Shown here: positions 1 to 64,000 of the stretch, piece after piece
How the letters are laid out: every line of letters begins with the position of its first letter
Numbering within the stretch: the first letter of the stretch is position 1
Source: Arachnia propionica
GTDB lineage: Bacteria > Actinomycetota > Actinomycetes > Propionibacteriales > Propionibacteriaceae
Assembly: GCF_003859805.1 (NCBI RefSeq)
Contig: NZ_RQZG01000008.1
Span: forward strand, 124,001-188,000
DNA: 64,000 nucleotides
Reading direction: 5' to 3'
Made by a program: the position numbers and the translations under genes
The notes under the pieces: model-generated
What the model saw: only the letters and a program-made list of their open reading frames with translations
What the model was told of the DNA's origin: nothing
Databases searched by the model: none

Positions 1-166
1 ACGCCGACCATTGTGCCACACGGATGTCCCTCAGGGCACCTTGTCCGATTGGCCGAAAGTAGACATTTCGGTGCTGCGGTGGTGTATGGCGTGGTCAGGC
101 GCGCTAGGATGCTCCACGAGATTCCCTATCAAGTGACCTGAGGGTCCACTCAAAGGAGATTGGAGC

Positions 167-760
167 TTGGACATGGGCCAGACCCGGCCAACCAAGGTGC
201 TCGTCGCGGAGGACGAGGCGCTGATTCGTCTCGACCTGGTCGAGCTCCTCACGGACGAGGGATTCGAAGTGATCGGACAGGCGGCTGATGGCGAGGAGGC
301 CGTGAAGCTGGCCCGTGAGCTCGAACCCGATCTCATCATCATGGACGTCAAGATGCCGAAGCTCGATGGCATCACCGCTGCGGAGGCCATCGCGGAGGAA
401 CGGATCGCCCCCATCGTCATGCTGACGGCGTTCAGCCAGCGTGATCTGGTGGAGCGGGCCCGCGACGCCGGCGCGATGGCCTACGTGGTCAAACCGTTCG
501 ACGCCACTGATGTCGTGCCGGCCATCGAGATCGCGATGGGCCGGTTCGCCGAGATCAAGGCCATCGAGGAGGAGCTCGCCAACCTGGAGGATCGCTTCGA
601 GTCGCGCAAGATCATCGATCAGGCCAAGGGCATGCTGCAGGAGGGGCTCGGGCTGTCGGAGCCGGAGGCATTCCGTTGGATCCAGAAGACCGCCATGGAT
701 CTGCGCAAGTCGATGCGTGAGGTGGCCGAGGGTGTCATCTCACACAAGAAGAAGGGCTGA
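167..760 (+). CDS. pdtaR: ANTAR-domain response regulator (PdtaR-like)
   Basis: Two-component response regulator that is expected to act on RNA. Residues 10-130 form a receiver domain with the acidic pair E15/D16, phospho-acceptor D60 in IIMDVKMP and a conserved VKPF lysine near 115. Residues about 140-192 form a three-helix ANTAR domain, which in this family binds paired hairpins and prevents transcription termination. At 197 aa it has family length. The start is the TTG at 167, 8 nt after AGGAG (154-158); an ATG at 173 is possible but is 14 nt away. A candidate -10 TAGGAT lies at 105-110. The order before polA and rpsA matches Mycobacterium (Rv1626 region). No partner kinase is in this window. 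Confidence 0.93.
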   Translation: MDMGQTRPTKVLVAEDEALIRLDLVELLTDEGFEVIGQAADGEEAVKLARELEPDLIIMDVKMPKLDGITAAEAIAEERIAPIVMLTAFSQRDLVERARDAGAMAYVVKPFDATDVVPAIEIAMGRFAEIKAIEEELANLEDRFESRKIIDQAKGMLQEGLGLSEPEAFRWIQKTAMDLRKSMREVAEGVISHKKKG

Positions 761-763
761 CCC

Positions 764-1147
764 TCACCGGGGGAGCAACTGGCAGGTCAGCCGTCCCACG
801 GCCGTGGGACGGCCCTGCTCATCGGTGACCTCGACGGTGTAGACGGCGGTCCCGGACCCGATGCGGACCGCGGTGGCAACCCCGGTGACCACGCCGCCGC
901 GGGCGGGACGCAGGTGGGTCACGTTGAGATCCACCCCCACGGGCAGGCGGTCCGGCTGCCCGGCGAGCCACGCCGCCACCGACCCCAGACCCTCGACCAG
1001 GGCGGCCGTCGCCCCGCCATGGAGGAGACCAGCGGGTTGTCGGTTGCCGACCACCGGCATCCGGCCGACGACACGCTCGGCGTCGGCCTCGAGGATCTCG
1101 ATCCCGAGACGACGATGGAACTCGGCATCGGGCGGCAGGTCTGTCAT
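764..1147 (-). CDS. PaaI-family hotdog-fold thioesterase
   Basis: A 127-residue single hotdog domain of the PaaI/YbgC acyl-CoA thioesterase type. Its central HGGATAALVE segment resembles the family helix HGG-A motif, and the VGVDLNVTHLRPARGG strand is typical of menaquinone-pathway or phenylacetate thioesterases (1,4-dihydroxy-2-naphthoyl-CoA hydrolase is one possibility). It would hydrolyse a CoA thioester in the cytoplasm; the substrate cannot be read from the sequence. It is convergent with pdtaR (3 nt apart), and its start lies about 30 nt from that of the divergent polA, so the two promoters must overlap. Confidence 0.85.
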   Translation of the reverse strand: MTDLPPDAEFHRRLGIEILEADAERVVGRMPVVGNRQPAGLLHGGATAALVEGLGSVAAWLAGQPDRLPVGVDLNVTHLRPARGGVVTGVATAVRIGSGTAVYTVEVTDEQGRPTAVGRLTCQLLPR

Positions 1148-1179
1148 GGATGTCAGTCTCGCACAGTAGATTGGGGGGC

Positions 1180-3849
1180 GTGAACCGACTGCTGCTCATC
1201 GACGGACATTCCATGGCCTACCGGGCCTTCTTCGCCCTGCCGGCCGAGAACTTCACGACCTCGACGGGTCAGCACACCAATGCGGTGCACGGTTTCACCT
1301 CGATGCTCATCGGGCTGCTCACCACCGAGCAGCCCACCCACGTCGCCGTCGCCTTCGACGTCGGGCGGGAGTCCTTCCGCACCGAGTCGTACCCGGACTA
1401 CAAGGCCACCCGGAGTGCCTCCCCGGTGGAGTTCCGGGGCCAGGTGGAACTCATCAAGGAGGTGCTCGACGGGCTGCGGATCACCCACCTGGAGATGCCC
1501 GGCTACGAGGCGGACGACATCATCGCGACCCTGGCCACCGAGGCCGGTGCCAAGGGGTTCGAGGTGCTCATCTCCTCCGGTGACCGGGACGCCCTGCAGC
1601 TGGTCACCGACGCGGTGACGGTGCTGTACCCGCGCAAGGGGGTCAGCGACCTGGTGCGGATGACCCCGGAGGCGATCCAGGACAAGTACGGTGTGCCGCC
1701 CCACCGATACCCGGAGCTGGCGGCGCTGGTGGGGGAGACCAGCGACAACCTGCCGGGGGTGCCCGGGGTCGGACCGAAGACCGCGGCGAAGTGGATCGCG
1801 AACTTCGACGGGCTGGACAACATCCTGGCCCGGGCGGAGCAGGTGCCGGGGAAGGCCGGCGAGTCGCTGCGGGCACACCTCGACGACGTACGCCGGAACC
1901 GTCGGCTCAACCACCTGGTGCGGGACCTGGGGTTGCCGGTGCCGGTGGAGCGGATGGGACGCCGCGACTGGGACCGTGATGCCATCACGCAGTTGTTCGC
2001 CGCCCTGGAGTTCCGTACCCTGCGGGACCGGCTGGCCCAACTGTACGGTGGCCAAGCGGTGAAGGACCCGGCAGGACAGGCCCCGGCCTTCCGGGTCGAC
2101 GGTGTGGAACTGGGGGAGAACGAGGTGCAGGGCTGGCTCGAGGCCCACGCCGCGGGTGGGGCCGCGCTCGCCTTCGTCGGCACCTGGGGTTCCGGGACCG
2201 GGGACCTGCAGGGCATCGGGGTGGCTGCCCCGGACGAGGTCGGCGCGTGGATCGACTGCGCGCGGTTGTCACCCGGGGACGAGTCCGCACTGGTGGCATG
2301 GCTGGCCGATGCGGACATCCCCAAGACGGTCCACGCCGGGAAGGGACCGCTGCTCGCCGTCTGGGAGCGGGGCTGGGAACTGGCCGGTGTGGTTCTCGAC
2401 GTGGCCCTGGCTGCCTATCTGCTGCGTCCGGACGTGCGTGGGCAGGAGCTGACCGATCTGGTGCAGCGACACCTCGGCCGGGAGCTGTCGGCCGAGGGCG
2501 GTGGTGCCCAGGAGTCGCTGTTCGACGCCGATGAGTCCACCACCGCGCGGGACGCGATGCTGCGTGCCCGTGCCGTCCTCGAGCTGGCCGAGGTGCTGCG
2601 TCCTGAGCTCGACACCCAGCCCGCCGGGGAGCTGATGCAGAGGATCGAGCTTCCGCTGCAGGTGACCCTCGCCCGGTGTGAACGCAGTGGCATCGCCGTG
2701 GACCGGGACGTGCTGGACGAGCTCCGGCAGGAGTTCGACGCCGCCGCACTGACGGCACAGCAGGCCGCCTGGGACTCGATCGGGCACGAGGTGAACCTCG
2801 GTTCCCCCAAGCAGTTGCAGACCGTGCTGTTCGATGAGCTCGACATGCCGCGGACGAAGCGGACCAAGACCGGCTGGACCACGGACGCCGAGGCGTTGGA
2901 GTCGCTGTACGCGAGGACGGAGCATCCGTTCCTGGCTGCCCTGCTGGCGCACCGGGACCGGATCAAGCTGCGGCAGACCGTCGACACCCTGCTGGCGGCG
3001 ATCCGTGACGACGGACGCATCCACACCACCTACGCCCAGACCATCGCCGCGACCGGTCGGCTGTCATCACTGGACCCGAACCTGCAGAACATCCCGATCC
3101 GCACGGAGCTGGGACGCAGGATCCGCTCCGCCTTCGTGGCCGGTCCCGGGTATGAGTCCCTCATGAGTGCGGACTACTCGCAGATCGAGATGCGGCTCAT
3201 GGCGCACTGCAGCGCCGACGAGGGACTCATCGCCGCCTTCGCCTCGGGACGGGACTTCCACGCCGAGATGGCCGCCACCGTGTTCGGGGTCGATCCCGGG
3301 GAGGTGACGGGTGAGATGCGGGCCCGGATCAAGGCGATGAACTACGGGCTGGCCTACGGGCTGTCCGCCTACGGGTTGGCCGCGCAGCTCGGGATCTCCA
3401 CGGCGGAGGCGAGGACGCTCATGGATGACTACTTCTCCCGGGTCGGGGGAGTGCAGCGGTACCTGGCGGAGGTGGTCGAGGAGGCCCGCAGGGTCGGCTA
3501 CACCGAGACCCTGCGGGGGCGTCGTCGTCACCTGCCGGATCTGGCCTCGACGAACCGGCAGCGTCGCGAGATGGCGGAGCGGGCAGCGCTCAACTCGCCG
3601 ATCCAGGGGTCGGCGGCCGACATCATCAAGCTGGCGATGCTCGGTGTGGAGGGCGCCCTGGGCAGGGCGGGGCTCAGCAGCCGGATGCTGCTCCAGGTCC
3701 ATGACGAGCTGGTGCTGGAGATCGCTCCCGGGGAGCAGCAGGCGGTGGAGGAACTGGTTCGGACGGAAATGGGCACCGCCATGGAGTTGGCGGTGCCCTT
3801 GGAGGTCTCCGTCGGGGTGGGTGACTCCTGGTTCACGGCCGCCCACTGA
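1180..3849 (+). CDS. polA: DNA polymerase I
   Basis: Replication and repair polymerase that removes RNA primers and fills gaps. The N-terminal ~300 residues are the 5'-3' flap nuclease (motifs EADDIIATLA, SGDRDALQL). The middle proofreading domain is degenerate: the first DxE pair of DEDD exonucleases is absent, as is common in actinobacterial Pol I. The polymerase domain is intact: motif A SADYSQIEMRL near residue 664, motif B RARIKAMNYGLAYG near 715-728, motif C QVHDELVLE near 839. I chose GTG 1180, preceded by a G-rich stretch (889 aa); an in-frame ATG at 1150 would add ten unconserved residues. Confidence 0.97.
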   Translation: MNRLLLIDGHSMAYRAFFALPAENFTTSTGQHTNAVHGFTSMLIGLLTTEQPTHVAVAFDVGRESFRTESYPDYKATRSASPVEFRGQVELIKEVLDGLRITHLEMPGYEADDIIATLATEAGAKGFEVLISSGDRDALQLVTDAVTVLYPRKGVSDLVRMTPEAIQDKYGVPPHRYPELAALVGETSDNLPGVPGVGPKTAAKWIANFDGLDNILARAEQVPGKAGESLRAHLDDVRRNRRLNHLVRDLGLPVPVERMGRRDWDRDAITQLFAALEFRTLRDRLAQLYGGQAVKDPAGQAPAFRVDGVELGENEVQGWLEAHAAGGAALAFVGTWGSGTGDLQGIGVAAPDEVGAWIDCARLSPGDESALVAWLADADIPKTVHAGKGPLLAVWERGWELAGVVLDVALAAYLLRPDVRGQELTDLVQRHLGRELSAEGGGAQESLFDADESTTARDAMLRARAVLELAEVLRPELDTQPAGELMQRIELPLQVTLARCERSGIAVDRDVLDELRQEFDAAALTAQQAAWDSIGHEVNLGSPKQLQTVLFDELDMPRTKRTKTGWTTDAEALESLYARTEHPFLAALLAHRDRIKLRQTVDTLLAAIRDDGRIHTTYAQTIAATGRLSSLDPNLQNIPIRTELGRRIRSAFVAGPGYESLMSADYSQIEMRLMAHCSADEGLIAAFASGRDFHAEMAATVFGVDPGEVTGEMRARIKAMNYGLAYGLSAYGLAAQLGISTAEARTLMDDYFSRVGGVQRYLAEVVEEARRVGYTETLRGRRRHLPDLASTNRQRREMAERAALNSPIQGSAADIIKLAMLGVEGALGRAGLSSRMLLQVHDELVLEIAPGEQQAVEELVRTEMGTAMELAVPLEVSVGVGDSWFTAAH

Positions 3850-3869
3850 GGGGCGGCCGTGGGTGGGGA

Positions 3870-4589
3870 TCAGGAGGCGTCCGTGACCGGCTTGAAGCGG
3901 AAGAAGACGCGGGAGTCCCAGTCGTCGGTTCCTTCCTTGTGGTCCCAGCAGATGATGATGGCCAGGGCCGGGTCACCCTCGAGACGCACCATGAGGTCGG
4001 AGTCCGGGTTGTAGTCCTCGACCATGATCTTCTCCGCGTCGACGTACTCGTAGCAGGCGGTGCGCCCCTCGGCGTCCCACAGCTTGATGGTGTCCCCGGG
4101 CTTGAGCTGGGGCTCACCACCCTCGTAGAGCTGGTTGCCGACGGCACCGCCGTTGCGGTAGGTGTGGATGGACATCACGACCTGACCGGCATCCGATGCC
4201 GGGGCGGGGCCACCGTTCCACCAGGAGGCGGTCTTCGGCTGGTTCTTCGGCGGGGCCGCGATGAGGCCGGCGTCGTCGACGTTGAGTGAGAGCACATCGG
4301 CATCGACGCCGAGGGACTCGATGGCGTAGCGGACCGGGATGAACCCGGTGCCCTCCGGTGGGATGCACGTACCGTCCGAGGTCGGGGTGGGGTCTTCGGC
4401 CGCCGGTTCGGTGGCGGGGGTGCTCTCCTCGGGGGTGGCCACCGCGGTCGTGTCGTTCGTGGAAGGGGTGGACGACTGCGAGGTCGGTTTGAAGATGAAC
4501 AGGAGGGCCACGATCATGACGATGGCCAGGGCAGCGGCGGCCAGTCCGATCTGGACCTTGCGGTTCTTGAAGGCTTCGGCGAGATTCAC
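3870..4589 (-). CDS. Class E/F-like sortase
   Basis: Membrane-anchored transpeptidase-type enzyme of 239 aa. A short cytoplasmic N-terminus is followed by one membrane helix (about residues 12-33), a Thr/Ser/Pro/Glu-rich linker and a sortase barrel. The catalytic triad can be placed at H142 (SIHTYRNGG), C214 (IIICWD) and R227 (SRVFF). The usual T-x-T-C context is replaced by I-I-I-C, as in actinobacterial class F/E enzymes, which either attach surface proteins or act as housekeeping sortases. The GTG at 4589 (VNLAEAF) is preferred; upstream in-frame codons up to 4688 lack membrane-protein character. No LPXTG substrate gene adjoins it. It is convergent with polA and divergent from rpsA. No strong ribosome-binding site is visible. 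Confidence 0.85.
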   Translation of the reverse strand: MNLAEAFKNRKVQIGLAAAALAIVMIVALLFIFKPTSQSSTPSTNDTTAVATPEESTPATEPAAEDPTPTSDGTCIPPEGTGFIPVRYAIESLGVDADVLSLNVDDAGLIAAPPKNQPKTASWWNGGPAPASDAGQVVMSIHTYRNGGAVGNQLYEGGEPQLKPGDTIKLWDAEGRTACYEYVDAEKIMVEDYNPDSDLMVRLEGDPALAIIICWDHKEGTDDWDSRVFFRFKPVTDAS

Positions 4590-4806
4590 GGGACCAAGGG
4601 TAGTAGTTGGGGGCCGCACGACAAACCGCTGGAGTGTCCTGACGGTCGTTTGACCCGCCTTGCCGGAGCGGATAGGCTGAGCCTGCACTGTGGCCTGCCT
4701 ACCCTCGGACAGAGGGGGGTCGGCGTGTCCGAGGTCCCCGATCGATTCCCAGCGGGGAGTTCGACGGGGCCCGGGTGCGACACGTCCATTGCGAAAGCCC
4801 TACTAC

Positions 4807-6252
4807 ATGTCCTCCTCCTCCACTGAGGCATCGACCGTCGTGGTCGACGATTTCGGCACTCCGGAAGCCTTCCTGGCCGCCGTTGACGCCACCATCAAGT
4901 ACTTCAACGACGGCGACATCGTCTCCGGCACCGTCGTCAAGGTCGACCGGGACGAGGTCCTGCTCGACATCGGTTACAAGACCGAAGGCGTCATCCCCTC
5001 CAAGGAACTCTCCATCAAGCACGACGTCGACCCCTTCGAGGTGGTCCAGGTCGGCGATGAGATCGAGGCCCTGGTTCAGCAGAAGGAGGACAAGGAGGGT
5101 CGCCTGATCCTGTCCAAGAAGCGCGCCCAGTACGAGCGCGCCTGGGGCACGATCGAGAAGATCAAGGAAGAGGACGGGGTGGTCTCCGGCTCCGTCATCG
5201 AGGTCGTCAAGGGTGGCCTCATCGTCGACATCGGCCTGCGTGGCTTCCTGCCCGCCTCGCTGGTGGAGATGCGCCGCGTCCGCGATCTCCAGCCCTACGT
5301 CGGCATGGAGCTCGAGGCGAAGATCATCGAGCTGGACAAGAACCGCAACAACGTGGTGCTGTCCCGTCGTGCCTGGCTGGAGCAGACCCAGTCCGAGGTG
5401 CGTCAGACCTTCCTCAACCAGCTGCAGAAGGGCCAGATCCGCAAGGGCGTCGTGTCCTCCATCGTCAACTTCGGTGCGTTCGTGGATCTGGGCGGGGTCG
5501 ACGGTCTGGTCCACGTCTCCGAGCTGTCCTGGAAGCACATCGACCACCCGAACGAGGTCGTCGAGGTCGGCACCCCGGTCACCGTCGAGGTGCTCGAGGT
5601 GGACATGGACCGCGAGCGAGTGTCCCTGTCGCTGAAGGCCACGCAGGAGGATCCGTGGCAGACCTTCGCCCGGCTGCACCAGATCGGTCAGATCGTGCCC
5701 GGCAAGGTCACCAAGCTGGTGCCGTTCGGTGCGTTCGTCCGGGTGGGCGACGGCATCGAGGGCCTGGTCCACGTGTCCGAGCTGGCCGAGCGTCACGTCG
5801 AGATCCCCGAGCAGGTGGTCACCGTCGGCGATGACGTCATGGTCAAGGTCATCGACATCGACCTGGATCGTCGTCGGGTCTCCCTGTCGCTGAAGCAGGC
5901 GAACGAGGGCTTGGACGTCGCGGCCGACGAGTTCGACGCCTCGCTCTACGGCATGGCCGACAGCTATGACGAGCAGGGCAACTACATCTACCCCGAGGGC
6001 TTCGACCCGGAGACCAACGAGTGGAAGCCCGGCTACGAGGAGCAGCAGGCCGCGTGGGAGCAGCAGTACGCCGAGGCCCAGGCCCGTTGGGAGGCCCACA
6101 AGCGGCAGGTGGCCGAGGCCGCCGAGGCCGAGCGTCAGGCCGCGACCGAGGCGGGTACCGGCTATGCCTCAGCAGCCGAACCCGGTGAGGGTTCGCTGGC
6201 CTCCGATGAGGCGCTGCAGGCCCTGCGTGACAAGCTGACCGGCAACAACTGA
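4807..6252 (+). CDS. rpsA: 30S ribosomal protein S1
   Basis: RNA-binding ribosomal protein that helps load mRNA on the 30S subunit. The 481 residues contain four S1/OB repeats (starting near residues 35, 120, 205 and 295), each with the G-x-V-x-x-I-x-x-[FY]-G-A-F-V-D/R-like core, for example VVSSIVNFGAFVDLGG and KVTKLVPFGAFVRVG. A charged C-terminal tail follows. The ATG at 4807 (MSSSSTEAS) gives the family N-terminus; the open frame extends upstream to 4690 without homology. It ends in a strong terminator. In mycobacteria coaE follows; here it does not. Confidence 0.97.
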   Translation: MSSSSTEASTVVVDDFGTPEAFLAAVDATIKYFNDGDIVSGTVVKVDRDEVLLDIGYKTEGVIPSKELSIKHDVDPFEVVQVGDEIEALVQQKEDKEGRLILSKKRAQYERAWGTIEKIKEEDGVVSGSVIEVVKGGLIVDIGLRGFLPASLVEMRRVRDLQPYVGMELEAKIIELDKNRNNVVLSRRAWLEQTQSEVRQTFLNQLQKGQIRKGVVSSIVNFGAFVDLGGVDGLVHVSELSWKHIDHPNEVVEVGTPVTVEVLEVDMDRERVSLSLKATQEDPWQTFARLHQIGQIVPGKVTKLVPFGAFVRVGDGIEGLVHVSELAERHVEIPEQVVTVGDDVMVKVIDIDLDRRRVSLSLKQANEGLDVAADEFDASLYGMADSYDEQGNYIYPEGFDPETNEWKPGYEEQQAAWEQQYAEAQARWEAHKRQVAEAAEAERQAATEAGTGYASAAEPGEGSLASDEALQALRDKLTGNN

Positions 6253-6264
6253 TCTGCTGGAACT

Positions 6265-6296
6265 CTGCGGCCCCACCCGAAAGGGTGGGGCCGCAG
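6265..6296 (+). terminator. rpsA transcription terminator
   Basis: Perfect 14-bp GC-rich stem (6265-6278 pairing with 6283-6296) closed by a GAAA tetraloop, 12 nt after the rpsA stop. No T-run follows directly, but a short T-tract lies at 6312-6316. Confidence 0.85.
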
Positions 6297-6833
6297 TGAC
6301 TTCGGGCCAGATTTTTGCAATGACGCACAGCAGGAAACTCGACTGGCCATGGCTTTCTCATCCCCACGGCGAAAGGAGAATTGAGGTGTGTTCTCGCGTC
6401 ATCTCGCTCGTTCTCCTGGTCAAGGCGACCTCGGGAACCGGTATGGCCTGTTGGCCGGCTGGGGCCGCGGGCGTCGGCCTGCAGCGTGGGCTCCTCAGTC
6501 CTGTTCCCGATCAACTGGAATGATGCGTGCAGGAGGAATGGCTCATGAACTGTGCCAGGAAAACCCGGATGCTCTGGCCTGAGACCTTCGGGCGATGACT
6601 GCTCTTCGCGATGGCCATCCACCAGCCGCTGGCCTTCCTCTCCTCGATGCTGGTGGGCTGGGTCAAGCAACTCCCACTCGCGGTGACGATGCTGGAGGTG
6701 TGGCTCTGGGCCTTCGTCATCGCCACCGTCACCTCGGTGGGGCAGGCGGCTGCGGCCGGCCGGGTGTCTCGTTCTGGGAACTCCTCTTCGGTACCTCGCC
6801 CACTGACTCCCGGTGATGCCGCCACCATGACTT
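6297..6833. other. Degraded intergenic region between rpsA and the gcv operon
   Basis: About 540 nt with no intact gene. A 45-codon frame starts at GTG 6386 behind AAGGAG (6373-6378) and ends at 6523; its codon use is only weakly coding-like and I would not call it a gene. From 6545 a fragment with strong GC3 codon bias begins (listed separately). Nothing recognisable lies between 6760 and the gcvP terminator. Confidence 0.5.
6545..6760 (+). pseudogene. Remnant of a small membrane protein gene
   Basis: A good ribosome-binding site (AGGAGGAAT at 6531-6539) precedes ATG 6545. After 17 codons the frame hits TGA at 6596-6598, then continues in the same frame with near-perfect GC3 coding bias to about 6760. 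The downstream part encodes hydrophobic helices (PLAFLSSMLVGWVKQLPLAV, then MLEVWLWAFVIATVTSVGQ). Coding bias fades after this. The simplest reading is a nonsense mutation (a TGG Trp codon turned to TGA) plus 3' loss in a small membrane protein. I do not recognise the family. Translation could restart at ATG 6611. Confidence 0.5.
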
Positions 6834-6869
6834 CAAGGGGTCCCGCACCAGATGGTGCGGGACCCCTTG
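6834..6869 (-). terminator. gcv operon terminator
   Basis: Perfect 17-bp inverted repeat (6834-6850 with 6853-6869) separated by only GA, starting 7 nt after the gcvP stop on the minus strand. In an RNA the loop would open to about four bases. Confidence 0.85.
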
Positions 6870-6875
6870 GTCCTG

Positions 6876-9704
6876 TCAGGTCGTCGTGCCCTCCCAGGGC
6901 GGGCAGGAGCACATCAGGTTGCGATCCCCCCAGGCGTTGTCGACCCGGCCGACGGGGGGCCAGTACTTGTCCACCCGGAACGCACCCGCCGGGAAGCAGC
7001 CCTGCTCGCGGGAATACGGTCGGTCCCACTCGGCGACGAGGTCCTCCACCGTGTGCGGTGCCCGGCGAAGCGGCGACTCCTCGGCGCTGACGGCCCCGGA
7101 GACCACCTCGTTCGCCTCGCGGGCGATGTCCAGCATCGCCGTGACGAAGCGATCCAGCTCGGCCAGGGTCTCGGACTCGGTGGGCTCCACCATGAGGGTG
7201 CCTGCGACGGGGAAGCTCATGGTGGGGGCGTGAAAGCCGTGGTCGATGAGCCGTTTGGCGATGTCGTCGACACTCACCCCGTGCTTGGCGAAGCCTCGGG
7301 TGTCGACGATGCACTCGTGGGCCACGCGGCCATTCTGGCCGGTGAACAGGATGGGGTAGGCCTGTGCGAGTCTCGTCGCCAGGTAGTTGGCGCTGAGGAT
7401 GGCCACCTTCGTGGCCTGGGTGAGGCCAGAGCCACCCATCAGTCGGATGTAGGCCCAGGAGATGAGCAGGATCGAGGCGGAGCCCAGCGGGGCCGCCGAG
7501 ACCGCGCCGGGTTCACCGGTGCCGGGATCGCTCGGCAGGTGTGGCCGCAGGTGCTCCTTGACCCCGATCGGGCCCATGCCCGGCCCGCCTCCGCCGTGGG
7601 GGATGGCGAAGGTCTTGTGCAGGTTGAGGTGGCTGACATCACCGCCCAGATCGCCCGGCCGGGCCAGCCCGACCAGCGCGTTCATGTTCGCGCCGTCGAT
7701 GTAGACCTGCCCACCGTGCTGGTGGGTGATCTCGCACACCTGTCCCACCGTCTCCTCGAACACCCCATGGGTCGAGGGATAGGTGATCATCACCGCGGCG
7801 AGCCGGTCCCCGGCCTCGGCGGCCTTGACGGCGAAGTCGTCCAGGTCGATGTCGCCGTTGTCCCTCGCCTTCACCGCCACCACCGTCATCCCGGCCATCG
7901 CGGCGGAGGCCGGGTTGGTGCCGTGCGCGGAGGTGGGGATCAGGCAGATGTCACGATCCTCCCCGTTGCTGCGGTGATACGCGGCGATCGTCATCAATCC
8001 GGCGTACTCGCCCTGGGCCCCGCTGTTCGGCTGCATCGAGAAGGCGTCGTAGCCGGTGATCCGACACAGCTTCTCCTCCAGGTCCGCCACCAGCAGCTGG
8101 TATCCCGCGGCCTGCTCGGCCGGGGCGAACGGGTGCAGGCCGGAGAACTCCGGCCACGTGATGGGCAACATCTCCACCGCTGCGTTGAGCTTCATGGTGC
8201 ACGATCCCAGCGGGATCATCGCCCGGTCCAGCGCCAGGTCCCGGTCGGAGAGGCGGCGCATGTAGCGCATCATCTCGGACTCGGCCCGGTTCATGTGGAA
8301 CACCGGGTGGGTGAGGTAGTCGGAGGTGCGCAGCAGCTCCTCCGGGATCGCGGGGGTCGTCGCCAACTCGGTGACCGGCTCGATGCCGAAGGCATCCAAC
8401 ACCCGGCCGAGGATCTCCAGGGTGGTGGTCTCGTCGACGCTGATGCCCACCTTGTCGCGGCCGACCTTGCGCAGGTTGATGCCCCGCTGCTCGGCGGCGG
8501 CGAGGATTCCCGCCTGTCCGACCCCGACGGTCACCGTGACGGTGTCGAAGAAGTGGTCCGGCTCCACCGTCGCCCCACCCGCCCTGAGCGCCTCGGCCAG
8601 GGTCACCGCCATGAGGTGGACGCGCTGTCCGATGGCCTTCAACCCCTCGGGGCCGTGGAAGACGGCGTAGAAGGAGGCCATCACGGCCAGCAGCGCCTGC
8701 GCGGTGCAGACGTTGGAGGTGGCCTTCTCCCGACGGATGTGCTGCTCCCGGGTCTGCAGCGCCAACCGGTAGGCGCGGTTTCCCGCCGTGTCCTTCGAGA
8801 CCCCGACGATCCGGCCGGGCATGGAACGCTTCAGTGCGTCCCGGCAGGCGAGGAAAGCGGCGTGCGGGCCGCCGAACCCCATCGGCACCCCGAACCGCTG
8901 TGCCGACCCGATGGCGATGTCGGCCCCCATGGCTCCCGGTTCCTTGATGAGGGTGAGGGCCAACAGATCCGTGGCGACGATGGCCAGGGCCCCGGCCTCG
9001 TGCAGGGCCTGACACCGTGCGGTGTGGTCGCGCAGGTGGCCGTGGGTGCCGGGGTGGGGGAGCAGGGCGGCGAACAGGCCGGTGGGGTCGAGCTCCGTCA
9101 CGTCGCCGACCACGAGCTCGATGCCGAGAGGTCGGGCCCGTGTGGCCAGCACACTGAGCACCTGGGGGTGCAGGTCAGCCGCGGCGAAGAACCGGTTGCG
9201 TTTCCGCTTCCCTGCGGCGTGGGCCATGTTCATCGCCTCGGCGGCCGCCGTCGCCTCGTCCAGCAGGGAGGCGTTGGCCACCTCCAGACCGGTGAGGTCA
9301 CTGACCATGGTCTGGAAGTTGAGCAGCGCCTCGAGGCGTCCCTGCGCGATCTCCGGCTGGTACGGGGTGTAGGCGGTGTACCACGCCGGGTTCTCCAGGA
9401 TGTTGCGTTGGATCGCCGGGGGAGTGACCGTGCCGTGGTACCCCTGCCCGATCAGCGAGGTGCGGACCTGGTTCGCCGCTGCCATCCTGCGCAGCTCCTT
9501 GATGACGGCGCCTTCGGTCAGCGGGTCCCAGTCGAGGTCATCCTGCTGTCTGAGGTGCGCGGGGACGCACTGGTCGATCAGCTCGTCCAGACTGGTCACG
9601 TCGAGCACGTCCAGCATCGTCGTCATCTCCGCCGGACTCGGGCCGATGTGACGGCGGTTGGCGAAGTCGTCGGGGTCGTACGAGGTGGGGTTCCAGGCCG
9701 ACAT
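6876..9704 (-). CDS. gcvP: Glycine dehydrogenase (decarboxylating), P-protein
   Basis: PLP enzyme of the glycine cleavage system. It decarboxylates glycine and passes the aminomethyl group to lipoylated GcvH. The 942 residues are the fused (alpha plus beta) form: the N-terminal half begins [14 protein letters not shown] and the C-terminal half carries the PLP lysine in [18 protein letters not shown] near residue 700, with a second-half glycine-rich motif. Its ATG overlaps the gcvH stop by one base, so translation is coupled. Last gene of the gcvT-gcvH-gcvP operon. Confidence 0.97.
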
Positions 9705-10063
9705 CAGCCGATCAACGCCTCGTAGGCCGCAGCATCCAGGTACTCCTCCAGCACCGAGGGATCGGTGACGGTCATCGTGAAGAACCAGACGTTCTCCGGG
9801 TCGGCGATCACGGACTCGGGATCATCGGTCACCGCCTGGTTGACGGCGGTGACCACGCCGTCGGCCGGGGCGTTGATGCCGAAGGTGGCCTTGGTGGAAT
9901 CCAGCACCACCAGCTCCTCCCCCTTGGTCACCTCGGCATCCACCTCGGGAAGTTCGACGTAGACGATGTCCTGCAGCTGCTCGGTGGCGTGGGGGGTGAG
10001 GCCGACCGTCACGCGGTCCCCCTCGATGGCCAGCCACTCGTGTTCCTCGGTGTACTTCAGCAT
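9704..10063 (-). CDS. gcvH: Glycine cleavage system H protein
   Basis: Small lipoyl carrier (119 aa) that shuttles the aminomethyl intermediate between GcvP, GcvT and lipoamide dehydrogenase. The lipoylation site is K58 in LDSTKATFG, inside the usual beta-hairpin; the family more often reads ESVKA. A strong ribosome-binding site (GAAGGAGA) sits 15 nt after the gcvT stop. Confidence 0.96.
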
Positions 10064-10078
10064 GGTTCTCCTTCAACC

Positions 10079-11194
10079 TCAGCGTTTGTAGGAATGGGGG
10101 ATCAACGGCAGATCGGTGACGGTCATCGGGATGCGTCGTCCTCGGACCTCCGCGTGGACCACCTGCCCGGGAGCGTACCTCGTGGGCAGCATCGCCATGG
10201 CGACCGGGCCGCCGACGCTCGGACCGAAACCGCCGGAGGTGATCTGGGCGATCGGTGTCGTCGCCTCGGTGTCCGGGAAGACCGGGGTGCCCTCGCGCAC
10301 CACGGCCCGCCCCTCAGGGCGAAGCCCGACCCGGAGTCGCGTCGGGCCGTCGGCGAGCTCGGCCAGGATCACCTCGGAGCCGGGGTAACCGCCCGCCCGG
10401 GAGCCATCTGATCGGCGTACCTTCGGGATGGCCCACCCGAGACCGGCCTGGACCGGGGTGATCTCCGGTGCGAGTTCGTGTCCGTACAACGGCATCCCGG
10501 CCTCCAGGCGCAACGAGTCACGGGCCCCGAGCCCGGCGGGTGCCACCCAGTCCAGGGCCAGCAACGCGCGGGCCAGGGGGATGGCATGATCGTCGGGGAC
10601 GGAGATCTCGAAACCGTCCTCGCCGGTGTAGCCGGAACGGCTGACCCACAGCTCCACACCGTTCCAGGTGAGGGGGAGGGAATCCATGAACACCAGCTCC
10701 GTCGCCTGGGGAACCAGGGTGGCGAGTGCCTGCTCGGCGCGTGGCCCCTGCAGTGCCAGCAGGGCACGATCCGTGAGGTGCTCGACCTCGATCCCGGGCA
10801 GGGTGCGCAGCAGGGCGAGATCGTGCTCGGTGCGGGCGGCGTTGACCACCACGTGGAATCGGTCCTCGTGGTTGGCGAACATGAAGTCGTCCAGCACGCC
10901 GCCGTTGTCATCGGTGAACAGCCCGTAGCGTTGCCGCCAGGTCTTCAGCCCCAGCACGCTCGCCGGGGTGAGTCGTTCCAGAGCGGTGGCGACCTCGGCC
11001 AGGTTCCCGGAGGTGGGGCGCAGCCACACCTGACCCATGTGGCTGACGTCGAACAGCGACGCGGCCTGTCGGGTGTGCTGGTGTTCGGCGATGACGCCGC
11101 TGTAGCTGACCGGTAGCTCCCACCCGGCGAAGTCCACCAGACGAGCCCCGAGCTCCACGTGCAGTGGGTGGAGGGCTGTGGTGATCGGTGACAT
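10079..11194 (-). CDS. gcvT: Aminomethyltransferase, T-protein
   Basis: Transfers the methylene carbon from aminomethyl-GcvH to tetrahydrofolate, releasing ammonia. It has 371 aa, the normal length, with the N-terminal motif VDFAGWELPVSY, the FDVSHMGQ segment and C-terminal TSGGFGPSVGGPVAMA. First gene of the operon, with ribosome-binding site AAAGGGG. A candidate -10 TAAGCT lies at 11227-11222 on the minus strand, about 28 nt upstream. I looked for a glycine riboswitch in this leader and found none. Lipoamide dehydrogenase is not in the window. Confidence 0.96.
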   Translation of the reverse strand: MSPITTALHPLHVELGARLVDFAGWELPVSYSGVIAEHQHTRQAASLFDVSHMGQVWLRPTSGNLAEVATALERLTPASVLGLKTWRQRYGLFTDDNGGVLDDFMFANHEDRFHVVVNAARTEHDLALLRTLPGIEVEHLTDRALLALQGPRAEQALATLVPQATELVFMDSLPLTWNGVELWVSRSGYTGEDGFEISVPDDHAIPLARALLALDWVAPAGLGARDSLRLEAGMPLYGHELAPEITPVQAGLGWAIPKVRRSDGSRAGGYPGSEVILAELADGPTRLRVGLRPEGRAVVREGTPVFPDTEATTPIAQITSGGFGPSVGGPVAMAMLPTRYAPGQVVHAEVRGRRIPMTVTDLPLIPHSYKR

Positions 11195-11356
11195 GCGAAC
11201 CCCTTTGATCGATGTGTGGCCAGCTTAGACCCTGGGGCGGGGTAACGCCACGACGCAGCCCCCCGAGTCGGGTCGGGGACCCGCGGACCTCGCCCACCGT
11301 CCGGGAGCAATCACAGCGCTGATCCAGCCCTCATGGCGCACGAAATTTTTTCAGGA

Positions 11357-11402
11357 TTGTTCTCGAATACCCCTTGTTCTCGAATCTCTCATCGATTATA
11401 AT
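11357..11402 (+). promoter_or_regulatory. Promoter of the DUF222/HNH gene with 12-bp direct repeat
   Basis: TTGTTC (11374-11379), 17-nt spacer, TATAAT (11397-11402), then 6 nt to the ATG, so the mRNA should be leaderless. The -35 box lies within the second copy of an exact direct repeat TTGTTCTCGAAT (11357-11368 and 11374-11385, period 17). The repeat may bind a regulator and is more AT-rich than its surroundings. Confidence 0.75.
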
Positions 11403-11408
11403 GGGGGC

Positions 11409-12642
11409 ATGACCACCCCCCTTCCCGTCACTGTCGCTGAGGCCTTCGACGTCCTGGCCGACACCGAGGCGCAGTTGCGTGCGGTGGAGGTGGCGCAGGT
11501 GATCGCGATCGCCCGGGTGGTGGAGCTGTACCGGGTGGACCAGGCAGCAGTGTTCGAGGCATTCGAGGAATGCCTGTCGGCTCATGTGGATGGCTCGTCC
11601 GGTGTGGGGGAGTTCCTCGCCCTCGAGGTCGGAGCGATCCTCGGCATCAGCCCCAGGGCGGCGATCTGCCGGATCGCCGATGTGGTCACCGTCAGGGACC
11701 GGTTCCCGTCGTCGTGGGATGCCTTCCTGGCCGGTGAGGTGCGGTGGTGGCAGCTCACCGAGGCGATCCACCACCCCGGTGTCTCGGGATTGGGTGCCGA
11801 GGGATCCCGCTGGTTGGACCACCAGCTCAGCATCGCGTTGCGCACGTCGTCGTGGCAGCAGGTCCGCAGACACCTTCCCCGATGGGGTGGTGCAGGCCGA
11901 CCCGGCTGCGGCTGCAGAACGGGAGGCCGTGGCGCGGGAGGATCGGCACGTGTGGGTCAGCGGGATCCAGGATGGCCACTGTGCCCTGTCGGGTCGTCTG
12001 GCCGCGCGCGATGCCGTGGATCTGGACCACGCATTGACCAGTGTGGCCGGGACCATCCCCGAGGAGGCGGGAACCTTGAGGCAGCGACGCGCCGCCGCGT
12101 TGGGTGTCCTCGCGCGGCAGGCCGCCGGGCAGGACACCCTGCCCGCTGCCACGGTGATCGTCCACATCGATGCTGATGATCCGGTGCTGACCGGTGAGGG
12201 TGAGGCGTGTGGGGTCGCGGAGATCGAGCACTGGGGTGCGGTGCTGAGCAACCGGTTGCCGGAGTTCCTGAAGGACACGCGGGTGACGGTGCGTCCGGTG
12301 ATCGACCCGTGGCGGCTCCCACCGCAGGATGGGCACGACCCGTCGGTGGCGTTGTGGACGGCGGTGACCGCACTGATGCCCACCGACATGTTCCCCTACG
12401 CGGCCAGCACGTCCCGGCGCTGCGACATCGACCACACCATTCCCCACGACGACCACACCCCGGGCCTGACCCGGTGGGGCAACCTCGCGCCGTTGTCACG
12501 CAGGACGCACCTGGGCAAGACCTTCGGTGGCTGGTGGATGAAACGTCAGCGTCCCTCGAGGGCAAGAGAGGGTAACTGGCCGATGATCCGGTTGGTCTCC
12601 AGGGAGAGGGTCACCACCCGTTTCAGCAGGTCGATGACGTAG
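11409..12642 (+). pseudogene. DUF222 (13E12-type) HNH endonuclease, frameshifted and 3'-truncated
   Basis: Member of the DUF222/HNH family common in actinobacteria. The first frame (from ATG 11409) encodes the DUF222 helical part to about 11870. Homology then resumes one frame over (VVQADPAAAAERE onward) and runs through the HNH nuclease motif, CDIDHTIPHDDH near 12420-12450 and NLAPLSRRTHLGKTFGGWW ending near 12545. One extra base or two missing bases between about 11865 and 11895 explain the shift. The family's usual C-terminal ~30 residues after KTFGGW are absent: the remaining frame to 12642 only reads the antisense of the neighbouring restriction gene. Probably dead. Confidence 0.8.
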
Positions 12643-15600
12643 CGCGGGTTGCGCTGTTCCCGGCACCAGTCGTTGGGGTCGTTGACGATGCCCGAGGACT
12701 TGTCGGTCTTCACCACGTAACGATCCATCACCCACTCCAGCGCCGAGCGACTGCCCAGTTGGTAGGCGAAGACCTCCCCAGGGATGCCGCCCAGCCTGAC
12801 ATGGGAGTTGTAGATGAGCGTGCTCCGGTCAGTCTTCGAGGCAAATTTCATCTTCGTCGTCGTCACGGCGAACAGCTCGTAGGCATCCAGCCCGGCCCGG
12901 GCGGAGATCGTCTCCTCCAGCGGGTACGGGTCCACCTCCTCGTAGCCGATGTGGAGCTCCAGCAGCTCCTGCCCGGTTGCGGCGAAGGCGTGAAAGTCGT
13001 CCCCGCTGGCGGCGAGCGGGATGCGGGGCAGCATCTTCCTCAGGTCGGCTGCGAAGCGTTCCCGGTACTGCGGCGAGTGCAGCACGGCGTAGACGTAAGC
13101 GAAGATGTCATCCTTGGTCACCGCGCCGAAGGCCTGCTGGAAGTGGGCCAGGGCCTCATCGGTGATGTTGTCGATGCGGCGGTACCCGCCCACCAGGTCG
13201 GCATCCAGGTTGAACAGCATCTCTGATTCCGCGCGCTTCGGTCCCGGCTCGTAGGTCCATCGCGGGAAGAACTGGGAAGTGATGACAAAGGTCGCGCAAT
13301 CCACCAGATCCTCTGCTGCCAGCACTGAGAAGTGAGCTTGGGCATGTGGGGAGATGACCTGGAACCCGATGTTGGGGACATCGGGGGCCGGGAAGATCGA
13401 GTGCATCCGGTAGACCATGTCGTTCATGGAGCGGCTGAAGTAGCTGTGCTGTTTCGTGAAGGGGCGATAGCTGGACAGCCGCAGAGCGGCGGGGTCAAAG
13501 CTGTGGCGCACACCACGCTGATGATCCTTGAGCAGGCCTCGGCTCCAGGAGATCCTTGACGGATCGGAATCAGCCTCCGCGCCGAGACAGGCGTTGTAGG
13601 CCGCGATCATCCGGGACATGTTGTCCTCGAGTCCGGGCTGGCTGAAGTTGTAGCACCATGTGTCGCGGCTTGTCGCGAGTCCTCGGGAATGGAGCTTGAA
13701 GATGGCTGGTTCTCCGCTCTTCGAGCCGATCGGCATGAAGGAACTGAACAGGTCGTCGCGCTGGTTGAGCCAGTCGCCGTGCGCATTCGGGGTGATCTGT
13801 TCCCAGCCCTCGTCGTCCAGGGTGGCCTCGGCCAGGAGCGCCAGTTTCTCCTCCCGGGAGAGGAAGTCGCCGATGTCGCGGTAGTGAATGGTCGGGGGGG
13901 GGGGGGGGGGGGGGGGGTTTGCCGTTTTCTTCACACCGAGCACGATGGCGACGGTGTTGCGACTGCCGGAACCGAAGATCTTTCCGCCCTCCTTGCGGGA
14001 CAGCTCACCAGCGGTGCGCTGGTTGCCCCGCAGGTTGAACACCCACAGCTCGGAGAACTCCTCGGCCAGGGACAGCCGCATCCCGTCGGCGGTGTTGCCG
14101 TCCAGCCAGCCGCCGTTGGAGACGAAGGCCATGATGCCGCGCTCGGCCAGCCGGTCGGTGGCCCATCGGTAGGCCCGGATGTAGGAGTCGTAGAGGTTGT
14201 TCTTGTTCGTGGCGCTCGAGCGCGCCGCATAGGTGTCGCGAATCCTGCCGTCCAGGCTCGGGTACCTGAGGTTGGCGTTGTTGTCGTTGGCGCTGCCCTG
14301 GCCCACCGAATAGGGTGGGTTGCCGACGATCACCTGGATCGGGGTCTGCAGCTGCCTGGTGATGCGCTCATTGTTGGCAGGCAGCAGCGAGGTGTCCGCG
14401 CGATCACCGGTCTCACTGATCTGGAAGGTGTCGGTGAGGGTGGCCCCGGGGAATGGGACATAGCTCTGCTCCCCGGTGATGGACTCGTAGGTGCTCTCGA
14501 TGTTCACGCAGGCGATGTAGTAGGCCAACAGCATCAGCTCGTTGCACCACAGCTCGTGCGCGGCATCCGTCGCCCCGTACTTGCGGGGCAGGTCCTCTGG
14601 CGCGATGATCCCCGATTCCAGCAGCCGCACGATGAAGGTCCCCGTCCCGGTGAACGGATCGAGGACCTGGACCCCCTCATCGCTGAGACCCTGCCCGAAG
14701 TGGCGACGGCTCAGTTCGTCGGCAGCACGCAGGATGAAGTCCACCACCTCGACGGGGGTGTAGACCACGCCCAAGGACTCGGCCTGCTTCGGGAAGGCGT
14801 TCTTGAAGAACTTCTCGTACAGGTCGTGGATCACGGTCTGCCTGCCAGCGGCATCGGTGACCGCTGCGGCCCGGGTCCGCACCGACCGGTAGAACCGCTC
14901 CAGGTGCTTGGTCTCCGCCTCCAGACCCTGCCCTTCCAGGACATCGAGCATGGCCTGCATCCCGATGCTCACCGGGTTCGACTGGGCGAAACCGGACCCG
15001 CCGAACAGCGCATCGAAGACCGGTGCTGTGATGAGGTGCTGGCTCAGCATCGAGACGGCGTCATCCCGGGTGATCGAGTCGTTGAGGTTGCCACGAAGAC
15101 CTGCGAGGAACTGCTCGAACCGAGCGGTGACCTCCTCATCCGCCTGAGCCAGCAACGCATTGATACGGGCCACCTGGGCGGCTGACATCTCGGCCACGTC
15201 GGCGGCCCACCGGTCCCAGTACTCCCGGGACCCGACGCGGCTCACGATCCGGGAGTAGATGGCGTCGCGCCACTGCTCCAGGGCGAACAGCGGGAGCTGA
15301 GCCGCCCCGGAGGCCGCCCCCGAGGTGTCGACGATCACAGTGCCGGAAGGGTCCTTCCCGCCGTTCAGTTCGATGGACTGGATCACCGACTCGAACCGGT
15401 CGTCATGGGCGCGCAGCGCGTTGAGCACCTCCCAGACCACCTTGAACCGTTTGTTGTCGCTCAAGGCCTGTTCCGGGGCCACCCCTGCAGGCACCGCGAC
15501 CGGCAGGATGATGTAGCCGAACTCCTTGCCGGGGGCCTTGCGCATCACCCGTCCGACGGACTGCACGACGTCCACGGCCGAGCTGCGAGGACTGAGGAAC

Positions 15601-17294
15601 ATCACCGCATCCAGGGCGGGAACATCCACCCCCTCGGACAGGCAGCGGGCATTGGTCAGGATGCGGCACTCACCATCGGGGACATCAGCCTTGAGCCAGC
15701 CCAGTTCCCTCGCGCGGACCAGCGCGTTCATGGTCCCATCGACGTGCCGGGCCTGGCAGCTCAGCAGACGTGCTTCTTCAGCCCCGGCGGTGGCGGTCAC
15801 CACGTCGTCGAAGACCCTCGCCACCTGCTGGCTGGAACGGATGTTCTCCAGGAAGGCGACGGCCCGTTTCATGGGCGTGGCGTCCGGCGGGAAGGAGGAG
15901 CTGGGATCACCGGTCGCGGAACGCTTCGCCAGCGAGTTCCAGCACCCCATGATCCGGGCCGCGTCATCGAGCGGGATCTCCAGTTCCTGCCCGGCCTGCA
16001 TCTGCTGCATGGGGGCGGCCATCTGCTCCTCGGAGACCACGAGCACCAACACCTTGTAATCGGTCAGCAGGTCCTGTTCCACGGCCTCACCGAAACCCAG
16101 CCGATGGAACACCGGGCCGAACCGGGTGTGGTCATCCATCGAGGTCAGCTCGGCGGAGTGGGCCTCGGCCCTGTCCTTGACGGCGTCGCTGAACAGGCGT
16201 GGGGTGGCGGTCATGTACAGGCGACGCCTGCCCTTCAGGTACTGGGGGTCATGAACCCGCACGAAGTCCGATTCCGTCGTGCCCGCCAACGTGACACCGG
16301 TTGTGCGGTGAGCCTCATCACACAGGATCAGGTCGAACTCAGGGGCACCCAGATCCTGGGCCTTGGAAACCACGGCAGCTGACTGGTACGTGGAGAAGGT
16401 CACCGTCAAACCGGCACCACGACGGCCAGCCGTCAGACGACGGTGCAGCTCGGTGGGGTCGGTGGTGGCGGGCAGTGGCAGGTCGTGCAGTGCGATGTCC
16501 TCCGCGGCACGGGAGGCCTTCGTGTCCGAGCACACCACCGTGGCGCGAAGATCGAGTTCAGCCTGGGCGGACCACTCCCTGAGGGTCTGGGCCACGAGTT
16601 GGATCGAAGGGGCCAGGAAGAGTACCCGCAGGCTGCCGCCCTCCGCCTCGGCCAGCTGCTCGGCCAGCTTCAGGGAGGTGAAGGTCTTGCCGGTGCCGCA
16701 GGCGCTGATCCACTGGCCCCGATCATGCTCGGCGAAGCCAGCGAGGATCTTCGTGATGGCCAGGTCCTGGTGAGGGCGGGTGCGGTAACGACGAGCAGGC
16801 CTGAGATCGACGGTGATTCGGGCTCGGTCGGCGAACACCCAGTCGATGGGAGAGGACTGCAGCTGTTCGAGCCCGATGCGAGTGACCGGGATCTGCTGGT
16901 CCGAGAGGGCTTCCTCGGCGTGCCTGGACCAGAGATCAGTGGTGGAGATGATGATCCGGTTGGAGAACCCCACCCCGTCCCAACGTTTCCCGGAGGCCGT
17001 GAAGAAGGAGTCGATGTCCTTCTTCTGCAGCACCTGAGCGCGGGAGTAGAACTTGCACTGGATGGCGGTCCACTCCCCGGTGGCACGGTGCTGCGCCACC
17101 AGATCGATACCGACATCGGCCGTCCCCGCCCGGTGGGCCCAGTCATTCCACCGGGAGACGTTCTCGTAGGTGTCACGGAGCAGGGGATCGTGTTCGAAGT
17201 AGCTCACCATGAGTTCTTCGAACCGGGTGCCCCGTTCACTGTTCGACGCTGCGTCGTCGAAGGCCTGGATCACATCGAGAACAGTTGTGGTCAC
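12546..17294 (-). CDS. Single-polypeptide Type ISP-like restriction-modification enzyme
   Basis: A 1,582-residue enzyme combining nuclease, motor and methyltransferase, like LlaGI/LlaBIII. Visible in order: Mrr-like PD-(D/E)xK nuclease (D64, Q79-C80-K81); superfamily 2 translocase with Walker A ACGTGKT at 198-204, DEAH at 326-329 and helicase C motifs SVGRVMRKAP; a coupler; gamma-type N6-adenine methyltransferase with SAM motif VLDPFTGTGTF near 875-886 and NPPY at 992-995; and a C-terminal ~430-residue target-recognition region. Residues 1127-1134 are eight prolines encoded by a 24-nt homopolymer between methyltransferase and recognition domain. Start is GTG 17294, 4 nt after GAGGAG. No separate S or M gene exists, as expected. 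Its 3' end replaces the end of the HNH gene. Confidence 0.9.
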   Translation of the reverse strand: MTTTVLDVIQAFDDAASNSERGTRFEELMVSYFEHDPLLRDTYENVSRWNDWAHRAGTADVGIDLVAQHRATGEWTAIQCKFYSRAQVLQKKDIDSFFTASGKRWDGVGFSNRIIISTTDLWSRHAEEALSDQQIPVTRIGLEQLQSSPIDWVFADRARITVDLRPARRYRTRPHQDLAITKILAGFAEHDRGQWISACGTGKTFTSLKLAEQLAEAEGGSLRVLFLAPSIQLVAQTLREWSAQAELDLRATVVCSDTKASRAAEDIALHDLPLPATTDPTELHRRLTAGRRGAGLTVTFSTYQSAAVVSKAQDLGAPEFDLILCDEAHRTTGVTLAGTTESDFVRVHDPQYLKGRRRLYMTATPRLFSDAVKDRAEAHSAELTSMDDHTRFGPVFHRLGFGEAVEQDLLTDYKVLVLVVSEEQMAAPMQQMQAGQELEIPLDDAARIMGCWNSLAKRSATGDPSSSFPPDATPMKRAVAFLENIRSSQQVARVFDDVVTATAGAEEARLLSCQARHVDGTMNALVRARELGWLKADVPDGECRILTNARCLSEGVDVPALDAVMFLSPRSSAVDVVQSVGRVMRKAPGKEFGYIILPVAVPAGVAPEQALSDNKRFKVVWEVLNALRAHDDRFESVIQSIELNGGKDPSGTVIVDTSGAASGAAQLPLFALEQWRDAIYSRIVSRVGSREYWDRWAADVAEMSAAQVARINALLAQADEEVTARFEQFLAGLRGNLNDSITRDDAVSMLSQHLITAPVFDALFGGSGFAQSNPVSIGMQAMLDVLEGQGLEAETKHLERFYRSVRTRAAAVTDAAGRQTVIHDLYEKFFKNAFPKQAESLGVVYTPVEVVDFILRAADELSRRHFGQGLSDEGVQVLDPFTGTGTFIVRLLESGIIAPEDLPRKYGATDAAHELWCNELMLLAYYIACVNIESTYESITGEQSYVPFPGATLTDTFQISETGDRADTSLLPANNERITRQLQTPIQVIVGNPPYSVGQGSANDNNANLRYPSLDGRIRDTYAARSSATNKNNLYDSYIRAYRWATDRLAERGIMAFVSNGGWLDGNTADGMRLSLAEEFSELWVFNLRGNQRTAGELSRKEGGKIFGSGSRNTVAIVLGVKKTANPPPPPPPPTIHYRDIGDFLSREEKLALLAEATLDDEGWEQITPNAHGDWLNQRDDLFSSFMPIGSKSGEPAIFKLHSRGLATSRDTWCYNFSQPGLEDNMSRMIAAYNACLGAEADSDPSRISWSRGLLKDHQRGVRHSFDPAALRLSSYRPFTKQHSYFSRSMNDMVYRMHSIFPAPDVPNIGFQVISPHAQAHFSVLAAEDLVDCATFVITSQFFPRWTYEPGPKRAESEMLFNLDADLVGGYRRIDNITDEALAHFQQAFGAVTKDDIFAYVYAVLHSPQYRERFAADLRKMLPRIPLAASGDDFHAFAATGQELLELHIGYEEVDPYPLEETISARAGLDAYELFAVTTTKMKFASKTDRSTLIYNSHVRLGGIPGEVFAYQLGSRSALEWVMDRYVVKTDKSSGIVNDPNDWCREQRNPRYVIDLLKRVVTLSLETNRIIGQLPSLALEGR
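13894..13917. repeat. 24-nt poly-G tract inside the restriction-modification gene
   Basis: Uninterrupted run of 24 G on the plus strand (C on the coding strand). At 24 the frame stays open; one C fewer leads to TGA at 13609-13607 and one more to TGA at 13572-13570, in each case removing the target-recognition region. Such tracts slip during replication. Confidence 0.9.
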
Positions 17295-17388
17295 GTCGCT
17301 CCTCGCCTGCTGGGACCTCGCCTGTCGGGTCAGGGTTCATCCTGACAGGAACGACATCGTGACGTCACCTCACCGACACGAATGGGAA

Positions 17389-18039
17389 TCAGGCGGCCTC
17401 GGCGGAGCGCCTGCGGGAGCGCAGCCGCAGCACCACCCACACCACCAGGGCGACGGCACAGGCGACGAGGACGATCTTCGAGAAGAGGTTGACGTAGTCC
17501 TCCGCGACGTGCCAGTTCGATCCCAGCATGTACCCGGCGGTGATGAGGACGGTGTTCCAGATCGCGGCACCGGCCGTGGTCAGCAGGGTGAACCGCAGGA
17601 AGTTCATGTGGGTCACCCCGGCCGGGATCGAGATCAGGGACCGGAAGATCGGCACCATGCGGCCGAAGAACACCGTCAGGCTGCCACGCCGATGGAAGAA
17701 GGCCTCGGTCTTGTCGATGTCCTCGGTGTTGACCAGCGGCAGTTTGCCGAGGATGGCCCGGGTGCGTTCCGGACCCAACCACCAGCCGAGCCCGTAGAGG
17801 GCCCAGGCGCCGACCAGAGAACCACCGGTGCACCAGATGATGGCGCTCCACAGGGTCAGCCCCGCCTGCCCCGTCCCGGCCGAGAAACCGGCGAGCGGCA
17901 GGATCACCTCCGAGGGCAGGGGGGGAAACAGGTTCTCCAGCGCGATGAGCAGGGCGGCACCGAAGCCACCCAGCATCTCCATGATGCCCACGGCCCACGC
18001 TGCGATCCCCGTCAGCTCGGCTCCGGTCTCCAAAAGCAC
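17389..18039 (-). CDS. DedA-family membrane protein
   Basis: Polytopic inner-membrane protein of 216 aa from the DedA/SNARE-associated superfamily, whose characterised members are lipid flippases or proton-dependent transporters affecting envelope homeostasis. It shows the family signature ENLFPPLPSEVILPLAG in the first re-entrant segment, the loop FFGRMVPIFRSLISIPAG with the conserved F-x-R-x-x-P-x-x-R pattern, and 4-5 hydrophobic stretches. The start is GTG 18039, 7 nt after an AAGGAAAGGAA site; an ATG at 18063 lies upstream of that site and is unlikely. It stands alone between the restriction gene and the sugar operon. Confidence 0.88.
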   Translation of the reverse strand: MLLETGAELTGIAAWAVGIMEMLGGFGAALLIALENLFPPLPSEVILPLAGFSAGTGQAGLTLWSAIIWCTGGSLVGAWALYGLGWWLGPERTRAILGKLPLVNTEDIDKTEAFFHRRGSLTVFFGRMVPIFRSLISIPAGVTHMNFLRFTLLTTAGAAIWNTVLITAGYMLGSNWHVAEDYVNLFSKIVLVACAVALVVWVVLRLRSRRRSAEAA

Positions 18040-18126
18040 GCTCGTTCCTTTCCTTCGGCCCACCCATGATGCCCCGGGAAACCTGAGGAGAAAAACCGAA
18101 GACCCTGTGGAGCGCCTGTGGAACGC

Positions 18127-19003
18127 TCAGCCCAGGTCGATGATGCGCTGCAGCTCGCGCAGCCGAGGGACCGCGACGGTGCGCAACTTCTCCCTGCGCT
18201 GCTGCGGGTCCGACGACAGGGCGTCCTTCCACAACGAGCGTCCAGCCATGGCCCCGGCCGCCCCGTGCCGAACCGCCGTGCCGACCTGCGTGACGAAGGT
18301 CTCGTGGTCCACCCCGGCGGACAGCACCGCCCACGGCACCTCGGCCGCTGCCCTGGTCACCGCGTCACATCCCGCCGCCGACCCCGGGTAGGGCAGCTTG
18401 AGCATCTTCGCCCCGCAGGCGACGGCGAAGGCCGCCGCCTGTTCGATCAACCCGGGGAAGACCGCCGCGTACTCCTCGGGGGACTCGCCGTCCAGCCGGT
18501 AGGTGAGGATCTCGACGATGAGCAGCAGCCCTACCGCCTCACATCGTTCCACCAGATCCCGGACCTCCTGCGCCACCGGCGAGTCCAGACCCTGCCGGTC
18601 CGGCCGCAGGTGGAACAGCATCTTCGCCGCATCCGCACCCAGCCGACGGACGTGCTCCGGTGTGGCCCCTGGCACGCAGCGGGCGTACCGCAGACCGTCG
18701 ACCACGTCGTGTCCTGAGGCGTCCATCCCCACGACCAGGGCGGTGGCCCGTCCCAGGTGCCCCCTCATCGATCACCCAGGGCAGGGCCACCTCCGCATCC
18801 AGCAGGATGGCCGGGGCCGCGGCCCCCAGGAGACGGGCCAGATCCCCCTTCGCATCCCGCAACTGCTCCGTGGTGACGGCCCCGGCATCGCCCATCACCG
18901 CCTTCATGCTGGTGCGCTGATCGGCGGCGACGATCAACACCCCTCGTCCCGGGGTGCTGATCCGCTGCAGTGCGCGACGCTCGAGTGTGGTCAGTTGATT
19001 CAT
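18127..19003 (-). pseudogene. Class I tagatose/fructose-bisphosphate-type aldolase (LacD-like), frameshifted
   Basis: The N-terminal frame (start 19003, MNQLTTLERRALQRIS...) carries VLIVAADQRTSMKAVMGD and reaches ALPWVIDEG. The rest (GHLGRATALVVGMDA onward, with AKMLFHLRP and AKMLKLPYPG lysine segments) is in a different frame. A run of five G at about 18766-18770 would restore D-E-G-H-L-G if it were four, so a single-base insertion in a homopolymer broke the gene. The intact protein would be about 290 residues and split a ketose bisphosphate. Last gene of the polyol operon, 18 nt after the FGGY kinase. Confidence 0.8.
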
Positions 19004-19021
19004 CCTCGATTCCTCACAGGT

Positions 19022-20341
19022 TCATGTGGTGATCAGACGACGTGCGAACGCTGCCGCTCCATTGGCGGTTCCCTGCCGGTGCGGCGAGACGGTGAGTCCC
19101 GGCAGCACCTCGGACCGGGCGCGAACGACACATCCCATGTCGGTCCAGCCGCCGGAGAGTCGGGACGCCACCGCCGGGGGCAGCTTCTCGTGGATGATCC
19201 CCAGCAGACGCCGGATCTCGTCGTTGCCGTGCTCCAGGGTGGCCAGGAAGAGCTCCTGCGGGGTCACGCCGTCGCTCACGATCCGGATGTGCAACTCACC
19301 GTCGTCGTTGCGGGCCCCGGAGATCTCCACGGCCCCGGTCGGGAGTCCGGACCCGTCCAGCTCGAGCACCGCCCGGTCAAGCCGTTCCCGGCCTGCGGCA
19401 TCGGTGATCCCGATCAGCTGCAGCACCCGTCGCAGCAGGAGCCCGCTCTTGACCCCGGCGACGAGAACGCTCCGGCCCGGCAGCACATGGGGCACGCAGT
19501 TGATCAGCGCCCTCCCCAGGTGCTGCCTGGCCCGGAAGTCGAGGGGGCTCTCCAGGACCCGGAGCAGCACCTCGGCGGTGCCGAACGAGACCAACCAGGT
19601 GTCGGGCTCCAGCCCGAGACCGGCCGCAGCGACCAGATGGTCGTGACCGGCGACGGTGACCCGGGCGTCATGGAAACAAGGAGGGAGCCAGGAGCTCCGG
19701 GTCACCCCGAGCAGTTCCCCCGCCACCAGCCGCGGTGGGATGAACGCCGGGGTGAGCCCCAGCCAGGTGAGGAGTTCCGCCCACGGAGCCCCGGTTCCCT
19801 GATCGATGAGCCCGGTCCGGGCGATGAGCGACGGTTCCGCCACGAGGGGACACCCGAGTCGGGTGGCCACCCACTCCGGCAGCGAGGCCCAGGTGGTTCC
19901 GGCCGGTGAGATGTCGTGGTCGCGCAGCCAGGCGAGCTTCGCCGCCGTGACCTGCACCCCCCACGGGAGCCCCGTGTGTCCCGCACACTCCTCGCGGAGT
20001 GTGCGGGGCAGTTCCGCCACCTGCTGCGCACCACGTGGATCGAACCATGCCATTCCCGGTGTCCGGGGCCGCCCCTTCGCCATGACGAATCCCGTCTCAC
20101 CCATGCCGGCCAACGCGATGGCCGCCACGTGGGCATCGTCGGGAAGCAGCTCCGCCGCCTGGCGGAACAGCTCGGCGACGGCGTTCCCGAGGTCCTCGGG
20201 ATGGAGGTCGGTCCTGCCCCGGCCCCCCGTGCGCCACGGGGTCGGGACCCGGGTCTCGGCCACGGGGTGGGCGTCCTCGTCCTCGACGACCATCTTCAGG
20301 AAGGTGCTGCCGAGATCGACACCGGCCACCAGGTGGGACAT
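19022..20341 (-). CDS. FGGY-family carbohydrate kinase
   Basis: ATP-dependent sugar kinase of the xylulokinase/gluconokinase superfamily, about 439 aa. It has the N-terminal phosphate-1 motif AGVDLGSTFLKMVV, the central GHDHLVAAAGLG segment of the FGGY domain, and the C-terminal adenosine-type glycines SRLSGGWTDMG. It probably phosphorylates the ketose made by the upstream polyol dehydrogenase; whether a pentulose or hexulose cannot be said. ATG 20341 (MSHLVAGVDLGS) is preferred over an upstream GTG at 20359, which overlaps the binding-protein stop. It appears intact, unlike most neighbours. Confidence 0.86.
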   Translation of the reverse strand: MSHLVAGVDLGSTFLKMVVEDEDAHPVAETRVPTPWRTGGRGRTDLHPEDLGNAVAELFRQAAELLPDDAHVAAIALAGMGETGFVMAKGRPRTPGMAWFDPRGAQQVAELPRTLREECAGHTGLPWGVQVTAAKLAWLRDHDISPAGTTWASLPEWVATRLGCPLVAEPSLIARTGLIDQGTGAPWAELLTWLGLTPAFIPPRLVAGELLGVTRSSWLPPCFHDARVTVAGHDHLVAAAGLGLEPDTWLVSFGTAEVLLRVLESPLDFRARQHLGRALINCVPHVLPGRSVLVAGVKSGLLLRRVLQLIGITDAAGRERLDRAVLELDGSGLPTGAVEISGARNDDGELHIRIVSDGVTPQELFLATLEHGNDEIRRLLGIIHEKLPPAVASRLSGGWTDMGCVVRARSEVLPGLTVSPHRQGTANGAAAFARRLITT

Positions 20342-20349
20342 GGCATCGC

Positions 20350-21349
20350 TCACGAACACTCGGAGGCGTACAGGGCCTGCTGGCCCTCCTCCGTCTCCAG
20401 GGTCTCCGGGGTGATGATGGTGAAGCCCGTCTGGATCTTCTTCTCGGTCGCCTCCCCCTTGATCGCGGCGAGCGCCTGCCGGACACCCTGCTGTCCGATG
20501 TCGTACGGCTGCTGGGCGATGATCGCCTGGAGCGTGCCGTCCCTGAGGGCCTCCACCTGGACCGGACCCGCGTCGAAGCCGACGACCTGGACCTGCCCCT
20601 TCACCCCGGCCTGCTCGATACCGGTCGCGGCACCTCGGCGCTGAACAGGTTCGTGGCGAACACGGCCTTGAGATCCGGGTGCTTCTGCAGTGTCGCGGTC
20701 ACGATGTTCGCGGCCTCAGCGGGCTGGTTCTTCGCGTACTGCACCCCGACGTACTCGTACGTGCCGTCCTTCGCCGCGGCCTCCTCGAAGCCCTTGACCC
20801 GGTCGTCACTGGTGGAGATGCCCGGCTGGTTGTCGATCACCAGCACCTTCCCGCCTCCCGGGACGAGCTGTTGGATGGCCGTGAACGCCGCGGCCCCACC
20901 GCCGATGTTGTCGGATGCGATCTCGGAGACCGCGAACGACGGGTCCTCCACCGTGGTGTCCACCAGCACCACCTTGGAGTCCTTCGCGGCCTCCTCCAGC
21001 GGACGTTGGAGGGCGCTGACGTCGTTGGGTGCGATGAGGATGGCCGATGGTCTGGTGGCGGCCACGGAGGCCACGATGGGTTGCTGCAGCGCCGGGTCCC
21101 ATTTCTGCGGACCCTGGACCGAGACCTCGGCCCCGAGCTCGGCAGCGGTATCCCTGACCCCACACTCCATGGAGATGTAGAAGTTGTCACCGATCACCCC
21201 TGGATGAAGGTGATGGTGGGCCTTCCTCCACCGGAGCCCGTACCGTCGCCGGAGTTGCCCGCACCACTCTGGTTCCCGGTCGTGCAGGCCGCCATGCCGG
21301 TGGCCACGAGCAGCGCCGCGCTGACGAGAACGACTCTGTTCCTGCGCAT
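20350..21349 (-). pseudogene. Sugar ABC transporter periplasmic-type binding lipoprotein, two frameshifts
   Basis: RbsB-like solute-binding lipoprotein read in three frames. From ATG 21349 a lipoprotein signal peptide (lipobox near GMAAC) and a Gly/Ser linker lead to PTITFIQG, where the frame closes because a GGGG run (around 21197) lacks one G. The next segment (VIGDNFYISMECG to FATNLFSAE) carries the sugar-binding lobe and closes near 20620-20635 for lack of one base. The third segment (from 20604, KGQVQVVGFDAGP to the end) is the C-terminal lobe. Two separate single-base losses argue for true decay. Confidence 0.82.
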
Positions 21350-21350
21350 C

Positions 21351-22557
21351 TCACTTTTCCTTTCGGTTGGTTGACAGGAGCCTTGCGAGCAGGCCCCGCT
21401 GGTCCTGACCGCGACTCGCGGCGGCGCGTCGCTGCTGGCCGAGGTAGACCGCAGCGACCAGGAAGGCGCCGACCACCACCTGCTGCCAGTACGGCTGCAC
21501 GCCCAGGATGACGAAGCCGTTGCGGAGGGTGGCAGGGATCAGCAGACCGATCACGGTGCCGAAGACGGTCCCGAAGCCGCCGAAGAGGCTGGTACCGCCG
21601 ATCACCACACCTGCGATGACATCGAGATTGGTGAGGCTGTGACCGGCGATCGTGGTGGAACGGTAGAAGGCCAGGTTCAACAGTCCGGCCACCCCTGCCA
21701 GGAAACCGGCGAACATGTAGACCTTGATGAGTTGCCGATCGACGTTGATGCCGACGCGACGTCCTGCCTCCGGGTTGGAGCCGATGGCCTCGGTGTGGAG
21801 ACCGAACCGGGTGTGTCGTAGCAGCACGATGCCGACGGTGACGACGACGGCGGCGATGATGACCAGCACCGGTACGCCCAGCACCCTGCCGAAACCGATG
21901 CTGCGGACCAGGACCTCCGGCATCGAATGACTGATGAGGACGACCCCGACCCCCTTGTCACGGATCCGACGGATGAGGTCGAGAACTCCCTTGGTCTGCA
22001 CCACCCCGAGAGCCGCGGTCGGTTCGTCGAGGAAGATCACCTTGCTGGCCCACGCGGCGGCGCGGGCCACCGCGATGGCCTGGCGCTGTCCGCCGGACAT
22101 CCCGGCGACGGGTTTCCCGAAGTCCCGGACCGTCGCGCCCAGATCCTCGAAGGCCTCGATTCCCTGCTGTCGCATGACGGAGCGCTGCATGAAACCGAGA
22201 CGTCCGAGCCAGCCGCGTCGCATCACCTCCCGGCCGAGGAACATGTTCTCGACGGGATTCAGGTGATTGGCCAGGGCGAGATCCTGGAAGACGGTCTCGA
22301 CACCGCGCTCCCGCGCCTGGGTCGGGTTCGCGAGGGTGATGGGGAGCCCCTCGAAGAGGAGGGTTCCCGCATCGGGCGCATCGGCACCTGCCAGGATGCG
22401 CACCAGGGTGGACTTGCCCGCCCCGTTGTCACCGATGAGGGCGGAGACCTCCCCGGGGCGGACGTCGAAGTCGGCCCTCTGCAGGGCGGCGACGTTGCCG
22501 AACGTCCGCACGATCCCCAGGGCCTCGTAGAACCGGTTCGGTTGCTGTACTGGTCAT
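21351..22557 (-). pseudogene. Sugar ABC transporter ATPase fused by deletion to the permease C-terminal half
   Basis: Starts at ATG 22557 after an ideal AAGGAGG site, overlapping the lacI stop as ATGA. About 11 codons in, near 22530, the frame must shift by one to enter the ATPase (RTFGNVAALQRADF). Walker A GDNGAGKST, signature MSGGQRQ and Walker B VIFLDEP are present, but at ISHSMPEVL the sequence jumps in frame to the second half of an RbsC/FrcC-type permease (GFGRVLGVPVLVIIAA... VVIGGTSLFGG). The end of the ATPase and the first ~180 residues of the permease (roughly 0.7 kb in all, by family lengths) are missing at a junction near 21905-21915. It cannot be a normal transporter. Confidence 0.85.
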
Positions 22558-23585
22558 GATCCTCCTTGATCCGACGTGAGGGCGGGGGACAGTTCGCCCG
22601 ATCCCCGGGGGATCAGACGACACGGGACGTGCTGGATGCCGCCGCCTCGCGGTGTCAGACCCTGCATGCGGGGCAGGAGCGCGGCCACGGCGGCCTCGCC
22701 GATGGCGGTGGCACTGTGGTCGATCACGGTGATGGCGGGGGAGAGGCTCCCGGCCAGGGGGAAGTCGCCGTAGGAGATCACGGCGATGTCGGTGCGGTGG
22801 AACTGGTGCAGCACCGGGACCACGCCCAGGGTCAGCCGTGAGTTGGTGGAGATGATCGCCGTCGGGGGCGCGGGCAGTTGCAGCAGACGGGTGAGTGCGG
22901 GTGGGACGTCGGCCGCCTGGGGCAGGTCACAGCAGATGAGGTCCTCGTCCACGACCAGGCCGTGTTCGGCCATGGCCTGCCGATATCCGTGCTGACGGAG
23001 CCGGGTGGTCTCCATCGCCGGGGTGTCACTGATGACCGCGATCCGGGAGTGGCCGTGCGCGATGAGGTGTTCGGTCGCCCGACGGCTCAGGGCCACGTCG
23101 TCGACCACGACGGACAGGGCCGTCGGCACCTCACCGATCCGGTCGACGAAGACCAGCGGGGTGCGACGCAGTTCAGCGGAGGCCAGGGAGTCCGCGGCCA
23201 GTGGTGCGACGATCATCCCGGCGCATCGTCGTGCGATGAACATCTGGACGGCGTCGAGCTCCCTGACCCGTTCCCGGTTGCTGGAGACGATCAGGCAGGT
23301 GTAGCCGTGTTCGGCGAGACCGCGCTCCACCGCAGCCGCCAGTTCGGCGAAGAAGACGTCCCCGATGGAATCGACCAGCACACCCACGCACCGTTCCACC
23401 CCGAGGCGCAGGGAACGGGCGGCCTCGTCCGGGGTGTAGTTCAGCTCCGTGATGGCGGCGGCCACCAGGGCGCGGGTCTCCGGTGCAACGCTGGGGTGGT
23501 CGTTGAGGACCCGGGAGGCCGTCTTGATGCTGACCCCCGCACGCTGCGCCACGTCCTTCAGCGTGACGGAACCATCGTGGGTCAT
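22554..23585 (-). CDS. LacI-family transcriptional regulator
   Basis: Sugar-responsive repressor of 343 aa. Residues 7-60 are the LacI helix-turn-helix with hinge helix (TLKDVAQRAGVSIKTASRVL, then SLRLGV), followed by a periplasmic-binding-protein-like effector domain. It sits in the middle of the polyol operon, overlapping the upstream remnant and the downstream ATPase by four bases each. Likely target: the paired CATCGTTG-centred palindromes at 25856-25865 and 25895-25908. It is intact although four neighbouring genes are broken. Confidence 0.92.
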   Translation of the reverse strand: MTHDGSVTLKDVAQRAGVSIKTASRVLNDHPSVAPETRALVAAAITELNYTPDEAARSLRLGVERCVGVLVDSIGDVFFAELAAAVERGLAEHGYTCLIVSSNRERVRELDAVQMFIARRCAGMIVAPLAADSLASAELRRTPLVFVDRIGEVPTALSVVVDDVALSRRATEHLIAHGHSRIAVISDTPAMETTRLRQHGYRQAMAEHGLVVDEDLICCDLPQAADVPPALTRLLQLPAPPTAIISTNSRLTLGVVPVLHQFHRTDIAVISYGDFPLAGSLSPAITVIDHSATAIGEAAVAALLPRMQGLTPRGGGIQHVPCRLIPRGSGELSPALTSDQGGS

Positions 23586-23806
23586 GGTGCCTCCGTCGCC
23601 GCTGCGGGGAGTGCCGTGAACACGGTGGTGACCTGATCGGTCACCGGGAGCAGGGCGTCGACGGCGAGGTGGGGGACACGCGGTGGGCCAAGGTCCCAGG
23701 TCGGGGGACGACCGTCGCTGCGGCGGAGGATGGCCTCATCGCGCGTGGACTTGCCGACCCCGGCGGGCCCGGAGATGACGACGGCGTGGTGCACCGGGGT
23801 GCTCAT
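23582..23806 (-). pseudogene. P-loop sugar-kinase remnant
   Basis: A 74-residue frame from ATG 23806 with a clear Walker A (VVISGPAGVGKST) joined after about ten residues to a C-terminal stretch VPHLAVDALLPVTDQVTTVF. The core expected of a gluconokinase- or shikimate-kinase-like protein (about 100 residues) is missing, so this looks like an in-frame internal deletion. It keeps four-base ATGA overlaps with the dehydrogenase upstream and lacI downstream, so it may still be translated and may mainly pass ribosomes along. Confidence 0.55.
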
Positions 23807-25180
23807 GGTGCGAGCCTCGCCACGGCACCTGCGGCACCCGACTCGGTGAGGCTGGCCAGCGCGCAGACGTAGGCCTCGCGCAGCCGCGGATGACCGCCCA
23901 GGTCGTCGAAGACCTCGCTGAACTCGAGGAAGGTGCCCGGAGCCTGTTCGTCGCGCCCGGCCCAACGGCGCAGCTCCTCGGCCCGCCGATCGGTGAGGTC
24001 GGCGACGGTGAGGATGCGGGTGCGCCAGGCCGTCAGCACGAGGGCGGCGATCCCGACCGGGCCGTTCGTGGCGAGCTGGTCCCGGACCACGGGCATCAGG
24101 AACTTCGCGATCCGGTCCGATGAGTCCACCACCTGTCGGGCCAGGGTGTCGGCGAGGTGTGTCCCTCGGAACCGCTCCATCAACTGGTCGCAGTAGTGCT
24201 CGAGGTCTGTCCCCGGAACCGTTCCCAGCGTCGGGACGGCCTCCTCCAACATGTAGCGGCGGATGAACCGTGAGAACCTCTCGTCACGGCAGGTCTCGTG
24301 GACCATCGTGAAACCGGCGAGCAGGCCCAGGTGGCTCATCACCTGGTGGGAGGCGTTGAGCAGACGCAGTTTCATGCGCTCGAACGGTGCGACATCGGGC
24401 ACCAGCTGCGCCCCGACCCGCTCCAGCGGTGGTCGTCCGGCCGGGAAGTGGTCCTCGACCACCCAGTGGATGAACGTCTCCGCGCGCACCGGCCAGGCAT
24501 CGACCAGACCCAGCCGGGCCAACAGGTCAGCGGCGAGCTCCGGGGGCACCACCGGGGTGATCCGGTCCACCATCGAGTTGGGGAAGGCGACGTGCTCGGC
24601 CACCCAGTCGGCCATCCCGGGGTCGTGGCCCCGGGCGAAGCCGGTGAGCGCCCGCCGCGCCGCCTCGCCGTTGCCCTGGATGTTGTCGCAGGACAGCACC
24701 GTGAAGGGGGGGCAGCCCTGCCTCGCGCCGTCGCCGCAGTCCTTCCAGCAGGAACCCCCAGACACTGCGTGGTGGTTGCTCCCCGGCCGTCCGGAGTGCA
24801 TCGGTCAGTTCGTAGCCGCCCTCGGTGATGGTCAGTGAGACGATCCTGACCCCGGGGGAGGCCAGCAGGTCCAGGATCTGCCCGGTGTCCTCGGGGGCGT
24901 GGAGGTGGTCGAGGATGCTGCCGATGACCCGGGTGTGTTCCTGACCGTCGGGATCGACGGTGGTCAGGGAGTAGCGGCAGTCCTGGGCACGGGCACGGCG
25001 AACCGTCTCGGCATCCCCGGGCAGGAGTCCCACGCCGACGATGCCCCAGGTGAGGTCCCCGAGTGCCAGGACGTCGTCGATGAACACCGCCTGGTGGGCC
25101 CGGTGGAATCCACCGACCCCGATGTGGACGATGCCGGGAGTCACGGCCGAGCGGTCGTAGCCGGAGACGTCGAGATCCAT
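23803..25180 (-). pseudogene. Mannitol-dehydrogenase-family polyol oxidoreductase, frameshifted
   Basis: Long-chain polyol dehydrogenase family (mannitol 2-dehydrogenase, mannonate or arabinitol oxidoreductases). From ATG 25180, with an AAGGAGG site, the N-terminal NAD-binding domain reads GIVHIGVGGFHRAHQAVFID and continues to LRRRREAG. The C-terminal domain (PPFTVLSCDNIQGNG, then FPNSMVDRITP with the family's catalytic-region lysine/asparagine segments) lies one frame over. A seven-base C run (G on the plus strand, 24706-24712) would give a continuous protein if it were six. The restored enzyme would be about 460 residues and oxidise a sugar alcohol to a ketose. Confidence 0.83.
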
Positions 25181-25191
25181 GGTTGCCTCCT

Positions 25192-25830
25192 TCAGGACGT
25201 GAGGTCGACGATGAGGTCGGCGTGCTCGCGGGTCGCCTCGACGCGCTCGGCGTTCGCCCGGTCGACCCCCAGCACCCAGGCCGTGGCCCGTTCCTCGGAC
25301 TCCCCACCGGACATGCGCCGGGCGACGAGCCGTCGTACGCGCTCCTCGGCGGGCACGTCCAGGAACCACACCTCGTCCAGATGGGCACGGACCCGGTGCC
25401 ACCCGTGCTCGGTCTCCAGCAGGTACAGCCCCTCGACGATCACCAGGGGAGTCGCACGGGGCACCGGGACCGCGCTGCCCACGGCGGTCTCCAGGCCGCG
25501 GTCGAAGCGGGGTGCGTAGGTGACCTCCTCGTCGGCTGCGGCCAGTCGTGCCAGCAGGGAGACGAACCCTGCGACGTCGAAGGTGTCGACGGCTCCCTTG
25601 CGGCCCCGACGGCCCAGGTCCTCCAGCACCGGGTTGTCCAGGTGGAAACCGTCCATCGGGACGATGACCGCCTGGCCGTGCAGCCGGTCGCGCAGTTGTG
25701 CGCTGAGGGTGGACTTGCCCGATCCGGGGCAGCCGACGATGCCGATCAGACGGCGTTCCCCGGGGGTGAGCAGGCGGCGGGCACGCTCTGCCAGGGAGTC
25801 GAGGTCGGCGGTTGTTCTTCGAGGGGTCAC
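25192..25830 (-). CDS. Uridine-kinase/phosphoribulokinase-like sugar kinase (FrcK-like)
   Basis: P-loop kinase of about 212 aa. Walker A is IGIVGCPGSGKSTLS, the substrate segment VPMDGFHLDN is typical of the nucleoside/fructose kinase-like group, and VIVEGLYLL follows. Such genes accompany frcBCA-type sugar ABC operons. GTG 25830 lies 6 nt after GGAGGT and is preferred over upstream starts to 25881. First gene of the minus-strand operon; the dehydrogenase follows after 11 nt. It appears intact; phosphate acceptor unknown. Confidence 0.8.
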   Translation of the reverse strand: MTPRRTTADLDSLAERARRLLTPGERRLIGIVGCPGSGKSTLSAQLRDRLHGQAVIVPMDGFHLDNPVLEDLGRRGRKGAVDTFDVAGFVSLLARLAAADEEVTYAPRFDRGLETAVGSAVPVPRATPLVIVEGLYLLETEHGWHRVRAHLDEVWFLDVPAEERVRRLVARRMSGGESEERATAWVLGVDRANAERVEATREHADLIVDLTS

Positions 25831-25855
25831 GGCTACCTCCACCATGTGGTCGAAC

Positions 25856-25908
25856 GCATCGTTGCATTCACATGGAGACACCGTAGAATCGTCATGACAT
25901 CGTTGTCA
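25856..25908 (+). promoter_or_regulatory. Divergent promoter region with two LacI-type operators
   Basis: Candidate promoter for the SDR gene: TTGCAT (25862-25867), 16-nt spacer, TAGAAT (25884-25889). Operator 1 GCATCGTTGC (25856-25865) overlaps the -35. Operator 2 TGACATCGTTGTCA (25895-25908) covers the start-site region. Both are palindromic around a central CG, as LacI-family sites are, and share the core CATCGTTG. Confidence 0.6.
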
Positions 25909-25986
25909 AGGGGTCTGCGCGATCTCGGCAACACCCAACCCACGTCGTCAGGGGCGGTGAGGCCCGCGGCGGGAAGGAGAGCAGGC

Positions 25987-26718
25987 ATGGACATCAGGTT
26001 CGACGGCAGGCCGGTGCTGGTCACGGGTGCCACGGGTGGGATCGGCGCGGAGATCGTCCGGCAGCTGGTCGCCGCGGAGGCCGAGGTGATCGCGGCGGGG
26101 CGGAACCGGGAACAGCTCGATGTGATCCGGGCCGAGACCGGGTGCCGGAGCGTGGCCTTCGACCTCACCTCACAGGAGGAGGTCGAGGCGGCGGTGGGTG
26201 ACCTGGAGCTGTGGGGAGTGGTGAACTGCGGTGGTTTCGGCGGCGAGATCGCCACCCCCATGGACACCGACATCGAGGTCTTCGACAAGGTGATGGCCGT
26301 CAATGCCCGGGGGACGCTGCTCGTGACGAAGTACGCCTCGAGGTCCATGATCCGGGCGGGGGTGGGTGGGTCGATCGTCAACGTCTCCAGTCAGGCGTCA
26401 CTGGTGGCGCTGCCGAACCACGTCTCGTACGGCTCGTCGAAGGCCGCCGTGGACAACATCACCCGCGTCAGTGCCCTGGAGCTGGGCAGGTACGGCATCC
26501 GGGTCAACAGTGTCCACCCCACCGTCGTGATGACCGAGATGTCGGCCTTCTACTGGGGACGTCCTGAGATCGGGGACCCGTTCCTGGCGCAAATGCCGCT
26601 CGGGCGGTGGGCCACCCAGGCGGAGGTGGCGGCACCGGTGCTGTTCCTGCTGAGCGATCAGGCCTCGATGATCATGGGTGCACACCTGCCGATCGACGGT
26701 GGCTACACCTGCTGCTGA
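25987..26718 (+). CDS. Short-chain dehydrogenase, L-xylulose-reductase-like
   Basis: NAD(P)-dependent oxidoreductase of 243 aa with the SDR cofactor motif TGATGGIG near residue 15, NCGG in the NNAG position, a catalytic serine in VNVSSQAS and YGSSK as the Y-x-x-x-K pair. The stretch RVNSVHPTVVMTEM closely resembles L-xylulose/dicarbonyl reductases, which interconvert ketoses and polyols, fitting the divergent polyol operon. The start is ATG 25987 after AAGGAGAGC. It is intact and probably shares LacI control. Confidence 0.85.
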   Translation: MDIRFDGRPVLVTGATGGIGAEIVRQLVAAEAEVIAAGRNREQLDVIRAETGCRSVAFDLTSQEEVEAAVGDLELWGVVNCGGFGGEIATPMDTDIEVFDKVMAVNARGTLLVTKYASRSMIRAGVGGSIVNVSSQASLVALPNHVSYGSSKAAVDNITRVSALELGRYGIRVNSVHPTVVMTEMSAFYWGRPEIGDPFLAQMPLGRWATQAEVAAPVLFLLSDQASMIMGAHLPIDGGYTCC

Positions 26719-26732
26719 GCACCGCCTCGCGG

Positions 26733-26805
26733 TCGGGACGACAGGACTCGAACCTGCGGTCTCCTGCTCCCAAAGCAGGCGCGCTAGCCACTACGCTACG
26801 TCCCG
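26733..26805 (-). tRNA. tRNA-Pro (UGG anticodon)
   Basis: Cloverleaf on the minus strand with 7-bp acceptor stem (CGGGACG/CGTCCCG), anticodon loop TTTGGGA inside stem CCTGC/GCAGG, and T-loop GGTTCGAGTCC. 73 nt, no encoded CCA. Confidence 0.95.
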
Positions 26806-26872
26806 GTGCCCTCATCGGGCTCATAGAGTCTAGAACACCTCAGGGGTGATCCACCAACGCACCCGCCCCGGG

Positions 26873-27244
26873 TCAGTGCTCATCGACCCCGAGCACACCC
26901 GTGACCAGGGAGGTGACGAGACTGATCACGAGGCTGCCGAACAGCGCGGACCAGAAACCGTCCACGTGGAAGGGCAGCCCGAACTGCTGGCCCAGCCACG
27001 CGGTGAGCGTGAGCATCGCGGCATTGATGACCAGCAGGAACAGCCCGAGGGTGAGCAGGACCAGACAGCACGACAGGGCTGTCGTGATCGGTCGGACGAC
27101 CGCGTTGACCAGGCCGAGGATCCCCGCGACCACGACCAGGGTGATCACGTACTGCTGATCGCTGTCGGCCGTGATCCGGACACCCGGCACCAACCAGACG
27201 GCCGCTGCCGTCGCGAGGGCACCGGCGATGAGCCGCAGAACCAT
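26873..27244 (-). CDS. Phage-holin-superfamily-IV (YvlD-like) membrane protein
   Basis: Small integral membrane protein of about 123 aa with three to four hydrophobic segments and the family hallmark GLVNAVVRPI followed by a helix and TLGLFLLVINAAMLTL. Despite the Pfam name, these chromosomal proteins are not tied to lysis; the function is unknown. ATG 27244 is 8 nt after GGAGG, better than ATGs at 27250 and 27259. It lies between two tRNA genes with no phage genes nearby. Confidence 0.82.
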   Translation of the reverse strand: MVLRLIAGALATAAAVWLVPGVRITADSDQQYVITLVVVAGILGLVNAVVRPITTALSCCLVLLTLGLFLLVINAAMLTLTAWLGQQFGLPFHVDGFWSALFGSLVISLVTSLVTGVLGVDEH

Positions 27245-27280
27245 CTTCATGACCTCCACGGTAACCGCAGCACGGAAAAG

Positions 27281-27302
27281 GCCCCCACGCTCGTGGGGGC
27301 CG
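27281..27302 (-). terminator. Terminator of tRNA-Gly
   Basis: Ten-bp perfect stem GGCCCCCACG/CGTGGGGGCC followed on the minus strand by TTTT (27277-27280): an intrinsic terminator just after tRNA-Gly. Confidence 0.88.
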
Positions 27303-27307
27303 ATGGA

Positions 27308-27377
27308 GCGGATGACGGGAATCGAACCCGCGTAGCTAGTTTGGAAGACTAGGGCTCTACCATTGAGCTACATCCGC
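27308..27377 (-). tRNA. tRNA-Gly (UCC anticodon)
   Basis: Minus-strand cloverleaf with acceptor stem GCGGATG/CATCCGC, D-arm GCTCAATGGTAGAGC, anticodon loop CTTCCAA in stem CTAGT/ACTAG, and T-loop GGGTTCGATTCCC. About 70 nt, no encoded CCA. Confidence 0.95.
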
Positions 27378-27475
27378 GCAACTCGAGCGAGTCTAGCAGC
27401 AAGTCGTCGGTGTGCCCACTTCGCGGCGGGCGCTAGACTGACGCGCGACCATTTTCAACTTCCAGGAGTCCGCAC

Positions 27476-28876
27476 GTGCCCAGCACCTTTGAGAAGCTCA
27501 GCCCCACCCGGGTCAAGCTCACCGTCGAGATCCCGTTCGCCGATCTGAAGCCCCACCTCGACAAGGCATACAAGGAGATCGCGCAGAGCGTCAACATCCC
27601 CGGTTTCCGCAAGGGCAAGGTGCCTGCCGCAGTCATCGACCAGCGCTTCGGGCGTGGCGTGGTGCTGCAGGAGGCCATCAACGAGGCCCTGCCCATCGCC
27701 TACCAGCAGGCCGTGACCGAGGCCGGGGTCGTGCCCCTCGCGCAGCCCGAGATCGATGTCACCAGGCTCGAGGACAACGAACTCGTCGAGTTCGTCGCCG
27801 AGGTCGATGTCCGTCCCGAGTTCGACCTGCCGGACTTCAGCGCGATCAAGGCCGAGGTCGACGCCCTGGGTGACCAGGAGGAGCAGGTGGAGGAGCGGAT
27901 CAACCTGCTCCGCAAGCGTTTCGCCACCATCACGGAGGTCGACCGCAAGGCCAAGAAGGGCGACGTGGTGACCATCGACCTGACGGCGTCCCAGGACGGC
28001 GAGGAGCTCGACGAGGCCGCGACCACCGGCTTCAAGCTCACCATCGGTGAGGACCAGGGCATGATCGAGGGTCTCGACGAGGCCGTGCGGGGACTCAAGG
28101 CCGGCGAGTCCGCGACCTTCACCTCCACCCTGGTCGGTGGCCCACAGCGTGGCCAGGAGGCGGAGATCACCGTCACCGTCACGCAGGTGGCGGAGGAGGA
28201 GCTGCCCGCCCTCGACGAGGAGTTCGCCCAGAACATCTCCGAGTTCGACACGGTCGAGGAGATGCGTGAGGACCTGGCCCGGGCCGTCGAGGCCCAGGCG
28301 AAGGCCGAGCAGCTGGCCGAGGCCCGCGACAAGGTGCTGGAGGCGGTGCTCGAGAAGGTCGAGATCGAGCTGCCCGAAGGGGTGCTCAGCCGTGAGCTGG
28401 AGGCGCGTCGCGCGCAGATCTCCGAGCAGCTGGCCCGCGCAGGGCTGGATGTCGAGACCTACCTCGCCCAGGCCGAGGACGAGGACGCCAAGGACGCGGA
28501 GGAGTTCTGGGCCCAGGTGGACGAGCGTTCCACCCAGGCGCTCAAGGCGCAGCTGCTGCTCGACAGGTACGCCGACGAGAACGAGGTCCCCGTCGCGCAG
28601 CAGGAGCTCACCGAGCTGATCCTCCGTCGTGCAGCGGAGTCCCAGACCACTCCGCAGGACGTGATGAACCACATGATCGAGCACAACCACATGGGTGAGT
28701 GGATGCAGGAGATCCGCCGGGGCAAGGCGCTGGCCGCGATCTGCGAGGCCGCCACCGTGGTCGACTCGGAGGGCAACACGATCGAGATGGCCCCCGAGGC
28801 CCCGGCCGATGTCGAGGTCCTGGAGGAGGCCGAGCCGGTCGAGGACGGCGAGCCCGAGGTCGACGAGAAGGAGTGA
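27476..28876 (+). CDS. tig: Trigger factor (ribosome-associated chaperone)
   Basis: Peptidyl-prolyl isomerase and first chaperone at the ribosome exit tunnel. It has 466 aa: an N-terminal ribosome-binding domain with the signature GFRKGKVP, a central FKBP domain (KKGDVVTIDLTA, MIEGLDEAVRGLKAGES), a long C-terminal helical domain and an acidic tail. The start is GTG 27476, 7 nt after AGGAG (27464-27468). A candidate -10 TAGACT is at 27434-27439. Head of a proteostasis cluster with clpP1, clpP2 and clpX. Confidence 0.97.
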   Translation: MPSTFEKLSPTRVKLTVEIPFADLKPHLDKAYKEIAQSVNIPGFRKGKVPAAVIDQRFGRGVVLQEAINEALPIAYQQAVTEAGVVPLAQPEIDVTRLEDNELVEFVAEVDVRPEFDLPDFSAIKAEVDALGDQEEQVEERINLLRKRFATITEVDRKAKKGDVVTIDLTASQDGEELDEAATTGFKLTIGEDQGMIEGLDEAVRGLKAGESATFTSTLVGGPQRGQEAEITVTVTQVAEEELPALDEEFAQNISEFDTVEEMREDLARAVEAQAKAEQLAEARDKVLEAVLEKVEIELPEGVLSRELEARRAQISEQLARAGLDVETYLAQAEDEDAKDAEEFWAQVDERSTQALKAQLLLDRYADENEVPVAQQELTELILRRAAESQTTPQDVMNHMIEHNHMGEWMQEIRRGKALAAICEAATVVDSEGNTIEMAPEAPADVEVLEEAEPVEDGEPEVDEKE

Positions 28877-28879
28877 GTG

Positions 28880-29965
28880 ATGGGGGCGAATGAGCAGGGA
28901 CGGTCCCTCGGCCTGCCGAAACTCGCGATCGCCGCCCTCGTGCTGGGTGCCATCGCATTGAGTCTCGGGCTGCTGAAGGAACTGAGCGCCGTCATCGCCC
29001 CCACCTTCCTCGCGGTCAACCTGCTGATCGCCTCGTTCCCGATCTACACGGCCCTGACCGGACGCAGGGCTCCCAGCCCGGTGGCGGCCATCGTCACCGG
29101 GCTGGTGGTGCTGCTGATCTTCCTGGCCTCGCTCGGGGCCATCGTGTGGTCCGGCACGGCGATGGTCCAGTCACTGACGGCCTACGGTCCGCAGTTCACG
29201 AGTCTCTACGCGCAGTTCATCGACTGGCTGGCCGGGCTGGGCTTCGACCAGACCGCACTGCTCAACCAACTGAAGTCCATCTCCCCGAGCAGCGTGATCG
29301 GGCTGGTCGGCAACGTCGTCTCCGAGATATCGAGCGCCACCGGGCTGGTGCTGGTGGTCCTCATCGCCATGGTCTTCATGGTCATGGACCTGCCCTCGGT
29401 GGGGCGTCGCTTCGCCGTCACGGATCGGCTGCACCCGGACTTCACCGACGCGCTCGACTCCCTCACCCACGGCATCCGTCGGTACTGGCTGGTGACCACG
29501 CTGTTCGGCCTCATCGTGGCGCTGGCCGACGGTGTGGTGCTCGTCTCGGTGGGGGTGCCGCTGCCCCTGGTGTGGGTGATCCTGAGCTTCATCACGAACT
29601 ACATCCCCAACATCGGGTTCATCATCGGACTGCTGCCGCCGGCCCTGCTCGCGCTCTTCGAGAAGGGGCCCTGGGCCGCCGTCGTGGTGGTGGTCGCCTA
29701 CAGCGTCCTCAACTTCGTGATCCAGTCCATCATCCAGCCGAAGTTCACCGGTGACGCGGTGGGCATCTCCCCGACGGTGTCGTTCCTGTCCCTGTTGCTG
29801 TGGACCGCCGTGTTCGGGGCTCTGGGTGCGCTGCTGGCCCTCCCGCTGACCCTGACGGTCAAGGCCCTGCTCATCGACAACGACCCGAAGGCCCGGTGGG
29901 TCGGTGCCTTCCTCGCCTCCGACCCCGACTCGGTCGACACCAGCGACTGTGCGGACCACAACTGA
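28880..29965 (+). CDS. AI-2E-family (UPF0118) permease
   Basis: Eight-helix membrane protein of 361 aa. The C-terminal half has the family motifs GVPLPLVWVILSFITNYIPNIG and FVIQSIIQPKFTG. Members include autoinducer-2 exporters and Na+/H+ antiporters, so the substrate is open. ATG 28880 is 6 nt after AAGGAG; GTG 28877 directly abuts the tig stop. It is probably cotranscribed with tig. Confidence 0.9.
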   Translation: MGANEQGRSLGLPKLAIAALVLGAIALSLGLLKELSAVIAPTFLAVNLLIASFPIYTALTGRRAPSPVAAIVTGLVVLLIFLASLGAIVWSGTAMVQSLTAYGPQFTSLYAQFIDWLAGLGFDQTALLNQLKSISPSSVIGLVGNVVSEISSATGLVLVVLIAMVFMVMDLPSVGRRFAVTDRLHPDFTDALDSLTHGIRRYWLVTTLFGLIVALADGVVLVSVGVPLPLVWVILSFITNYIPNIGFIIGLLPPALLALFEKGPWAAVVVVVAYSVLNFVIQSIIQPKFTGDAVGISPTVSFLSLLLWTAVFGALGALLALPLTLTVKALLIDNDPKARWVGAFLASDPDSVDTSDCADHN

Positions 29966-29977
29966 GACACGACGGTG

Positions 29978-30024
29978 CGCATTGGGCGGGCCACACTTGG
30001 TTTGTCGGGGACAGTCGGTAACTT
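29978..30024 (+). promoter_or_regulatory. clpP1 promoter, with possible ClgR-like site
   Basis: TTGGTT (29997-30002), 16-nt spacer, TAACTT (30019-30024), then 7 nt to GTG 30032, giving a leaderless mRNA. Just upstream, CGC-N5-GCG (29978-29988) has the geometry of actinobacterial ClgR boxes, but the inner bases fit poorly. Confidence 0.5.
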
Positions 30025-30031
30025 TGTCCTC

Positions 30032-30655
30032 GTGACCGACAAGCGAAACGAGATCTCCATGGCTGCGCCGCAGGGGCCGGGCCTGGGGTTGACTGACAAC
30101 GTCTACGCCTCCCTGCTCGCCAACCGCATCATCTTCCTGGGCTCCGAGGTGCGTGACGAGAACGCCAACGCCATCTGCGCCCAGATGCTGCTGCTCAACG
30201 CCGAGGACCCGCACTCGGACATCTACCTCTACATCAACAGCCCCGGCGGTTCCGTCGACTCCGGCATGGCCATCTTCGACACCATGCAGTGGATCAGCAA
30301 CGACGTCGCCACCGTCGCGATGGGTCTGGCCGCCTCGATGGGACAGTTCCTGCTGTCGGCGGGCACTCCCGGCAAGCGGTACGCGCTGCCGCACAGCCGG
30401 ATCATGATGCACCAGCCGTCGGGTGGCCTCGGTGGCACCGCATCCGACATCCGCATCCAGGCGGAGCAGTCGTTGCACATCAAGAAGACGATGGCTGAAC
30501 TCATCGCCCAGCACACGGGGCAGAGCATCGAGCAGATCGAGGCGGACTCGGACCGTGACCGGTGGTTCACCGCCGAGCAGGCACTCGAGTACGGCTTCAT
30601 CGACCACGTCTACGAGCGCGCGTCCCAGATCAACGAGAAGGCCCCCAACCAGTGA
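30032..30655 (+). CDS. clpP1: ATP-dependent Clp protease proteolytic subunit 1
   Basis: Serine peptidase forming one ring of the hetero-tetradecameric ClpP1P2 barrel fed by ClpX or ClpC. Residues include the family motif [19 protein letters not shown], the nucleophile in [10 protein letters not shown], and the catalytic His in [13 protein letters not shown] 30032 fits a leaderless promoter (207 aa); ATG 30059 (MAAPQGPG) is an alternative and gives a start nearer to the mature ring. It overlaps the clpP2 start by three bases (GTGA). Confidence 0.95.
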
Positions 30656-31260
30656 ACATGAACTACTACATCCCGCAGTGGGAGGAGCGCACCAGCTACG
30701 GGCTGCGCCGCGTCGATCCCTACACCAAGCTCTTCGAGGACCGGATCATCTTCCTCGGCACCCCCATCAACGACGAGATCGCCAACGCGGTCATGGCACA
30801 GCTGCTGTGCCTCCAGTCGATGGACTCCGAGCGTCAGATCTCCATCTACATCAACTCGCCCGGTGGCTCGTTCACGGCACTGACGGCGATCTACGACACG
30901 ATGCGCTACATCAAGCCGGACATCCAGACGGTCTGCCTGGGACAGGCGGCCTCGGCCGCCGCCGTGCTCCTGGCCGCAGGGACCAAGGGCAAGCGGCTGG
31001 CGCTCCCGAACAGCCGCATCCTGATCCACCAGCCCGCCACCGAGGGGGGCTACGGTCAGTCCTCGGACCTGGAGATCCAGGCCAAGGAGATCATGCGCAT
31101 CCGCGAGCTGATGGAGCACATGCTGGCCTCCGACACCGGCCAGGACGTGGCGAAGATCAGCCGTGACATCGAGCGTGACAAGTACCTGACGGCCCAGGAG
31201 GCCGTGGAATACGGCATCGTCGACGACATCCTGCCGTCCCTGAAGGAAATGAATCCCTGA
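30652..31260 (+). CDS. clpP2: ATP-dependent Clp protease proteolytic subunit 2
   Basis: Second ClpP paralogue, 202 aa, with [19 protein letters not shown], the catalytic serine in [11 protein letters not shown] (A-A-S-A rather than A-S-M-G, as in actinobacterial ClpP2) and the histidine in [12 protein letters not shown]. Starts at GTG 30652 inside the clpP1 stop, or ATG 30658 two codons later; ribosome coupling should keep the two subunits near equal amounts. Confidence 0.95.
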
Positions 31261-31268
31261 TCACGGTG

Positions 31269-31311
31269 ACCGGTCCGGGTGTTGTGTCCCCGAGGGACCC
31301 CCCGGACCGGT
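31269..31311 (+). promoter_or_regulatory. Long inverted repeat between clpP2 and clpX
   Basis: Exact 11-bp arms ACCGGTCCGGG (31269-31279) and CCCGGACCGGT (31301-31311), with an inner GTCCC-CGA-GGGAC hairpin. No T-run follows. It could be a partial terminator, an mRNA-processing hairpin or a binding site; TACTGT at 31311-31316 could be a -10 for clpX. Confidence 0.5.
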
Positions 31312-31354
31312 ACTGTGGTGGACGACCGCGGCGCGGTCGGAAGGAGTGGGCGGC

Positions 31355-32635
<1,281 letters not shown>

Positions 32636-32682
32636 ACGTTCGCAGCTGTTCCCGTGGGGCGGAACTCCGGTAGGTTTGGCCC

Positions 32683-35600
32683 ATGACTTCCGGCTATCTC
32701 CGCTTCCCCCACATCCATGGTGATCAGGTGGTCTTCGTCGCCGACGACGACCTGTGGTTGACGACGGTGGCGGGCGGTCGGGCACATCGACTCACCGCAG
32801 AACACGTCCCGGTCCGATCACCTCGTTTCTCCCCGGACGGGACCAAGATCGCCTACGTGCTGGGCGAGCCCGGCAACCAGGACCTGTGGGTGCTGGACCT
32901 CGACGGTGGCCGTCGTCGGCTGACCTGGCTGAGTGCCCGACGGATGCAGGTCTCCGGGTGGGCCGATGACAAGCACATCCTCATGGCCTCCATGCACAAC
33001 GAGGCACTCAGGGCACTGTCCTGGGTGTACTCGGTCTCCCTCGACGGGGACGTCGAACGCAAGCCGTGGGGTCCTGCGATGAGTGCAGCCATCCACCCTG
33101 ACGGACGTGTCGCCGTGGTGTCGCCGAACTTCCGGGGACCGGAGCACTGGAAGCGATACCGGGGCGGGATGGCGAACCGGGTGTGGGTCTCCATCGCCGA
33201 CGGCAAGGACTGGAGTCGGGTCCTCCCGCAGGAGACCGCGAGCCTCACCGGCGCCACCTGGTGGCGGGACCGGCTGATCTTCACCTCGGACCTCGGGGCG
33301 AGGCTGCCGAAGAGCGTCAAGGACCAGGGGCAGGTCTGGAGCGTGCGTCCGGATGGCACGGACCTGCGCAACCACACCCATCACACGTTCGAGCAGGGTT
33401 ACTGCCGGGATGCCACCACCGATGGTCAACGGGTGATCTATCACGCCCGTGGCCAGATCTACTGGATGCAGAACCTCGATTCGAAACCGAGACGGCTCAA
33501 CGTCAAACTGGCCCTGGGGGCACCGGACCAGCAGACGGTGGAGGGCACCGATCGGCTGGACGGCATCGCCCCGGACCACGGCGGCGACGGCTCACTGCTC
33601 GTGTGGCGTGGCCAGGCCTGGTTCCTCACCCACCGCTCCGGTCCGGCCAGGGCGCTGTCCGATCTGCCCGGGGTGCGGATCCGGGAGGCGATCCCGCTGG
33701 GCCGCAGTGGAAAGGGCATCTGGGCCACCGATGCGGAGGGCGAGGACTGCCTGGAGATCGTCCAGCTCGACGGGGACGGCGACCCGCGTCGGATCTGTCA
33801 CGGTGCCGTGGGCCGGGTGCTCGCCCTGGCCGCGTGCCAGGACGGCAGTCGCGTGGCCGTGGCCTCGCACGACGGGGCCATCCACGCCGTGGACGTCGCT
33901 GCGGGCACGGCACGCAGGGTGGGGCTCTCGGCCGGGGGCGAGGCCACCGGGTTGACCTTCAGCCCTGACGGTCGTTACCTGGTGTGGCGGGAGGCCTTGC
34001 GGGGTGAGGGGGCCGTCGGGAGGCTGGTCGGCCACGACTTCTCCGAGAACAAGGGATTCACCCTGACGCGGGGACGGTTCAACGACTTCAGCCCCACGTT
34101 CAGTCTCGACGGGAAGTACCTGTGGTTCCTCTCCAGTCGCAACATCGACCCGGCCTACGACGAGCTCGGTTTCGACCTGGGGTTCACCAACACGGTCCGC
34201 CCCTACGTCATCCCGTTGCGGGCCGAGGACCCGGCACCGTTCGGGCCGTCCGCGGACGGCTGGGCCATCAGCGATGGCGATGACGCGGACAAGAAGGGGG
34301 CAGCCCACGACAGGTCCGAGGGCGAGGAGACGAAACAGGAATCGCTCGTCCTCGAGGTCGAGGGTGCGGAGGACCGGATGGTCCCGCTGCCGGTGCCGGC
34401 CGGACGCTATGACCAGTTGATGCCCACCTCGGGTGGCATCGCATGGCGCAGGCTGAACCCGTATGCGGGAGTGCTGGGCAGTGGTCGTCCGCCCGGCTCG
34501 GAGTCCAAGGACACCGTCGAGGCCTTCGACCTGTCGCGCCGGAAGAGCACGGTGCTGGTCGAGGCCTGTGATGACGCCGCCGTCAGCGGGGACGGCAAGC
34601 AGCTGATCGTGCGCAACGGGGACGAGCTGTGGGTGCAGGGCAGCGACGCCAGGCCCGAGGACGACGAGGCGAGGATCACCGTGGACCTGGGACGTCTGCG
34701 TCGTACCCAGCAGCCCCGTGACGAGTGGCGGCAGATGTTCGACGAGAACGCCCGTCTGATGCGGGACCACTTCTGGCGTGAGGACATGAACGGGGTGGAC
34801 TGGGCAGCCGCGTGTGCGGCGTACCGGCCACTGATCGAGGAGATCACGACCCACGACGACCTCGTCGACGTGCTGGAGGAGACCGTCGCCGAGCTCAACA
34901 CCTCTCACGCCTACGTCATCCCACCCCACGGTGAGGGGGACCAGCGGGTCGCGTGGCTGGGGGCCGAGTTCCGCCGCAACAGCAAGGGTGAGATCGTCAT
35001 CGCACGGATCCTCGACGGGGAGTCCTCGGACCCGATGGCCCGTTCACCGTTGCGGGCCGCCGGGGTGGCGGCCAGACCCGGGGACGTGATCCTCGCCGTC
35101 GATGGTCGCCTGACCGCCGAGGTCCCGGACATCAACGCCCTGCTGCTGGGGGCGGCGGGCAAACCCGTCGAGCTCACCCTGGTGCGGGGACGGATGAAGC
35201 GACGGGTCGCCGTCGTGCCGGTCGAGTCCGAAGGGCCGCTGCTCTACCACGAGTGGGTCGCGGCCCGGGCGGCCCGGGTGGAGAAGAAGTCCAACGGCCG
35301 GGTCGGCTACCTGCACGTGCCGAACATGATGGCCCAGGGCTGGGCCGAGTTCCACCGACTCATCGACGAGGCCAGCCGCAAGGAGGCCGTCGTGGTGGAC
35401 GTGCGCTACAACGGGGGCGGCCACACCTCCTCACTGGTCCTGGAGCGATTGAGCCGCAAGGTGGTGGCCTGGGGGATGGGGCGTCACCACCAGGACGCGG
35501 AGCCCTACCCGTTCCAGGGCATGCGTGGCCCGGTGGTCTTCGTCACCAACCCCTACGCGGGATCCGACGGCGACATCATCACGGCTGCGGCGCAGAACCT

Positions 35601-35901
35601 GAAACTGGGCCCGGTGGTGGGGGAGCGCTCCTGGGGTGGGGTGATCGGGATCGACGGTCGTTTCGACCTGGTCGATGGCACCGTGGTGACCCAACCGCGG
35701 TACGCGTTCGCGTTGGACAAGCAGGGTTTCGGGGTGGAGAACCACGGCACCGTCCCGGACATCCCGGTGGAACTGTCACCCGCCGACTGGGAGGGTGGGG
35801 TGGACAGGCAGCTGGACGTCGCTGTCGCCGAGGCCCTGGCCCGGCTGCAGAAGAAGGCCGCGGCCAAACCCCCGGTGCTCCCGCCCCCCGCGTTCCGCTG
35901 A
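32683..35901 (+). CDS. Tricorn protease homologue
   Basis: Giant cytosolic serine peptidase (1,072 aa) thought to trim peptides released by larger proteases. Two beta-propellers (about residues 30-330 and 340-680), then the C1 helical domain with catalytic His context near NTSHAYV, a PDZ domain (about 780-860) and the C2 domain with S961-D962 in NPYAGSDGD. Length and order match archaeal Tricorn and the actinobacterial homologues. A TAGGTT -10 (32671-32676) 6 nt before the ATG suggests leaderless transcription separate from clpX. It forms a proteolysis neighbourhood with clpP1P2X and is convergent with mocR. Confidence 0.93.
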   Translation: MTSGYLRFPHIHGDQVVFVADDDLWLTTVAGGRAHRLTAEHVPVRSPRFSPDGTKIAYVLGEPGNQDLWVLDLDGGRRRLTWLSARRMQVSGWADDKHILMASMHNEALRALSWVYSVSLDGDVERKPWGPAMSAAIHPDGRVAVVSPNFRGPEHWKRYRGGMANRVWVSIADGKDWSRVLPQETASLTGATWWRDRLIFTSDLGARLPKSVKDQGQVWSVRPDGTDLRNHTHHTFEQGYCRDATTDGQRVIYHARGQIYWMQNLDSKPRRLNVKLALGAPDQQTVEGTDRLDGIAPDHGGDGSLLVWRGQAWFLTHRSGPARALSDLPGVRIREAIPLGRSGKGIWATDAEGEDCLEIVQLDGDGDPRRICHGAVGRVLALAACQDGSRVAVASHDGAIHAVDVAAGTARRVGLSAGGEATGLTFSPDGRYLVWREALRGEGAVGRLVGHDFSENKGFTLTRGRFNDFSPTFSLDGKYLWFLSSRNIDPAYDELGFDLGFTNTVRPYVIPLRAEDPAPFGPSADGWAISDGDDADKKGAAHDRSEGEETKQESLVLEVEGAEDRMVPLPVPAGRYDQLMPTSGGIAWRRLNPYAGVLGSGRPPGSESKDTVEAFDLSRRKSTVLVEACDDAAVSGDGKQLIVRNGDELWVQGSDARPEDDEARITVDLGRLRRTQQPRDEWRQMFDENARLMRDHFWREDMNGVDWAAACAAYRPLIEEITTHDDLVDVLEETVAELNTSHAYVIPPHGEGDQRVAWLGAEFRRNSKGEIVIARILDGESSDPMARSPLRAAGVAARPGDVILAVDGRLTAEVPDINALLLGAAGKPVELTLVRGRMKRRVAVVPVESEGPLLYHEWVAARAARVEKKSNGRVGYLHVPNMMAQGWAEFHRLIDEASRKEAVVVDVRYNGGGHTSSLVLERLSRKVVAWGMGRHHQDAEPYPFQGMRGPVVFVTNPYAGSDGDIITAAAQNLKLGPVVGERSWGGVIGIDGRFDLVDGTVVTQPRYAFALDKQGFGVENHGTVPDIPVELSPADWEGGVDRQLDVAVAEALARLQKKAAAKPPVLPPPAFR

Positions 35902-35907
35902 TCCCGG

Positions 35908-37302
35908 TCAGCTCGCCGATCGGGCGCAGGACTTCGCCAGGGCGCGTTGCAGGCACTGGGCGAATCCCCGGGCCGCACTCGGGGTCAGCGCCCCGTAGTG
36001 CAGCAGCAGGGCGTGGTGGCGGGGCCGCATGGCGAAGTCACCCAGGGCAGAGACCTGGTACCCCGAGCGTTCAAGCTGCATCTGCACCGCCAGCTCGTCC
36101 GCCCCATCGGGCAGCTGCAGCACGATCTCGGTGCCGCTCGGCTCCCCGAGGGCCTGGACCTCGGGCACCACTTTCGTGAGTTGCTTGAGCAGGGCGTCCC
36201 GGCGTTCCTGGCACAGTGACAGGGCACGGTTGCGGTGTCGGTACAGCGCGCCGGAGCTGATGAAATGGGCCAGGGCGCGTGCGGGGAAGTCCGAGACGGG
36301 GGCGAGGTCCTCGGCGCGTCGGTGGAACCCGGGGTTCGTGATGAGCCAGACCACGGCCAGCTCGGAGCTCAGCAGCTTGGCCGGGGACCCGAGGTAGACC
36401 ACCTGGGCCCCCGGCGGTGCCATCGAGAACAGGGTGGGTTCCGGGGCACGTCCGAAGACGAACTCGGCATCGAGGTCGTTCTCGATGATGAGGCCACCGG
36501 TGCGCACCGACCAGTCGAGCAGCTCCCGGCGACGCTGCTCGCTCATGGTCACCCCGGTGGGCCACTGCCTGGCCGGGGTGACGTGGACGGCACGATCGGT
36601 GCCGGTCAGCATGTCGATCCGGAGCCCGTGCTCGTCGACCGGCAGGCATCGCACCCGGCAGCCGTGGTCGATGAAGTGACGTTGGATGCGGGGATAGCCC
36701 GGGTCCTCGACGACGATGCCCTGTCCCCTCAACTCGGCGCTGTGGACGATGTCGGCGACCACGCTGCCGATGCTGGGACGCAACACGACCTGTTCGGGGG
36801 CGAAGGTCATGCCCCGGAAGGAACGCAGGTGCTTGTGGAGTGCGGCGATGAGGTCCTGCGGTCCGCTGCGGGAGCAGTCCGGGGCGATGGCACGTCGCCA
36901 GGCCCGGTTCCACTCGCGTTGGTCGAGGGCGGCCTCGTGCATGTCGGCGGGGACCGTCAGGTTGAGTGTGCGTTTCGTGCTGTCGGGCTCACTCGTGGGG
37001 GCGGGCGAGGGCGCGGCACCGGAGTCCAGGAGACTCCGCGCTCCGGGGCACACCGTGGTGCCACTGCCGTGGACGGAACGGACCACACCCAGACCGGCCA
37101 GTGTCTCGTAGGCCTGCACGACTGAGGAACGGGAGATCCCGTGGGACTCCGCCAGGCTGCGGGAGGAGGGCAGTGGGTCGTCGTCGAGGAGACTGCCGTC
37201 GGTGATCGCGGTGAGGATGGCTGAGACCACCCGCTGGGCGATCGGGTGGATCTCGGGGTCCATGATGAGACGTGGGTGCAGCTCCGGTGCTCTCCTGGCC
37301 AT
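35908..37302 (-). CDS. MocR/PdxR-type GntR regulator with aminotransferase-like domain
   Basis: 464-residue regulator. Residues about 15-85 are a GntR winged helix (SRSLAESHGISRSSVVQAYETL); the rest is a fold-type I aminotransferase-like domain with the candidate PLP lysine in YLGSPAKLL (usually S-F-S-K). Such proteins use PLP, or PLP aldimines of amines and amino acids, as effector. Divergent from eutH and the only regulator in the locus, it probably controls the ethanolamine operon, taking the place of EutR or EutVW. The ATG lies 6 nt after TAGCCT, so it is likely leaderless. The linker is Pro/Ala-rich. Confidence 0.88.
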   Translation of the reverse strand: MARRAPELHPRLIMDPEIHPIAQRVVSAILTAITDGSLLDDDPLPSSRSLAESHGISRSSVVQAYETLAGLGVVRSVHGSGTTVCPGARSLLDSGAAPSPAPTSEPDSTKRTLNLTVPADMHEAALDQREWNRAWRRAIAPDCSRSGPQDLIAALHKHLRSFRGMTFAPEQVVLRPSIGSVVADIVHSAELRGQGIVVEDPGYPRIQRHFIDHGCRVRCLPVDEHGLRIDMLTGTDRAVHVTPARQWPTGVTMSEQRRRELLDWSVRTGGLIIENDLDAEFVFGRAPEPTLFSMAPPGAQVVYLGSPAKLLSSELAVVWLITNPGFHRRAEDLAPVSDFPARALAHFISSGALYRHRNRALSLCQERRDALLKQLTKVVPEVQALGEPSGTEIVLQLPDGADELAVQMQLERSGYQVSALGDFAMRPRHHALLLHYGALTPSAARGFAQCLQRALAKSCARSAS

Positions 37303-37339
37303 GGGGGAAGGCTACCCGGCACGTGGGCTGCAGGACACC

Positions 37340-37444
37340 GGTTCACCCGGGTGTCGGGTCACCCAGGTGGTCACCTGTCACGGGCCAAAGTGGTCTGGGC
37401 TGAGTGGGTGACGCCGCGCAAAACTGGCCACTGCAAGGCCAGTT
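37340..37444. promoter_or_regulatory. mocR-eutH intergenic operators
   Basis: Contains direct repeats GGTCACC (37357-37363 and 37369-37375, period 12) plus a looser GGTTCACC at 37340-37347. The second copy lies in the inverted repeat CAGGTG-GT-CACCTG (37364-37377). Further toward eutH is a perfect 8-bp inverted repeat AACTGGCC-N7-GGCCAGTT (37422-37444). MocR regulators commonly bind direct repeats. I find no clear -10/-35 pair for eutH. Confidence 0.6.
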
Positions 37445-37498
37445 GGCAGGCCTCGGGGATGGTCCCGGGGTGGTCGGCTCCAGGAGAAGGAAGTCAAG

Positions 37499-38635
37499 GT
37501 GGACATCAACACGATCATCATCTGGATCCTCATGGGATTCATGGTCTTGGGTGCTCTGGACCGCGCCATCGGGAACAAGTTCGGTCTGGGGGAGCAGTTC
37601 GAGGAGGGCTTCAACGCCATGGGTCCCCTCGCCCTGGCCATGGTCGGTGTGATCTCCTTGGCCCCGGTGCTGGCCAAACTGCTGAACCCCGTCATCACCC
37701 CGCTCTACTCACTGGTGGGGGCCGACCCGGCGATGTTCGCGGGCACCCTGCTGGCCTGTGACATGGGCGGTTGGCCACTGGCGGAGCGGCTGGCGCAGAC
37801 CGAGGAGGCCGCGAAGCTCTCCGGCTTGGTGCTCGGCTCCATGATGGGTGCCACCGTCGTCTTCACCATCCCGGTGGCGCTCGGCATCATCGACAAGAAC
37901 GACCGTGGCTACCTGGCCAAGGGCATCCTGGCCGGCATCTGCACCATCCCGATCGGGGTGCTCATCTCCGGACTCGCCGCAGGTTTCCCGATCCTCATGA
38001 TCCTGGTCAACCTCATCCCCATCGTCGTGGCCGCCCTGCTCATCGCCCTCGGGCTGTGGAAGTTCCCCGACGCCATGACCACGGGCTTCGAGTGGTTCGG
38101 CAAGTTCCTGGTGGCGCTCATCAGCATCGGCCTCATGATCGCCGTCTTCGAGGCGAGGACCGAGGTCAAGATCATGCCCGAGGGCTGGGAACTCGACCCG
38201 GCCAGTGAGGGGATCGAGACCGTCGGTGTCATCGCGATGATGCTGCTGGGTGCCTTCCCGGCCGTCCACCTCATCATCAAGTTTGCCAGTCGCCCCCTCG
38301 GCAAGGTCGGTTCCCTGCTCGGGATGAACGACGCCGCCGCCGGTGGCATGATCGCCACCCTGGCCAACAACATCCCGATGTTCCAGATCATGAAGAACAT
38401 GGATCCCCGTGGCAAGGTGCTCAACGCCGCCTTCGCGGTGAGCGCGGCCTTCGCGCTGGGCGACCACCTGGGATTCGTCGCCGCCTCCTCCCGGGAGATG
38501 ATCGCCCCGGTCATCGTCGGCAAGCTGGTGGCCGGATTCGCCGCCATCGGTCTGGCCCTGCTGCTGTTCGGTCGTTCCCTGCCCAAGGCCTCCGAGGCGG
38601 CTGCGGCTGTCGAGGCAGAGGCAGAGGGAGCCTGA
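37499..38635 (+). CDS. eutH: Ethanolamine permease EutH
   Basis: Polytopic membrane protein (378 aa, about ten helices) of the EutH family that imports ethanolamine, with the diagnostic segments AMGPLALAMVGVISLAPVLA, ACDMGGWPLAERLA and GGMIATLANNIPMFQIMKNM. First gene of the microcompartment operon. The start is GTG 37499, 6 nt after AGGAGAAGGAA. Confidence 0.95.
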   Translation: MDINTIIIWILMGFMVLGALDRAIGNKFGLGEQFEEGFNAMGPLALAMVGVISLAPVLAKLLNPVITPLYSLVGADPAMFAGTLLACDMGGWPLAERLAQTEEAAKLSGLVLGSMMGATVVFTIPVALGIIDKNDRGYLAKGILAGICTIPIGVLISGLAAGFPILMILVNLIPIVVAALLIALGLWKFPDAMTTGFEWFGKFLVALISIGLMIAVFEARTEVKIMPEGWELDPASEGIETVGVIAMMLLGAFPAVHLIIKFASRPLGKVGSLLGMNDAAAGGMIATLANNIPMFQIMKNMDPRGKVLNAAFAVSAAFALGDHLGFVAASSREMIAPVIVGKLVAGFAAIGLALLLFGRSLPKASEAAAAVEAEAEGA

Positions 38636-38638
38636 GGC

Positions 38639-38929
38639 ATGAGGATCGCTCGAGTGGTCGGTGTGGCCGTGTCGACGGCCAAGGTGGAGAGCCTGCGGGG
38701 CAGCAAGTTGCTGGTGCTGCGTCCGGCCACCCCCTCCGATGAACCGCAGGGAGAGTTCTTCGTCGCCGCAGATGCCGTCGGTGCCGGGACCGGGGAGCTG
38801 GTGCTGGTCGCCAGCGGCAGTGCCAGCCGTCAGACCGAGTACACCGACGACGCGCCGGTCGATGCTGTCGTGATGGCGATCCTGGACTCCCTCGAGGTGG
38901 ACGGCGAGATCACCTTCAGGAAGCAGTGA
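38639..38929 (+). CDS. eutN: Microcompartment pentamer shell protein EutN
   Basis: 96-residue EutN/CcmL-family (BMC-P) protein expected to form pentamers that cap the vertices of the polyhedral shell. N-terminal RIARVVGVAVSTAKVESLRG and central FVAADAVGAGTGELVLVASGSASR match the family; C-terminal DAVVMAILDSLEVDG. Only BMC-P gene in the locus. Three nt after eutH. Confidence 0.95.
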   Translation: MRIARVVGVAVSTAKVESLRGSKLLVLRPATPSDEPQGEFFVAADAVGAGTGELVLVASGSASRQTEYTDDAPVDAVVMAILDSLEVDGEITFRKQ

Positions 38930-38931
38930 CG

Positions 38932-40392
38932 ATGACGACGGGGACACGGGAGATGCTGAGTGTCGGCATCGACATCGGGACCACGACGAGTCAGCTCGTG
39001 GTGTCCCGGCTCACCGTGTCCAACCAGGCCAGGGTGGGGCTGGTGCCCCGCCTCGACGTCGACGAGCGGGCCGTGCTCCACCAGAGCGAACCGCACCTCA
39101 CCCCGCTCAGCTCCCCCGAGGAGATCAACGTCACCGCGCTGGTCAGGATGATCCACGAGGAGTACATCCGAGCCGGTATCGACTCCTCCCAGGTGGAGAC
39201 CGGGGCCGTGATCATCACCGGGGAGACCGCGCGTACCCGCAACGCCGAGGCCATCCTCCAGGGGCTGTCGGACCTGGCCGGGGACTTCGTGGTCACCGTC
39301 GCGGGGCCGAGCCTGGAGTCCCAGATCGCCGGGCGTGGCTCAGGTGCCTCCGACTGGGCCGCTGACCACTACGCGACCATCATCAACGTGGACATCGGTG
39401 GCGGATCGGCCAATGCCGCCATCTTCCGCGCTGGCAAGCACGTCACCTCCGCAGCCGTCATGGTCGGCGGCAGGCAGGCCATCATCGACCCCGACAGTGG
39501 TCGTCTGGTCCACCTCAAACCTGCGGGCCGGGACATCGTCGAGCACCTCGGGCTGGACATGCGCGTGGGCGAGCAGGTGTCGCTGCAGGTGCTGAGACAG
39601 TTCACCGACGCGATGGCCGACGTGGTGGTGGATCTCGTCCTGGGCCAGACCTCCCCGCTGGGGGAGAAACTCGCCCTGACCCCGCCGTTGGCCGTGGACG
39701 GCCCCGTCGCCGCGTACTTCGTCTCCGGGGGAGTGGGGGCGGCCTACTACGACGACGTGCCCTCCGAGACCGTCGCCGAGGTGGCCCGGTACGGCGACGT
39801 CGGGCCGCTGCTCGCCGCCTCGTTGCGGGAGAATCCCCGCTGGCGGCAGCTCCGGGTGGAACGACCAGCACAGACGTTGCGTGCAACCGTGCTCGGTGCC
39901 GCCAGCCAACAGGTCACCCTCTCCGGTTCCACGATCTGGGCGGAGCGTTCCCACCTGCCGCTGAAGAACCTTCCCGTCATCGAGCCCAGGATCCTGGAAC
40001 ACGTCCCCGCCTACCGGGACCCGGAGGCCGTCCGGCGCGCCGTCGCCCAGGCCGTGCAGCGGTGGGACCGAGGAGAGAGCGATCCCGGCAACTTCGTCAT
40101 CGCCCTCGACCTGCCGGCACTCATGGTCTACCCGCAGGTCATCGACCTGGCCGCAGGACTCGCGGCCTTCGCCAGCGACTACCTGCCGGCCGACAAGCCC
40201 CTGGTGCTCGTCACCGAGCAGGACTACGCCCAGGTGCTGGGCCAGACCCTCAAGTCCAAGGCCCCCGATCGACCGGTCATCGTCGTTGACCAGATCGGGT
40301 TGGGCGAAGGCGACTTCATCGACATCGGTGAACCGCTGTTCGACGGCCGTGTCGTACCCGTGTCAGTCAAGACTCTCGTCTTCTACCAGTGA
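38932..40392 (+). CDS. eutA: Ethanolamine ammonia-lyase reactivating factor EutA
   Basis: ATP-dependent chaperone that swaps damaged cobalamin out of EutBC. About 486 aa, actin-like fold, with phosphate motif SVGIDIGTTTSQLVV, NVDIGGGSANAAIF and YFVSGGVGAAYY. ATG 38932 is 8 nt after AGGAAG; a GTG at 38926 overlaps the eutN stop. It precedes eutBC, as in other eut operons. Confidence 0.94.
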   Translation: MTTGTREMLSVGIDIGTTTSQLVVSRLTVSNQARVGLVPRLDVDERAVLHQSEPHLTPLSSPEEINVTALVRMIHEEYIRAGIDSSQVETGAVIITGETARTRNAEAILQGLSDLAGDFVVTVAGPSLESQIAGRGSGASDWAADHYATIINVDIGGGSANAAIFRAGKHVTSAAVMVGGRQAIIDPDSGRLVHLKPAGRDIVEHLGLDMRVGEQVSLQVLRQFTDAMADVVVDLVLGQTSPLGEKLALTPPLAVDGPVAAYFVSGGVGAAYYDDVPSETVAEVARYGDVGPLLAASLRENPRWRQLRVERPAQTLRATVLGAASQQVTLSGSTIWAERSHLPLKNLPVIEPRILEHVPAYRDPEAVRRAVAQAVQRWDRGESDPGNFVIALDLPALMVYPQVIDLAAGLAAFASDYLPADKPLVLVTEQDYAQVLGQTLKSKAPDRPVIVVDQIGLGEGDFIDIGEPLFDGRVVPVSVKTLVFYQ

Positions 40393-40412
40393 GGACCGAA
40401 GGAAGGAACACC

Positions 40413-40442
40413 ATGCAAGCAGAGATCGAGGAGGTGGCCTGA
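40413..40442 (+). CDS. Nine-codon leader peptide coupled to eutB
   Basis: ATG 40413 follows AAGGAAGGAA (40399-40408). The nine-residue peptide MQAEIEEVA ends in TGA at 40440-40442, whose last base is the A of the eutB ATG. The eutB ribosome-binding site GAGGAGG lies inside this frame. Probably a translational coupler; it is too short to be a stable protein. Confidence 0.45.
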   Translation: MQAEIEEVA

Positions 40443-41809
40443 TGTTGCTGCGCACCAAGCTGTTCGGCGAGACCTACGAGTTCAAGGATCTCAAGGAGCT
40501 GCTCGCCAAGGCCAACGAGGAGAAGTCCGGCGACCAGCAGGCCGGTATCGCCGCACGTTCCTCGGCGGAACGGGTGGCGGCGAGACTGGTCCTCGCGGAG
40601 GTGCCGCTCTCCGCGCTGCGTGAGAACCCGGTGATCCCGTACGACGAGGACGAGGTGACCCGCGTCATCGACGATGCGGTCAACGAGACCATCTACAACG
40701 AGATCAAGAACTGGACCGTCGGTGAGTTCCGGGAGTGGATCCTCAGCAACAACACCACCAGCGACATGATCAAACGGGTGAGCAACGCGCTGACCGGTGA
40801 GATGGTCGCGGGCGTCACCAAACTGATGAGCAACCTCGACCTCGTGCTGGGCGGCCGCAAGATCACCGTCGTCAAGCACTGCAACAACACGATCGGGCAG
40901 CCCGGCAGGCTCGCCTCCCGCAACCAGCCGAACCACCCGACCGACTCCGTCGACGGCATCCGGGCCACCGCCTACGAGGGACTGTCCTACGGTTCTGGTG
41001 ACTCCGTGATCGGGATCAACCCCTCCGATGACTCGGTGAGCAGCGTCAGCCGCCTGCTGGAGATGACCAAGGAGATCATCGACCGCTGGGAGATCCCGAC
41101 CCAGAACTGCGTGCTGGCCCACGTCACCACACAGATGGAGTGCATGAAGCGGGGCGCCCCGGTGGGGCTGTTGTTCCAGAGCCTCGCCGGATCCCAGAAG
41201 GCGATGGAGAGCTTCGGCGTCAGCGTCGGTCTGATGGACGAGGCCTACGAGATGGCGAAGAAGTACTGCTGGACCGAGGGGCCCAACTACATGTACTTCG
41301 AGACCGGGCAGGGCTCGGCACTCTCGGCCGATGCCCACAACGGTGCGGACCAGCTCTGTCTGGAGGCCCGGATCTACTCGATGTGCAAGCGGTGGGACCC
41401 CTACCAGGTCAACACCGTCGTCGGTTTCATCGGTCCCGAGTACCTCTATGACGCGACGCAGATCACGCGGGCCGGTCTGGAGGACCACTTCATGGGCAAG
41501 CTCACCGGCATCTCGATGGGCTGCGACGTCTGCTACACCAACCACGCCAAGGCCACCCAGAACGATCTGGAGAACCTGGCGGTGCTGTTCGCCTCCGCCG
41601 GTGGCAGCTTCATCATGGGCGTGCCCCAGGGTGATGACGCGATGCTGTCCTACCAGTCCACGAGCTACCACGACGCACCTGCACTGCGTCAGGCCCTCGG
41701 GCTGCGTCCTCTGCCCGAGTTCGAGGCCTGGCTCGAGGACATCGGGTTGTGGCGCAACGGTCAGCTCACCGATCTCGCCGGTGACCCCTCCTTCTTCCTC
41801 AAGAGGTGA
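40442..41809 (+). CDS. eutB: Ethanolamine ammonia-lyase heavy chain
   Basis: Catalytic TIM-barrel subunit of the adenosylcobalamin-dependent lyase (ethanolamine to acetaldehyde plus ammonia). 455 aa, normal length, with family segments KLMSNLDLVLGGRK, NTIGQPGRLASRNQPNHP, CVLAHVTTQMECMKRGAPV and YFETGQGSALSADAHNG. It is expected in the lumen of the microcompartment. ATG 40442 is 7 nt after GAGGAGG. Forms the core complex with EutC directly downstream. Confidence 0.97.
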   Translation: MLLRTKLFGETYEFKDLKELLAKANEEKSGDQQAGIAARSSAERVAARLVLAEVPLSALRENPVIPYDEDEVTRVIDDAVNETIYNEIKNWTVGEFREWILSNNTTSDMIKRVSNALTGEMVAGVTKLMSNLDLVLGGRKITVVKHCNNTIGQPGRLASRNQPNHPTDSVDGIRATAYEGLSYGSGDSVIGINPSDDSVSSVSRLLEMTKEIIDRWEIPTQNCVLAHVTTQMECMKRGAPVGLLFQSLAGSQKAMESFGVSVGLMDEAYEMAKKYCWTEGPNYMYFETGQGSALSADAHNGADQLCLEARIYSMCKRWDPYQVNTVVGFIGPEYLYDATQITRAGLEDHFMGKLTGISMGCDVCYTNHAKATQNDLENLAVLFASAGGSFIMGVPQGDDAMLSYQSTSYHDAPALRQALGLRPLPEFEAWLEDIGLWRNGQLTDLAGDPSFFLKR

Positions 41810-41814
41810 TTGAC

Positions 41815-42714
41815 ATGACTGAGAACCTTGAGCAGATCGTCGCCCGCGTCATCGCGGAACTGAAGCGGGAGGGGATCACCGCTCCCGCCACCACACCGGC
41901 TCCTGCCGTACCGACAGCGCAGGGCGACCTGGTCATCGACCTCCCTGACCCCACCGTCCCCGAGGAGCGTCACAAGCTGCGGGTGGACAACCCGTACGAC
42001 GCCGACGGCCTCCGCAACCTCTGCGCCACCACGAATGCCAGGATCGGGGTCGGTCGGGCCGGGGCCCGTCCCAAGACCCCGAACCTGCTGCTGTTCCAGG
42101 CCGACCACGGGGTGACCCAGGATGCCATCTACGGGGTGGTGGAGGAGGAGACCAAGGATGCGCTGGGCCTGTTCAGCGTCTCCAGCCGGGCCCAGGACCG
42201 CGCCGAGTACCTGCTGCGGCCCGACCTGGGGCGGCTCCTCACCGATGAGGCCAAGGCGACGATCACGGAGCGTTGCAGGAAGAACCCCGATGTCCAGATC
42301 TGCGTCGGTGACGGCCTGTCGGCGGCGGCGATCACCAACAACCTGGCGAACATCTACCCGGTCATCGAGCAGGGCCTGACCTCGGCCGGATTGACGCTCG
42401 GCACGCCGTTCTTCATCGAGAACTGCCGCGTCGGGGTGATGAACGACGTCAACACCATCGTCCAGGCCAAGGTGCTGATCCTGCTCATCGGGGAACGCCC
42501 CGGGCTCGGCATCGCCGATGCGATGAGCGTCTACATGGGCTTCGACCCGCAGCCCGGCAAGAACGACGCCGACCGGGACCTGATCTGCATGATCACCACC
42601 CACGGCGGCACCAACCCCCTCGAGGCCGGTGCCTACGTCGTCGAGGTGGTCAAGAAGATGATCCAGCACGGTGCTTCCGGGGTGAAGCTCCGCGAACTCG
42701 CAACCGGTGCCTGA
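41815..42714 (+). CDS. eutC: Ethanolamine ammonia-lyase light chain
   Basis: Small, cobalamin-contacting subunit of EutBC, 299 aa. Residues 1-20 (ENLEQIVARVIAELKREG) form an amphipathic helix followed by an Ala/Pro/Thr linker, the arrangement of an encapsulation peptide that directs the lyase into the shell. The core has RIGVGRAGARPKT and the tail HGGTNPLEAGAYV. ATG 41815 follows AGAGGTG; GTG 41806 is an alternative. Confidence 0.96.
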   Translation: MTENLEQIVARVIAELKREGITAPATTPAPAVPTAQGDLVIDLPDPTVPEERHKLRVDNPYDADGLRNLCATTNARIGVGRAGARPKTPNLLLFQADHGVTQDAIYGVVEEETKDALGLFSVSSRAQDRAEYLLRPDLGRLLTDEAKATITERCRKNPDVQICVGDGLSAAAITNNLANIYPVIEQGLTSAGLTLGTPFFIENCRVGVMNDVNTIVQAKVLILLIGERPGLGIADAMSVYMGFDPQPGKNDADRDLICMITTHGGTNPLEAGAYVVEVVKKMIQHGASGVKLRELATGA

Positions 42715-42724
42715 GGAGGAGACC

Positions 42725-43381
42725 ATGGCCATTCTTGAACCCATCAAGCCCACGATCCTGGCGGCCCGCATCATCTCCAACGTCGACCGCGGTTTCGCCA
42801 AGCACCTGGAACTGGGGGACGAGCACCGGGCCCTGGCCCTGGTGACCTGCGACATCGACGATGCGCTGTACGTCTCCCTCGACGAGGCGACCAAGTTCGC
42901 CGAGGTCGACGTCGTCTACGCCAAGAGTTTCTACGCCGGTTCGGCCCACGCCTCTGGACCGCTGTCCGGTGAGATCATCGGCATCCTGGCGGGGCCGACC
43001 CCTGCCGAGGTCCGGTCGGGTCTCGACGCCTGCATCGCCCACTGCGAGGAGGAGGCCTTCTTCTACGCTGCCGACGAGGCCGGGGAGCTCGCCTTCTTCC
43101 CGCACCTGATCAGCAGCACCGGGACCTACCTGTCGAAGGAGGCCGGGATCCGTCCCGGCGAGGCCCTGGCCTACCTCATCGCACCCCCACTCGAGGCCAC
43201 CTACGCCCTCGATGCGGCGATGAAGGCGGCCGAGGTCGAGATGAAGGTCTTCTTCGCGCCGCCCTCCGAGACGAACTTCGCCGGTGGTCTGCTGACCGGG
43301 TCGCAGAGTGCCTGCCGTGCCGCGTGCTCCGCGTTCCAGGACGCCGTGCTGGACATCGCGGCCAGCCCTCGGAGGTACTGA
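42725..43381 (+). CDS. eutL: Microcompartment tandem-BMC trimer protein EutL
   Basis: 218-residue EutL-type (BMC-T) shell protein with two permuted BMC domains, forming pseudohexameric trimers with a gated central pore. Signature segments VDVVYAKSFYAGSAHASGPLSGE and FFPHLISSTGTYLSKEAGI are present. ATG 42725 is preceded by GAGGAGGAG. Only BMC-T gene in the locus. Confidence 0.95.
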   Translation: MAILEPIKPTILAARIISNVDRGFAKHLELGDEHRALALVTCDIDDALYVSLDEATKFAEVDVVYAKSFYAGSAHASGPLSGEIIGILAGPTPAEVRSGLDACIAHCEEEAFFYAADEAGELAFFPHLISSTGTYLSKEAGIRPGEALAYLIAPPLEATYALDAAMKAAEVEMKVFFAPPSETNFAGGLLTGSQSACRAACSAFQDAVLDIAASPRRY

Positions 43382-43382
43382 G

Positions 43383-44894
43383 GTGACCGACAAGCTCCAT
43401 GACGCTGATCTGTTGTCCGTGCAGCAGGCCCGGGACCTGTGCACGAATGCGCGAAAGGCCATGCGGCAGTTCCAGTTCGCCTCCCAGGAGGAGGTGGACC
43501 AGATCTGTGAGGCCATGGTCGCCGCCGCGATGGCGGAGGCCGGACGGCTCGGCCGGATGGCCCACGAGGAGACGGGCTTCGGGTACCCCGCCCACAAGAA
43601 GCTGAAGAACGAGTTCGCGGCCTCCAACGTGTGGGAGTCCATCAAGGACGTCCCCACCTGCGGGATCCTGCGGCACGACGAGGAACGCCGGATCGTCGAG
43701 ATCGGCTGGCCCGTCGGGGTGATCGTCGCACTGACCCCCTCGACCAACCCCACCTCCACGGCGATCTTCAAGATCCTCATCGGGGTCAAGGCCCGCAATG
43801 CGGTGGTCGTGGCCCCCCACCCCTCGGCGGCCAAGTGCACGGCCGAGGCCGTGCGCATCATGATCGAGGCGGGGGAGAAGGCAGGGATGCCGCCCGGCCT
43901 GGTGGGATGCCTCACCGACATCACCATCGACGGCACCAATGCCCTGATGGATCATCATGCGACGTCGATGATCCTCGCCACGGGTGGCCCCGGCATGGTC
44001 AAGGCCGCACACAGCAAGGGCAAGCCGGCACTGGGCGTGGGACCGGGCAACGTCCCGGCCTACGTGGACCGCAGCGCCCACATCGTCAAGGCCGCCCAGA
44101 TGATCGTGGAGTCGAAGTCCTTCGACTGCTCCACCATCTGCGCCACCGAGCAGGCGGTGATCGCGGATGCGCCCATCGCCGAACGGCTCAAGGCGGAGAT
44201 GCAGGCCCGCGGTGCCCACTGGTTGACCAGGCAGGAGGCGGACAAGCTCGCTGCGAGGATGTTCCGTCCCAACGGGATGATGGTGGCGGACCTGGTGGGG
44301 CGCACCCCCCAGTACATCGCTTCCAAGGTCGGGATCGAGGTGCCCGCCGACGCGCGCATCCTCGTCGCCGATCTCGACGGGATCGGTCCGGAGCATCCGC
44401 TGTCGAGGGAGAAGCTCACCACCGTGCTCGGCTGGATGGTCGAGGACGGGTGGCGTGCCGGATGTGCCAGGGCACTGGAGATGCTGACCTTCGGCGGCGA
44501 CGGGCACACCGTGGTCATCCACTCCCGTGACGAGGAGTCCGTCCTCGCCTTCGGGATCGAGAAACCCGCCTTCCGGGTCATCGTGAACACCTGGGGATCC
44601 CTGGGGGCCGTGGGCTGCACGACGGGGTTGATGCCGTCGCTGACCCTGGCCCCGGGTGGCATCGGTGGTGCCGTGGTCTCCGACAACATCACCATCCACC
44701 ACGTGCTCAACATCAAGCGCGTGGCCTATCAGCTGCACGACGCCCCCGCCGTGGCGCGGGCACACGGTGGCGGGGATGCCGCCTCGACCAGGGCAGCCGC
44801 CCCGATGGCGGCGACCCATCAGGATGCAGCTGATGTGATCGAACGCATCGTCGCCAAGGTGCTCGCCGAGATGCAGGACCGGGGCGGGAGTTGA
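43383..44894 (+). CDS. eutE: CoA-acylating acetaldehyde dehydrogenase
   Basis: Oxidises acetaldehyde with NAD+ and CoA to acetyl-CoA inside the compartment. 503 aa, aldehyde dehydrogenase fold, with cofactor segment [16 protein letters not shown] and the catalytic cysteine in [18 protein letters not shown]-terminal extension (residues about 460-503) has an Ala/Thr-rich linker then [17 protein letters not shown], an amphipathic helix typical of encapsulation peptides, here at the C-terminus. GTG start 2 nt after the eutL stop. Confidence 0.95.
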
Positions 44895-45068
44895 CCGGGG
44901 AAGGAGATGTGAGTGACGGTCCAGACAACCGACAGCGCCTCCACCGAAAAGGTGGAGCCCCGTGGGGGCGCGACCAAAGCGGTTCCACCAAGCAAGGCCG
45001 AGGCCGCATCCGCGGCAACGGCAACCACCAGGAAGAAGCCAGCAACCAACACAAAGAGGAGTACTCCC

Positions 45069-45359
45069 ATGGCTGATGTCCAGATGATCGCTCTCGGCAT
45101 GGTCGAGACCAAGGGCCTCGTCGGCGCCGTCGAAGCGGCGGACGCGATGGTCAAGGCCGCCAACGTCCGCCTCATCGGCAAGGAGCAGATCGGTGCCGGT
45201 TACGTCACCGTCATGGTCCGTGGCGATGTCGGTGCGGTCAAGGCCGCCACCGATGCCGGTGCCGCTGCTGCCGGTCGCGTCGGTGAGCTCATCAGCGTGC
45301 ACGTGATCCCGCGTCCCCACGGTGACGTCGAGATCATCCTGCCCGGCGGCAAGGCCTGA
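45069..45359 (+). CDS. eutM: Microcompartment hexamer shell protein EutM (with alternative long form from 44913)
   Basis: BMC-H protein of 96 aa, the main tile of the shell facets, with [21 protein letters not shown] at the N-terminus and [11 protein letters not shown]-like [17 protein letters not shown] at the pore/edge strand. ATG 45069 has AGAGGAG (45054-45060) ahead of it. The same frame is open from GTG 44913, which also has an ideal AAGGAG (44901-44906); that start gives a 148-residue form with a 52-residue Ala/Thr/Lys-rich, Lys/Arg-heavy N-terminal tail. I list the short form as the core gene. Confidence 0.94.
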
Positions 45360-45364
45360 GATCG

Positions 45365-45985
45365 ATGGGTGGTCGCCTCGTCATCACTGCTGACCGGGTC
45401 CGCGACGCTGTTGGAGGCAGCCTCGAGGTCCCGGCGGGAGCGGTCGTCACGCCGCTGGCGCGGGACGTGGCGGCGGATCTCGGGGTCACCCTGGTGGAGG
45501 GCACCGGAACGCAGGCAGCCGCCCCGGCCAAGGGGCAGGGTGCTCTCGCTGACCAGGTGCGCGACATCGTGACGAAACTGCTGGCCGGAACAGGGCTCGG
45601 GACCGGGGTGAACGCCCCGGCCCCGGCCCATCCGGTCAAGCTGTGTCGCGGTGACCAGGTGGTGACCGAGCCCTTCCCGTACCCCGGGCCGCAACCCGGC
45701 CAGCAGGTCAGGACCGCTGATGTGGTCACCGGTGAGGACGGTTCCCCGATGGCGGCGGGATACATGTCGCTGACCAAGGGTTCCTTCCCCTGGCACTTCA
45801 GCTACGACGAAGTCCAGATCGTCCTCGAGGGGGAGCTCCACCTCGGGACCCCGGACGGCGTCCGTGTCGGTCGTCCCGGGGATGTGCTCTACGTCCCCAA
45901 GGGCTCCGACATCACCTTCGGCACTCCCAGCTGGGCCCGTTTCGTCTATGTGACGTTCCCGGCTGACTGGGAGGCCGGACTGTGA
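45365..45985 (+). CDS. eutQ: Cupin-domain ethanolamine utilisation protein EutQ
   Basis: 206 aa. Residues about 90-200 form a cupin barrel (FSYDEVQIVLEGELHLGT, GDVLYVPKGSDITFG), as in EutQ, for which acetate-kinase activity has been reported in Salmonella. Residues 5-45 hold a short module (LEVPAGAVVTPLARDVAADL) shared with EutT and the downstream 104-residue protein, then a linker and a helix LADQVRDIVTKLLAG resembling an encapsulation peptide. It starts 5 nt after eutM and overlaps eutT by four bases (GTGA). Confidence 0.92.
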   Translation: MGGRLVITADRVRDAVGGSLEVPAGAVVTPLARDVAADLGVTLVEGTGTQAAAPAKGQGALADQVRDIVTKLLAGTGLGTGVNAPAPAHPVKLCRGDQVVTEPFPYPGPQPGQQVRTADVVTGEDGSPMAAGYMSLTKGSFPWHFSYDEVQIVLEGELHLGTPDGVRVGRPGDVLYVPKGSDITFGTPSWARFVYVTFPADWEAGL

Positions 45986-46743
45986 CCGTGATCTCCGAGG
46001 CGGACCTGCGCGCCCAACTCCGTCGTCCCACCCGAGGGGCCGTGATCGATGTTCCTGCCGGGGCCAGTCTCACGCCCTCGGCACGGGACTTCATCAAGGA
46101 GTGGGGGCTGCAGGTCCGCGAGATCCTGACCGAGGACGTGGCCGCTGGTCGCCCCGGTTGGTTGCGCGAGTCGGTCTTCCCCGTGGTCAAGGCCGAGCAG
46201 CCGCCGCGCTGCGGGACCTGTCAGGGGGAGATCACCCGTAAACCGGATGCCCTGACCCAGCTCAACGCCACCCAGTTCGTCCACAAGACCCATCCCAGGA
46301 TCAGGTTGCGAGGGCAGGCGGACAGCCTCCACGCGTTGGTGCTCATGGCCCAGGCGCAGAGCACCGTGTCCGGTCCGCGGTGGCTGACCGAGGCGTTGGG
46401 GGTGCTCGCCGCGTACTGCAGGGAGCTGACCAGCGCCGAGTACAACGAACGTCCCGCGGCTGCACTCGAGCTGCCGGGCTGGGACGAGAAGGCGATCCAC
46501 AAGGCCACCCATGATCCCGACGGGGTGCTGGGGGTGCCGCACGCCACCATCGACGGTACCTCTCCCGTCCTGATGCACTGGCTCAACCTGTGCCGCACCC
46601 ACTGCCGGGAGCTGGAACTGACGGCCCTGGACACCTTCCCGGACCCGGAGCATCCCTACGGACCGTCGTTGAACCACGCCCTCAATCGCCTCTCCAGCGC
46701 CTTCTACCTGCTGCAGCTCAGGCTCGGTGAGGGGGAGGAGTGA
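45982..46743 (+). CDS. eutT: Corrinoid adenosyltransferase EutT
   Basis: Makes adenosylcobalamin for EutBC from cob(I)alamin and ATP. 253 aa, EutT family, with a metal-binding CGTC (residues about 76-79), FVHKTHPRIRLRGQADSLHA and the four-helix bundle typical of this group. The first ~45 residues are the same module as in EutQ (IDVPAGASLTPSARDFIKEW). GTG start within the eutQ stop; eutJ overlaps its own stop likewise. Confidence 0.92.
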   Translation: MTVISEADLRAQLRRPTRGAVIDVPAGASLTPSARDFIKEWGLQVREILTEDVAAGRPGWLRESVFPVVKAEQPPRCGTCQGEITRKPDALTQLNATQFVHKTHPRIRLRGQADSLHALVLMAQAQSTVSGPRWLTEALGVLAAYCRELTSAEYNERPAAALELPGWDEKAIHKATHDPDGVLGVPHATIDGTSPVLMHWLNLCRTHCRELELTALDTFPDPEHPYGPSLNHALNRLSSAFYLLQLRLGEGEE

Positions 46744-47564
46744 AGGGAGTCAAGAAGCTGATGGCCGCGGCCAAGGCATCGATGAAGGCCGCGACACCGC
46801 TGCCGGCGAGTCTGCCCATCAAGGTGGGGGTGGATCTCGGCACCGCGTTCACCGTCATCATGGTCACCGATGCCGACGACCGGCCCCTGGCGGGGGCGAG
46901 CGTCTTCGCCGACGTGGTCCGCGACGGCGTGGTGTGGGATTTCGCCGGGGCCCGGGAGGTCGTCGCCGGACTGAAACAGGACCTGGAACGGCGTATCGGC
47001 CGTACCCTCGTCTCCGGGACCGTCACCGTCCCTCCGGCCGTCCATGACAGCGATCACCGCGCTCACCGCTACGTCATCGAGGGGGCAGGCATCGACTGCA
47101 CCCGGGTGATCGACGAGACCACGGCCGCCAACGCGGTGCTCAGGATCAACGACGGTGCCGTCGTCGACATCGGCGGTGGCACCACGGGAATCGCTGTCAT
47201 CAAGGGCGGCGAGGTGGTCAAGGTCGTCGATGAGCCGAGCGGTGGTACCCATCTCTCCCTCGTGGTGGCGGGAGGGCTCGGGATCAGCTTCGAGGAGGCC
47301 GAGAAGCTCAAACGCAAGCCCGCCCAGCAGGCCCGGATCGCCCCGATGGTGGCCCCGGTGCTGGAGAAGATGTCCACCATCGTCGCCCGCGCCATCGAGG
47401 GCCACGACGTCCCTCACATCCACTTGGTCGGAGGAACCAGTGCCTTCAAGGGTGTCGAGGAGATCATGACCCGGATCACCGGGGTGAAGGCCACGGCTGC
47501 CCCCCATCCCATGCTCGTCACACCGCTCGGCGTCGCCAGCTGGGCAGAACCCACCACCGACTGA
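46740..47564 (+). CDS. eutJ: Hsp70-like ethanolamine utilisation chaperone EutJ
   Basis: 274-residue actin/Hsp70-fold protein lacking the substrate-binding half, like EutJ and PilM-type proteins. Phosphate motifs VGVDLGTAFTVIMV and VVDIGGGTTGIAVI, and adenosine motif IHLVGGTSAFKG. It is presumed to help assembly or folding of lumen enzymes; the biochemical role is unsettled. GTG 46740 overlaps the eutT stop. Confidence 0.92.
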   Translation: MKGVKKLMAAAKASMKAATPLPASLPIKVGVDLGTAFTVIMVTDADDRPLAGASVFADVVRDGVVWDFAGAREVVAGLKQDLERRIGRTLVSGTVTVPPAVHDSDHRAHRYVIEGAGIDCTRVIDETTAANAVLRINDGAVVDIGGGTTGIAVIKGGEVVKVVDEPSGGTHLSLVVAGGLGISFEEAEKLKRKPAQQARIAPMVAPVLEKMSTIVARAIEGHDVPHIHLVGGTSAFKGVEEIMTRITGVKATAAPHPMLVTPLGVASWAEPTTD

Positions 47565-47581
47565 ACCTGAAGGAGACCACC

Positions 47582-47896
47582 ATGGCACGCCAGATCGTCA
47601 CCCAGGACCAGATCATCCAGCTCCTGGCCGAGGGGGCCTGCGAGCTGCGCGTCGATGCCGATGCGATCATCACCGATGTCGCCGCCGAGCTGGCCCAGGA
47701 CCGGGGGCTGCGGATCATCCGCGGCACCGACACCGTCTCGGGTGCACCGAGCACACGGTCGACACCGACGCCGACATCGCAGTCAAGCGGTGCAGTGCCA
47801 CCCCCGCGTGATGAGGTCCGACGTGCCGTCGTGGCGGCGCTCGGCGCCGAGCCGGAACAGCTGGATGCCGTGCTGGACCGAGTCCTCGAGGCCTGA
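47582..47896 (+). CDS. Uncharacterised microcompartment-operon protein (EutQ/EutT N-module plus helix)
   Basis: 104 aa, no enzyme domain visible. Residues 1-48 (VTQDQIIQLLAEGACELRVD, ADAIITDVAAELAQDRGLRI) align by eye with the N-termini of EutQ and EutT. A Ser/Thr/Pro linker (about 50-74) follows, then a C-terminal amphipathic region EVRRAVVAALGAEPEQLDAV reminiscent of encapsulation peptides. Its own ribosome-binding site is AAGGAG before ATG 47582; pta begins one base after its stop. I do not recognise a named family. An adaptor or assembly role is inference. Confidence 0.8.
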   Translation: MARQIVTQDQIIQLLAEGACELRVDADAIITDVAAELAQDRGLRIIRGTDTVSGAPSTRSTPTPTSQSSGAVPPPRDEVRRAVVAALGAEPEQLDAVLDRVLEA

Positions 47897-47897
47897 G

Positions 47898-49604
47898 ATG
47901 AGCGTTCGGACACATCTCATCCCGATCGCGGCGTCGGGGGACAGCAACGCGGCCGTGCGGGTGTTGACGCAGGTGTTGCGTGGTGCCGCCACCATCGACC
48001 TCGGTCCGGCCTTCACGGCTGACCCGACTGCGGTGGCGAAGGACCCCGATGCGGCGTTGGGCCGGGCCCTCGACATGGTGGAGGCCGCGGGGGAGGAGGT
48101 CATCAGCCACACCACACTGCCCGCTGCGCTGCAACCGCTGACCCTCGAACTGGGGGCGAAGCTCGCCGCGACGCTCGGGGCCGGGGTCGTGCTGGTGCAG
48201 GACTGGGAGGACGCCGCTGCGCTCGAGGTGGCGACCACCGTCTGCCGGGCCCACGGGGCCGAGGTCGTCGCGACCTTCGACGGCCGCAGTCTCCGGCTCG
48301 CCGAGTTGCCCGACCTGGCCGCTCCGAACGGACTCGGTGTGGCGGACATCCTGCGGGACCTCGTCGCCGGGAGCCGCCCGGTCGTTCCCGCTGAACGTGA
48401 CGATCTCCTGCTGGGGCTGCTCATCGGGCTGGCCTCCGGTCAGTTCCCGCTGCCCGCCTCCGTCCTGGTCGACGGCGAGCCCCGTGGCAGTCTGGCCGAG
48501 ATGTGGCGCAGCCTGCTGCCCCAGGTACCGTTGCGCCGTCGCGGCGAGGTGACCGCACCCCAGCCGACGAAACAGCAGCTGGTCACCGTGCTCGACAGGC
48601 ATCACGAGAAGGCCGTCACCCCGGTCCGGTTCCAGCGAGGACTGCTGGCCGAGGCCAGGGCGGCGAGTTCCCACATCGTCCTGCCGGAGGGTGTTGAGCC
48701 GCGCATCCTGCGTGCCGCGGATCAGCTGTTGCAGGACGGGGCCGTGAGGCTGACCCTGCTGGGTGATCCCGATGAGGTCGCTCGTCTGGCGGCAGCGGAG
48801 GGGGTCGACATCGACGGTGCGGAGGTGGTCGATCCGCTCACCCATCCGTGGCGGGACCGGTTCGCCGACGAGTACGCGGAGCTGCGTGCGAAGAAGGGGG
48901 TCACCCGGGAGCAGGCCTTCGAGAGGATGGCCGACGTGTCCTACTTCGGCACGATGATGGTGCGTGATGGCCTGGCCGACGGGATGGTCTCCGGTGCGAT
49001 CCACACCACCGCCCACACCATCCGTCCGGCCTTCGAGGTGATCCGTACCCGGCCCGGGGTCTCGGTGGTCTCCTCGGCCTTCTTCATGTGCCTGGCCGAT
49101 CGGGTGCTGGTGTTCGGTGACTGCGCGGTCAATCCGAACCCGACCCCGGCCCAGTTGGCAGACATCGCGGCGGCCTCGGCCGAGACGGCCCGCAGTTTCG
49201 GTATCAACCCCAGGGTGGCGCTGCTGTCCTACTCGACGGGGACCTCCGGTGCCGGGCCGGACGTCGAGGCCGTGACCGAGGCCACCCGGTTGCTGCGCGA
49301 GGCAGCCCCGGACCTGGCCTGCGACGGTCCGCTGCAGTTCGACGCGGCGGTGGATGCGAAGGTCGCGCGTTCCAAGGCCCCGGACTCGCCGGTGGCCGGA
49401 CAGGCCAATGTGCTGATCTTCCCCGACCTGAACGCGGGCAACATCGGCTACAAGGCGGTGCAACGCACCGCCGGTGCACTGGCCATCGGTCCGGTGCTGC
49501 AGGGCCTCAACAAGCCGGTCAACGACCTGTCCCGGGGTGCCCTGGTCGAGGACATCGTCAACACGGTGCTCATCACCGCGATCCAGGCCGGGGCTGCCCG
49601 GTGA
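47898..49604 (+). CDS. pta: Phosphate acetyltransferase with long N-terminal domain
   Basis: Converts acetyl-CoA to acetyl phosphate and frees CoA for EutE. Of 568 aa, residues about 250-568 are the PTA_PTB catalytic domain (IVLPEGVEPRILRAAD, DGMVSGAIHTTAHTIRPAFE, SYSTGTSGAGPDVE). The first ~240 residues resemble the N-terminal region of long Pta enzymes but lack a usable P-loop (LIPIAASGDSNAAV), and include a DRTGG-like stretch. EutD and PduL, the usual compartment enzymes, are absent, so this Pta probably does the job. Last gene of the operon. Confidence 0.9.
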   Translation: MSVRTHLIPIAASGDSNAAVRVLTQVLRGAATIDLGPAFTADPTAVAKDPDAALGRALDMVEAAGEEVISHTTLPAALQPLTLELGAKLAATLGAGVVLVQDWEDAAALEVATTVCRAHGAEVVATFDGRSLRLAELPDLAAPNGLGVADILRDLVAGSRPVVPAERDDLLLGLLIGLASGQFPLPASVLVDGEPRGSLAEMWRSLLPQVPLRRRGEVTAPQPTKQQLVTVLDRHHEKAVTPVRFQRGLLAEARAASSHIVLPEGVEPRILRAADQLLQDGAVRLTLLGDPDEVARLAAAEGVDIDGAEVVDPLTHPWRDRFADEYAELRAKKGVTREQAFERMADVSYFGTMMVRDGLADGMVSGAIHTTAHTIRPAFEVIRTRPGVSVVSSAFFMCLADRVLVFGDCAVNPNPTPAQLADIAAASAETARSFGINPRVALLSYSTGTSGAGPDVEAVTEATRLLREAAPDLACDGPLQFDAAVDAKVARSKAPDSPVAGQANVLIFPDLNAGNIGYKAVQRTAGALAIGPVLQGLNKPVNDLSRGALVEDIVNTVLITAIQAGAAR

Positions 49605-49724
49605 CGTAGCCGACGAAGAACGGCCTGCCGCCAAGGACGTACACGCCAGCCTCTTCTGCCAGGGATTCGTGCCGGGAAGGGCGTGGCTTCAGCCCACCCT
49701 GTCTGCTGGAAGTCGATCGCCCGG

Positions 49725-49768
49725 TTGACAGTACGTGATTCCTGACTACAGTTCTTAGTGATCACTAA
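49725..49768 (+). promoter_or_regulatory. MFS exporter promoter with TetR-type operator
   Basis: TTGACA (49725-49730), 16-nt spacer, TACAGT (49747-49752). The perfect 14-bp palindrome TTAGTGATCACTAA (49755-49768) sits where RNA polymerase would start. The ribosome-binding site AAGGAG follows at 49771-49776. Confidence 0.85.
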
Positions 49769-49781
49769 CTAAGGAGATGGG

Positions 49782-51143
49782 ATGAAGTCAGGATCGTCCA
49801 CGGGCGTGGTGGCGCTCACCGCTGGTGCCGCATTCATCGCGGGGCTCGACAACCTCGTGGTCACCTTCGCGTTGCCCGCGATCCAGCAGGACTTCGGGCT
49901 GGAGGTCTCCGCGCTGAGCTGGATCGTGAACGCCTACACCTTCACCTTCGCCGTGTTCATGCTGGCGGCAGCGGCCGTCGGGGAGCGCATCGGCAGGAGG
50001 ACGGCCTTCCAGGTCGGGGTGGGCATCTTCACCGCCGCCTCCATCGTGGTTGCCCTGTCACCCGGTGTCGAGGTGCTCGTGATCGCCCGGGCCGTCCAGG
50101 GAGTGGGGGCGGCGATCCTCGTCCCGCTCTCCTTGACCCTGCTCGTGCAGGAGACGGTCGAGGAGAGACGCCCGGTGGCCATCGCCGTCTGGTCGGCGGC
50201 TCAAGGGCTCGCAACGGCGATCGGCCCGCTGATCGGTGGGGCCATCGTGCAGTTCGTCGGTTGGCAGTGGGGCTTCTGGATCAACGTACCCATCGGCCTG
50301 CTGCTCATGTTCGCTGCGCCACGCATGGTCCGCGACCTCACCACCAGCACAGGGGCCTTCGACCTCGTCGGTCTCATCGGACTCTCGACGGCGGTGCTGG
50401 CCCTGGTGATCGCCCTGACAGCAGGCGGTCCCGCACTGGCCATCGGCGTCGGTGCCGTGGCTGTGGTGTCGTTCGTCTGGTTCCTGGGTCACATCCGGCG
50501 GTCCCGACACCCGGTCATCGATCCCGGCCTGCTGAGCTCGAGGGGATTCACCCTGACCAATCTCACCGCGTTGTTGGTGACCGCCGGGATGTTCGGGGTG
50601 GTCTTCCTGCTCACCCAGTACCTCCAGCGGGTGCGTGGGTACGAACCACTGCAGGCCGGGTTGCTCACCCTGCCCTGGACCCTGCTGCCGGTGCTCGCGG
50701 CCCCCATCGCCGGGCAGCTCGTGCCCCGGTTCGGCACGGGGCGCATCCTGACGTTCGGTGCCCTGCTCCAGGCGGCCTCACTGGTCTCGTTCGCCCTGGT
50801 CCTGCGGCCTGACGTGCCCTACCTGCTCCTGCTGCCGGGGCTGCTGCTCGCCGGGCTGGGGATGGGTGCCTTCTTCGCGGTGCTCGCCACCCAGGCCCTG
50901 CGCTTCGTCCCGGCCAAGGATGAAGGGATCGCCTCGGGCATCAACAACTTCGTCCGGGAACTGGGCGTGCTCATCGGTGTCGCGATGCTCACCGCGGTCT
51001 TCATCATCACCGGTGACCAGAGCGATGCCGCACAGTTCACCCGAGGTCTGGTCGCAAGCCTGTGGGTCGGGGCAGCGGTCCTCACCCTCGCCGTGGTGAG
51101 CAGCCTGTCAACCCCGAAACCGGATGACTCACCTGCTGCCTGA
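49782..51143 (+). CDS. MFS multidrug-type exporter (DHA2-like)
   Basis: Proton-driven efflux permease of 453 aa with about 13-14 hydrophobic segments. N-terminal LDNLVVTFALPAIQQDFG is the D1-type motif of 14-helix drug exporters, followed by motif A GERIGRR and motif C-like GLATAIGPLIGGAIV. The strong promoter and TetR palindrome suggest drug- or metabolite-induced expression. It converges on and overlaps the tetR 3' end by 15 bp. Confidence 0.9.
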   Translation: MKSGSSTGVVALTAGAAFIAGLDNLVVTFALPAIQQDFGLEVSALSWIVNAYTFTFAVFMLAAAAVGERIGRRTAFQVGVGIFTAASIVVALSPGVEVLVIARAVQGVGAAILVPLSLTLLVQETVEERRPVAIAVWSAAQGLATAIGPLIGGAIVQFVGWQWGFWINVPIGLLLMFAAPRMVRDLTTSTGAFDLVGLIGLSTAVLALVIALTAGGPALAIGVGAVAVVSFVWFLGHIRRSRHPVIDPGLLSSRGFTLTNLTALLVTAGMFGVVFLLTQYLQRVRGYEPLQAGLLTLPWTLLPVLAAPIAGQLVPRFGTGRILTFGALLQAASLVSFALVLRPDVPYLLLLPGLLLAGLGMGAFFAVLATQALRFVPAKDEGIASGINNFVRELGVLIGVAMLTAVFIITGDQSDAAQFTRGLVASLWVGAAVLTLAVVSSLSTPKPDDSPAA

Positions 51144-51674
51144 GGAGCGCTGCCAGGCCCTGGTCACCGTGCACTGACCGATCTCATCGAGCTGGAGGGC
51201 GGCGGCGACGTTGTAGAGGACCCAGCCTCCCATCATGTCCCCGACCACCTCCGTCGAGGCGCCGGACAGCGACCCGACCAGGCGCCAGATGCGCTCGAAG
51301 CGTTGCGCCACGACCTCGCGGATCTCCTCGTCGGTGCAGCTGGCCGCCCAGGCCTGCAGCTGGAGGGTCAACAGTTCCTTCTCCTTCGACAGCAGGGCGT
51401 CGTAGGCCGTGGCCAACGCCTGTCCTGGCTCAGCGGCGGTGGCGTTCTCCGCGGCCTCCAGCAGAACGGCCTCGATGCGGTCGCAACACAGTTGCCACGT
51501 CGCGATGAACAGTTGCAGCTTGGAGCCGAAGAGCTGGAACAGGTAGGGCTGGGAAACTCCCACCCGTGCGGCGATGGCCTGGGTCGATGCGCCGTGGTAG
51601 CCGGAACGGGCGAACTCATGGGTGGCCGCCGTCAGCACCTGGTGCCGACGCTGCTCGGCGGACATCCTGCTCAT
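51129..51674 (-). CDS. TetR-family regulator
   Basis: 181 aa. The N-terminal helix-turn-helix is AIAARVGVSQPYLFQLFGSK; the rest is an all-helical ligand domain. It probably represses the neighbouring exporter through the palindrome at 49755-49768. ATG 51674 overlaps the valS stop (ATGA), so it is translated from the valS message and lacks a promoter of its own at the usual place. Confidence 0.9.
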   Translation of the reverse strand: MSRMSAEQRRHQVLTAATHEFARSGYHGASTQAIAARVGVSQPYLFQLFGSKLQLFIATWQLCCDRIEAVLLEAAENATAAEPGQALATAYDALLSKEKELLTLQLQAWAASCTDEEIREVVAQRFERIWRLVGSLSGASTEVVGDMMGGWVLYNVAAALQLDEIGQCTVTRAWQRSSGSR

Positions 51675-54211
51675 TGAGCCAGCTCGGCCTCGGCCGTGAG
51701 CGGACCGTCGGCGACCTCCCAGGTGATCTCCCCGGTGATCCGGCACACCGCCCTCAGGTCTGCCTCGACGGCCTGCAGACGTTCCAGTGAGGCCTGCTCG
51801 CCCCGGAAGACGACGGCCGTCACGGGGGTCTTCATCGAGGCCTTCGCACTCGACTTGGCACCGCGTACCGCGATCAGCACGGCGGCGACATCCGCGATGA
51901 GCTCGGTGGCGCCGTCAGTGTTGACCTCCGTGGGCACCGGCCAGGCAGCCTTGTGGATCGAGGAGCCGTGGGTCCACGACCAGGTCTCCTCCGTCACGAA
52001 CGGCAGGAACGGGGCGAACAGCCTCAGCTGCACGTCGAGGGCCAGGGCCAGGGCATGCTGGGCCGAGGCCTGTTCCTCGGGGGAGTGGGTGCCGTAGGCG
52101 CGCTCCTTGACCAGCTCCAGGTAGTCGTCGCAGAAGGCCCAGAAGAAGGACTCCGCCACCTCCAGTGCAGTGGTGTAGTCGAACTCCTCGAAGGCCCGTG
52201 TGGCGGCGGTGACCACCTCGGCCAGCCCGGCCAGCATCGCCTTGTCGACGGGATTGATCACCCGGGCGAGATCACCCGGCTCCGGTGCCATCGACAGCAC
52301 GAACTTCCCGGCGTTGAGGATCTTCATCGCCAGGCGACGGCCCACCTTCATCTGTGACTCGTCGAAGGGGGAGTCCATGCCGGGACGGGCCATCGCAGCC
52401 CGCCACCGGACCGCGTCGGAGCCATACTTCTCCAGGATGTCGGAGGGCACCACGACGTTGCCCTTGGACTTCGACATCTTCTTGCGGTCCGGGTCCACGA
52501 CGAAACCGGAGATGGTGGCGCGCTTCCATGGCAACGAGTGGTTCTCCGCATTGGCGCGGACCACCCGGGAGAACAGCCAGGTGCGGATGATGTCGTGGGC
52601 CTGAGGGGCGATGTCCATCGGGAAGGTCAGGGCGAACAGTTCCGGGTCCCGCTCCCAGCCGCAGGCGATCTGCGGGGTCAGCGACGAGGTGGCCCAGGTG
52701 TCCATCACGTCCGGGTCGGCGATGAAACCGCCCGGGACGCCGCGCTGCGACTCGTCGTAGCCGGGCGGGCAGGTGGTGACGGGATCCACCGGCAGGCTCG
52801 CCTCGTCGGCGACGATCATCGCCTCGTGGTCGGGCTCCCCGTCGGCATCCAGCGGGTACCACACGGGGAACGGCACCCCGAAGAACCGCTGCCGGGAGAT
52901 CAGCCAGTCCCCGTTGAGCCCACTCACCCAGTTGTCGTAGCGGTGACGCATGTGGTCCGGGGTCCACTCCAGCTCCTGGCCCCGCTCCAGCAGTGTGGCC
53001 TTCAGCTGCTCGTCACGGCCGCCGTTGGCGAGGTACCACTGCCGGGTGGCGACGATCTCGAGCGGCTTGTCACCCTTCTCGTAGAAGTTGACGGGACGCG
53101 AGATCGGCTTCGGCTCACCGTCGAGATCACCGGAGGAGCGCAGCAGCTCCACCATCGCGGCCCGGGCGGAGAAAACGGTCTTGCCCGCCAGCTCGGCGTA
53201 CGGCTCCGGATTCACCAGCCACTCAGGGGTCTCCCGCTGCAGCCTGCCGTCACGGCCGATCACGGTTCGGGTGGGCAGCTCCAGTTCCCGCCACCACTGC
53301 ACGTCGGTGAGGTCACCGAAGGTACAGCACATCGCGATTCCGGCACCCTTGTCGGGTTCGGCCGCAGGATGGGCCAGCACTGGCACCTCGACCCCGAAGA
53401 CGGGGGAGGAGACCGTGGTGCCGAAGAGGGTCTGGTAGCGCTCGTCGTCGGGATGGGCGATCAGGGCACAGACACTCGGCAGCAGCTCTGGCCGGGTGGT
53501 CTCGATGAACACCGGGCCGTCCTCCCGGTGGAAGGCCACCCGGTGGTAGGCCCCCGGGTGCTCCCGGGACTCGAGTTCGGCCTGGGCGACGGCGGTCTGG
53601 AAGGTGACGTCCCACATGGTCGGGGCATGGCTGAGGTAGGCCTCGCCCCGGGCCAGGTTGCGCAGGAAGGCGCGCTGCGCCACCGCCTGCGTGGTCGGCG
53701 AGATCGTGGTGTAGAGGGTGTCCCAGTCGATGGACAGCCCGAGGTGACGCCACAGCTCCTCGAAGACCTGCTCGTCGATGGCGGTCAGCTCCTGACACAG
53801 CTCCACGAAGTTGCGGCGAGAGATCGCCACCTGTCGCTTCGGGTCGGGTTTCGCCGGGGGGGTGAAGTCCTCCTCGTAGGGCAACGACGGGTCACAACGC
53901 ACCCCGTAGTAGTTCTGGACGCGTCGCTCCGTCGGCAGACCGTTGTCATCCCAACCCATCGGGTAGAACACCTGCTTGCCGAGCATCCGCTGGTGGCGGG
54001 CGATGGTGTCGGTGTGGGTGTAGGAGAACACGTGGCCGACGTGCAGCGATCCCGAGACCGTCGGTGGCGGGGTGTCGATGGAGAACACCTCGTCGCGGCT
54101 GGTCGGTCGCTGGAAGGCGTAGGTGGCGTCCTCCCGCCATACCTGCGCCCACTTGTCCTCGAGTCCTTCGAGAGCGGGCTTTGCAGGCAGGCCGGAGGCA
54201 TAGTTCGTCAT
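51671..54211 (-). CDS. valS: Valine--tRNA ligase
   Basis: Class I aminoacyl-tRNA synthetase, 846 aa. HIGH motif as HVGH in TVSGSLHVGHVFSYTHTDTI, KMSKS as KKMSKSKGN, a CP1 editing domain between, and an anticodon-binding C-terminus. It is of the shorter type carrying YPMGWDDNGLPTERRVQNYYG and lacks the long C-terminal coiled coil of E. coli ValRS. No T-box is visible in the 64 nt leader. Confidence 0.95.
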   Translation of the reverse strand: MTNYASGLPAKPALEGLEDKWAQVWREDATYAFQRPTSRDEVFSIDTPPPTVSGSLHVGHVFSYTHTDTIARHQRMLGKQVFYPMGWDDNGLPTERRVQNYYGVRCDPSLPYEEDFTPPAKPDPKRQVAISRRNFVELCQELTAIDEQVFEELWRHLGLSIDWDTLYTTISPTTQAVAQRAFLRNLARGEAYLSHAPTMWDVTFQTAVAQAELESREHPGAYHRVAFHREDGPVFIETTRPELLPSVCALIAHPDDERYQTLFGTTVSSPVFGVEVPVLAHPAAEPDKGAGIAMCCTFGDLTDVQWWRELELPTRTVIGRDGRLQRETPEWLVNPEPYAELAGKTVFSARAAMVELLRSSGDLDGEPKPISRPVNFYEKGDKPLEIVATRQWYLANGGRDEQLKATLLERGQELEWTPDHMRHRYDNWVSGLNGDWLISRQRFFGVPFPVWYPLDADGEPDHEAMIVADEASLPVDPVTTCPPGYDESQRGVPGGFIADPDVMDTWATSSLTPQIACGWERDPELFALTFPMDIAPQAHDIIRTWLFSRVVRANAENHSLPWKRATISGFVVDPDRKKMSKSKGNVVVPSDILEKYGSDAVRWRAAMARPGMDSPFDESQMKVGRRLAMKILNAGKFVLSMAPEPGDLARVINPVDKAMLAGLAEVVTAATRAFEEFDYTTALEVAESFFWAFCDDYLELVKERAYGTHSPEEQASAQHALALALDVQLRLFAPFLPFVTEETWSWTHGSSIHKAAWPVPTEVNTDGATELIADVAAVLIAVRGAKSSAKASMKTPVTAVVFRGEQASLERLQAVEADLRAVCRITGEITWEVADGPLTAEAELAQ

Positions 54212-54255
54212 GGACAGGCATCGTAGTTGTGCCTGCCGAGAACCGTCGAATGGAA

Positions 54256-54269
54256 ACGCCCCGGGGCGT
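54256..54269 (-). terminator. Possible terminator after the DsbA-like gene
   Basis: Perfect palindrome ACGCCCCGGGGCGT followed on the minus strand by TT, 7 nt after the thioredoxin-like gene and before valS. Short stem and tight loop, so only a weak candidate. Confidence 0.4.
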
Positions 54270-54275
54270 CTTCGT

Positions 54276-55070
54276 TCAGGAGTTCTTGAGCTTCTCGATC
54301 GCCTCCATGAGGGATTCGGCGGTCGGCTCGATGAGGACGCTCTTGGCGGCCTCGTCGTAGAACTTCAGTTCCTTGCCGTCGACGGTGAAGGTCGGGGTCT
54401 GCGTGATCCCGTTCTCCGACATCGCCTTGTAGGACTTCTCCGCGAAGTTGGCGTAGGCCTTGTCGTCGTAGAGCTTCTGGAACTCGGTCAGGGCCTCGCC
54501 GGTGATCCCGGCCTGGGCGGCGAAGTCCACGCGGAGCTGCTCATCGCTGAAACCGGCCCCCTCGTTCGGCTGGTTGTCGAAGACCACCTTGTGGTATTCG
54601 CGGTACTTGCCGACGGCGTCGGCTGCGGCCGCCGCCAGGGCGGCTCGCGAGGAGGACTTCGCGTTGCCGTCACGGTTCACGCTGTCCAGGAAGTAGGCGG
54701 TTCGGATCTCGACCGTGATCCTCCCCTCGTCGACGAGCTGGGTGACCACGCTGCCGTACTCCTGCTCCCGAGACTTGCATCCCGGGCACTGGTAGTCCTC
54801 GTAGATGACCAGGTGCGGGACCTCGCCGCTCGGTTTGGTGTCCTGGGAGACCAGCTGGATGCCGTGGCCCTCGGTGGCGTTCGGTGGCGTCGCCACGTTG
54901 CTGTTCCTGCCCACGACCTGGGTGAGGACGATGGCGACGATCGCCACGGCGATGATTGCGAGCACACCGAGGCCGATGCCCATCATGCGCTTCTGGCGGG
55001 CCTGGCGTTCCTCCAGCTCCTGCTGCCGTCGCAGGGCTGCACGCTTGCTCAGATTCGAGTTGTTGGCCAT
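54276..55070 (-). CDS. Membrane-anchored DsbA-like thioredoxin-fold oxidoreductase
   Basis: 264 aa. A charged coiled-coil N-terminus (RRQQELEERQARQKRM) precedes one membrane helix (about 30-52), then an extracytoplasmic DsbA-type domain with active site CPGC in YEDYQCPGCKSRE and cis-proline context QTPTFTVDG. It should form or shuffle disulfides in exported proteins. Second gene of a pair with the MauE-like protein, 13 nt downstream. Confidence 0.9.
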   Translation of the reverse strand: MANNSNLSKRAALRRQQELEERQARQKRMMGIGLGVLAIIAVAIVAIVLTQVVGRNSNVATPPNATEGHGIQLVSQDTKPSGEVPHLVIYEDYQCPGCKSREQEYGSVVTQLVDEGRITVEIRTAYFLDSVNRDGNAKSSSRAALAAAAADAVGKYREYHKVVFDNQPNEGAGFSDEQLRVDFAAQAGITGEALTEFQKLYDDKAYANFAEKSYKAMSENGITQTPTFTVDGKELKFYDEAAKSVLIEPTAESLMEAIEKLKNS

Positions 55071-55083
55071 GTCGGGGTACTTC

Positions 55084-55626
55084 TCATTCCTTCTCGTCCG
55101 CGTCGCTCGCGGAGGTGCTTTCAGTCATTGAACGGGTGGGGGTCCCGAAAAGTGCCCGGTCCAGGCTGAACAGTGACTGGGGACGCAGCATCAGCCAACC
55201 GCACAACGTCGCCATCCCGAGGTTCTCCGCCATCTTCAGGGGGTACTGGGTCTGCGAGGCATCCACCTCACCGCCGGTGCCGAAACAGCCGCAGTCGATG
55301 TTGATGCCCTGACTCCAGACCCAGGCGATGCCCCCCATGAACATCAACAGCATGACGAAGATCGCGGCCGCGGCCCACCGGGTGAACAGTCCCCCCAGCA
55401 GCAGCAGGCCCGCGGCGATCTCCACCACGGGGAGCACGATCGACAGGATGTGCGCCACGTCCCACCCCACCAACTGGTACGCCAGGATGTTCGCCCGGAA
55501 ACCCTCCATGTCGACGATCTTGACGGCCCCCGCCCACACGAAGACGATTCCCGGGATGATGCGGGCGATGAGGCCCACCCAGTCCTTCCAGGAACGGATG
55601 GACGACGCAGCGTACGAATCGGTCAC
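55084..55626 (-). CDS. MauE/DoxX-family redox membrane protein
   Basis: 180 aa with four hydrophobic helices. VFVWAGAVKIVD near the start and a cysteine pair in INIDCGCFGTGG on the extracytoplasmic side are typical of MauE-like partners of thioredoxin-fold proteins, possibly passing electrons from the DsbA-like protein to quinones in place of DsbB. GTG 55626 follows TAGGAT by 6 nt, so it is probably leaderless. Divergent from folC. Confidence 0.86.
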   Translation of the reverse strand: MTDSYAASSIRSWKDWVGLIARIIPGIVFVWAGAVKIVDMEGFRANILAYQLVGWDVAHILSIVLPVVEIAAGLLLLGGLFTRWAAAAIFVMLLMFMGGIAWVWSQGINIDCGCFGTGGEVDASQTQYPLKMAENLGMATLCGWLMLRPQSLFSLDRALFGTPTRSMTESTSASDADEKE

Positions 55627-55659
55627 CAGCTCATCCTAGCCGCCTAGAATGAGCGGATC

Positions 55660-56973
55660 ATGGATCACACCACCCTCGTTGAAGAATTGACGGCCCGCTG
55701 GCCCGAGCACCGGATCGGCCGCAGCCTGAACCGCATCCAGGCCCTGATGGACCTGCTCGGCAACCCCCAGCAGGCCAGTCCCGTGATCCAGGTCGCCGGA
55801 ACCAACGGCAAGGGGTCCACCTGCATCATGATCGACTCCCTGCTGCGTGCCACCGGGCTCCGGACCGGGAGATTCGCCAGTCCACACCTCAGCGACGCGC
55901 GGGAACGCATCTGCCTGGACGGGGAAGCCCTGTCGAAGGAGCGGTTCGGTGAGGTCTGGGAGGAGATCGAACCCTTCGTGCAGCTGGTCGACCAGCAGCA
56001 CCTGGACGGCATCGACATGACCTTCTTCGAGGTCATCACGGGGATGGCCTACGCCGCCTTCGCCGATGCGCCCGTCGACGTCGCCGTGGTGGAGGTGGGG
56101 CTCGGGGGCAGCTGGGACGCCACCTCCGTCGTCACCCCCGAGGTCGCCGTGGTGACCCCCATCGGGGCGGACCACACCCACATCCTGGGCGAGACCCTGG
56201 CCGAGATCGCCACCGAGAAGGCCGGGATCATCAAGCCCGGTTCGACGGCGGTGCTGGCCGGGCAGGAGCCCGCCGCGGTCCAGCCACTGCTGGCGCGTGC
56301 CGTCGAGGTGGGGGCCGTGGTCCGGGCGGAGGGTCCGGATTTCGGGCTGCTGGAACGCCGACCCGCGGTCGGGGGGCAGGTGATCCGGATCCAGGGTCTC
56401 GGAGGACCCGTCGGGGAGCTGTTCCTGCCGCTGCACGGTGCCCACATGGCCCGCAACGCGGCACTCGCGGTGGCGGCGGTGGAGTCCTTCCTCGGCGGTC
56501 AGGGGCTGGACCCGAAGATCATCGAGGAGGGGTTGGCCGAGGTGAAGGCCCCGGCCCGACTGGAACTCGTGAGGACCTCCCCGGCCGTGGTCATCGACAC
56601 CGCCCACAATTCCCAGGCCGCACGGGCCACCGTGGACGCCTGCCAGGAGGCCTACGCCTTCACCCCCACCATCGGGGTGGTGGCCATGATGGCCGACAAG
56701 GACCAGGCGACAGTGCTGCAGACCTTCGCCGAGGTGATGCAACAGGTGGTCATCACCCGGGTGCAGGGAACACCCCGGGCGTTGCCCACCGCCGAGCTCG
56801 CCGCCCTGGCGGAGGAGATCTGGCCCGCGGGCAGGGTGCACCAGGCCCCGACGATGGCCGATGCCCTGGAACTCGCCACCCTGCTGGCCGACGCGGCGGG
56901 CCCAGGAGCCGGGGTCCTCGTGGCAGGATCCCTCATCGCCGCTGGTCAGGCCCGCGACCTGCTGGTGAAATAG
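55660..56973 (+). CDS. folC: Folylpolyglutamate/dihydrofolate synthase
   Basis: ATP-dependent ligase adding glutamate to dihydropteroate or tetrahydrofolates. 437 aa, Mur-ligase fold, with the P-loop VAGTNGKGST, the FolC signature VEVGLGGSWDATSV, GADHTHILG and C-terminal VIDTAHNSQAA. A TAGAAT box lies 9 nt before ATG 55660 and there is no ribosome-binding site, so it is probably leaderless. Confidence 0.95.
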   Translation: MDHTTLVEELTARWPEHRIGRSLNRIQALMDLLGNPQQASPVIQVAGTNGKGSTCIMIDSLLRATGLRTGRFASPHLSDARERICLDGEALSKERFGEVWEEIEPFVQLVDQQHLDGIDMTFFEVITGMAYAAFADAPVDVAVVEVGLGGSWDATSVVTPEVAVVTPIGADHTHILGETLAEIATEKAGIIKPGSTAVLAGQEPAAVQPLLARAVEVGAVVRAEGPDFGLLERRPAVGGQVIRIQGLGGPVGELFLPLHGAHMARNAALAVAAVESFLGGQGLDPKIIEEGLAEVKAPARLELVRTSPAVVIDTAHNSQAARATVDACQEAYAFTPTIGVVAMMADKDQATVLQTFAEVMQQVVITRVQGTPRALPTAELAALAEEIWPAGRVHQAPTMADALELATLLADAAGPGAGVLVAGSLIAAGQARDLLVK

Positions 56974-57015
56974 CTGTCATCCAGTCAGAACACACACCCA
57001 GCAAGGAGCACCGCA

Positions 57016-57432
57016 ATGGCGCGTCAGTCCACGTTCGTCATCATCAAACCCGACGCCTTCGCAGCCGGTCACGTCGGCCACATCCTCAGCCGCTACGAGG
57101 AGGCCGGACTGGTGCCGATGAGGCTCGAGGTGTGGCACGTCCCCGCTGAGCTGGCCGACCGGCACTACGCCGAGCACCTGGACCGGGACTACTACGCAGG
57201 ACTGCGGGAGTTCATCACCTCCGGACCGTTGGTGGCCTGCGAGTTGGTGGGTGAGGGTGCCATCGAGCTGGTCCGGACCCTCAACGGGGCGAAGAACCCG
57301 GCCGAGGCGGAACCCGGGACGATCCGTGCGGACTACGGCACCAGCATCCGCCGCAATGCCGTCCACGCCTCCGACTCCCCCGAGAGTGCGGCGCGCGAAC
57401 TGGCGTTGTGGTTCGGCAACGAGGAGAACTGA
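57016..57432 (+). CDS. ndk: Nucleoside diphosphate kinase
   Basis: Transfers phosphate between nucleoside tri- and diphosphates. 138 aa with FVIIKPDAF at the start and the phospho-histidine in RRNAVHASDSPESA. The ribosome-binding site is AAGGAG. Follows folC, as in other actinobacteria. Confidence 0.96.
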   Translation: MARQSTFVIIKPDAFAAGHVGHILSRYEEAGLVPMRLEVWHVPAELADRHYAEHLDRDYYAGLREFITSGPLVACELVGEGAIELVRTLNGAKNPAEAEPGTIRADYGTSIRRNAVHASDSPESAARELALWFGNEEN

Positions 57433-57448
57433 CCCTATCCTTCTCGGC

Positions 57449-59404
57449 ATGACCGACACCCTGCCGGAGTTCTCCCTGTACCCGAAGCTCGAGCCGTTGC
57501 TGACGGGCGTGTCCAAACCCATCCAGTACGTGGGAGGTGAGCACAACAGCATCCGCAAGGACTGGGAGTCGGTCGAGGTGCGCTGGTGCCTGTCCTACCC
57601 GGACGCCTACGAGGTGGGTCAGCCGAACCAGGGTGTGGCGATCCTCTACGAGATCCTCAACGAGCGTGACTGGATCCTGGCCGAACGCACCTACGCCGTG
57701 TGGCCCGACATGGATGCGGCCATGCGCGCAGCGGGGGTCCCGCAGTTCACGCTGGATGCGCACCGTCCCGTCGCCGCCTTCGACGTGCTGGGGTTCAGCT
57801 TCTCCACCGAGCTGTGTTACACCAACATGCTCTCCATCCTGGACCTGGCCGGAATGCCGATCCGGGCCGCCGAACGAGGCGATGACCATCCCATCGTGCT
57901 GGTCGGGGGACACGCCGCGTTCAACCCGGAGCCCATCGCCGACTTCATCGACGTCGCGGTGCTGGGTGACGGGGAGGAGGCCTCACTGCTCGTCAGTGAG
58001 ATCGTGCGCGAGTGGAAGGCCGAGGGGCGTGAGGGTGGTCGTGAGGGGTTGTTGCTGCGGTTGGCCCTGACCGGGGCCTTCTACGTCCCGGCCTTCTACG
58101 ATGTCGACTACCTCGACGACGGCCGGATCCAACGGGTCGCGCCCAACCGGGAGGGGGTGCCCTTCCAGGTGCGCAAGCACACCCTGATGGACCTGGACCA
58201 GTGGCCCTACCCGGCCAGGCCGATCGTCCCGATGGCCGAGACGGTGCACGAGCGCTACTCCGTCGAGATCTTCCGGGGTTGCACCCGCGGCTGCCGTTTC
58301 TGTCAGGCCGGGATGATCACCCGGCCGGTGCGGGAACGCAGCCTGACCACCATCGGCAACATGGTGCAGCAGGGCCTGGAGGCGACCGGGCTGGAGGAGA
58401 TCGGGCTGCTGTCGCTCAGCTCCGCCGACCACTCCGAGATCGGCGACGTCACCAAGCAGCTCGCGGATCGGTACGAGGGCACCAACGTCTCGTTGTCGCT
58501 GCCCAGCACCCGCGTCGACGCCTTCAACATCGACCTGGCCAACGAGCTGTCCCGCAACGGCCGACGTTCCGGTCTCACCTTCGCACCGGAGGGCGGGTCG
58601 GAACGGATGCGGAAGGTCATCAACAAACTCGTCAGCGAGGAGGACCTCATCACGACGGTGGCCACGGCCTTCAGCAACGGCTGGCGGCAGGTGAAGCTGT
58701 ACTTCATGTGCGGGCTGCCCACCGAGACCGATGAGGACGTGCTGCAGATCGCGGAACTCGCCTCCCGGGTCATCGAGACCGGACGCAAGGTCTCCGGCAC
58801 ACGTGACATCCGCTGCACCGTCTCCATCGGAGGATTCATCCCGAAGGCCCACACGCCGTTCCAGTGGGCCGCGCAGGCCGACCACGAGACCATCGACCAC
58901 CGGCTGCAGCTGCTCAGGGAGCGGATCCGCCAGGACAAGAACTACGGTCGTGCCATCGGACTGCGCTACCACGACGGCAAGCCCGGCATGGTCGAGGGGT
59001 TGTTGAGTCGAGGGGACCGCCGGGTCGGGGCCGTCATCGAGCGGGTCTGGCGTGAGGGTGGCCGGTTCGACGGGTGGAGTGAACACTTCGACTTCGAACG
59101 GTGGGAGACCGCCGCCAACGAGGAGCTGGGCAGGATGGGCATCGACCTGGCCTGGTTCACCACTCGGGAGCGCGACTACGAGGAGGTGCTGCCCTGGGAT
59201 CACCTCGACGCCGGCCTGGACCGGGACTGGTTGTGGGAGGACTGGCAGGACGCCCTCGACGAGGTGCCGGTGGAGGACTGTCGTTGGACCCCCTGCTTCG
59301 ACTGTGGGGTGTGCCCCCAGATGGGCACCGACATCCAGATGGGGCCGACCGGGCAGGCCCTTCTGCCGCTACCGGTGCTGCACCCCGACCTGGGCCGTGA
59401 CTGA
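57449..59404 (+). CDS. TIGR03960-type radical SAM protein with B12-binding-like domain
   Basis: 651 aa. An N-terminal cobalamin-binding-like Rossmann domain (residues about 50-200) is followed by a radical SAM domain with the cluster motif CTRGCRFC in EIFRGCTRGCRFCQAG, and a C-terminal cysteine motif CFDCGVC. The family is uncharacterised; members sit with the TIGR03936 protein and RNase E/G upstream of ribosomal L21/L27 genes, which hints at RNA or ribosome modification. ATG 57449 is 7 nt after TATCCT, probably leaderless. Its partner gene lies 2.5 kb further on. Confidence 0.9.
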   Translation: MTDTLPEFSLYPKLEPLLTGVSKPIQYVGGEHNSIRKDWESVEVRWCLSYPDAYEVGQPNQGVAILYEILNERDWILAERTYAVWPDMDAAMRAAGVPQFTLDAHRPVAAFDVLGFSFSTELCYTNMLSILDLAGMPIRAAERGDDHPIVLVGGHAAFNPEPIADFIDVAVLGDGEEASLLVSEIVREWKAEGREGGREGLLLRLALTGAFYVPAFYDVDYLDDGRIQRVAPNREGVPFQVRKHTLMDLDQWPYPARPIVPMAETVHERYSVEIFRGCTRGCRFCQAGMITRPVRERSLTTIGNMVQQGLEATGLEEIGLLSLSSADHSEIGDVTKQLADRYEGTNVSLSLPSTRVDAFNIDLANELSRNGRRSGLTFAPEGGSERMRKVINKLVSEEDLITTVATAFSNGWRQVKLYFMCGLPTETDEDVLQIAELASRVIETGRKVSGTRDIRCTVSIGGFIPKAHTPFQWAAQADHETIDHRLQLLRERIRQDKNYGRAIGLRYHDGKPGMVEGLLSRGDRRVGAVIERVWREGGRFDGWSEHFDFERWETAANEELGRMGIDLAWFTTRERDYEEVLPWDHLDAGLDRDWLWEDWQDALDEVPVEDCRWTPCFDCGVCPQMGTDIQMGPTGQALLPLPVLHPDLGRD

Positions 59405-60589
59405 CGGTTCGTGCTCGATCCGCCAGTCACGGCAGCTGATGAGCCCCGTGACCGTCATCGGGACCGTGAGCACCAGCAGCATGATCAGTGGCCAGGACCA
59501 GCCGCCGGTGGCCTCCTGCAGCAGCCCGAAGGCGAACGGTGCGGCCGAGGCCAGCAGGTACCCAGTCGACTGCACGAAACCTGACAGCGCGGCGGTCCCG
59601 GCCGCGGTGTCGGCCCGCAGCCCGAGCAGCGCCAGGAACAGCGGGAAGGTGGCGAGTCCTGCGGCGATCAGCAGTGCCCACAGCCATGGCGCCGTCGTCG
59701 GGGCCAGCAGCAGACCCAGGAAGGCTGCGGCCATGGCCAGCGACAGGATCAGCAGCATCAGGTGGGGCTGGGGGCGCCGGGCCACGTAGGCCGGCAGCAG
59801 GAATGCCGGCGGGATCCCGGCCCCCGTCGTGATGGCCAGCATGAAACCGGCATCGGCCTCACTCATCCCGGCCGCCTGGTAGATGCTCGGCAACCACCCG
59901 AAGACGGTGTAGGCGGCCGCTGACTGCAGGGCGAAGAACAGGGCCAGCGCCCAGGCCTTCCGGCTCCCCGCCACGGCGCGGACCGACAGCCGGGACGTCG
60001 TGGTGTGCAGGTGCGGGCGACTCAACCTGAGCAGTGGCAGCCAGACGACGGCGGCCGCGACCGCGAGCAGGGACCCGGCGGTGAAGGCGGCCCGCCACCC
60101 GCCGAGGGCGACCGCCAGGGGGATGGTGGCGCCACTGGCGAGGGTCAGCCCCAACGCCAGTGACAGTGAGTACAGGCTGGTCACCAGTCCGATCCGGTTG
60201 GGGAAGTGGAGCCGCACCAGGGAGGGAAGCAGGACATTGGCCAGGGCCATCCCGGCCAGGGCCACCGTGGAACAGGCGAGGAAGAGCCACGGGCCGTCCA
60301 CCCAGGCCCGCACGAGCTGACCGGAGATCAGCAGCAGGTAGGCGATCCCGATGGTGCGGTGCGCGCCGAGCCGGTGGGCGAGCCACGGTGCGATCGCTCC
60401 GACGACGGCGAAGCACAGGGACGGCAGGGCCGTCAGCACCCCGGCGAGGCTGGGCCCCAGCCCCAGGTCAGCCTGGATCTGGGACAGGGCGGGGCCGACG
60501 GAGACCGCCACCGGGCGCAGGTTGAAGGCGAGCAGCAGGAGTGCCGCCAGCACCAGCCAGGTGCGGAACCCGTACTTCCCACCGGCCAT
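59369..60589 (-). CDS. CynX/NimT-type MFS transporter
   Basis: 406 aa with about 12 hydrophobic segments and the CynX/NimT N-terminal pattern LLAFNLRPVAVSVGPALSQI. The substrate is unknown; relatives move cyanate, nitroimidazoles or small anions. Its ATG overlaps the stop of the upstream AGE-family gene (TGATG) and its 3' end overlaps the radical SAM gene by 36 bp. Confidence 0.87.
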   Translation of the reverse strand: MAGGKYGFRTWLVLAALLLLAFNLRPVAVSVGPALSQIQADLGLGPSLAGVLTALPSLCFAVVGAIAPWLAHRLGAHRTIGIAYLLLISGQLVRAWVDGPWLFLACSTVALAGMALANVLLPSLVRLHFPNRIGLVTSLYSLSLALGLTLASGATIPLAVALGGWRAAFTAGSLLAVAAAVVWLPLLRLSRPHLHTTTSRLSVRAVAGSRKAWALALFFALQSAAAYTVFGWLPSIYQAAGMSEADAGFMLAITTGAGIPPAFLLPAYVARRPQPHLMLLILSLAMAAAFLGLLLAPTTAPWLWALLIAAGLATFPLFLALLGLRADTAAGTAALSGFVQSTGYLLASAAPFAFGLLQEATGGWSWPLIMLLVLTVPMTVTGLISCRDWRIEHEPSVTAQVGVQHR

Positions 60590-61827
60590 CAGGCGGCCGC
60601 CTCGGCCTCGCGCAGTGCGAAGGCCATCACCGGGCTGAGCGGCAGGGTCGGGATCAGGGTGGCCTGCAGGGCGTGGTAGAGATCCGGTTTGCCCGGCCAC
60701 ACCTTCCCGGCCGGTTCGTTGCCGGGGTCCAGCTCGTGGTGCCAGGAACCGGCCTCGAGGTCGAGCAGGTGGACGGCGGCGAAGTCCCACCATCGGGCGT
60801 AGTCACGGGCGTAGCGTTTCTTGCCGGTGCGTTGCCACAGCGTGGCGGCGGCACCGATGGCCTCGGCCGTCACCCAGTGGAGCCGATCCTCGACGACCGG
60901 GGTGCCGTCCCAGTCCGTGGTGTAGAGGAACCCGGGGAGGCCGTTGCGGGCCCAGCCGTCGGCGACGGCCCTCCTGTAGAGCCGTTTCGCGGCATGCGCC
61001 CAGCCCTTGGTCGGGCCGGGCAGATCACCCAGTCCGGCATCCTCGAGGGCTGACTCCACGTGCAGCAGCAGCCGTGCCCACTCCAGACCATGACCGACGG
61101 TCGCCCCGTAGGGTCGGAACTGATCGGCCTTGTGATCCTCGTTGTAGTCCGGCAGGAACTCCCAGTCGGGGGTGAAGTGCTCCGGCATCCGCCAGCCGTT
61201 CAGGGCGGCCTGCCCGGCGGCGAAGGCGGCCAGGTGGGCGGCGCGACGCAGCCAGTGCGGGTCCCCGGTGGCGTCGGCCGCGGCCAGCAGCGCCTCGACG
61301 CCGTGCATCGTCGCGTTGATGCCCCGGTAGTCGCTGGGAGTGCTGAAGTCACGGTTCCACGACTCGATCACCAGCCCGTCGTCGTCCAGGAAGTGACCCT
61401 CGTAGACGCCCAGGGCCTCCTGCAGCAGATCGACGGCGCCGTCGAGGTCCGCGGCGACGGCGGAGCAGGCCGCCAGCACGACGAAGGCGTGGGCATAGGC
61501 CTGCTTCCCGGCGGGACCGTCCCCGGAGGCGTCGTCGAACCAGCCGCCGTGCTCCTCGTCGCGCAGGGCCCCGGTCAGCCCACTCATGGCGGCCTGTGCC
61601 ACAGGTCTGGACCCCGGCACCCCCAGGAGGTGACCGAGGGCGTAGCAGTGCACCATGCGGCAGGTGCTCCAGGTCGCAGGGGGACGTGTCGGGTCGTTGC
61701 TGCCGTCGCTGTTCAACCAGGCGGCCCCGAGTCCCGGCACGGGGCAGTTCCGGGCGAAGTCGAGGAGACGGCGGGTCTCGCCACGGAGCCAGTGGGTGTG
61801 ATCAGGGGAGCGCAACCAGTTCGACAT
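60589..61827 (-). CDS. AGE-family sugar epimerase/isomerase
   Basis: (alpha/alpha)6-barrel enzyme, 412 aa, of the N-acylglucosamine 2-epimerase superfamily, closer by motifs to aldose-ketose isomerases (YihS, mannose isomerase): RMVHCYALGHLLG, GHGLEWARLL and SWHHELDPGN supply the expected catalytic histidines. Substrate unproven. ATG 61827 has AAGGATGG upstream. Coupled to the MFS gene; together they split the radical SAM pair. Confidence 0.86.
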   Translation of the reverse strand: MSNWLRSPDHTHWLRGETRRLLDFARNCPVPGLGAAWLNSDGSNDPTRPPATWSTCRMVHCYALGHLLGVPGSRPVAQAAMSGLTGALRDEEHGGWFDDASGDGPAGKQAYAHAFVVLAACSAVAADLDGAVDLLQEALGVYEGHFLDDDGLVIESWNRDFSTPSDYRGINATMHGVEALLAAADATGDPHWLRRAAHLAAFAAGQAALNGWRMPEHFTPDWEFLPDYNEDHKADQFRPYGATVGHGLEWARLLLHVESALEDAGLGDLPGPTKGWAHAAKRLYRRAVADGWARNGLPGFLYTTDWDGTPVVEDRLHWVTAEAIGAAATLWQRTGKKRYARDYARWWDFAAVHLLDLEAGSWHHELDPGNEPAGKVWPGKPDLYHALQATLIPTLPLSPVMAFALREAEAAA

Positions 61828-61883
61828 GGGTCCATCCTTGCGTGTACGGGGCCGGGCGTCCATGCGGGATAGGATCAGGGCTC

Positions 61884-62603
61884 GTGGCCAAGAAGCAACC
61901 CCCCATCCAGCAGGCACCGCCGGTCCAGCGGGTTCGACTCCGTTATGCGCGTCGAGGGGCGGCCCGGTTCACCTCCCATCGTGACTTCGGAAGGATCCTG
62001 GAGCGGGCGCTGCGCCGAGCCGCGGTCCCGATGGCCTACTCGTCCGGCTTCAATCCCCACCCCCGCATCTCCTATGCCAACTCGGCCCCCACGTCGGCGG
62101 CGAGCGAGGCCGAGTACGTCGAGCTCGCACTCGCCGCGGAGTGTGACCCGGCGAAGGTCCAGCGGGCCCTCAACGCGGTGATGCCCCAGGGGCTGGTGTT
62201 TCTGGAAGCCGCTGATGCGGTGCGGGAGTCGCTGAGCGATCTGCTCGAGGCCTCGGACTGGGAGGCCGCGGTGGCCGACTGCCCGCCGGGGTCGCTGGCG
62301 AGGGCCGCGGTGGCGCTGCTGGACTCGACCACCGAGACGGTGGAGCGGATGACCAAGAGCGGGATGCGTTCCTTTGACGTCCGCCAGGCGGTGATGGCGT
62401 TGTCGGTGCCGGATGACCAGCACGTGGTGATGCGACTGCGACATCTCACCCCGCTCGTGAGACCCGACGACGTGATGACGGTGCTGCGTCGCCTGGAGCC
62501 CGGAATCCCGGCCACTCCGGCGTTGCTGACGCGTCTTCGGCAAGGGCCGTTGGTGGAAACAGGGATCGGTGACCCGTTGAATCCGAAACCTGTGGAACAA
62601 TAG
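61884..62603 (+). CDS. TIGR03936 (DUF2344) radical-SAM-linked protein
   Basis: 239 aa, family of unknown function, with RLRYARRGAARFTSHRDFGR and YSSGFNPHPRISYA near the N-terminus. It normally adjoins the TIGR03960 radical SAM gene (sometimes fused), so the two likely act on one substrate. GTG 61884 lies 8 nt after TAGGAT and has no ribosome-binding site, so leaderless. Confidence 0.9.
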   Translation: MAKKQPPIQQAPPVQRVRLRYARRGAARFTSHRDFGRILERALRRAAVPMAYSSGFNPHPRISYANSAPTSAASEAEYVELALAAECDPAKVQRALNAVMPQGLVFLEAADAVRESLSDLLEASDWEAAVADCPPGSLARAAVALLDSTTETVERMTKSGMRSFDVRQAVMALSVPDDQHVVMRLRHLTPLVRPDDVMTVLRRLEPGIPATPALLTRLRQGPLVETGIGDPLNPKPVEQ

Positions 62604-62774
62604 GGCACAGGTCTTGCACCGCCGGTGCTCCCGTGAGGTTGCCCAAGGGGTTGGAGACCGCGACGAGATGAATCGACCGCGGCGACCCCCGGACGTCTCC
62701 GGGTGACCTTGAAGTCTTGTACGGCGCAGCGTGCTGCGCCCGATCCCGGCGCACCCGCGCCTGAAGGAGTCAGG

Positions 62775-64000
62775 ATGACTGAACCCACGTCCAACGATGC
62801 CGCCCTGCCGGGGCGCCCTCGGGTCCATCAACTCGCCAAGCACATCGGTGTCACCAGCAAGGAGCTGCTCGCCGAACTCGCCGAACTCGGGCACGAGGTC
62901 AAGAGCGCCTCCTCGGTGGTCCCGCCCGAGGGGATCGAGGCCGTCCTGGCGCGTCGCGCGCCCGAGGAGGAAGCGGAGGCAACCGAGCCGGAGCCCCTGC
63001 CCGAGGTGCAGGAGGAGCTCCCCGAGGCACCGCAGCCGACCCGCCGTCGCCGTCGTGCCGCGTCCCGACCCGCCGGGCCTCCGGTGGAGGTGGCCGTACC
63101 AGCTGCTGAGATCCCGGTCACGACGGTGGCCGCAACCGCGGTCCAGTCGGTGGACCCGGACCAGGGCCACACCGAGGACGGTGCTCCCCGGCAGCGTCGT
63201 CGTCGTGCCACCCGGGCCGCGGGTGGACCGAGCGCCGAGCAGGGTGGTGCCGAGGTCGTGAAGGCTGAAACGGTGGATGAGGCGGCCACACCTGAGGCGT
63301 CAACCCCGGAGACCGTCGAGGACAGGCCCGCGGAGGAGACGGCACCGCGTGGTCGCCGTCGTCGTGCAGGCCGTGGTCGCAGCCGTGTCACGGAGGAGGT
63401 CGCACCCGAGGAGTCCCGGGCGGAGGCGGAATCCGAATCCGCGGATGACGGCATCGCAGCCGCGTTGCGGATGGCCGAGGAGGCAGCCCGGAGTCGTCGC
63501 GCGACGATCAAGGATCCGTTCGCCGTCACGGCGGAGGGACGCACCGAGACCCTGGCGAAACTGGCCGATGCCATCGCTGAGGTGGGGGAGCCCCAGACGG
63601 AGGAGGACGAGGGGTCCGACGAGGGCACCGAGGACGTCGAGACCGGGGATGCCGCCGAGGACGAGCGGCCCGGTCGTCGTCGGCGTCGTCGTGGCGGTCG
63701 TCGTCGCCGCCGTGGGCGTGACGCCGAGGACGAGAGCGAGACGTCCGAGGACTCCGAGGAGGCCGGTGAGGTCGGTGACGACCAGGACAGCGAGGAGGAG
63801 TCCGACCAGGACAACGGGGACGGCGGCGAGAACGCCGACTCCGAGGAGGAGACCGGGACGAGGCGGCGCAGGCGTCGTCGCCGTCGCTCCTCGGAGGCCA
63901 AGGGCAGCTCCGACGACGAGGTGACCGGCATCGAGGGATCCACCCGGATGGAGGCGAAACGCCAGCGTCGCAAGGAGAACCGCGCCGCGGGACGGCGTCG
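62775..64000 (+). CDS. rne: Ribonuclease E/G, N-terminal part (runs off the window)
   Basis: The first ~408 codons of a large frame, still open at the window edge. Residues 15-60 (RVHQLAKHIGVTSKELLAEL) are the IF2-N-like helical domain found at the N-terminus of actinobacterial RNase E/G. Then comes a long low-complexity tract of acidic stretches alternating with arginine blocks (RRRRRRR near residues 365-372), typical of this arm. The catalytic S1/DNase I-like domains would lie outside. ATG 62775 is 5 nt after AAGGAG. The 171-nt leader shows no obvious riboswitch. Confidence 0.85.
   Translation, partial: MTEPTSNDAALPGRPRVHQLAKHIGVTSKELLAELAELGHEVKSASSVVPPEGIEAVLARRAPEEEAEATEPEPLPEVQEELPEAPQPTRRRRRAASRPAGPPVEVAVPAAEIPVTTVAATAVQSVDPDQGHTEDGAPRQRRRRATRAAGGPSAEQGGAEVVKAETVDEAATPEASTPETVEDRPAEETAPRGRRRRAGRGRSRVTEEVAPEESRAEAESESADDGIAAALRMAEEAARSRRATIKDPFAVTAEGRTETLAKLADAIAEVGEPQTEEDEGSDEGTEDVETGDAAEDERPGRRRRRRGGRRRRRGRDAEDESETSEDSEEAGEVGDDQDSEEESDQDNGDGGENADSEEETGTRRRRRRRRRSSEAKGSSDDEVTGIEGSTRMEAKRQRRKENRAAGRR

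Follow-up and report, generated by a model that had tools for sequence, protein, structure and literature searches.

Can a homopolymer of 24 C residues inside the gene of a single-chain restriction enzyme switch both cutting and marking of DNA? This question is raised by a gene of Arachnia propionica in the window, the whole stretch of 64,000 nucleotides analyzed here. Restriction enzymes that undergo phase variation influence phage resistance, DNA uptake, and gene regulation, and the phase-variable cases met in this analysis were Type I, Type III, Type IIG, and Pgl genes. Frame arithmetic and comparisons with homologues and related genomes suggest that the tract is probably a contingency (phase-variation) locus in a Type ISP gene, in which slipped-strand mispairing would switch cutting and methylation together.

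Results

The gene encodes a Type ISP enzyme

The gene has a GTG start, with GAGGAG upstream, and the following features.

12546..17294, minus strand: Type ISP restriction-modification enzyme, 1582 aa
16836..17192, minus strand: Mrr-like nuclease domain, residues 35–153 (Pfam, PF13156)
15537..16787, minus strand: SF2 ATPase/translocase, ResIII at residues 170–366 and Helicase_C at 512–586 (Pfam)
14847..15221, minus strand: ISP coupler domain, residues 692–816 (Pfam, PF22240)
14301..14834, minus strand: N6-adenine methyltransferase, residues 821–998 (Pfam, PF02384 match)
14310–14321, minus strand: NPPY, residues 992–995 (motif reading)
12627..13706, minus strand: Type ISP C-terminal specificity (target recognition) domain, residues 1197–1556 (Pfam, PF18135)

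The nuclease, ATPase, coupler, methyltransferase, and specificity domains follow one another in this order in one chain, all with matches over the Pfam cut-offs; an additional Eco57I match falls under the cut-off. GTGKT (200–204), DEAH (326–329), and NPPY, the last at the residues given in the first-pass annotation, are present and are taken by us to be catalytic motifs. GIDLV (62–66) and IQCK (78–81) are also present, and the Mrr-type nuclease motif is given as PD-QXK (D...QxK) in PMC3874165. The protein is homologous to LlaBIII and LlaGI (phmmer, residues 18–1579 against 4XQK), with which the modelled residues 690–1582 share a predicted fold. These results indicate, from domain content, a Type ISP restriction-modification protein, with LlaBIII and LlaGI as the nearest solved relatives; the first-pass annotation had called it Type ISP-like.

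The tract sets the reading frame of the recognition domain

The tract and the stop codons reached when its length is changed in silico are as follows.

13894..13917, minus strand: 24-C homopolymer, prolines 1127–1134, in a predicted loop joining two beta strands where the methyltransferase domain ends
13607..13609, minus strand: TGA reached after loss of one C, overlapping an in-frame ATG (ATGA)
13570..13572, minus strand: TGA reached after gain of one C

Read along the coding strand (13917–13894), the 24 C are uninterrupted, with GGCAAA before them and GACCATTC after them; the count and the length of the enzyme given in the first-pass annotation are exact. The first C of the run is the third base of codon 1126 (AAC, Asn); seven CCC codons and the first two bases of CCG follow, giving the eight prolines. 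Loss of one C (or gain of two) leads to the TGA at 13609–13607, 95 codons past the tract, and gain of one C (or loss of two) leads to the TGA at 13572–13570, 107 codons past it, reproducing both stops that had been predicted for these changes. In the intact frame, 448 codons remain open 3' of the tract. Both wrong-frame stops precede most of the target-recognition domain; by this arithmetic, either single-base change truncates the product, and the earlier statement that the recognition region is lost either way stands, since nearly the whole specificity domain is gone in both other frames.

The tract is an extreme exception in its genome

In a genome of 3.4 Mb, a first-order Markov model of the window predicts 9.5e-6 C/G runs of at least 24, so that a simple repeat far beyond chance length lies within the reading frame. 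The entire genome, with 3,397,337 bases and 77 contigs, contains 10 C/G runs of at least 8, as against 590 expected under the same model, and only two of at least 11, the tract and a 15-mer on another contig, as against 20 expected. The longest other C/G run in the window is at most 7. The number of overlapping C/G 8-mers in the window (17, with 15.8 expected) looks ordinary because all 17 come from the single 24-C run. These results indicate that the genome avoids long C/G runs, that the tract is an extreme exception, and that its origin by chance is excluded.

The 15-mer is a run of 15 G (L148 4295–4309; contig C35:86294–86308), located either right at the beginning of a small ORF that has no Pfam family or immediately ahead of it; it could be a promoter or start-region switch. 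Within the window, a DUF222/HNH-type gene (11409–12642, plus strand) adjoins the Type ISP gene and appears to be split over two frames, in ORFs 11409–12176 and 11584–12642, with the DUF222 match in the second only. No C/G run longer than 7 was found at this split gene.

The proline loop is longer than in homologues

In the structure model, the prolines correspond to model residues 438–445 and are predicted to form a coil between strands 426–434 and 446–451, at the end of the methyltransferase domain and 63 residues ahead of the Pfam specificity domain. In the same alignment columns, the loop has 14 residues in the window enzyme, and among the 93 other homologue loci with the loop covered (102 minus 9 duplicates) it has 10 residues in 68, 9 in 11, 12 in eight, 11 in four, and 7 and 42 in one each. 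None of these 93 has even two adjacent prolines in the loop. Conservation of the tract among homologues is therefore ruled out for these loci, and the proposal, made as a check in the first-pass annotation, that orthologues might carry a conserved but length-variable tract did not hold. In alignments, LlaBIII and LlaGI (PDB 4XQK, 5FFJ) have a shorter stretch without prolines at this site.

No C/G run of at least 8 was found in 10 further full-length homologues, whose whole loci were scanned, or around the specificity domain in 29 further Actinomycetota loci (30 minus the own locus; some are contig fragments). In the matched gene of loci L009–L087, L088–L117, and L169, only two other such runs were present: a G9 in the same-genus genome G022, where the frame is broken, and a G8 in Jannaschia formosa (L064), where the frame is open. 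The exact tract-flank pattern had no match in viral contigs, and the enzyme had one relative there, without the tract. In addition, none of seven neighboring window proteins matched the 1.5–3 kb flanks of 11 loci (9 distinct), and the searches yielded no other strain of the species.

Because the other loops are mostly four residues shorter and lack adjacent prolines, this comparison indicates that the tract is a local in-frame expansion of about four codons, derived and confined to this lineage among the homologues sampled.

The domain behind the tract shows no decay of its own

After the tract, the window gene shares 56–59% identity with five close relatives, which share 58–69% among themselves. 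For these five relatives, dN/dS is 0.28–0.37 after the tract and 0.17–0.31 before it. In every pair compared, divergence is greater behind the tract than in the remainder of the gene, and identities of the window gene are at the low end of the range there. By identity and dN/dS against these relatives, no decay of the recognition domain was seen, and the sequences give no sign of decay particular to the downstream part of the window gene.

Between the Type ISP proteins of L091 and L092, identity is 96% over the first 690 residues (nuclease and helicase), 93% over the coupler and methyltransferase, and 69% after the tract position, suggesting that recognition domains are being exchanged or diversified. 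Interruptions of about 1.3–1.9 kb were seen in the Type ISP genes of L082, G120:C1, and G764:C19, close to where the recognition domain begins in L082 and G120 and within the methyltransferase in G764.

Long runs in other genomes of the genus

By its kinship label, G022, a single contig of 3.2 Mb, belongs to the same genus; it contains nine C/G runs of at least 8. Its G9 run lies in the Type ISP orthologue near residue 219, at a position other than that of the 24-C tract, and the reading frame changes across it, from residues 3–222 to residues 215–1579 of the protein. A C11 run apparently divides a DrmMI/Type IIG-like adenine methylase (L184 8553–13583), as judged from the codon composition and the weak methylase matches of the ORF behind the run; a further downstream ORF matches the same Type IIG model, and the gene may be broken more than once. 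Its neighbors are DruE-like and DpdE-like helicases, an AAA protein, and McrBC-type genes; since these match DpdE, DruE-like, and McrBC models, membership in DISARM is not claimed. A C10 run lies in frame in an HmaB/DUF1156 adenine methylase (L182 1620–4007), directly 5' of the ILDPFAGGG motif. The frame splits in G022 may be homopolymer sequencing errors.

Ten other genomes of the genus, each assembled into 1 to about 10 contigs, gave 21 runs of at least 9 C/G. A family search of nine ORFs at seven of these 21 places returned a UvrA/ABC-like protein (which also matches the PADLOC model mad3, 6e-33), a transglutaminase, two beta-lactamase-fold proteins, a helix-turn-helix protein, an alpha/beta hydrolase, and two ORFs without a family. 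No restriction or methylase gene was among these nine; the remaining 14 places were judged by ORFs and codon composition only. Overall, most of the long tracts read in the ten genomes are outside strong ORFs, at their edges, or in unrelated genes. A genus-wide rule placing long tracts in defence genes is therefore unsupported, and the link to methylases is no rule of the genus, as none of the tested ORFs is a restriction or methylase gene. In this respect, G022 resembles the source genome and the ten other genomes do not.

A partial survey of places with at least 11 C/G, from 22 of 39 genomes, covered 30 loci (two from the own genome) and 20 wider regions. At L150 (G037 C60), a 25-C run near 4000 lies at the end of a T2SSE (CpaF/TadA-like) ORF, just 5' of a T2SSF (TadB-like) ORF, where a pilus operon may be subject to phase variation or to fusion. 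At L149 (G026) and L163 (G011), a 33-G run near the start of a DUF6544 ORF, and 26 G and 32 C side by side, were seen. Many clustered G/C blocks occur in G011 and G036, also at contig ends.

Discussion

A proposed switch of restriction and modification

In the scheme proposed here, we infer the rate and reversibility of slippage, the tolerance of the loop, the loss of both activities, and the benefit. Slipped-strand mispairing at replication would add C residues to the 24-C run or remove them, and the run may be very unstable, as the first-pass annotation stated. At 24 C, and by extension at lengths differing by multiples of three, the full enzyme would be made; such other lengths should be tolerated because the loop that contains the prolines differs in length from one relative to another, so that the loop may accept 15, 18, 21, 24, or 27 C. 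The full enzyme would, as a Type ISP enzyme, place m6A on one strand of its own asymmetric site and cut unmethylated DNA between head-to-head sites through ATP-driven translocation and collision.

At other lengths, the frame would be left after residue 1133 and the chain would end 95–107 codons later, keeping the nuclease, ATPase, coupler, and methyltransferase core and losing nearly all of the recognition domain. Such a chain should neither methylate nor translocate. For LlaBIII, PMC7049714 reports that the ATPase is stimulated via target recognition by the methyltransferase and recognition domain, and that cleavage needs two converging translocating enzymes from head-to-head sites. In Helicobacter pylori, HP0669, which carries methyltransferase and specificity domains, is reported to methylate alone (PMC3936762), and it is therefore the recognition part that would matter. 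Because neither methylation nor ATPase activation can do without target recognition, one slip would turn restriction and modification off together, and a reverse slip would restore both.

The change from ON to OFF would be safe, and the change from OFF to ON would have to be survived until the chromosome is methylated. The benefit might be bet-hedging, with phage defence set against the cost in DNA uptake or self-restriction. After loss of one C, re-initiation at the ATGA would yield a recognition domain without its first 30 residues or so, which is unlikely to be functional.

Evidence on the two sides of the proposal

The split of the G022 Type ISP gene exactly at another C/G run adds weight to the reading of the tract as a switch. 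Against it stand the lack of the tract in all 93 other homologues, the lack of a rule in the genus, the possibility of errors in G022, and the behavior of homopolymers in Cutibacterium (Propionibacterium) acnes, which belongs to the same family as the source organism. There, 54 polymorphic homopolymers, 96% of them G/C, are reported to be distributed by clade, and their change seemed slow to the authors (PMC4746626); the 24-C tract may therefore also vary slowly.

A broader idea is doubtful: hypermutable C/G runs may have arisen repeatedly and independently in large adenine-methylase defence genes of the genus (two Type ISP, with the runs at different positions, one DrmMI/Type IIG-like, and one HmaB), giving random switching of entire restriction and defence activities. 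The Type ISP enzyme would then be the first translocating single-chain member, with the proline loop as a length buffer and every third length ON.

The tract might instead be a neutral expansion, grown by slippage in a loop that tolerates prolines and never selected as a switch, which would occasionally cost the enzyme until the tract or the gene was lost. Its restriction to one lineage would agree with this, as would the several Type ISP genes of the family broken by frameshifts, inserts, or truncation and the placement of long tracts in the ten other genomes. However, a genome that strongly avoids even 8-mers, an ORF that stays open for 448 codons after the tract, and tracts in three adenine-methylase defence genes of G022 all argue against neutrality, which we consider unlikely.

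It is very unlikely that the length of the tract is a product of assembly or consensus calling, the real tract being shorter, longer, or mixed and 24 the choice of the assembler. Homopolymers this long are hard for PCR-based short reads, the number 24 is the assembler's value in a 77-contig draft, and a single genome of the species is the basis. The authors of the P. acnes study checked tracts in six genomes by Sanger sequencing over the same concern (PMC4746626). However, the tract is exactly in frame in a gene of 1,582 codons and lies deep inside a contig of 205,911 bases, far from its ends, and is therefore no contig-end artefact. Because a mixed tract would itself be a switch, an assembly effect would weaken the number 24 more than the idea.

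The least probable alternative is an effect on expression, in which RNA polymerase slippage, +1 ribosomal slipping on CCC codons, or stalling at eight prolines would give full and truncated chains at any DNA length and no heritable switch: long C runs and consecutive proline codons are slippery and stalling sequences, and the ATGA overlap makes re-initiation of a recognition-domain fragment conceivable, but DNA slippage is expected at such a run anyway, and both can coexist.

Comparison with known systems

The switch reading, if true, would extend phase variation to a class in which cutting, translocation, marking, and recognition reside in one chain. It would also raise the question of how a cell survives turning the enzyme ON before its chromosome has been methylated, as a pair of enzymes converging from unmethylated head-to-head sites is enough for cutting. 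Type IIG enzymes such as Cj0031 are not known to have a translocating ATPase, and in Pgl the pglX chain is not known to carry a nuclease and a translocase.

Homopolymer switching is known in other restriction enzymes. For a Type ISP enzyme, none was found described in the open-access literature searched, subscription papers and REBASE lying outside the search, and the first-pass annotation likewise knew of no clear description for a single-chain translocating enzyme. In the H. pylori 26695 Type ISP cluster, PMC3936762 reports two frameshifts that are not due to repeats, and in J99-R3 a Type ISP frameshift that is called authentic.

The pglX gene of Streptomyces coelicolor resembles the window gene as an actinobacterial adenine methylase defence gene with a homopolymer, in its case a G tract, whereas it belongs to the multi-gene phage growth limitation (Pgl) system and has 8 G in the wild type; loss of Pgl is reported at 1e-2 to 1e-3, and its return at 1e-3 to 1e-4 (PMC4365076). 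In JHP1272/HP1353-HP1354 of H. pylori, a C homopolymer that encodes consecutive prolines turns the enzyme on and off, as would be the case here. Unlike the window enzyme, JHP1272 is described as a Type IIG, MmeI-like protein, in which a second tract changes specificity (PMC3936762). In Cj0031 of Campylobacter jejuni, a poly-G tract likewise lies within a single-chain enzyme, flanked on both sides by conserved DNA-contact domains, methylation and restriction are predicted to be lost together, and the tract is reported missing from other alleles. Conversely, Cj0031 is a Type IIG enzyme with a run of 9 G, from which ON and OFF colonies have been isolated (PMC4889913).
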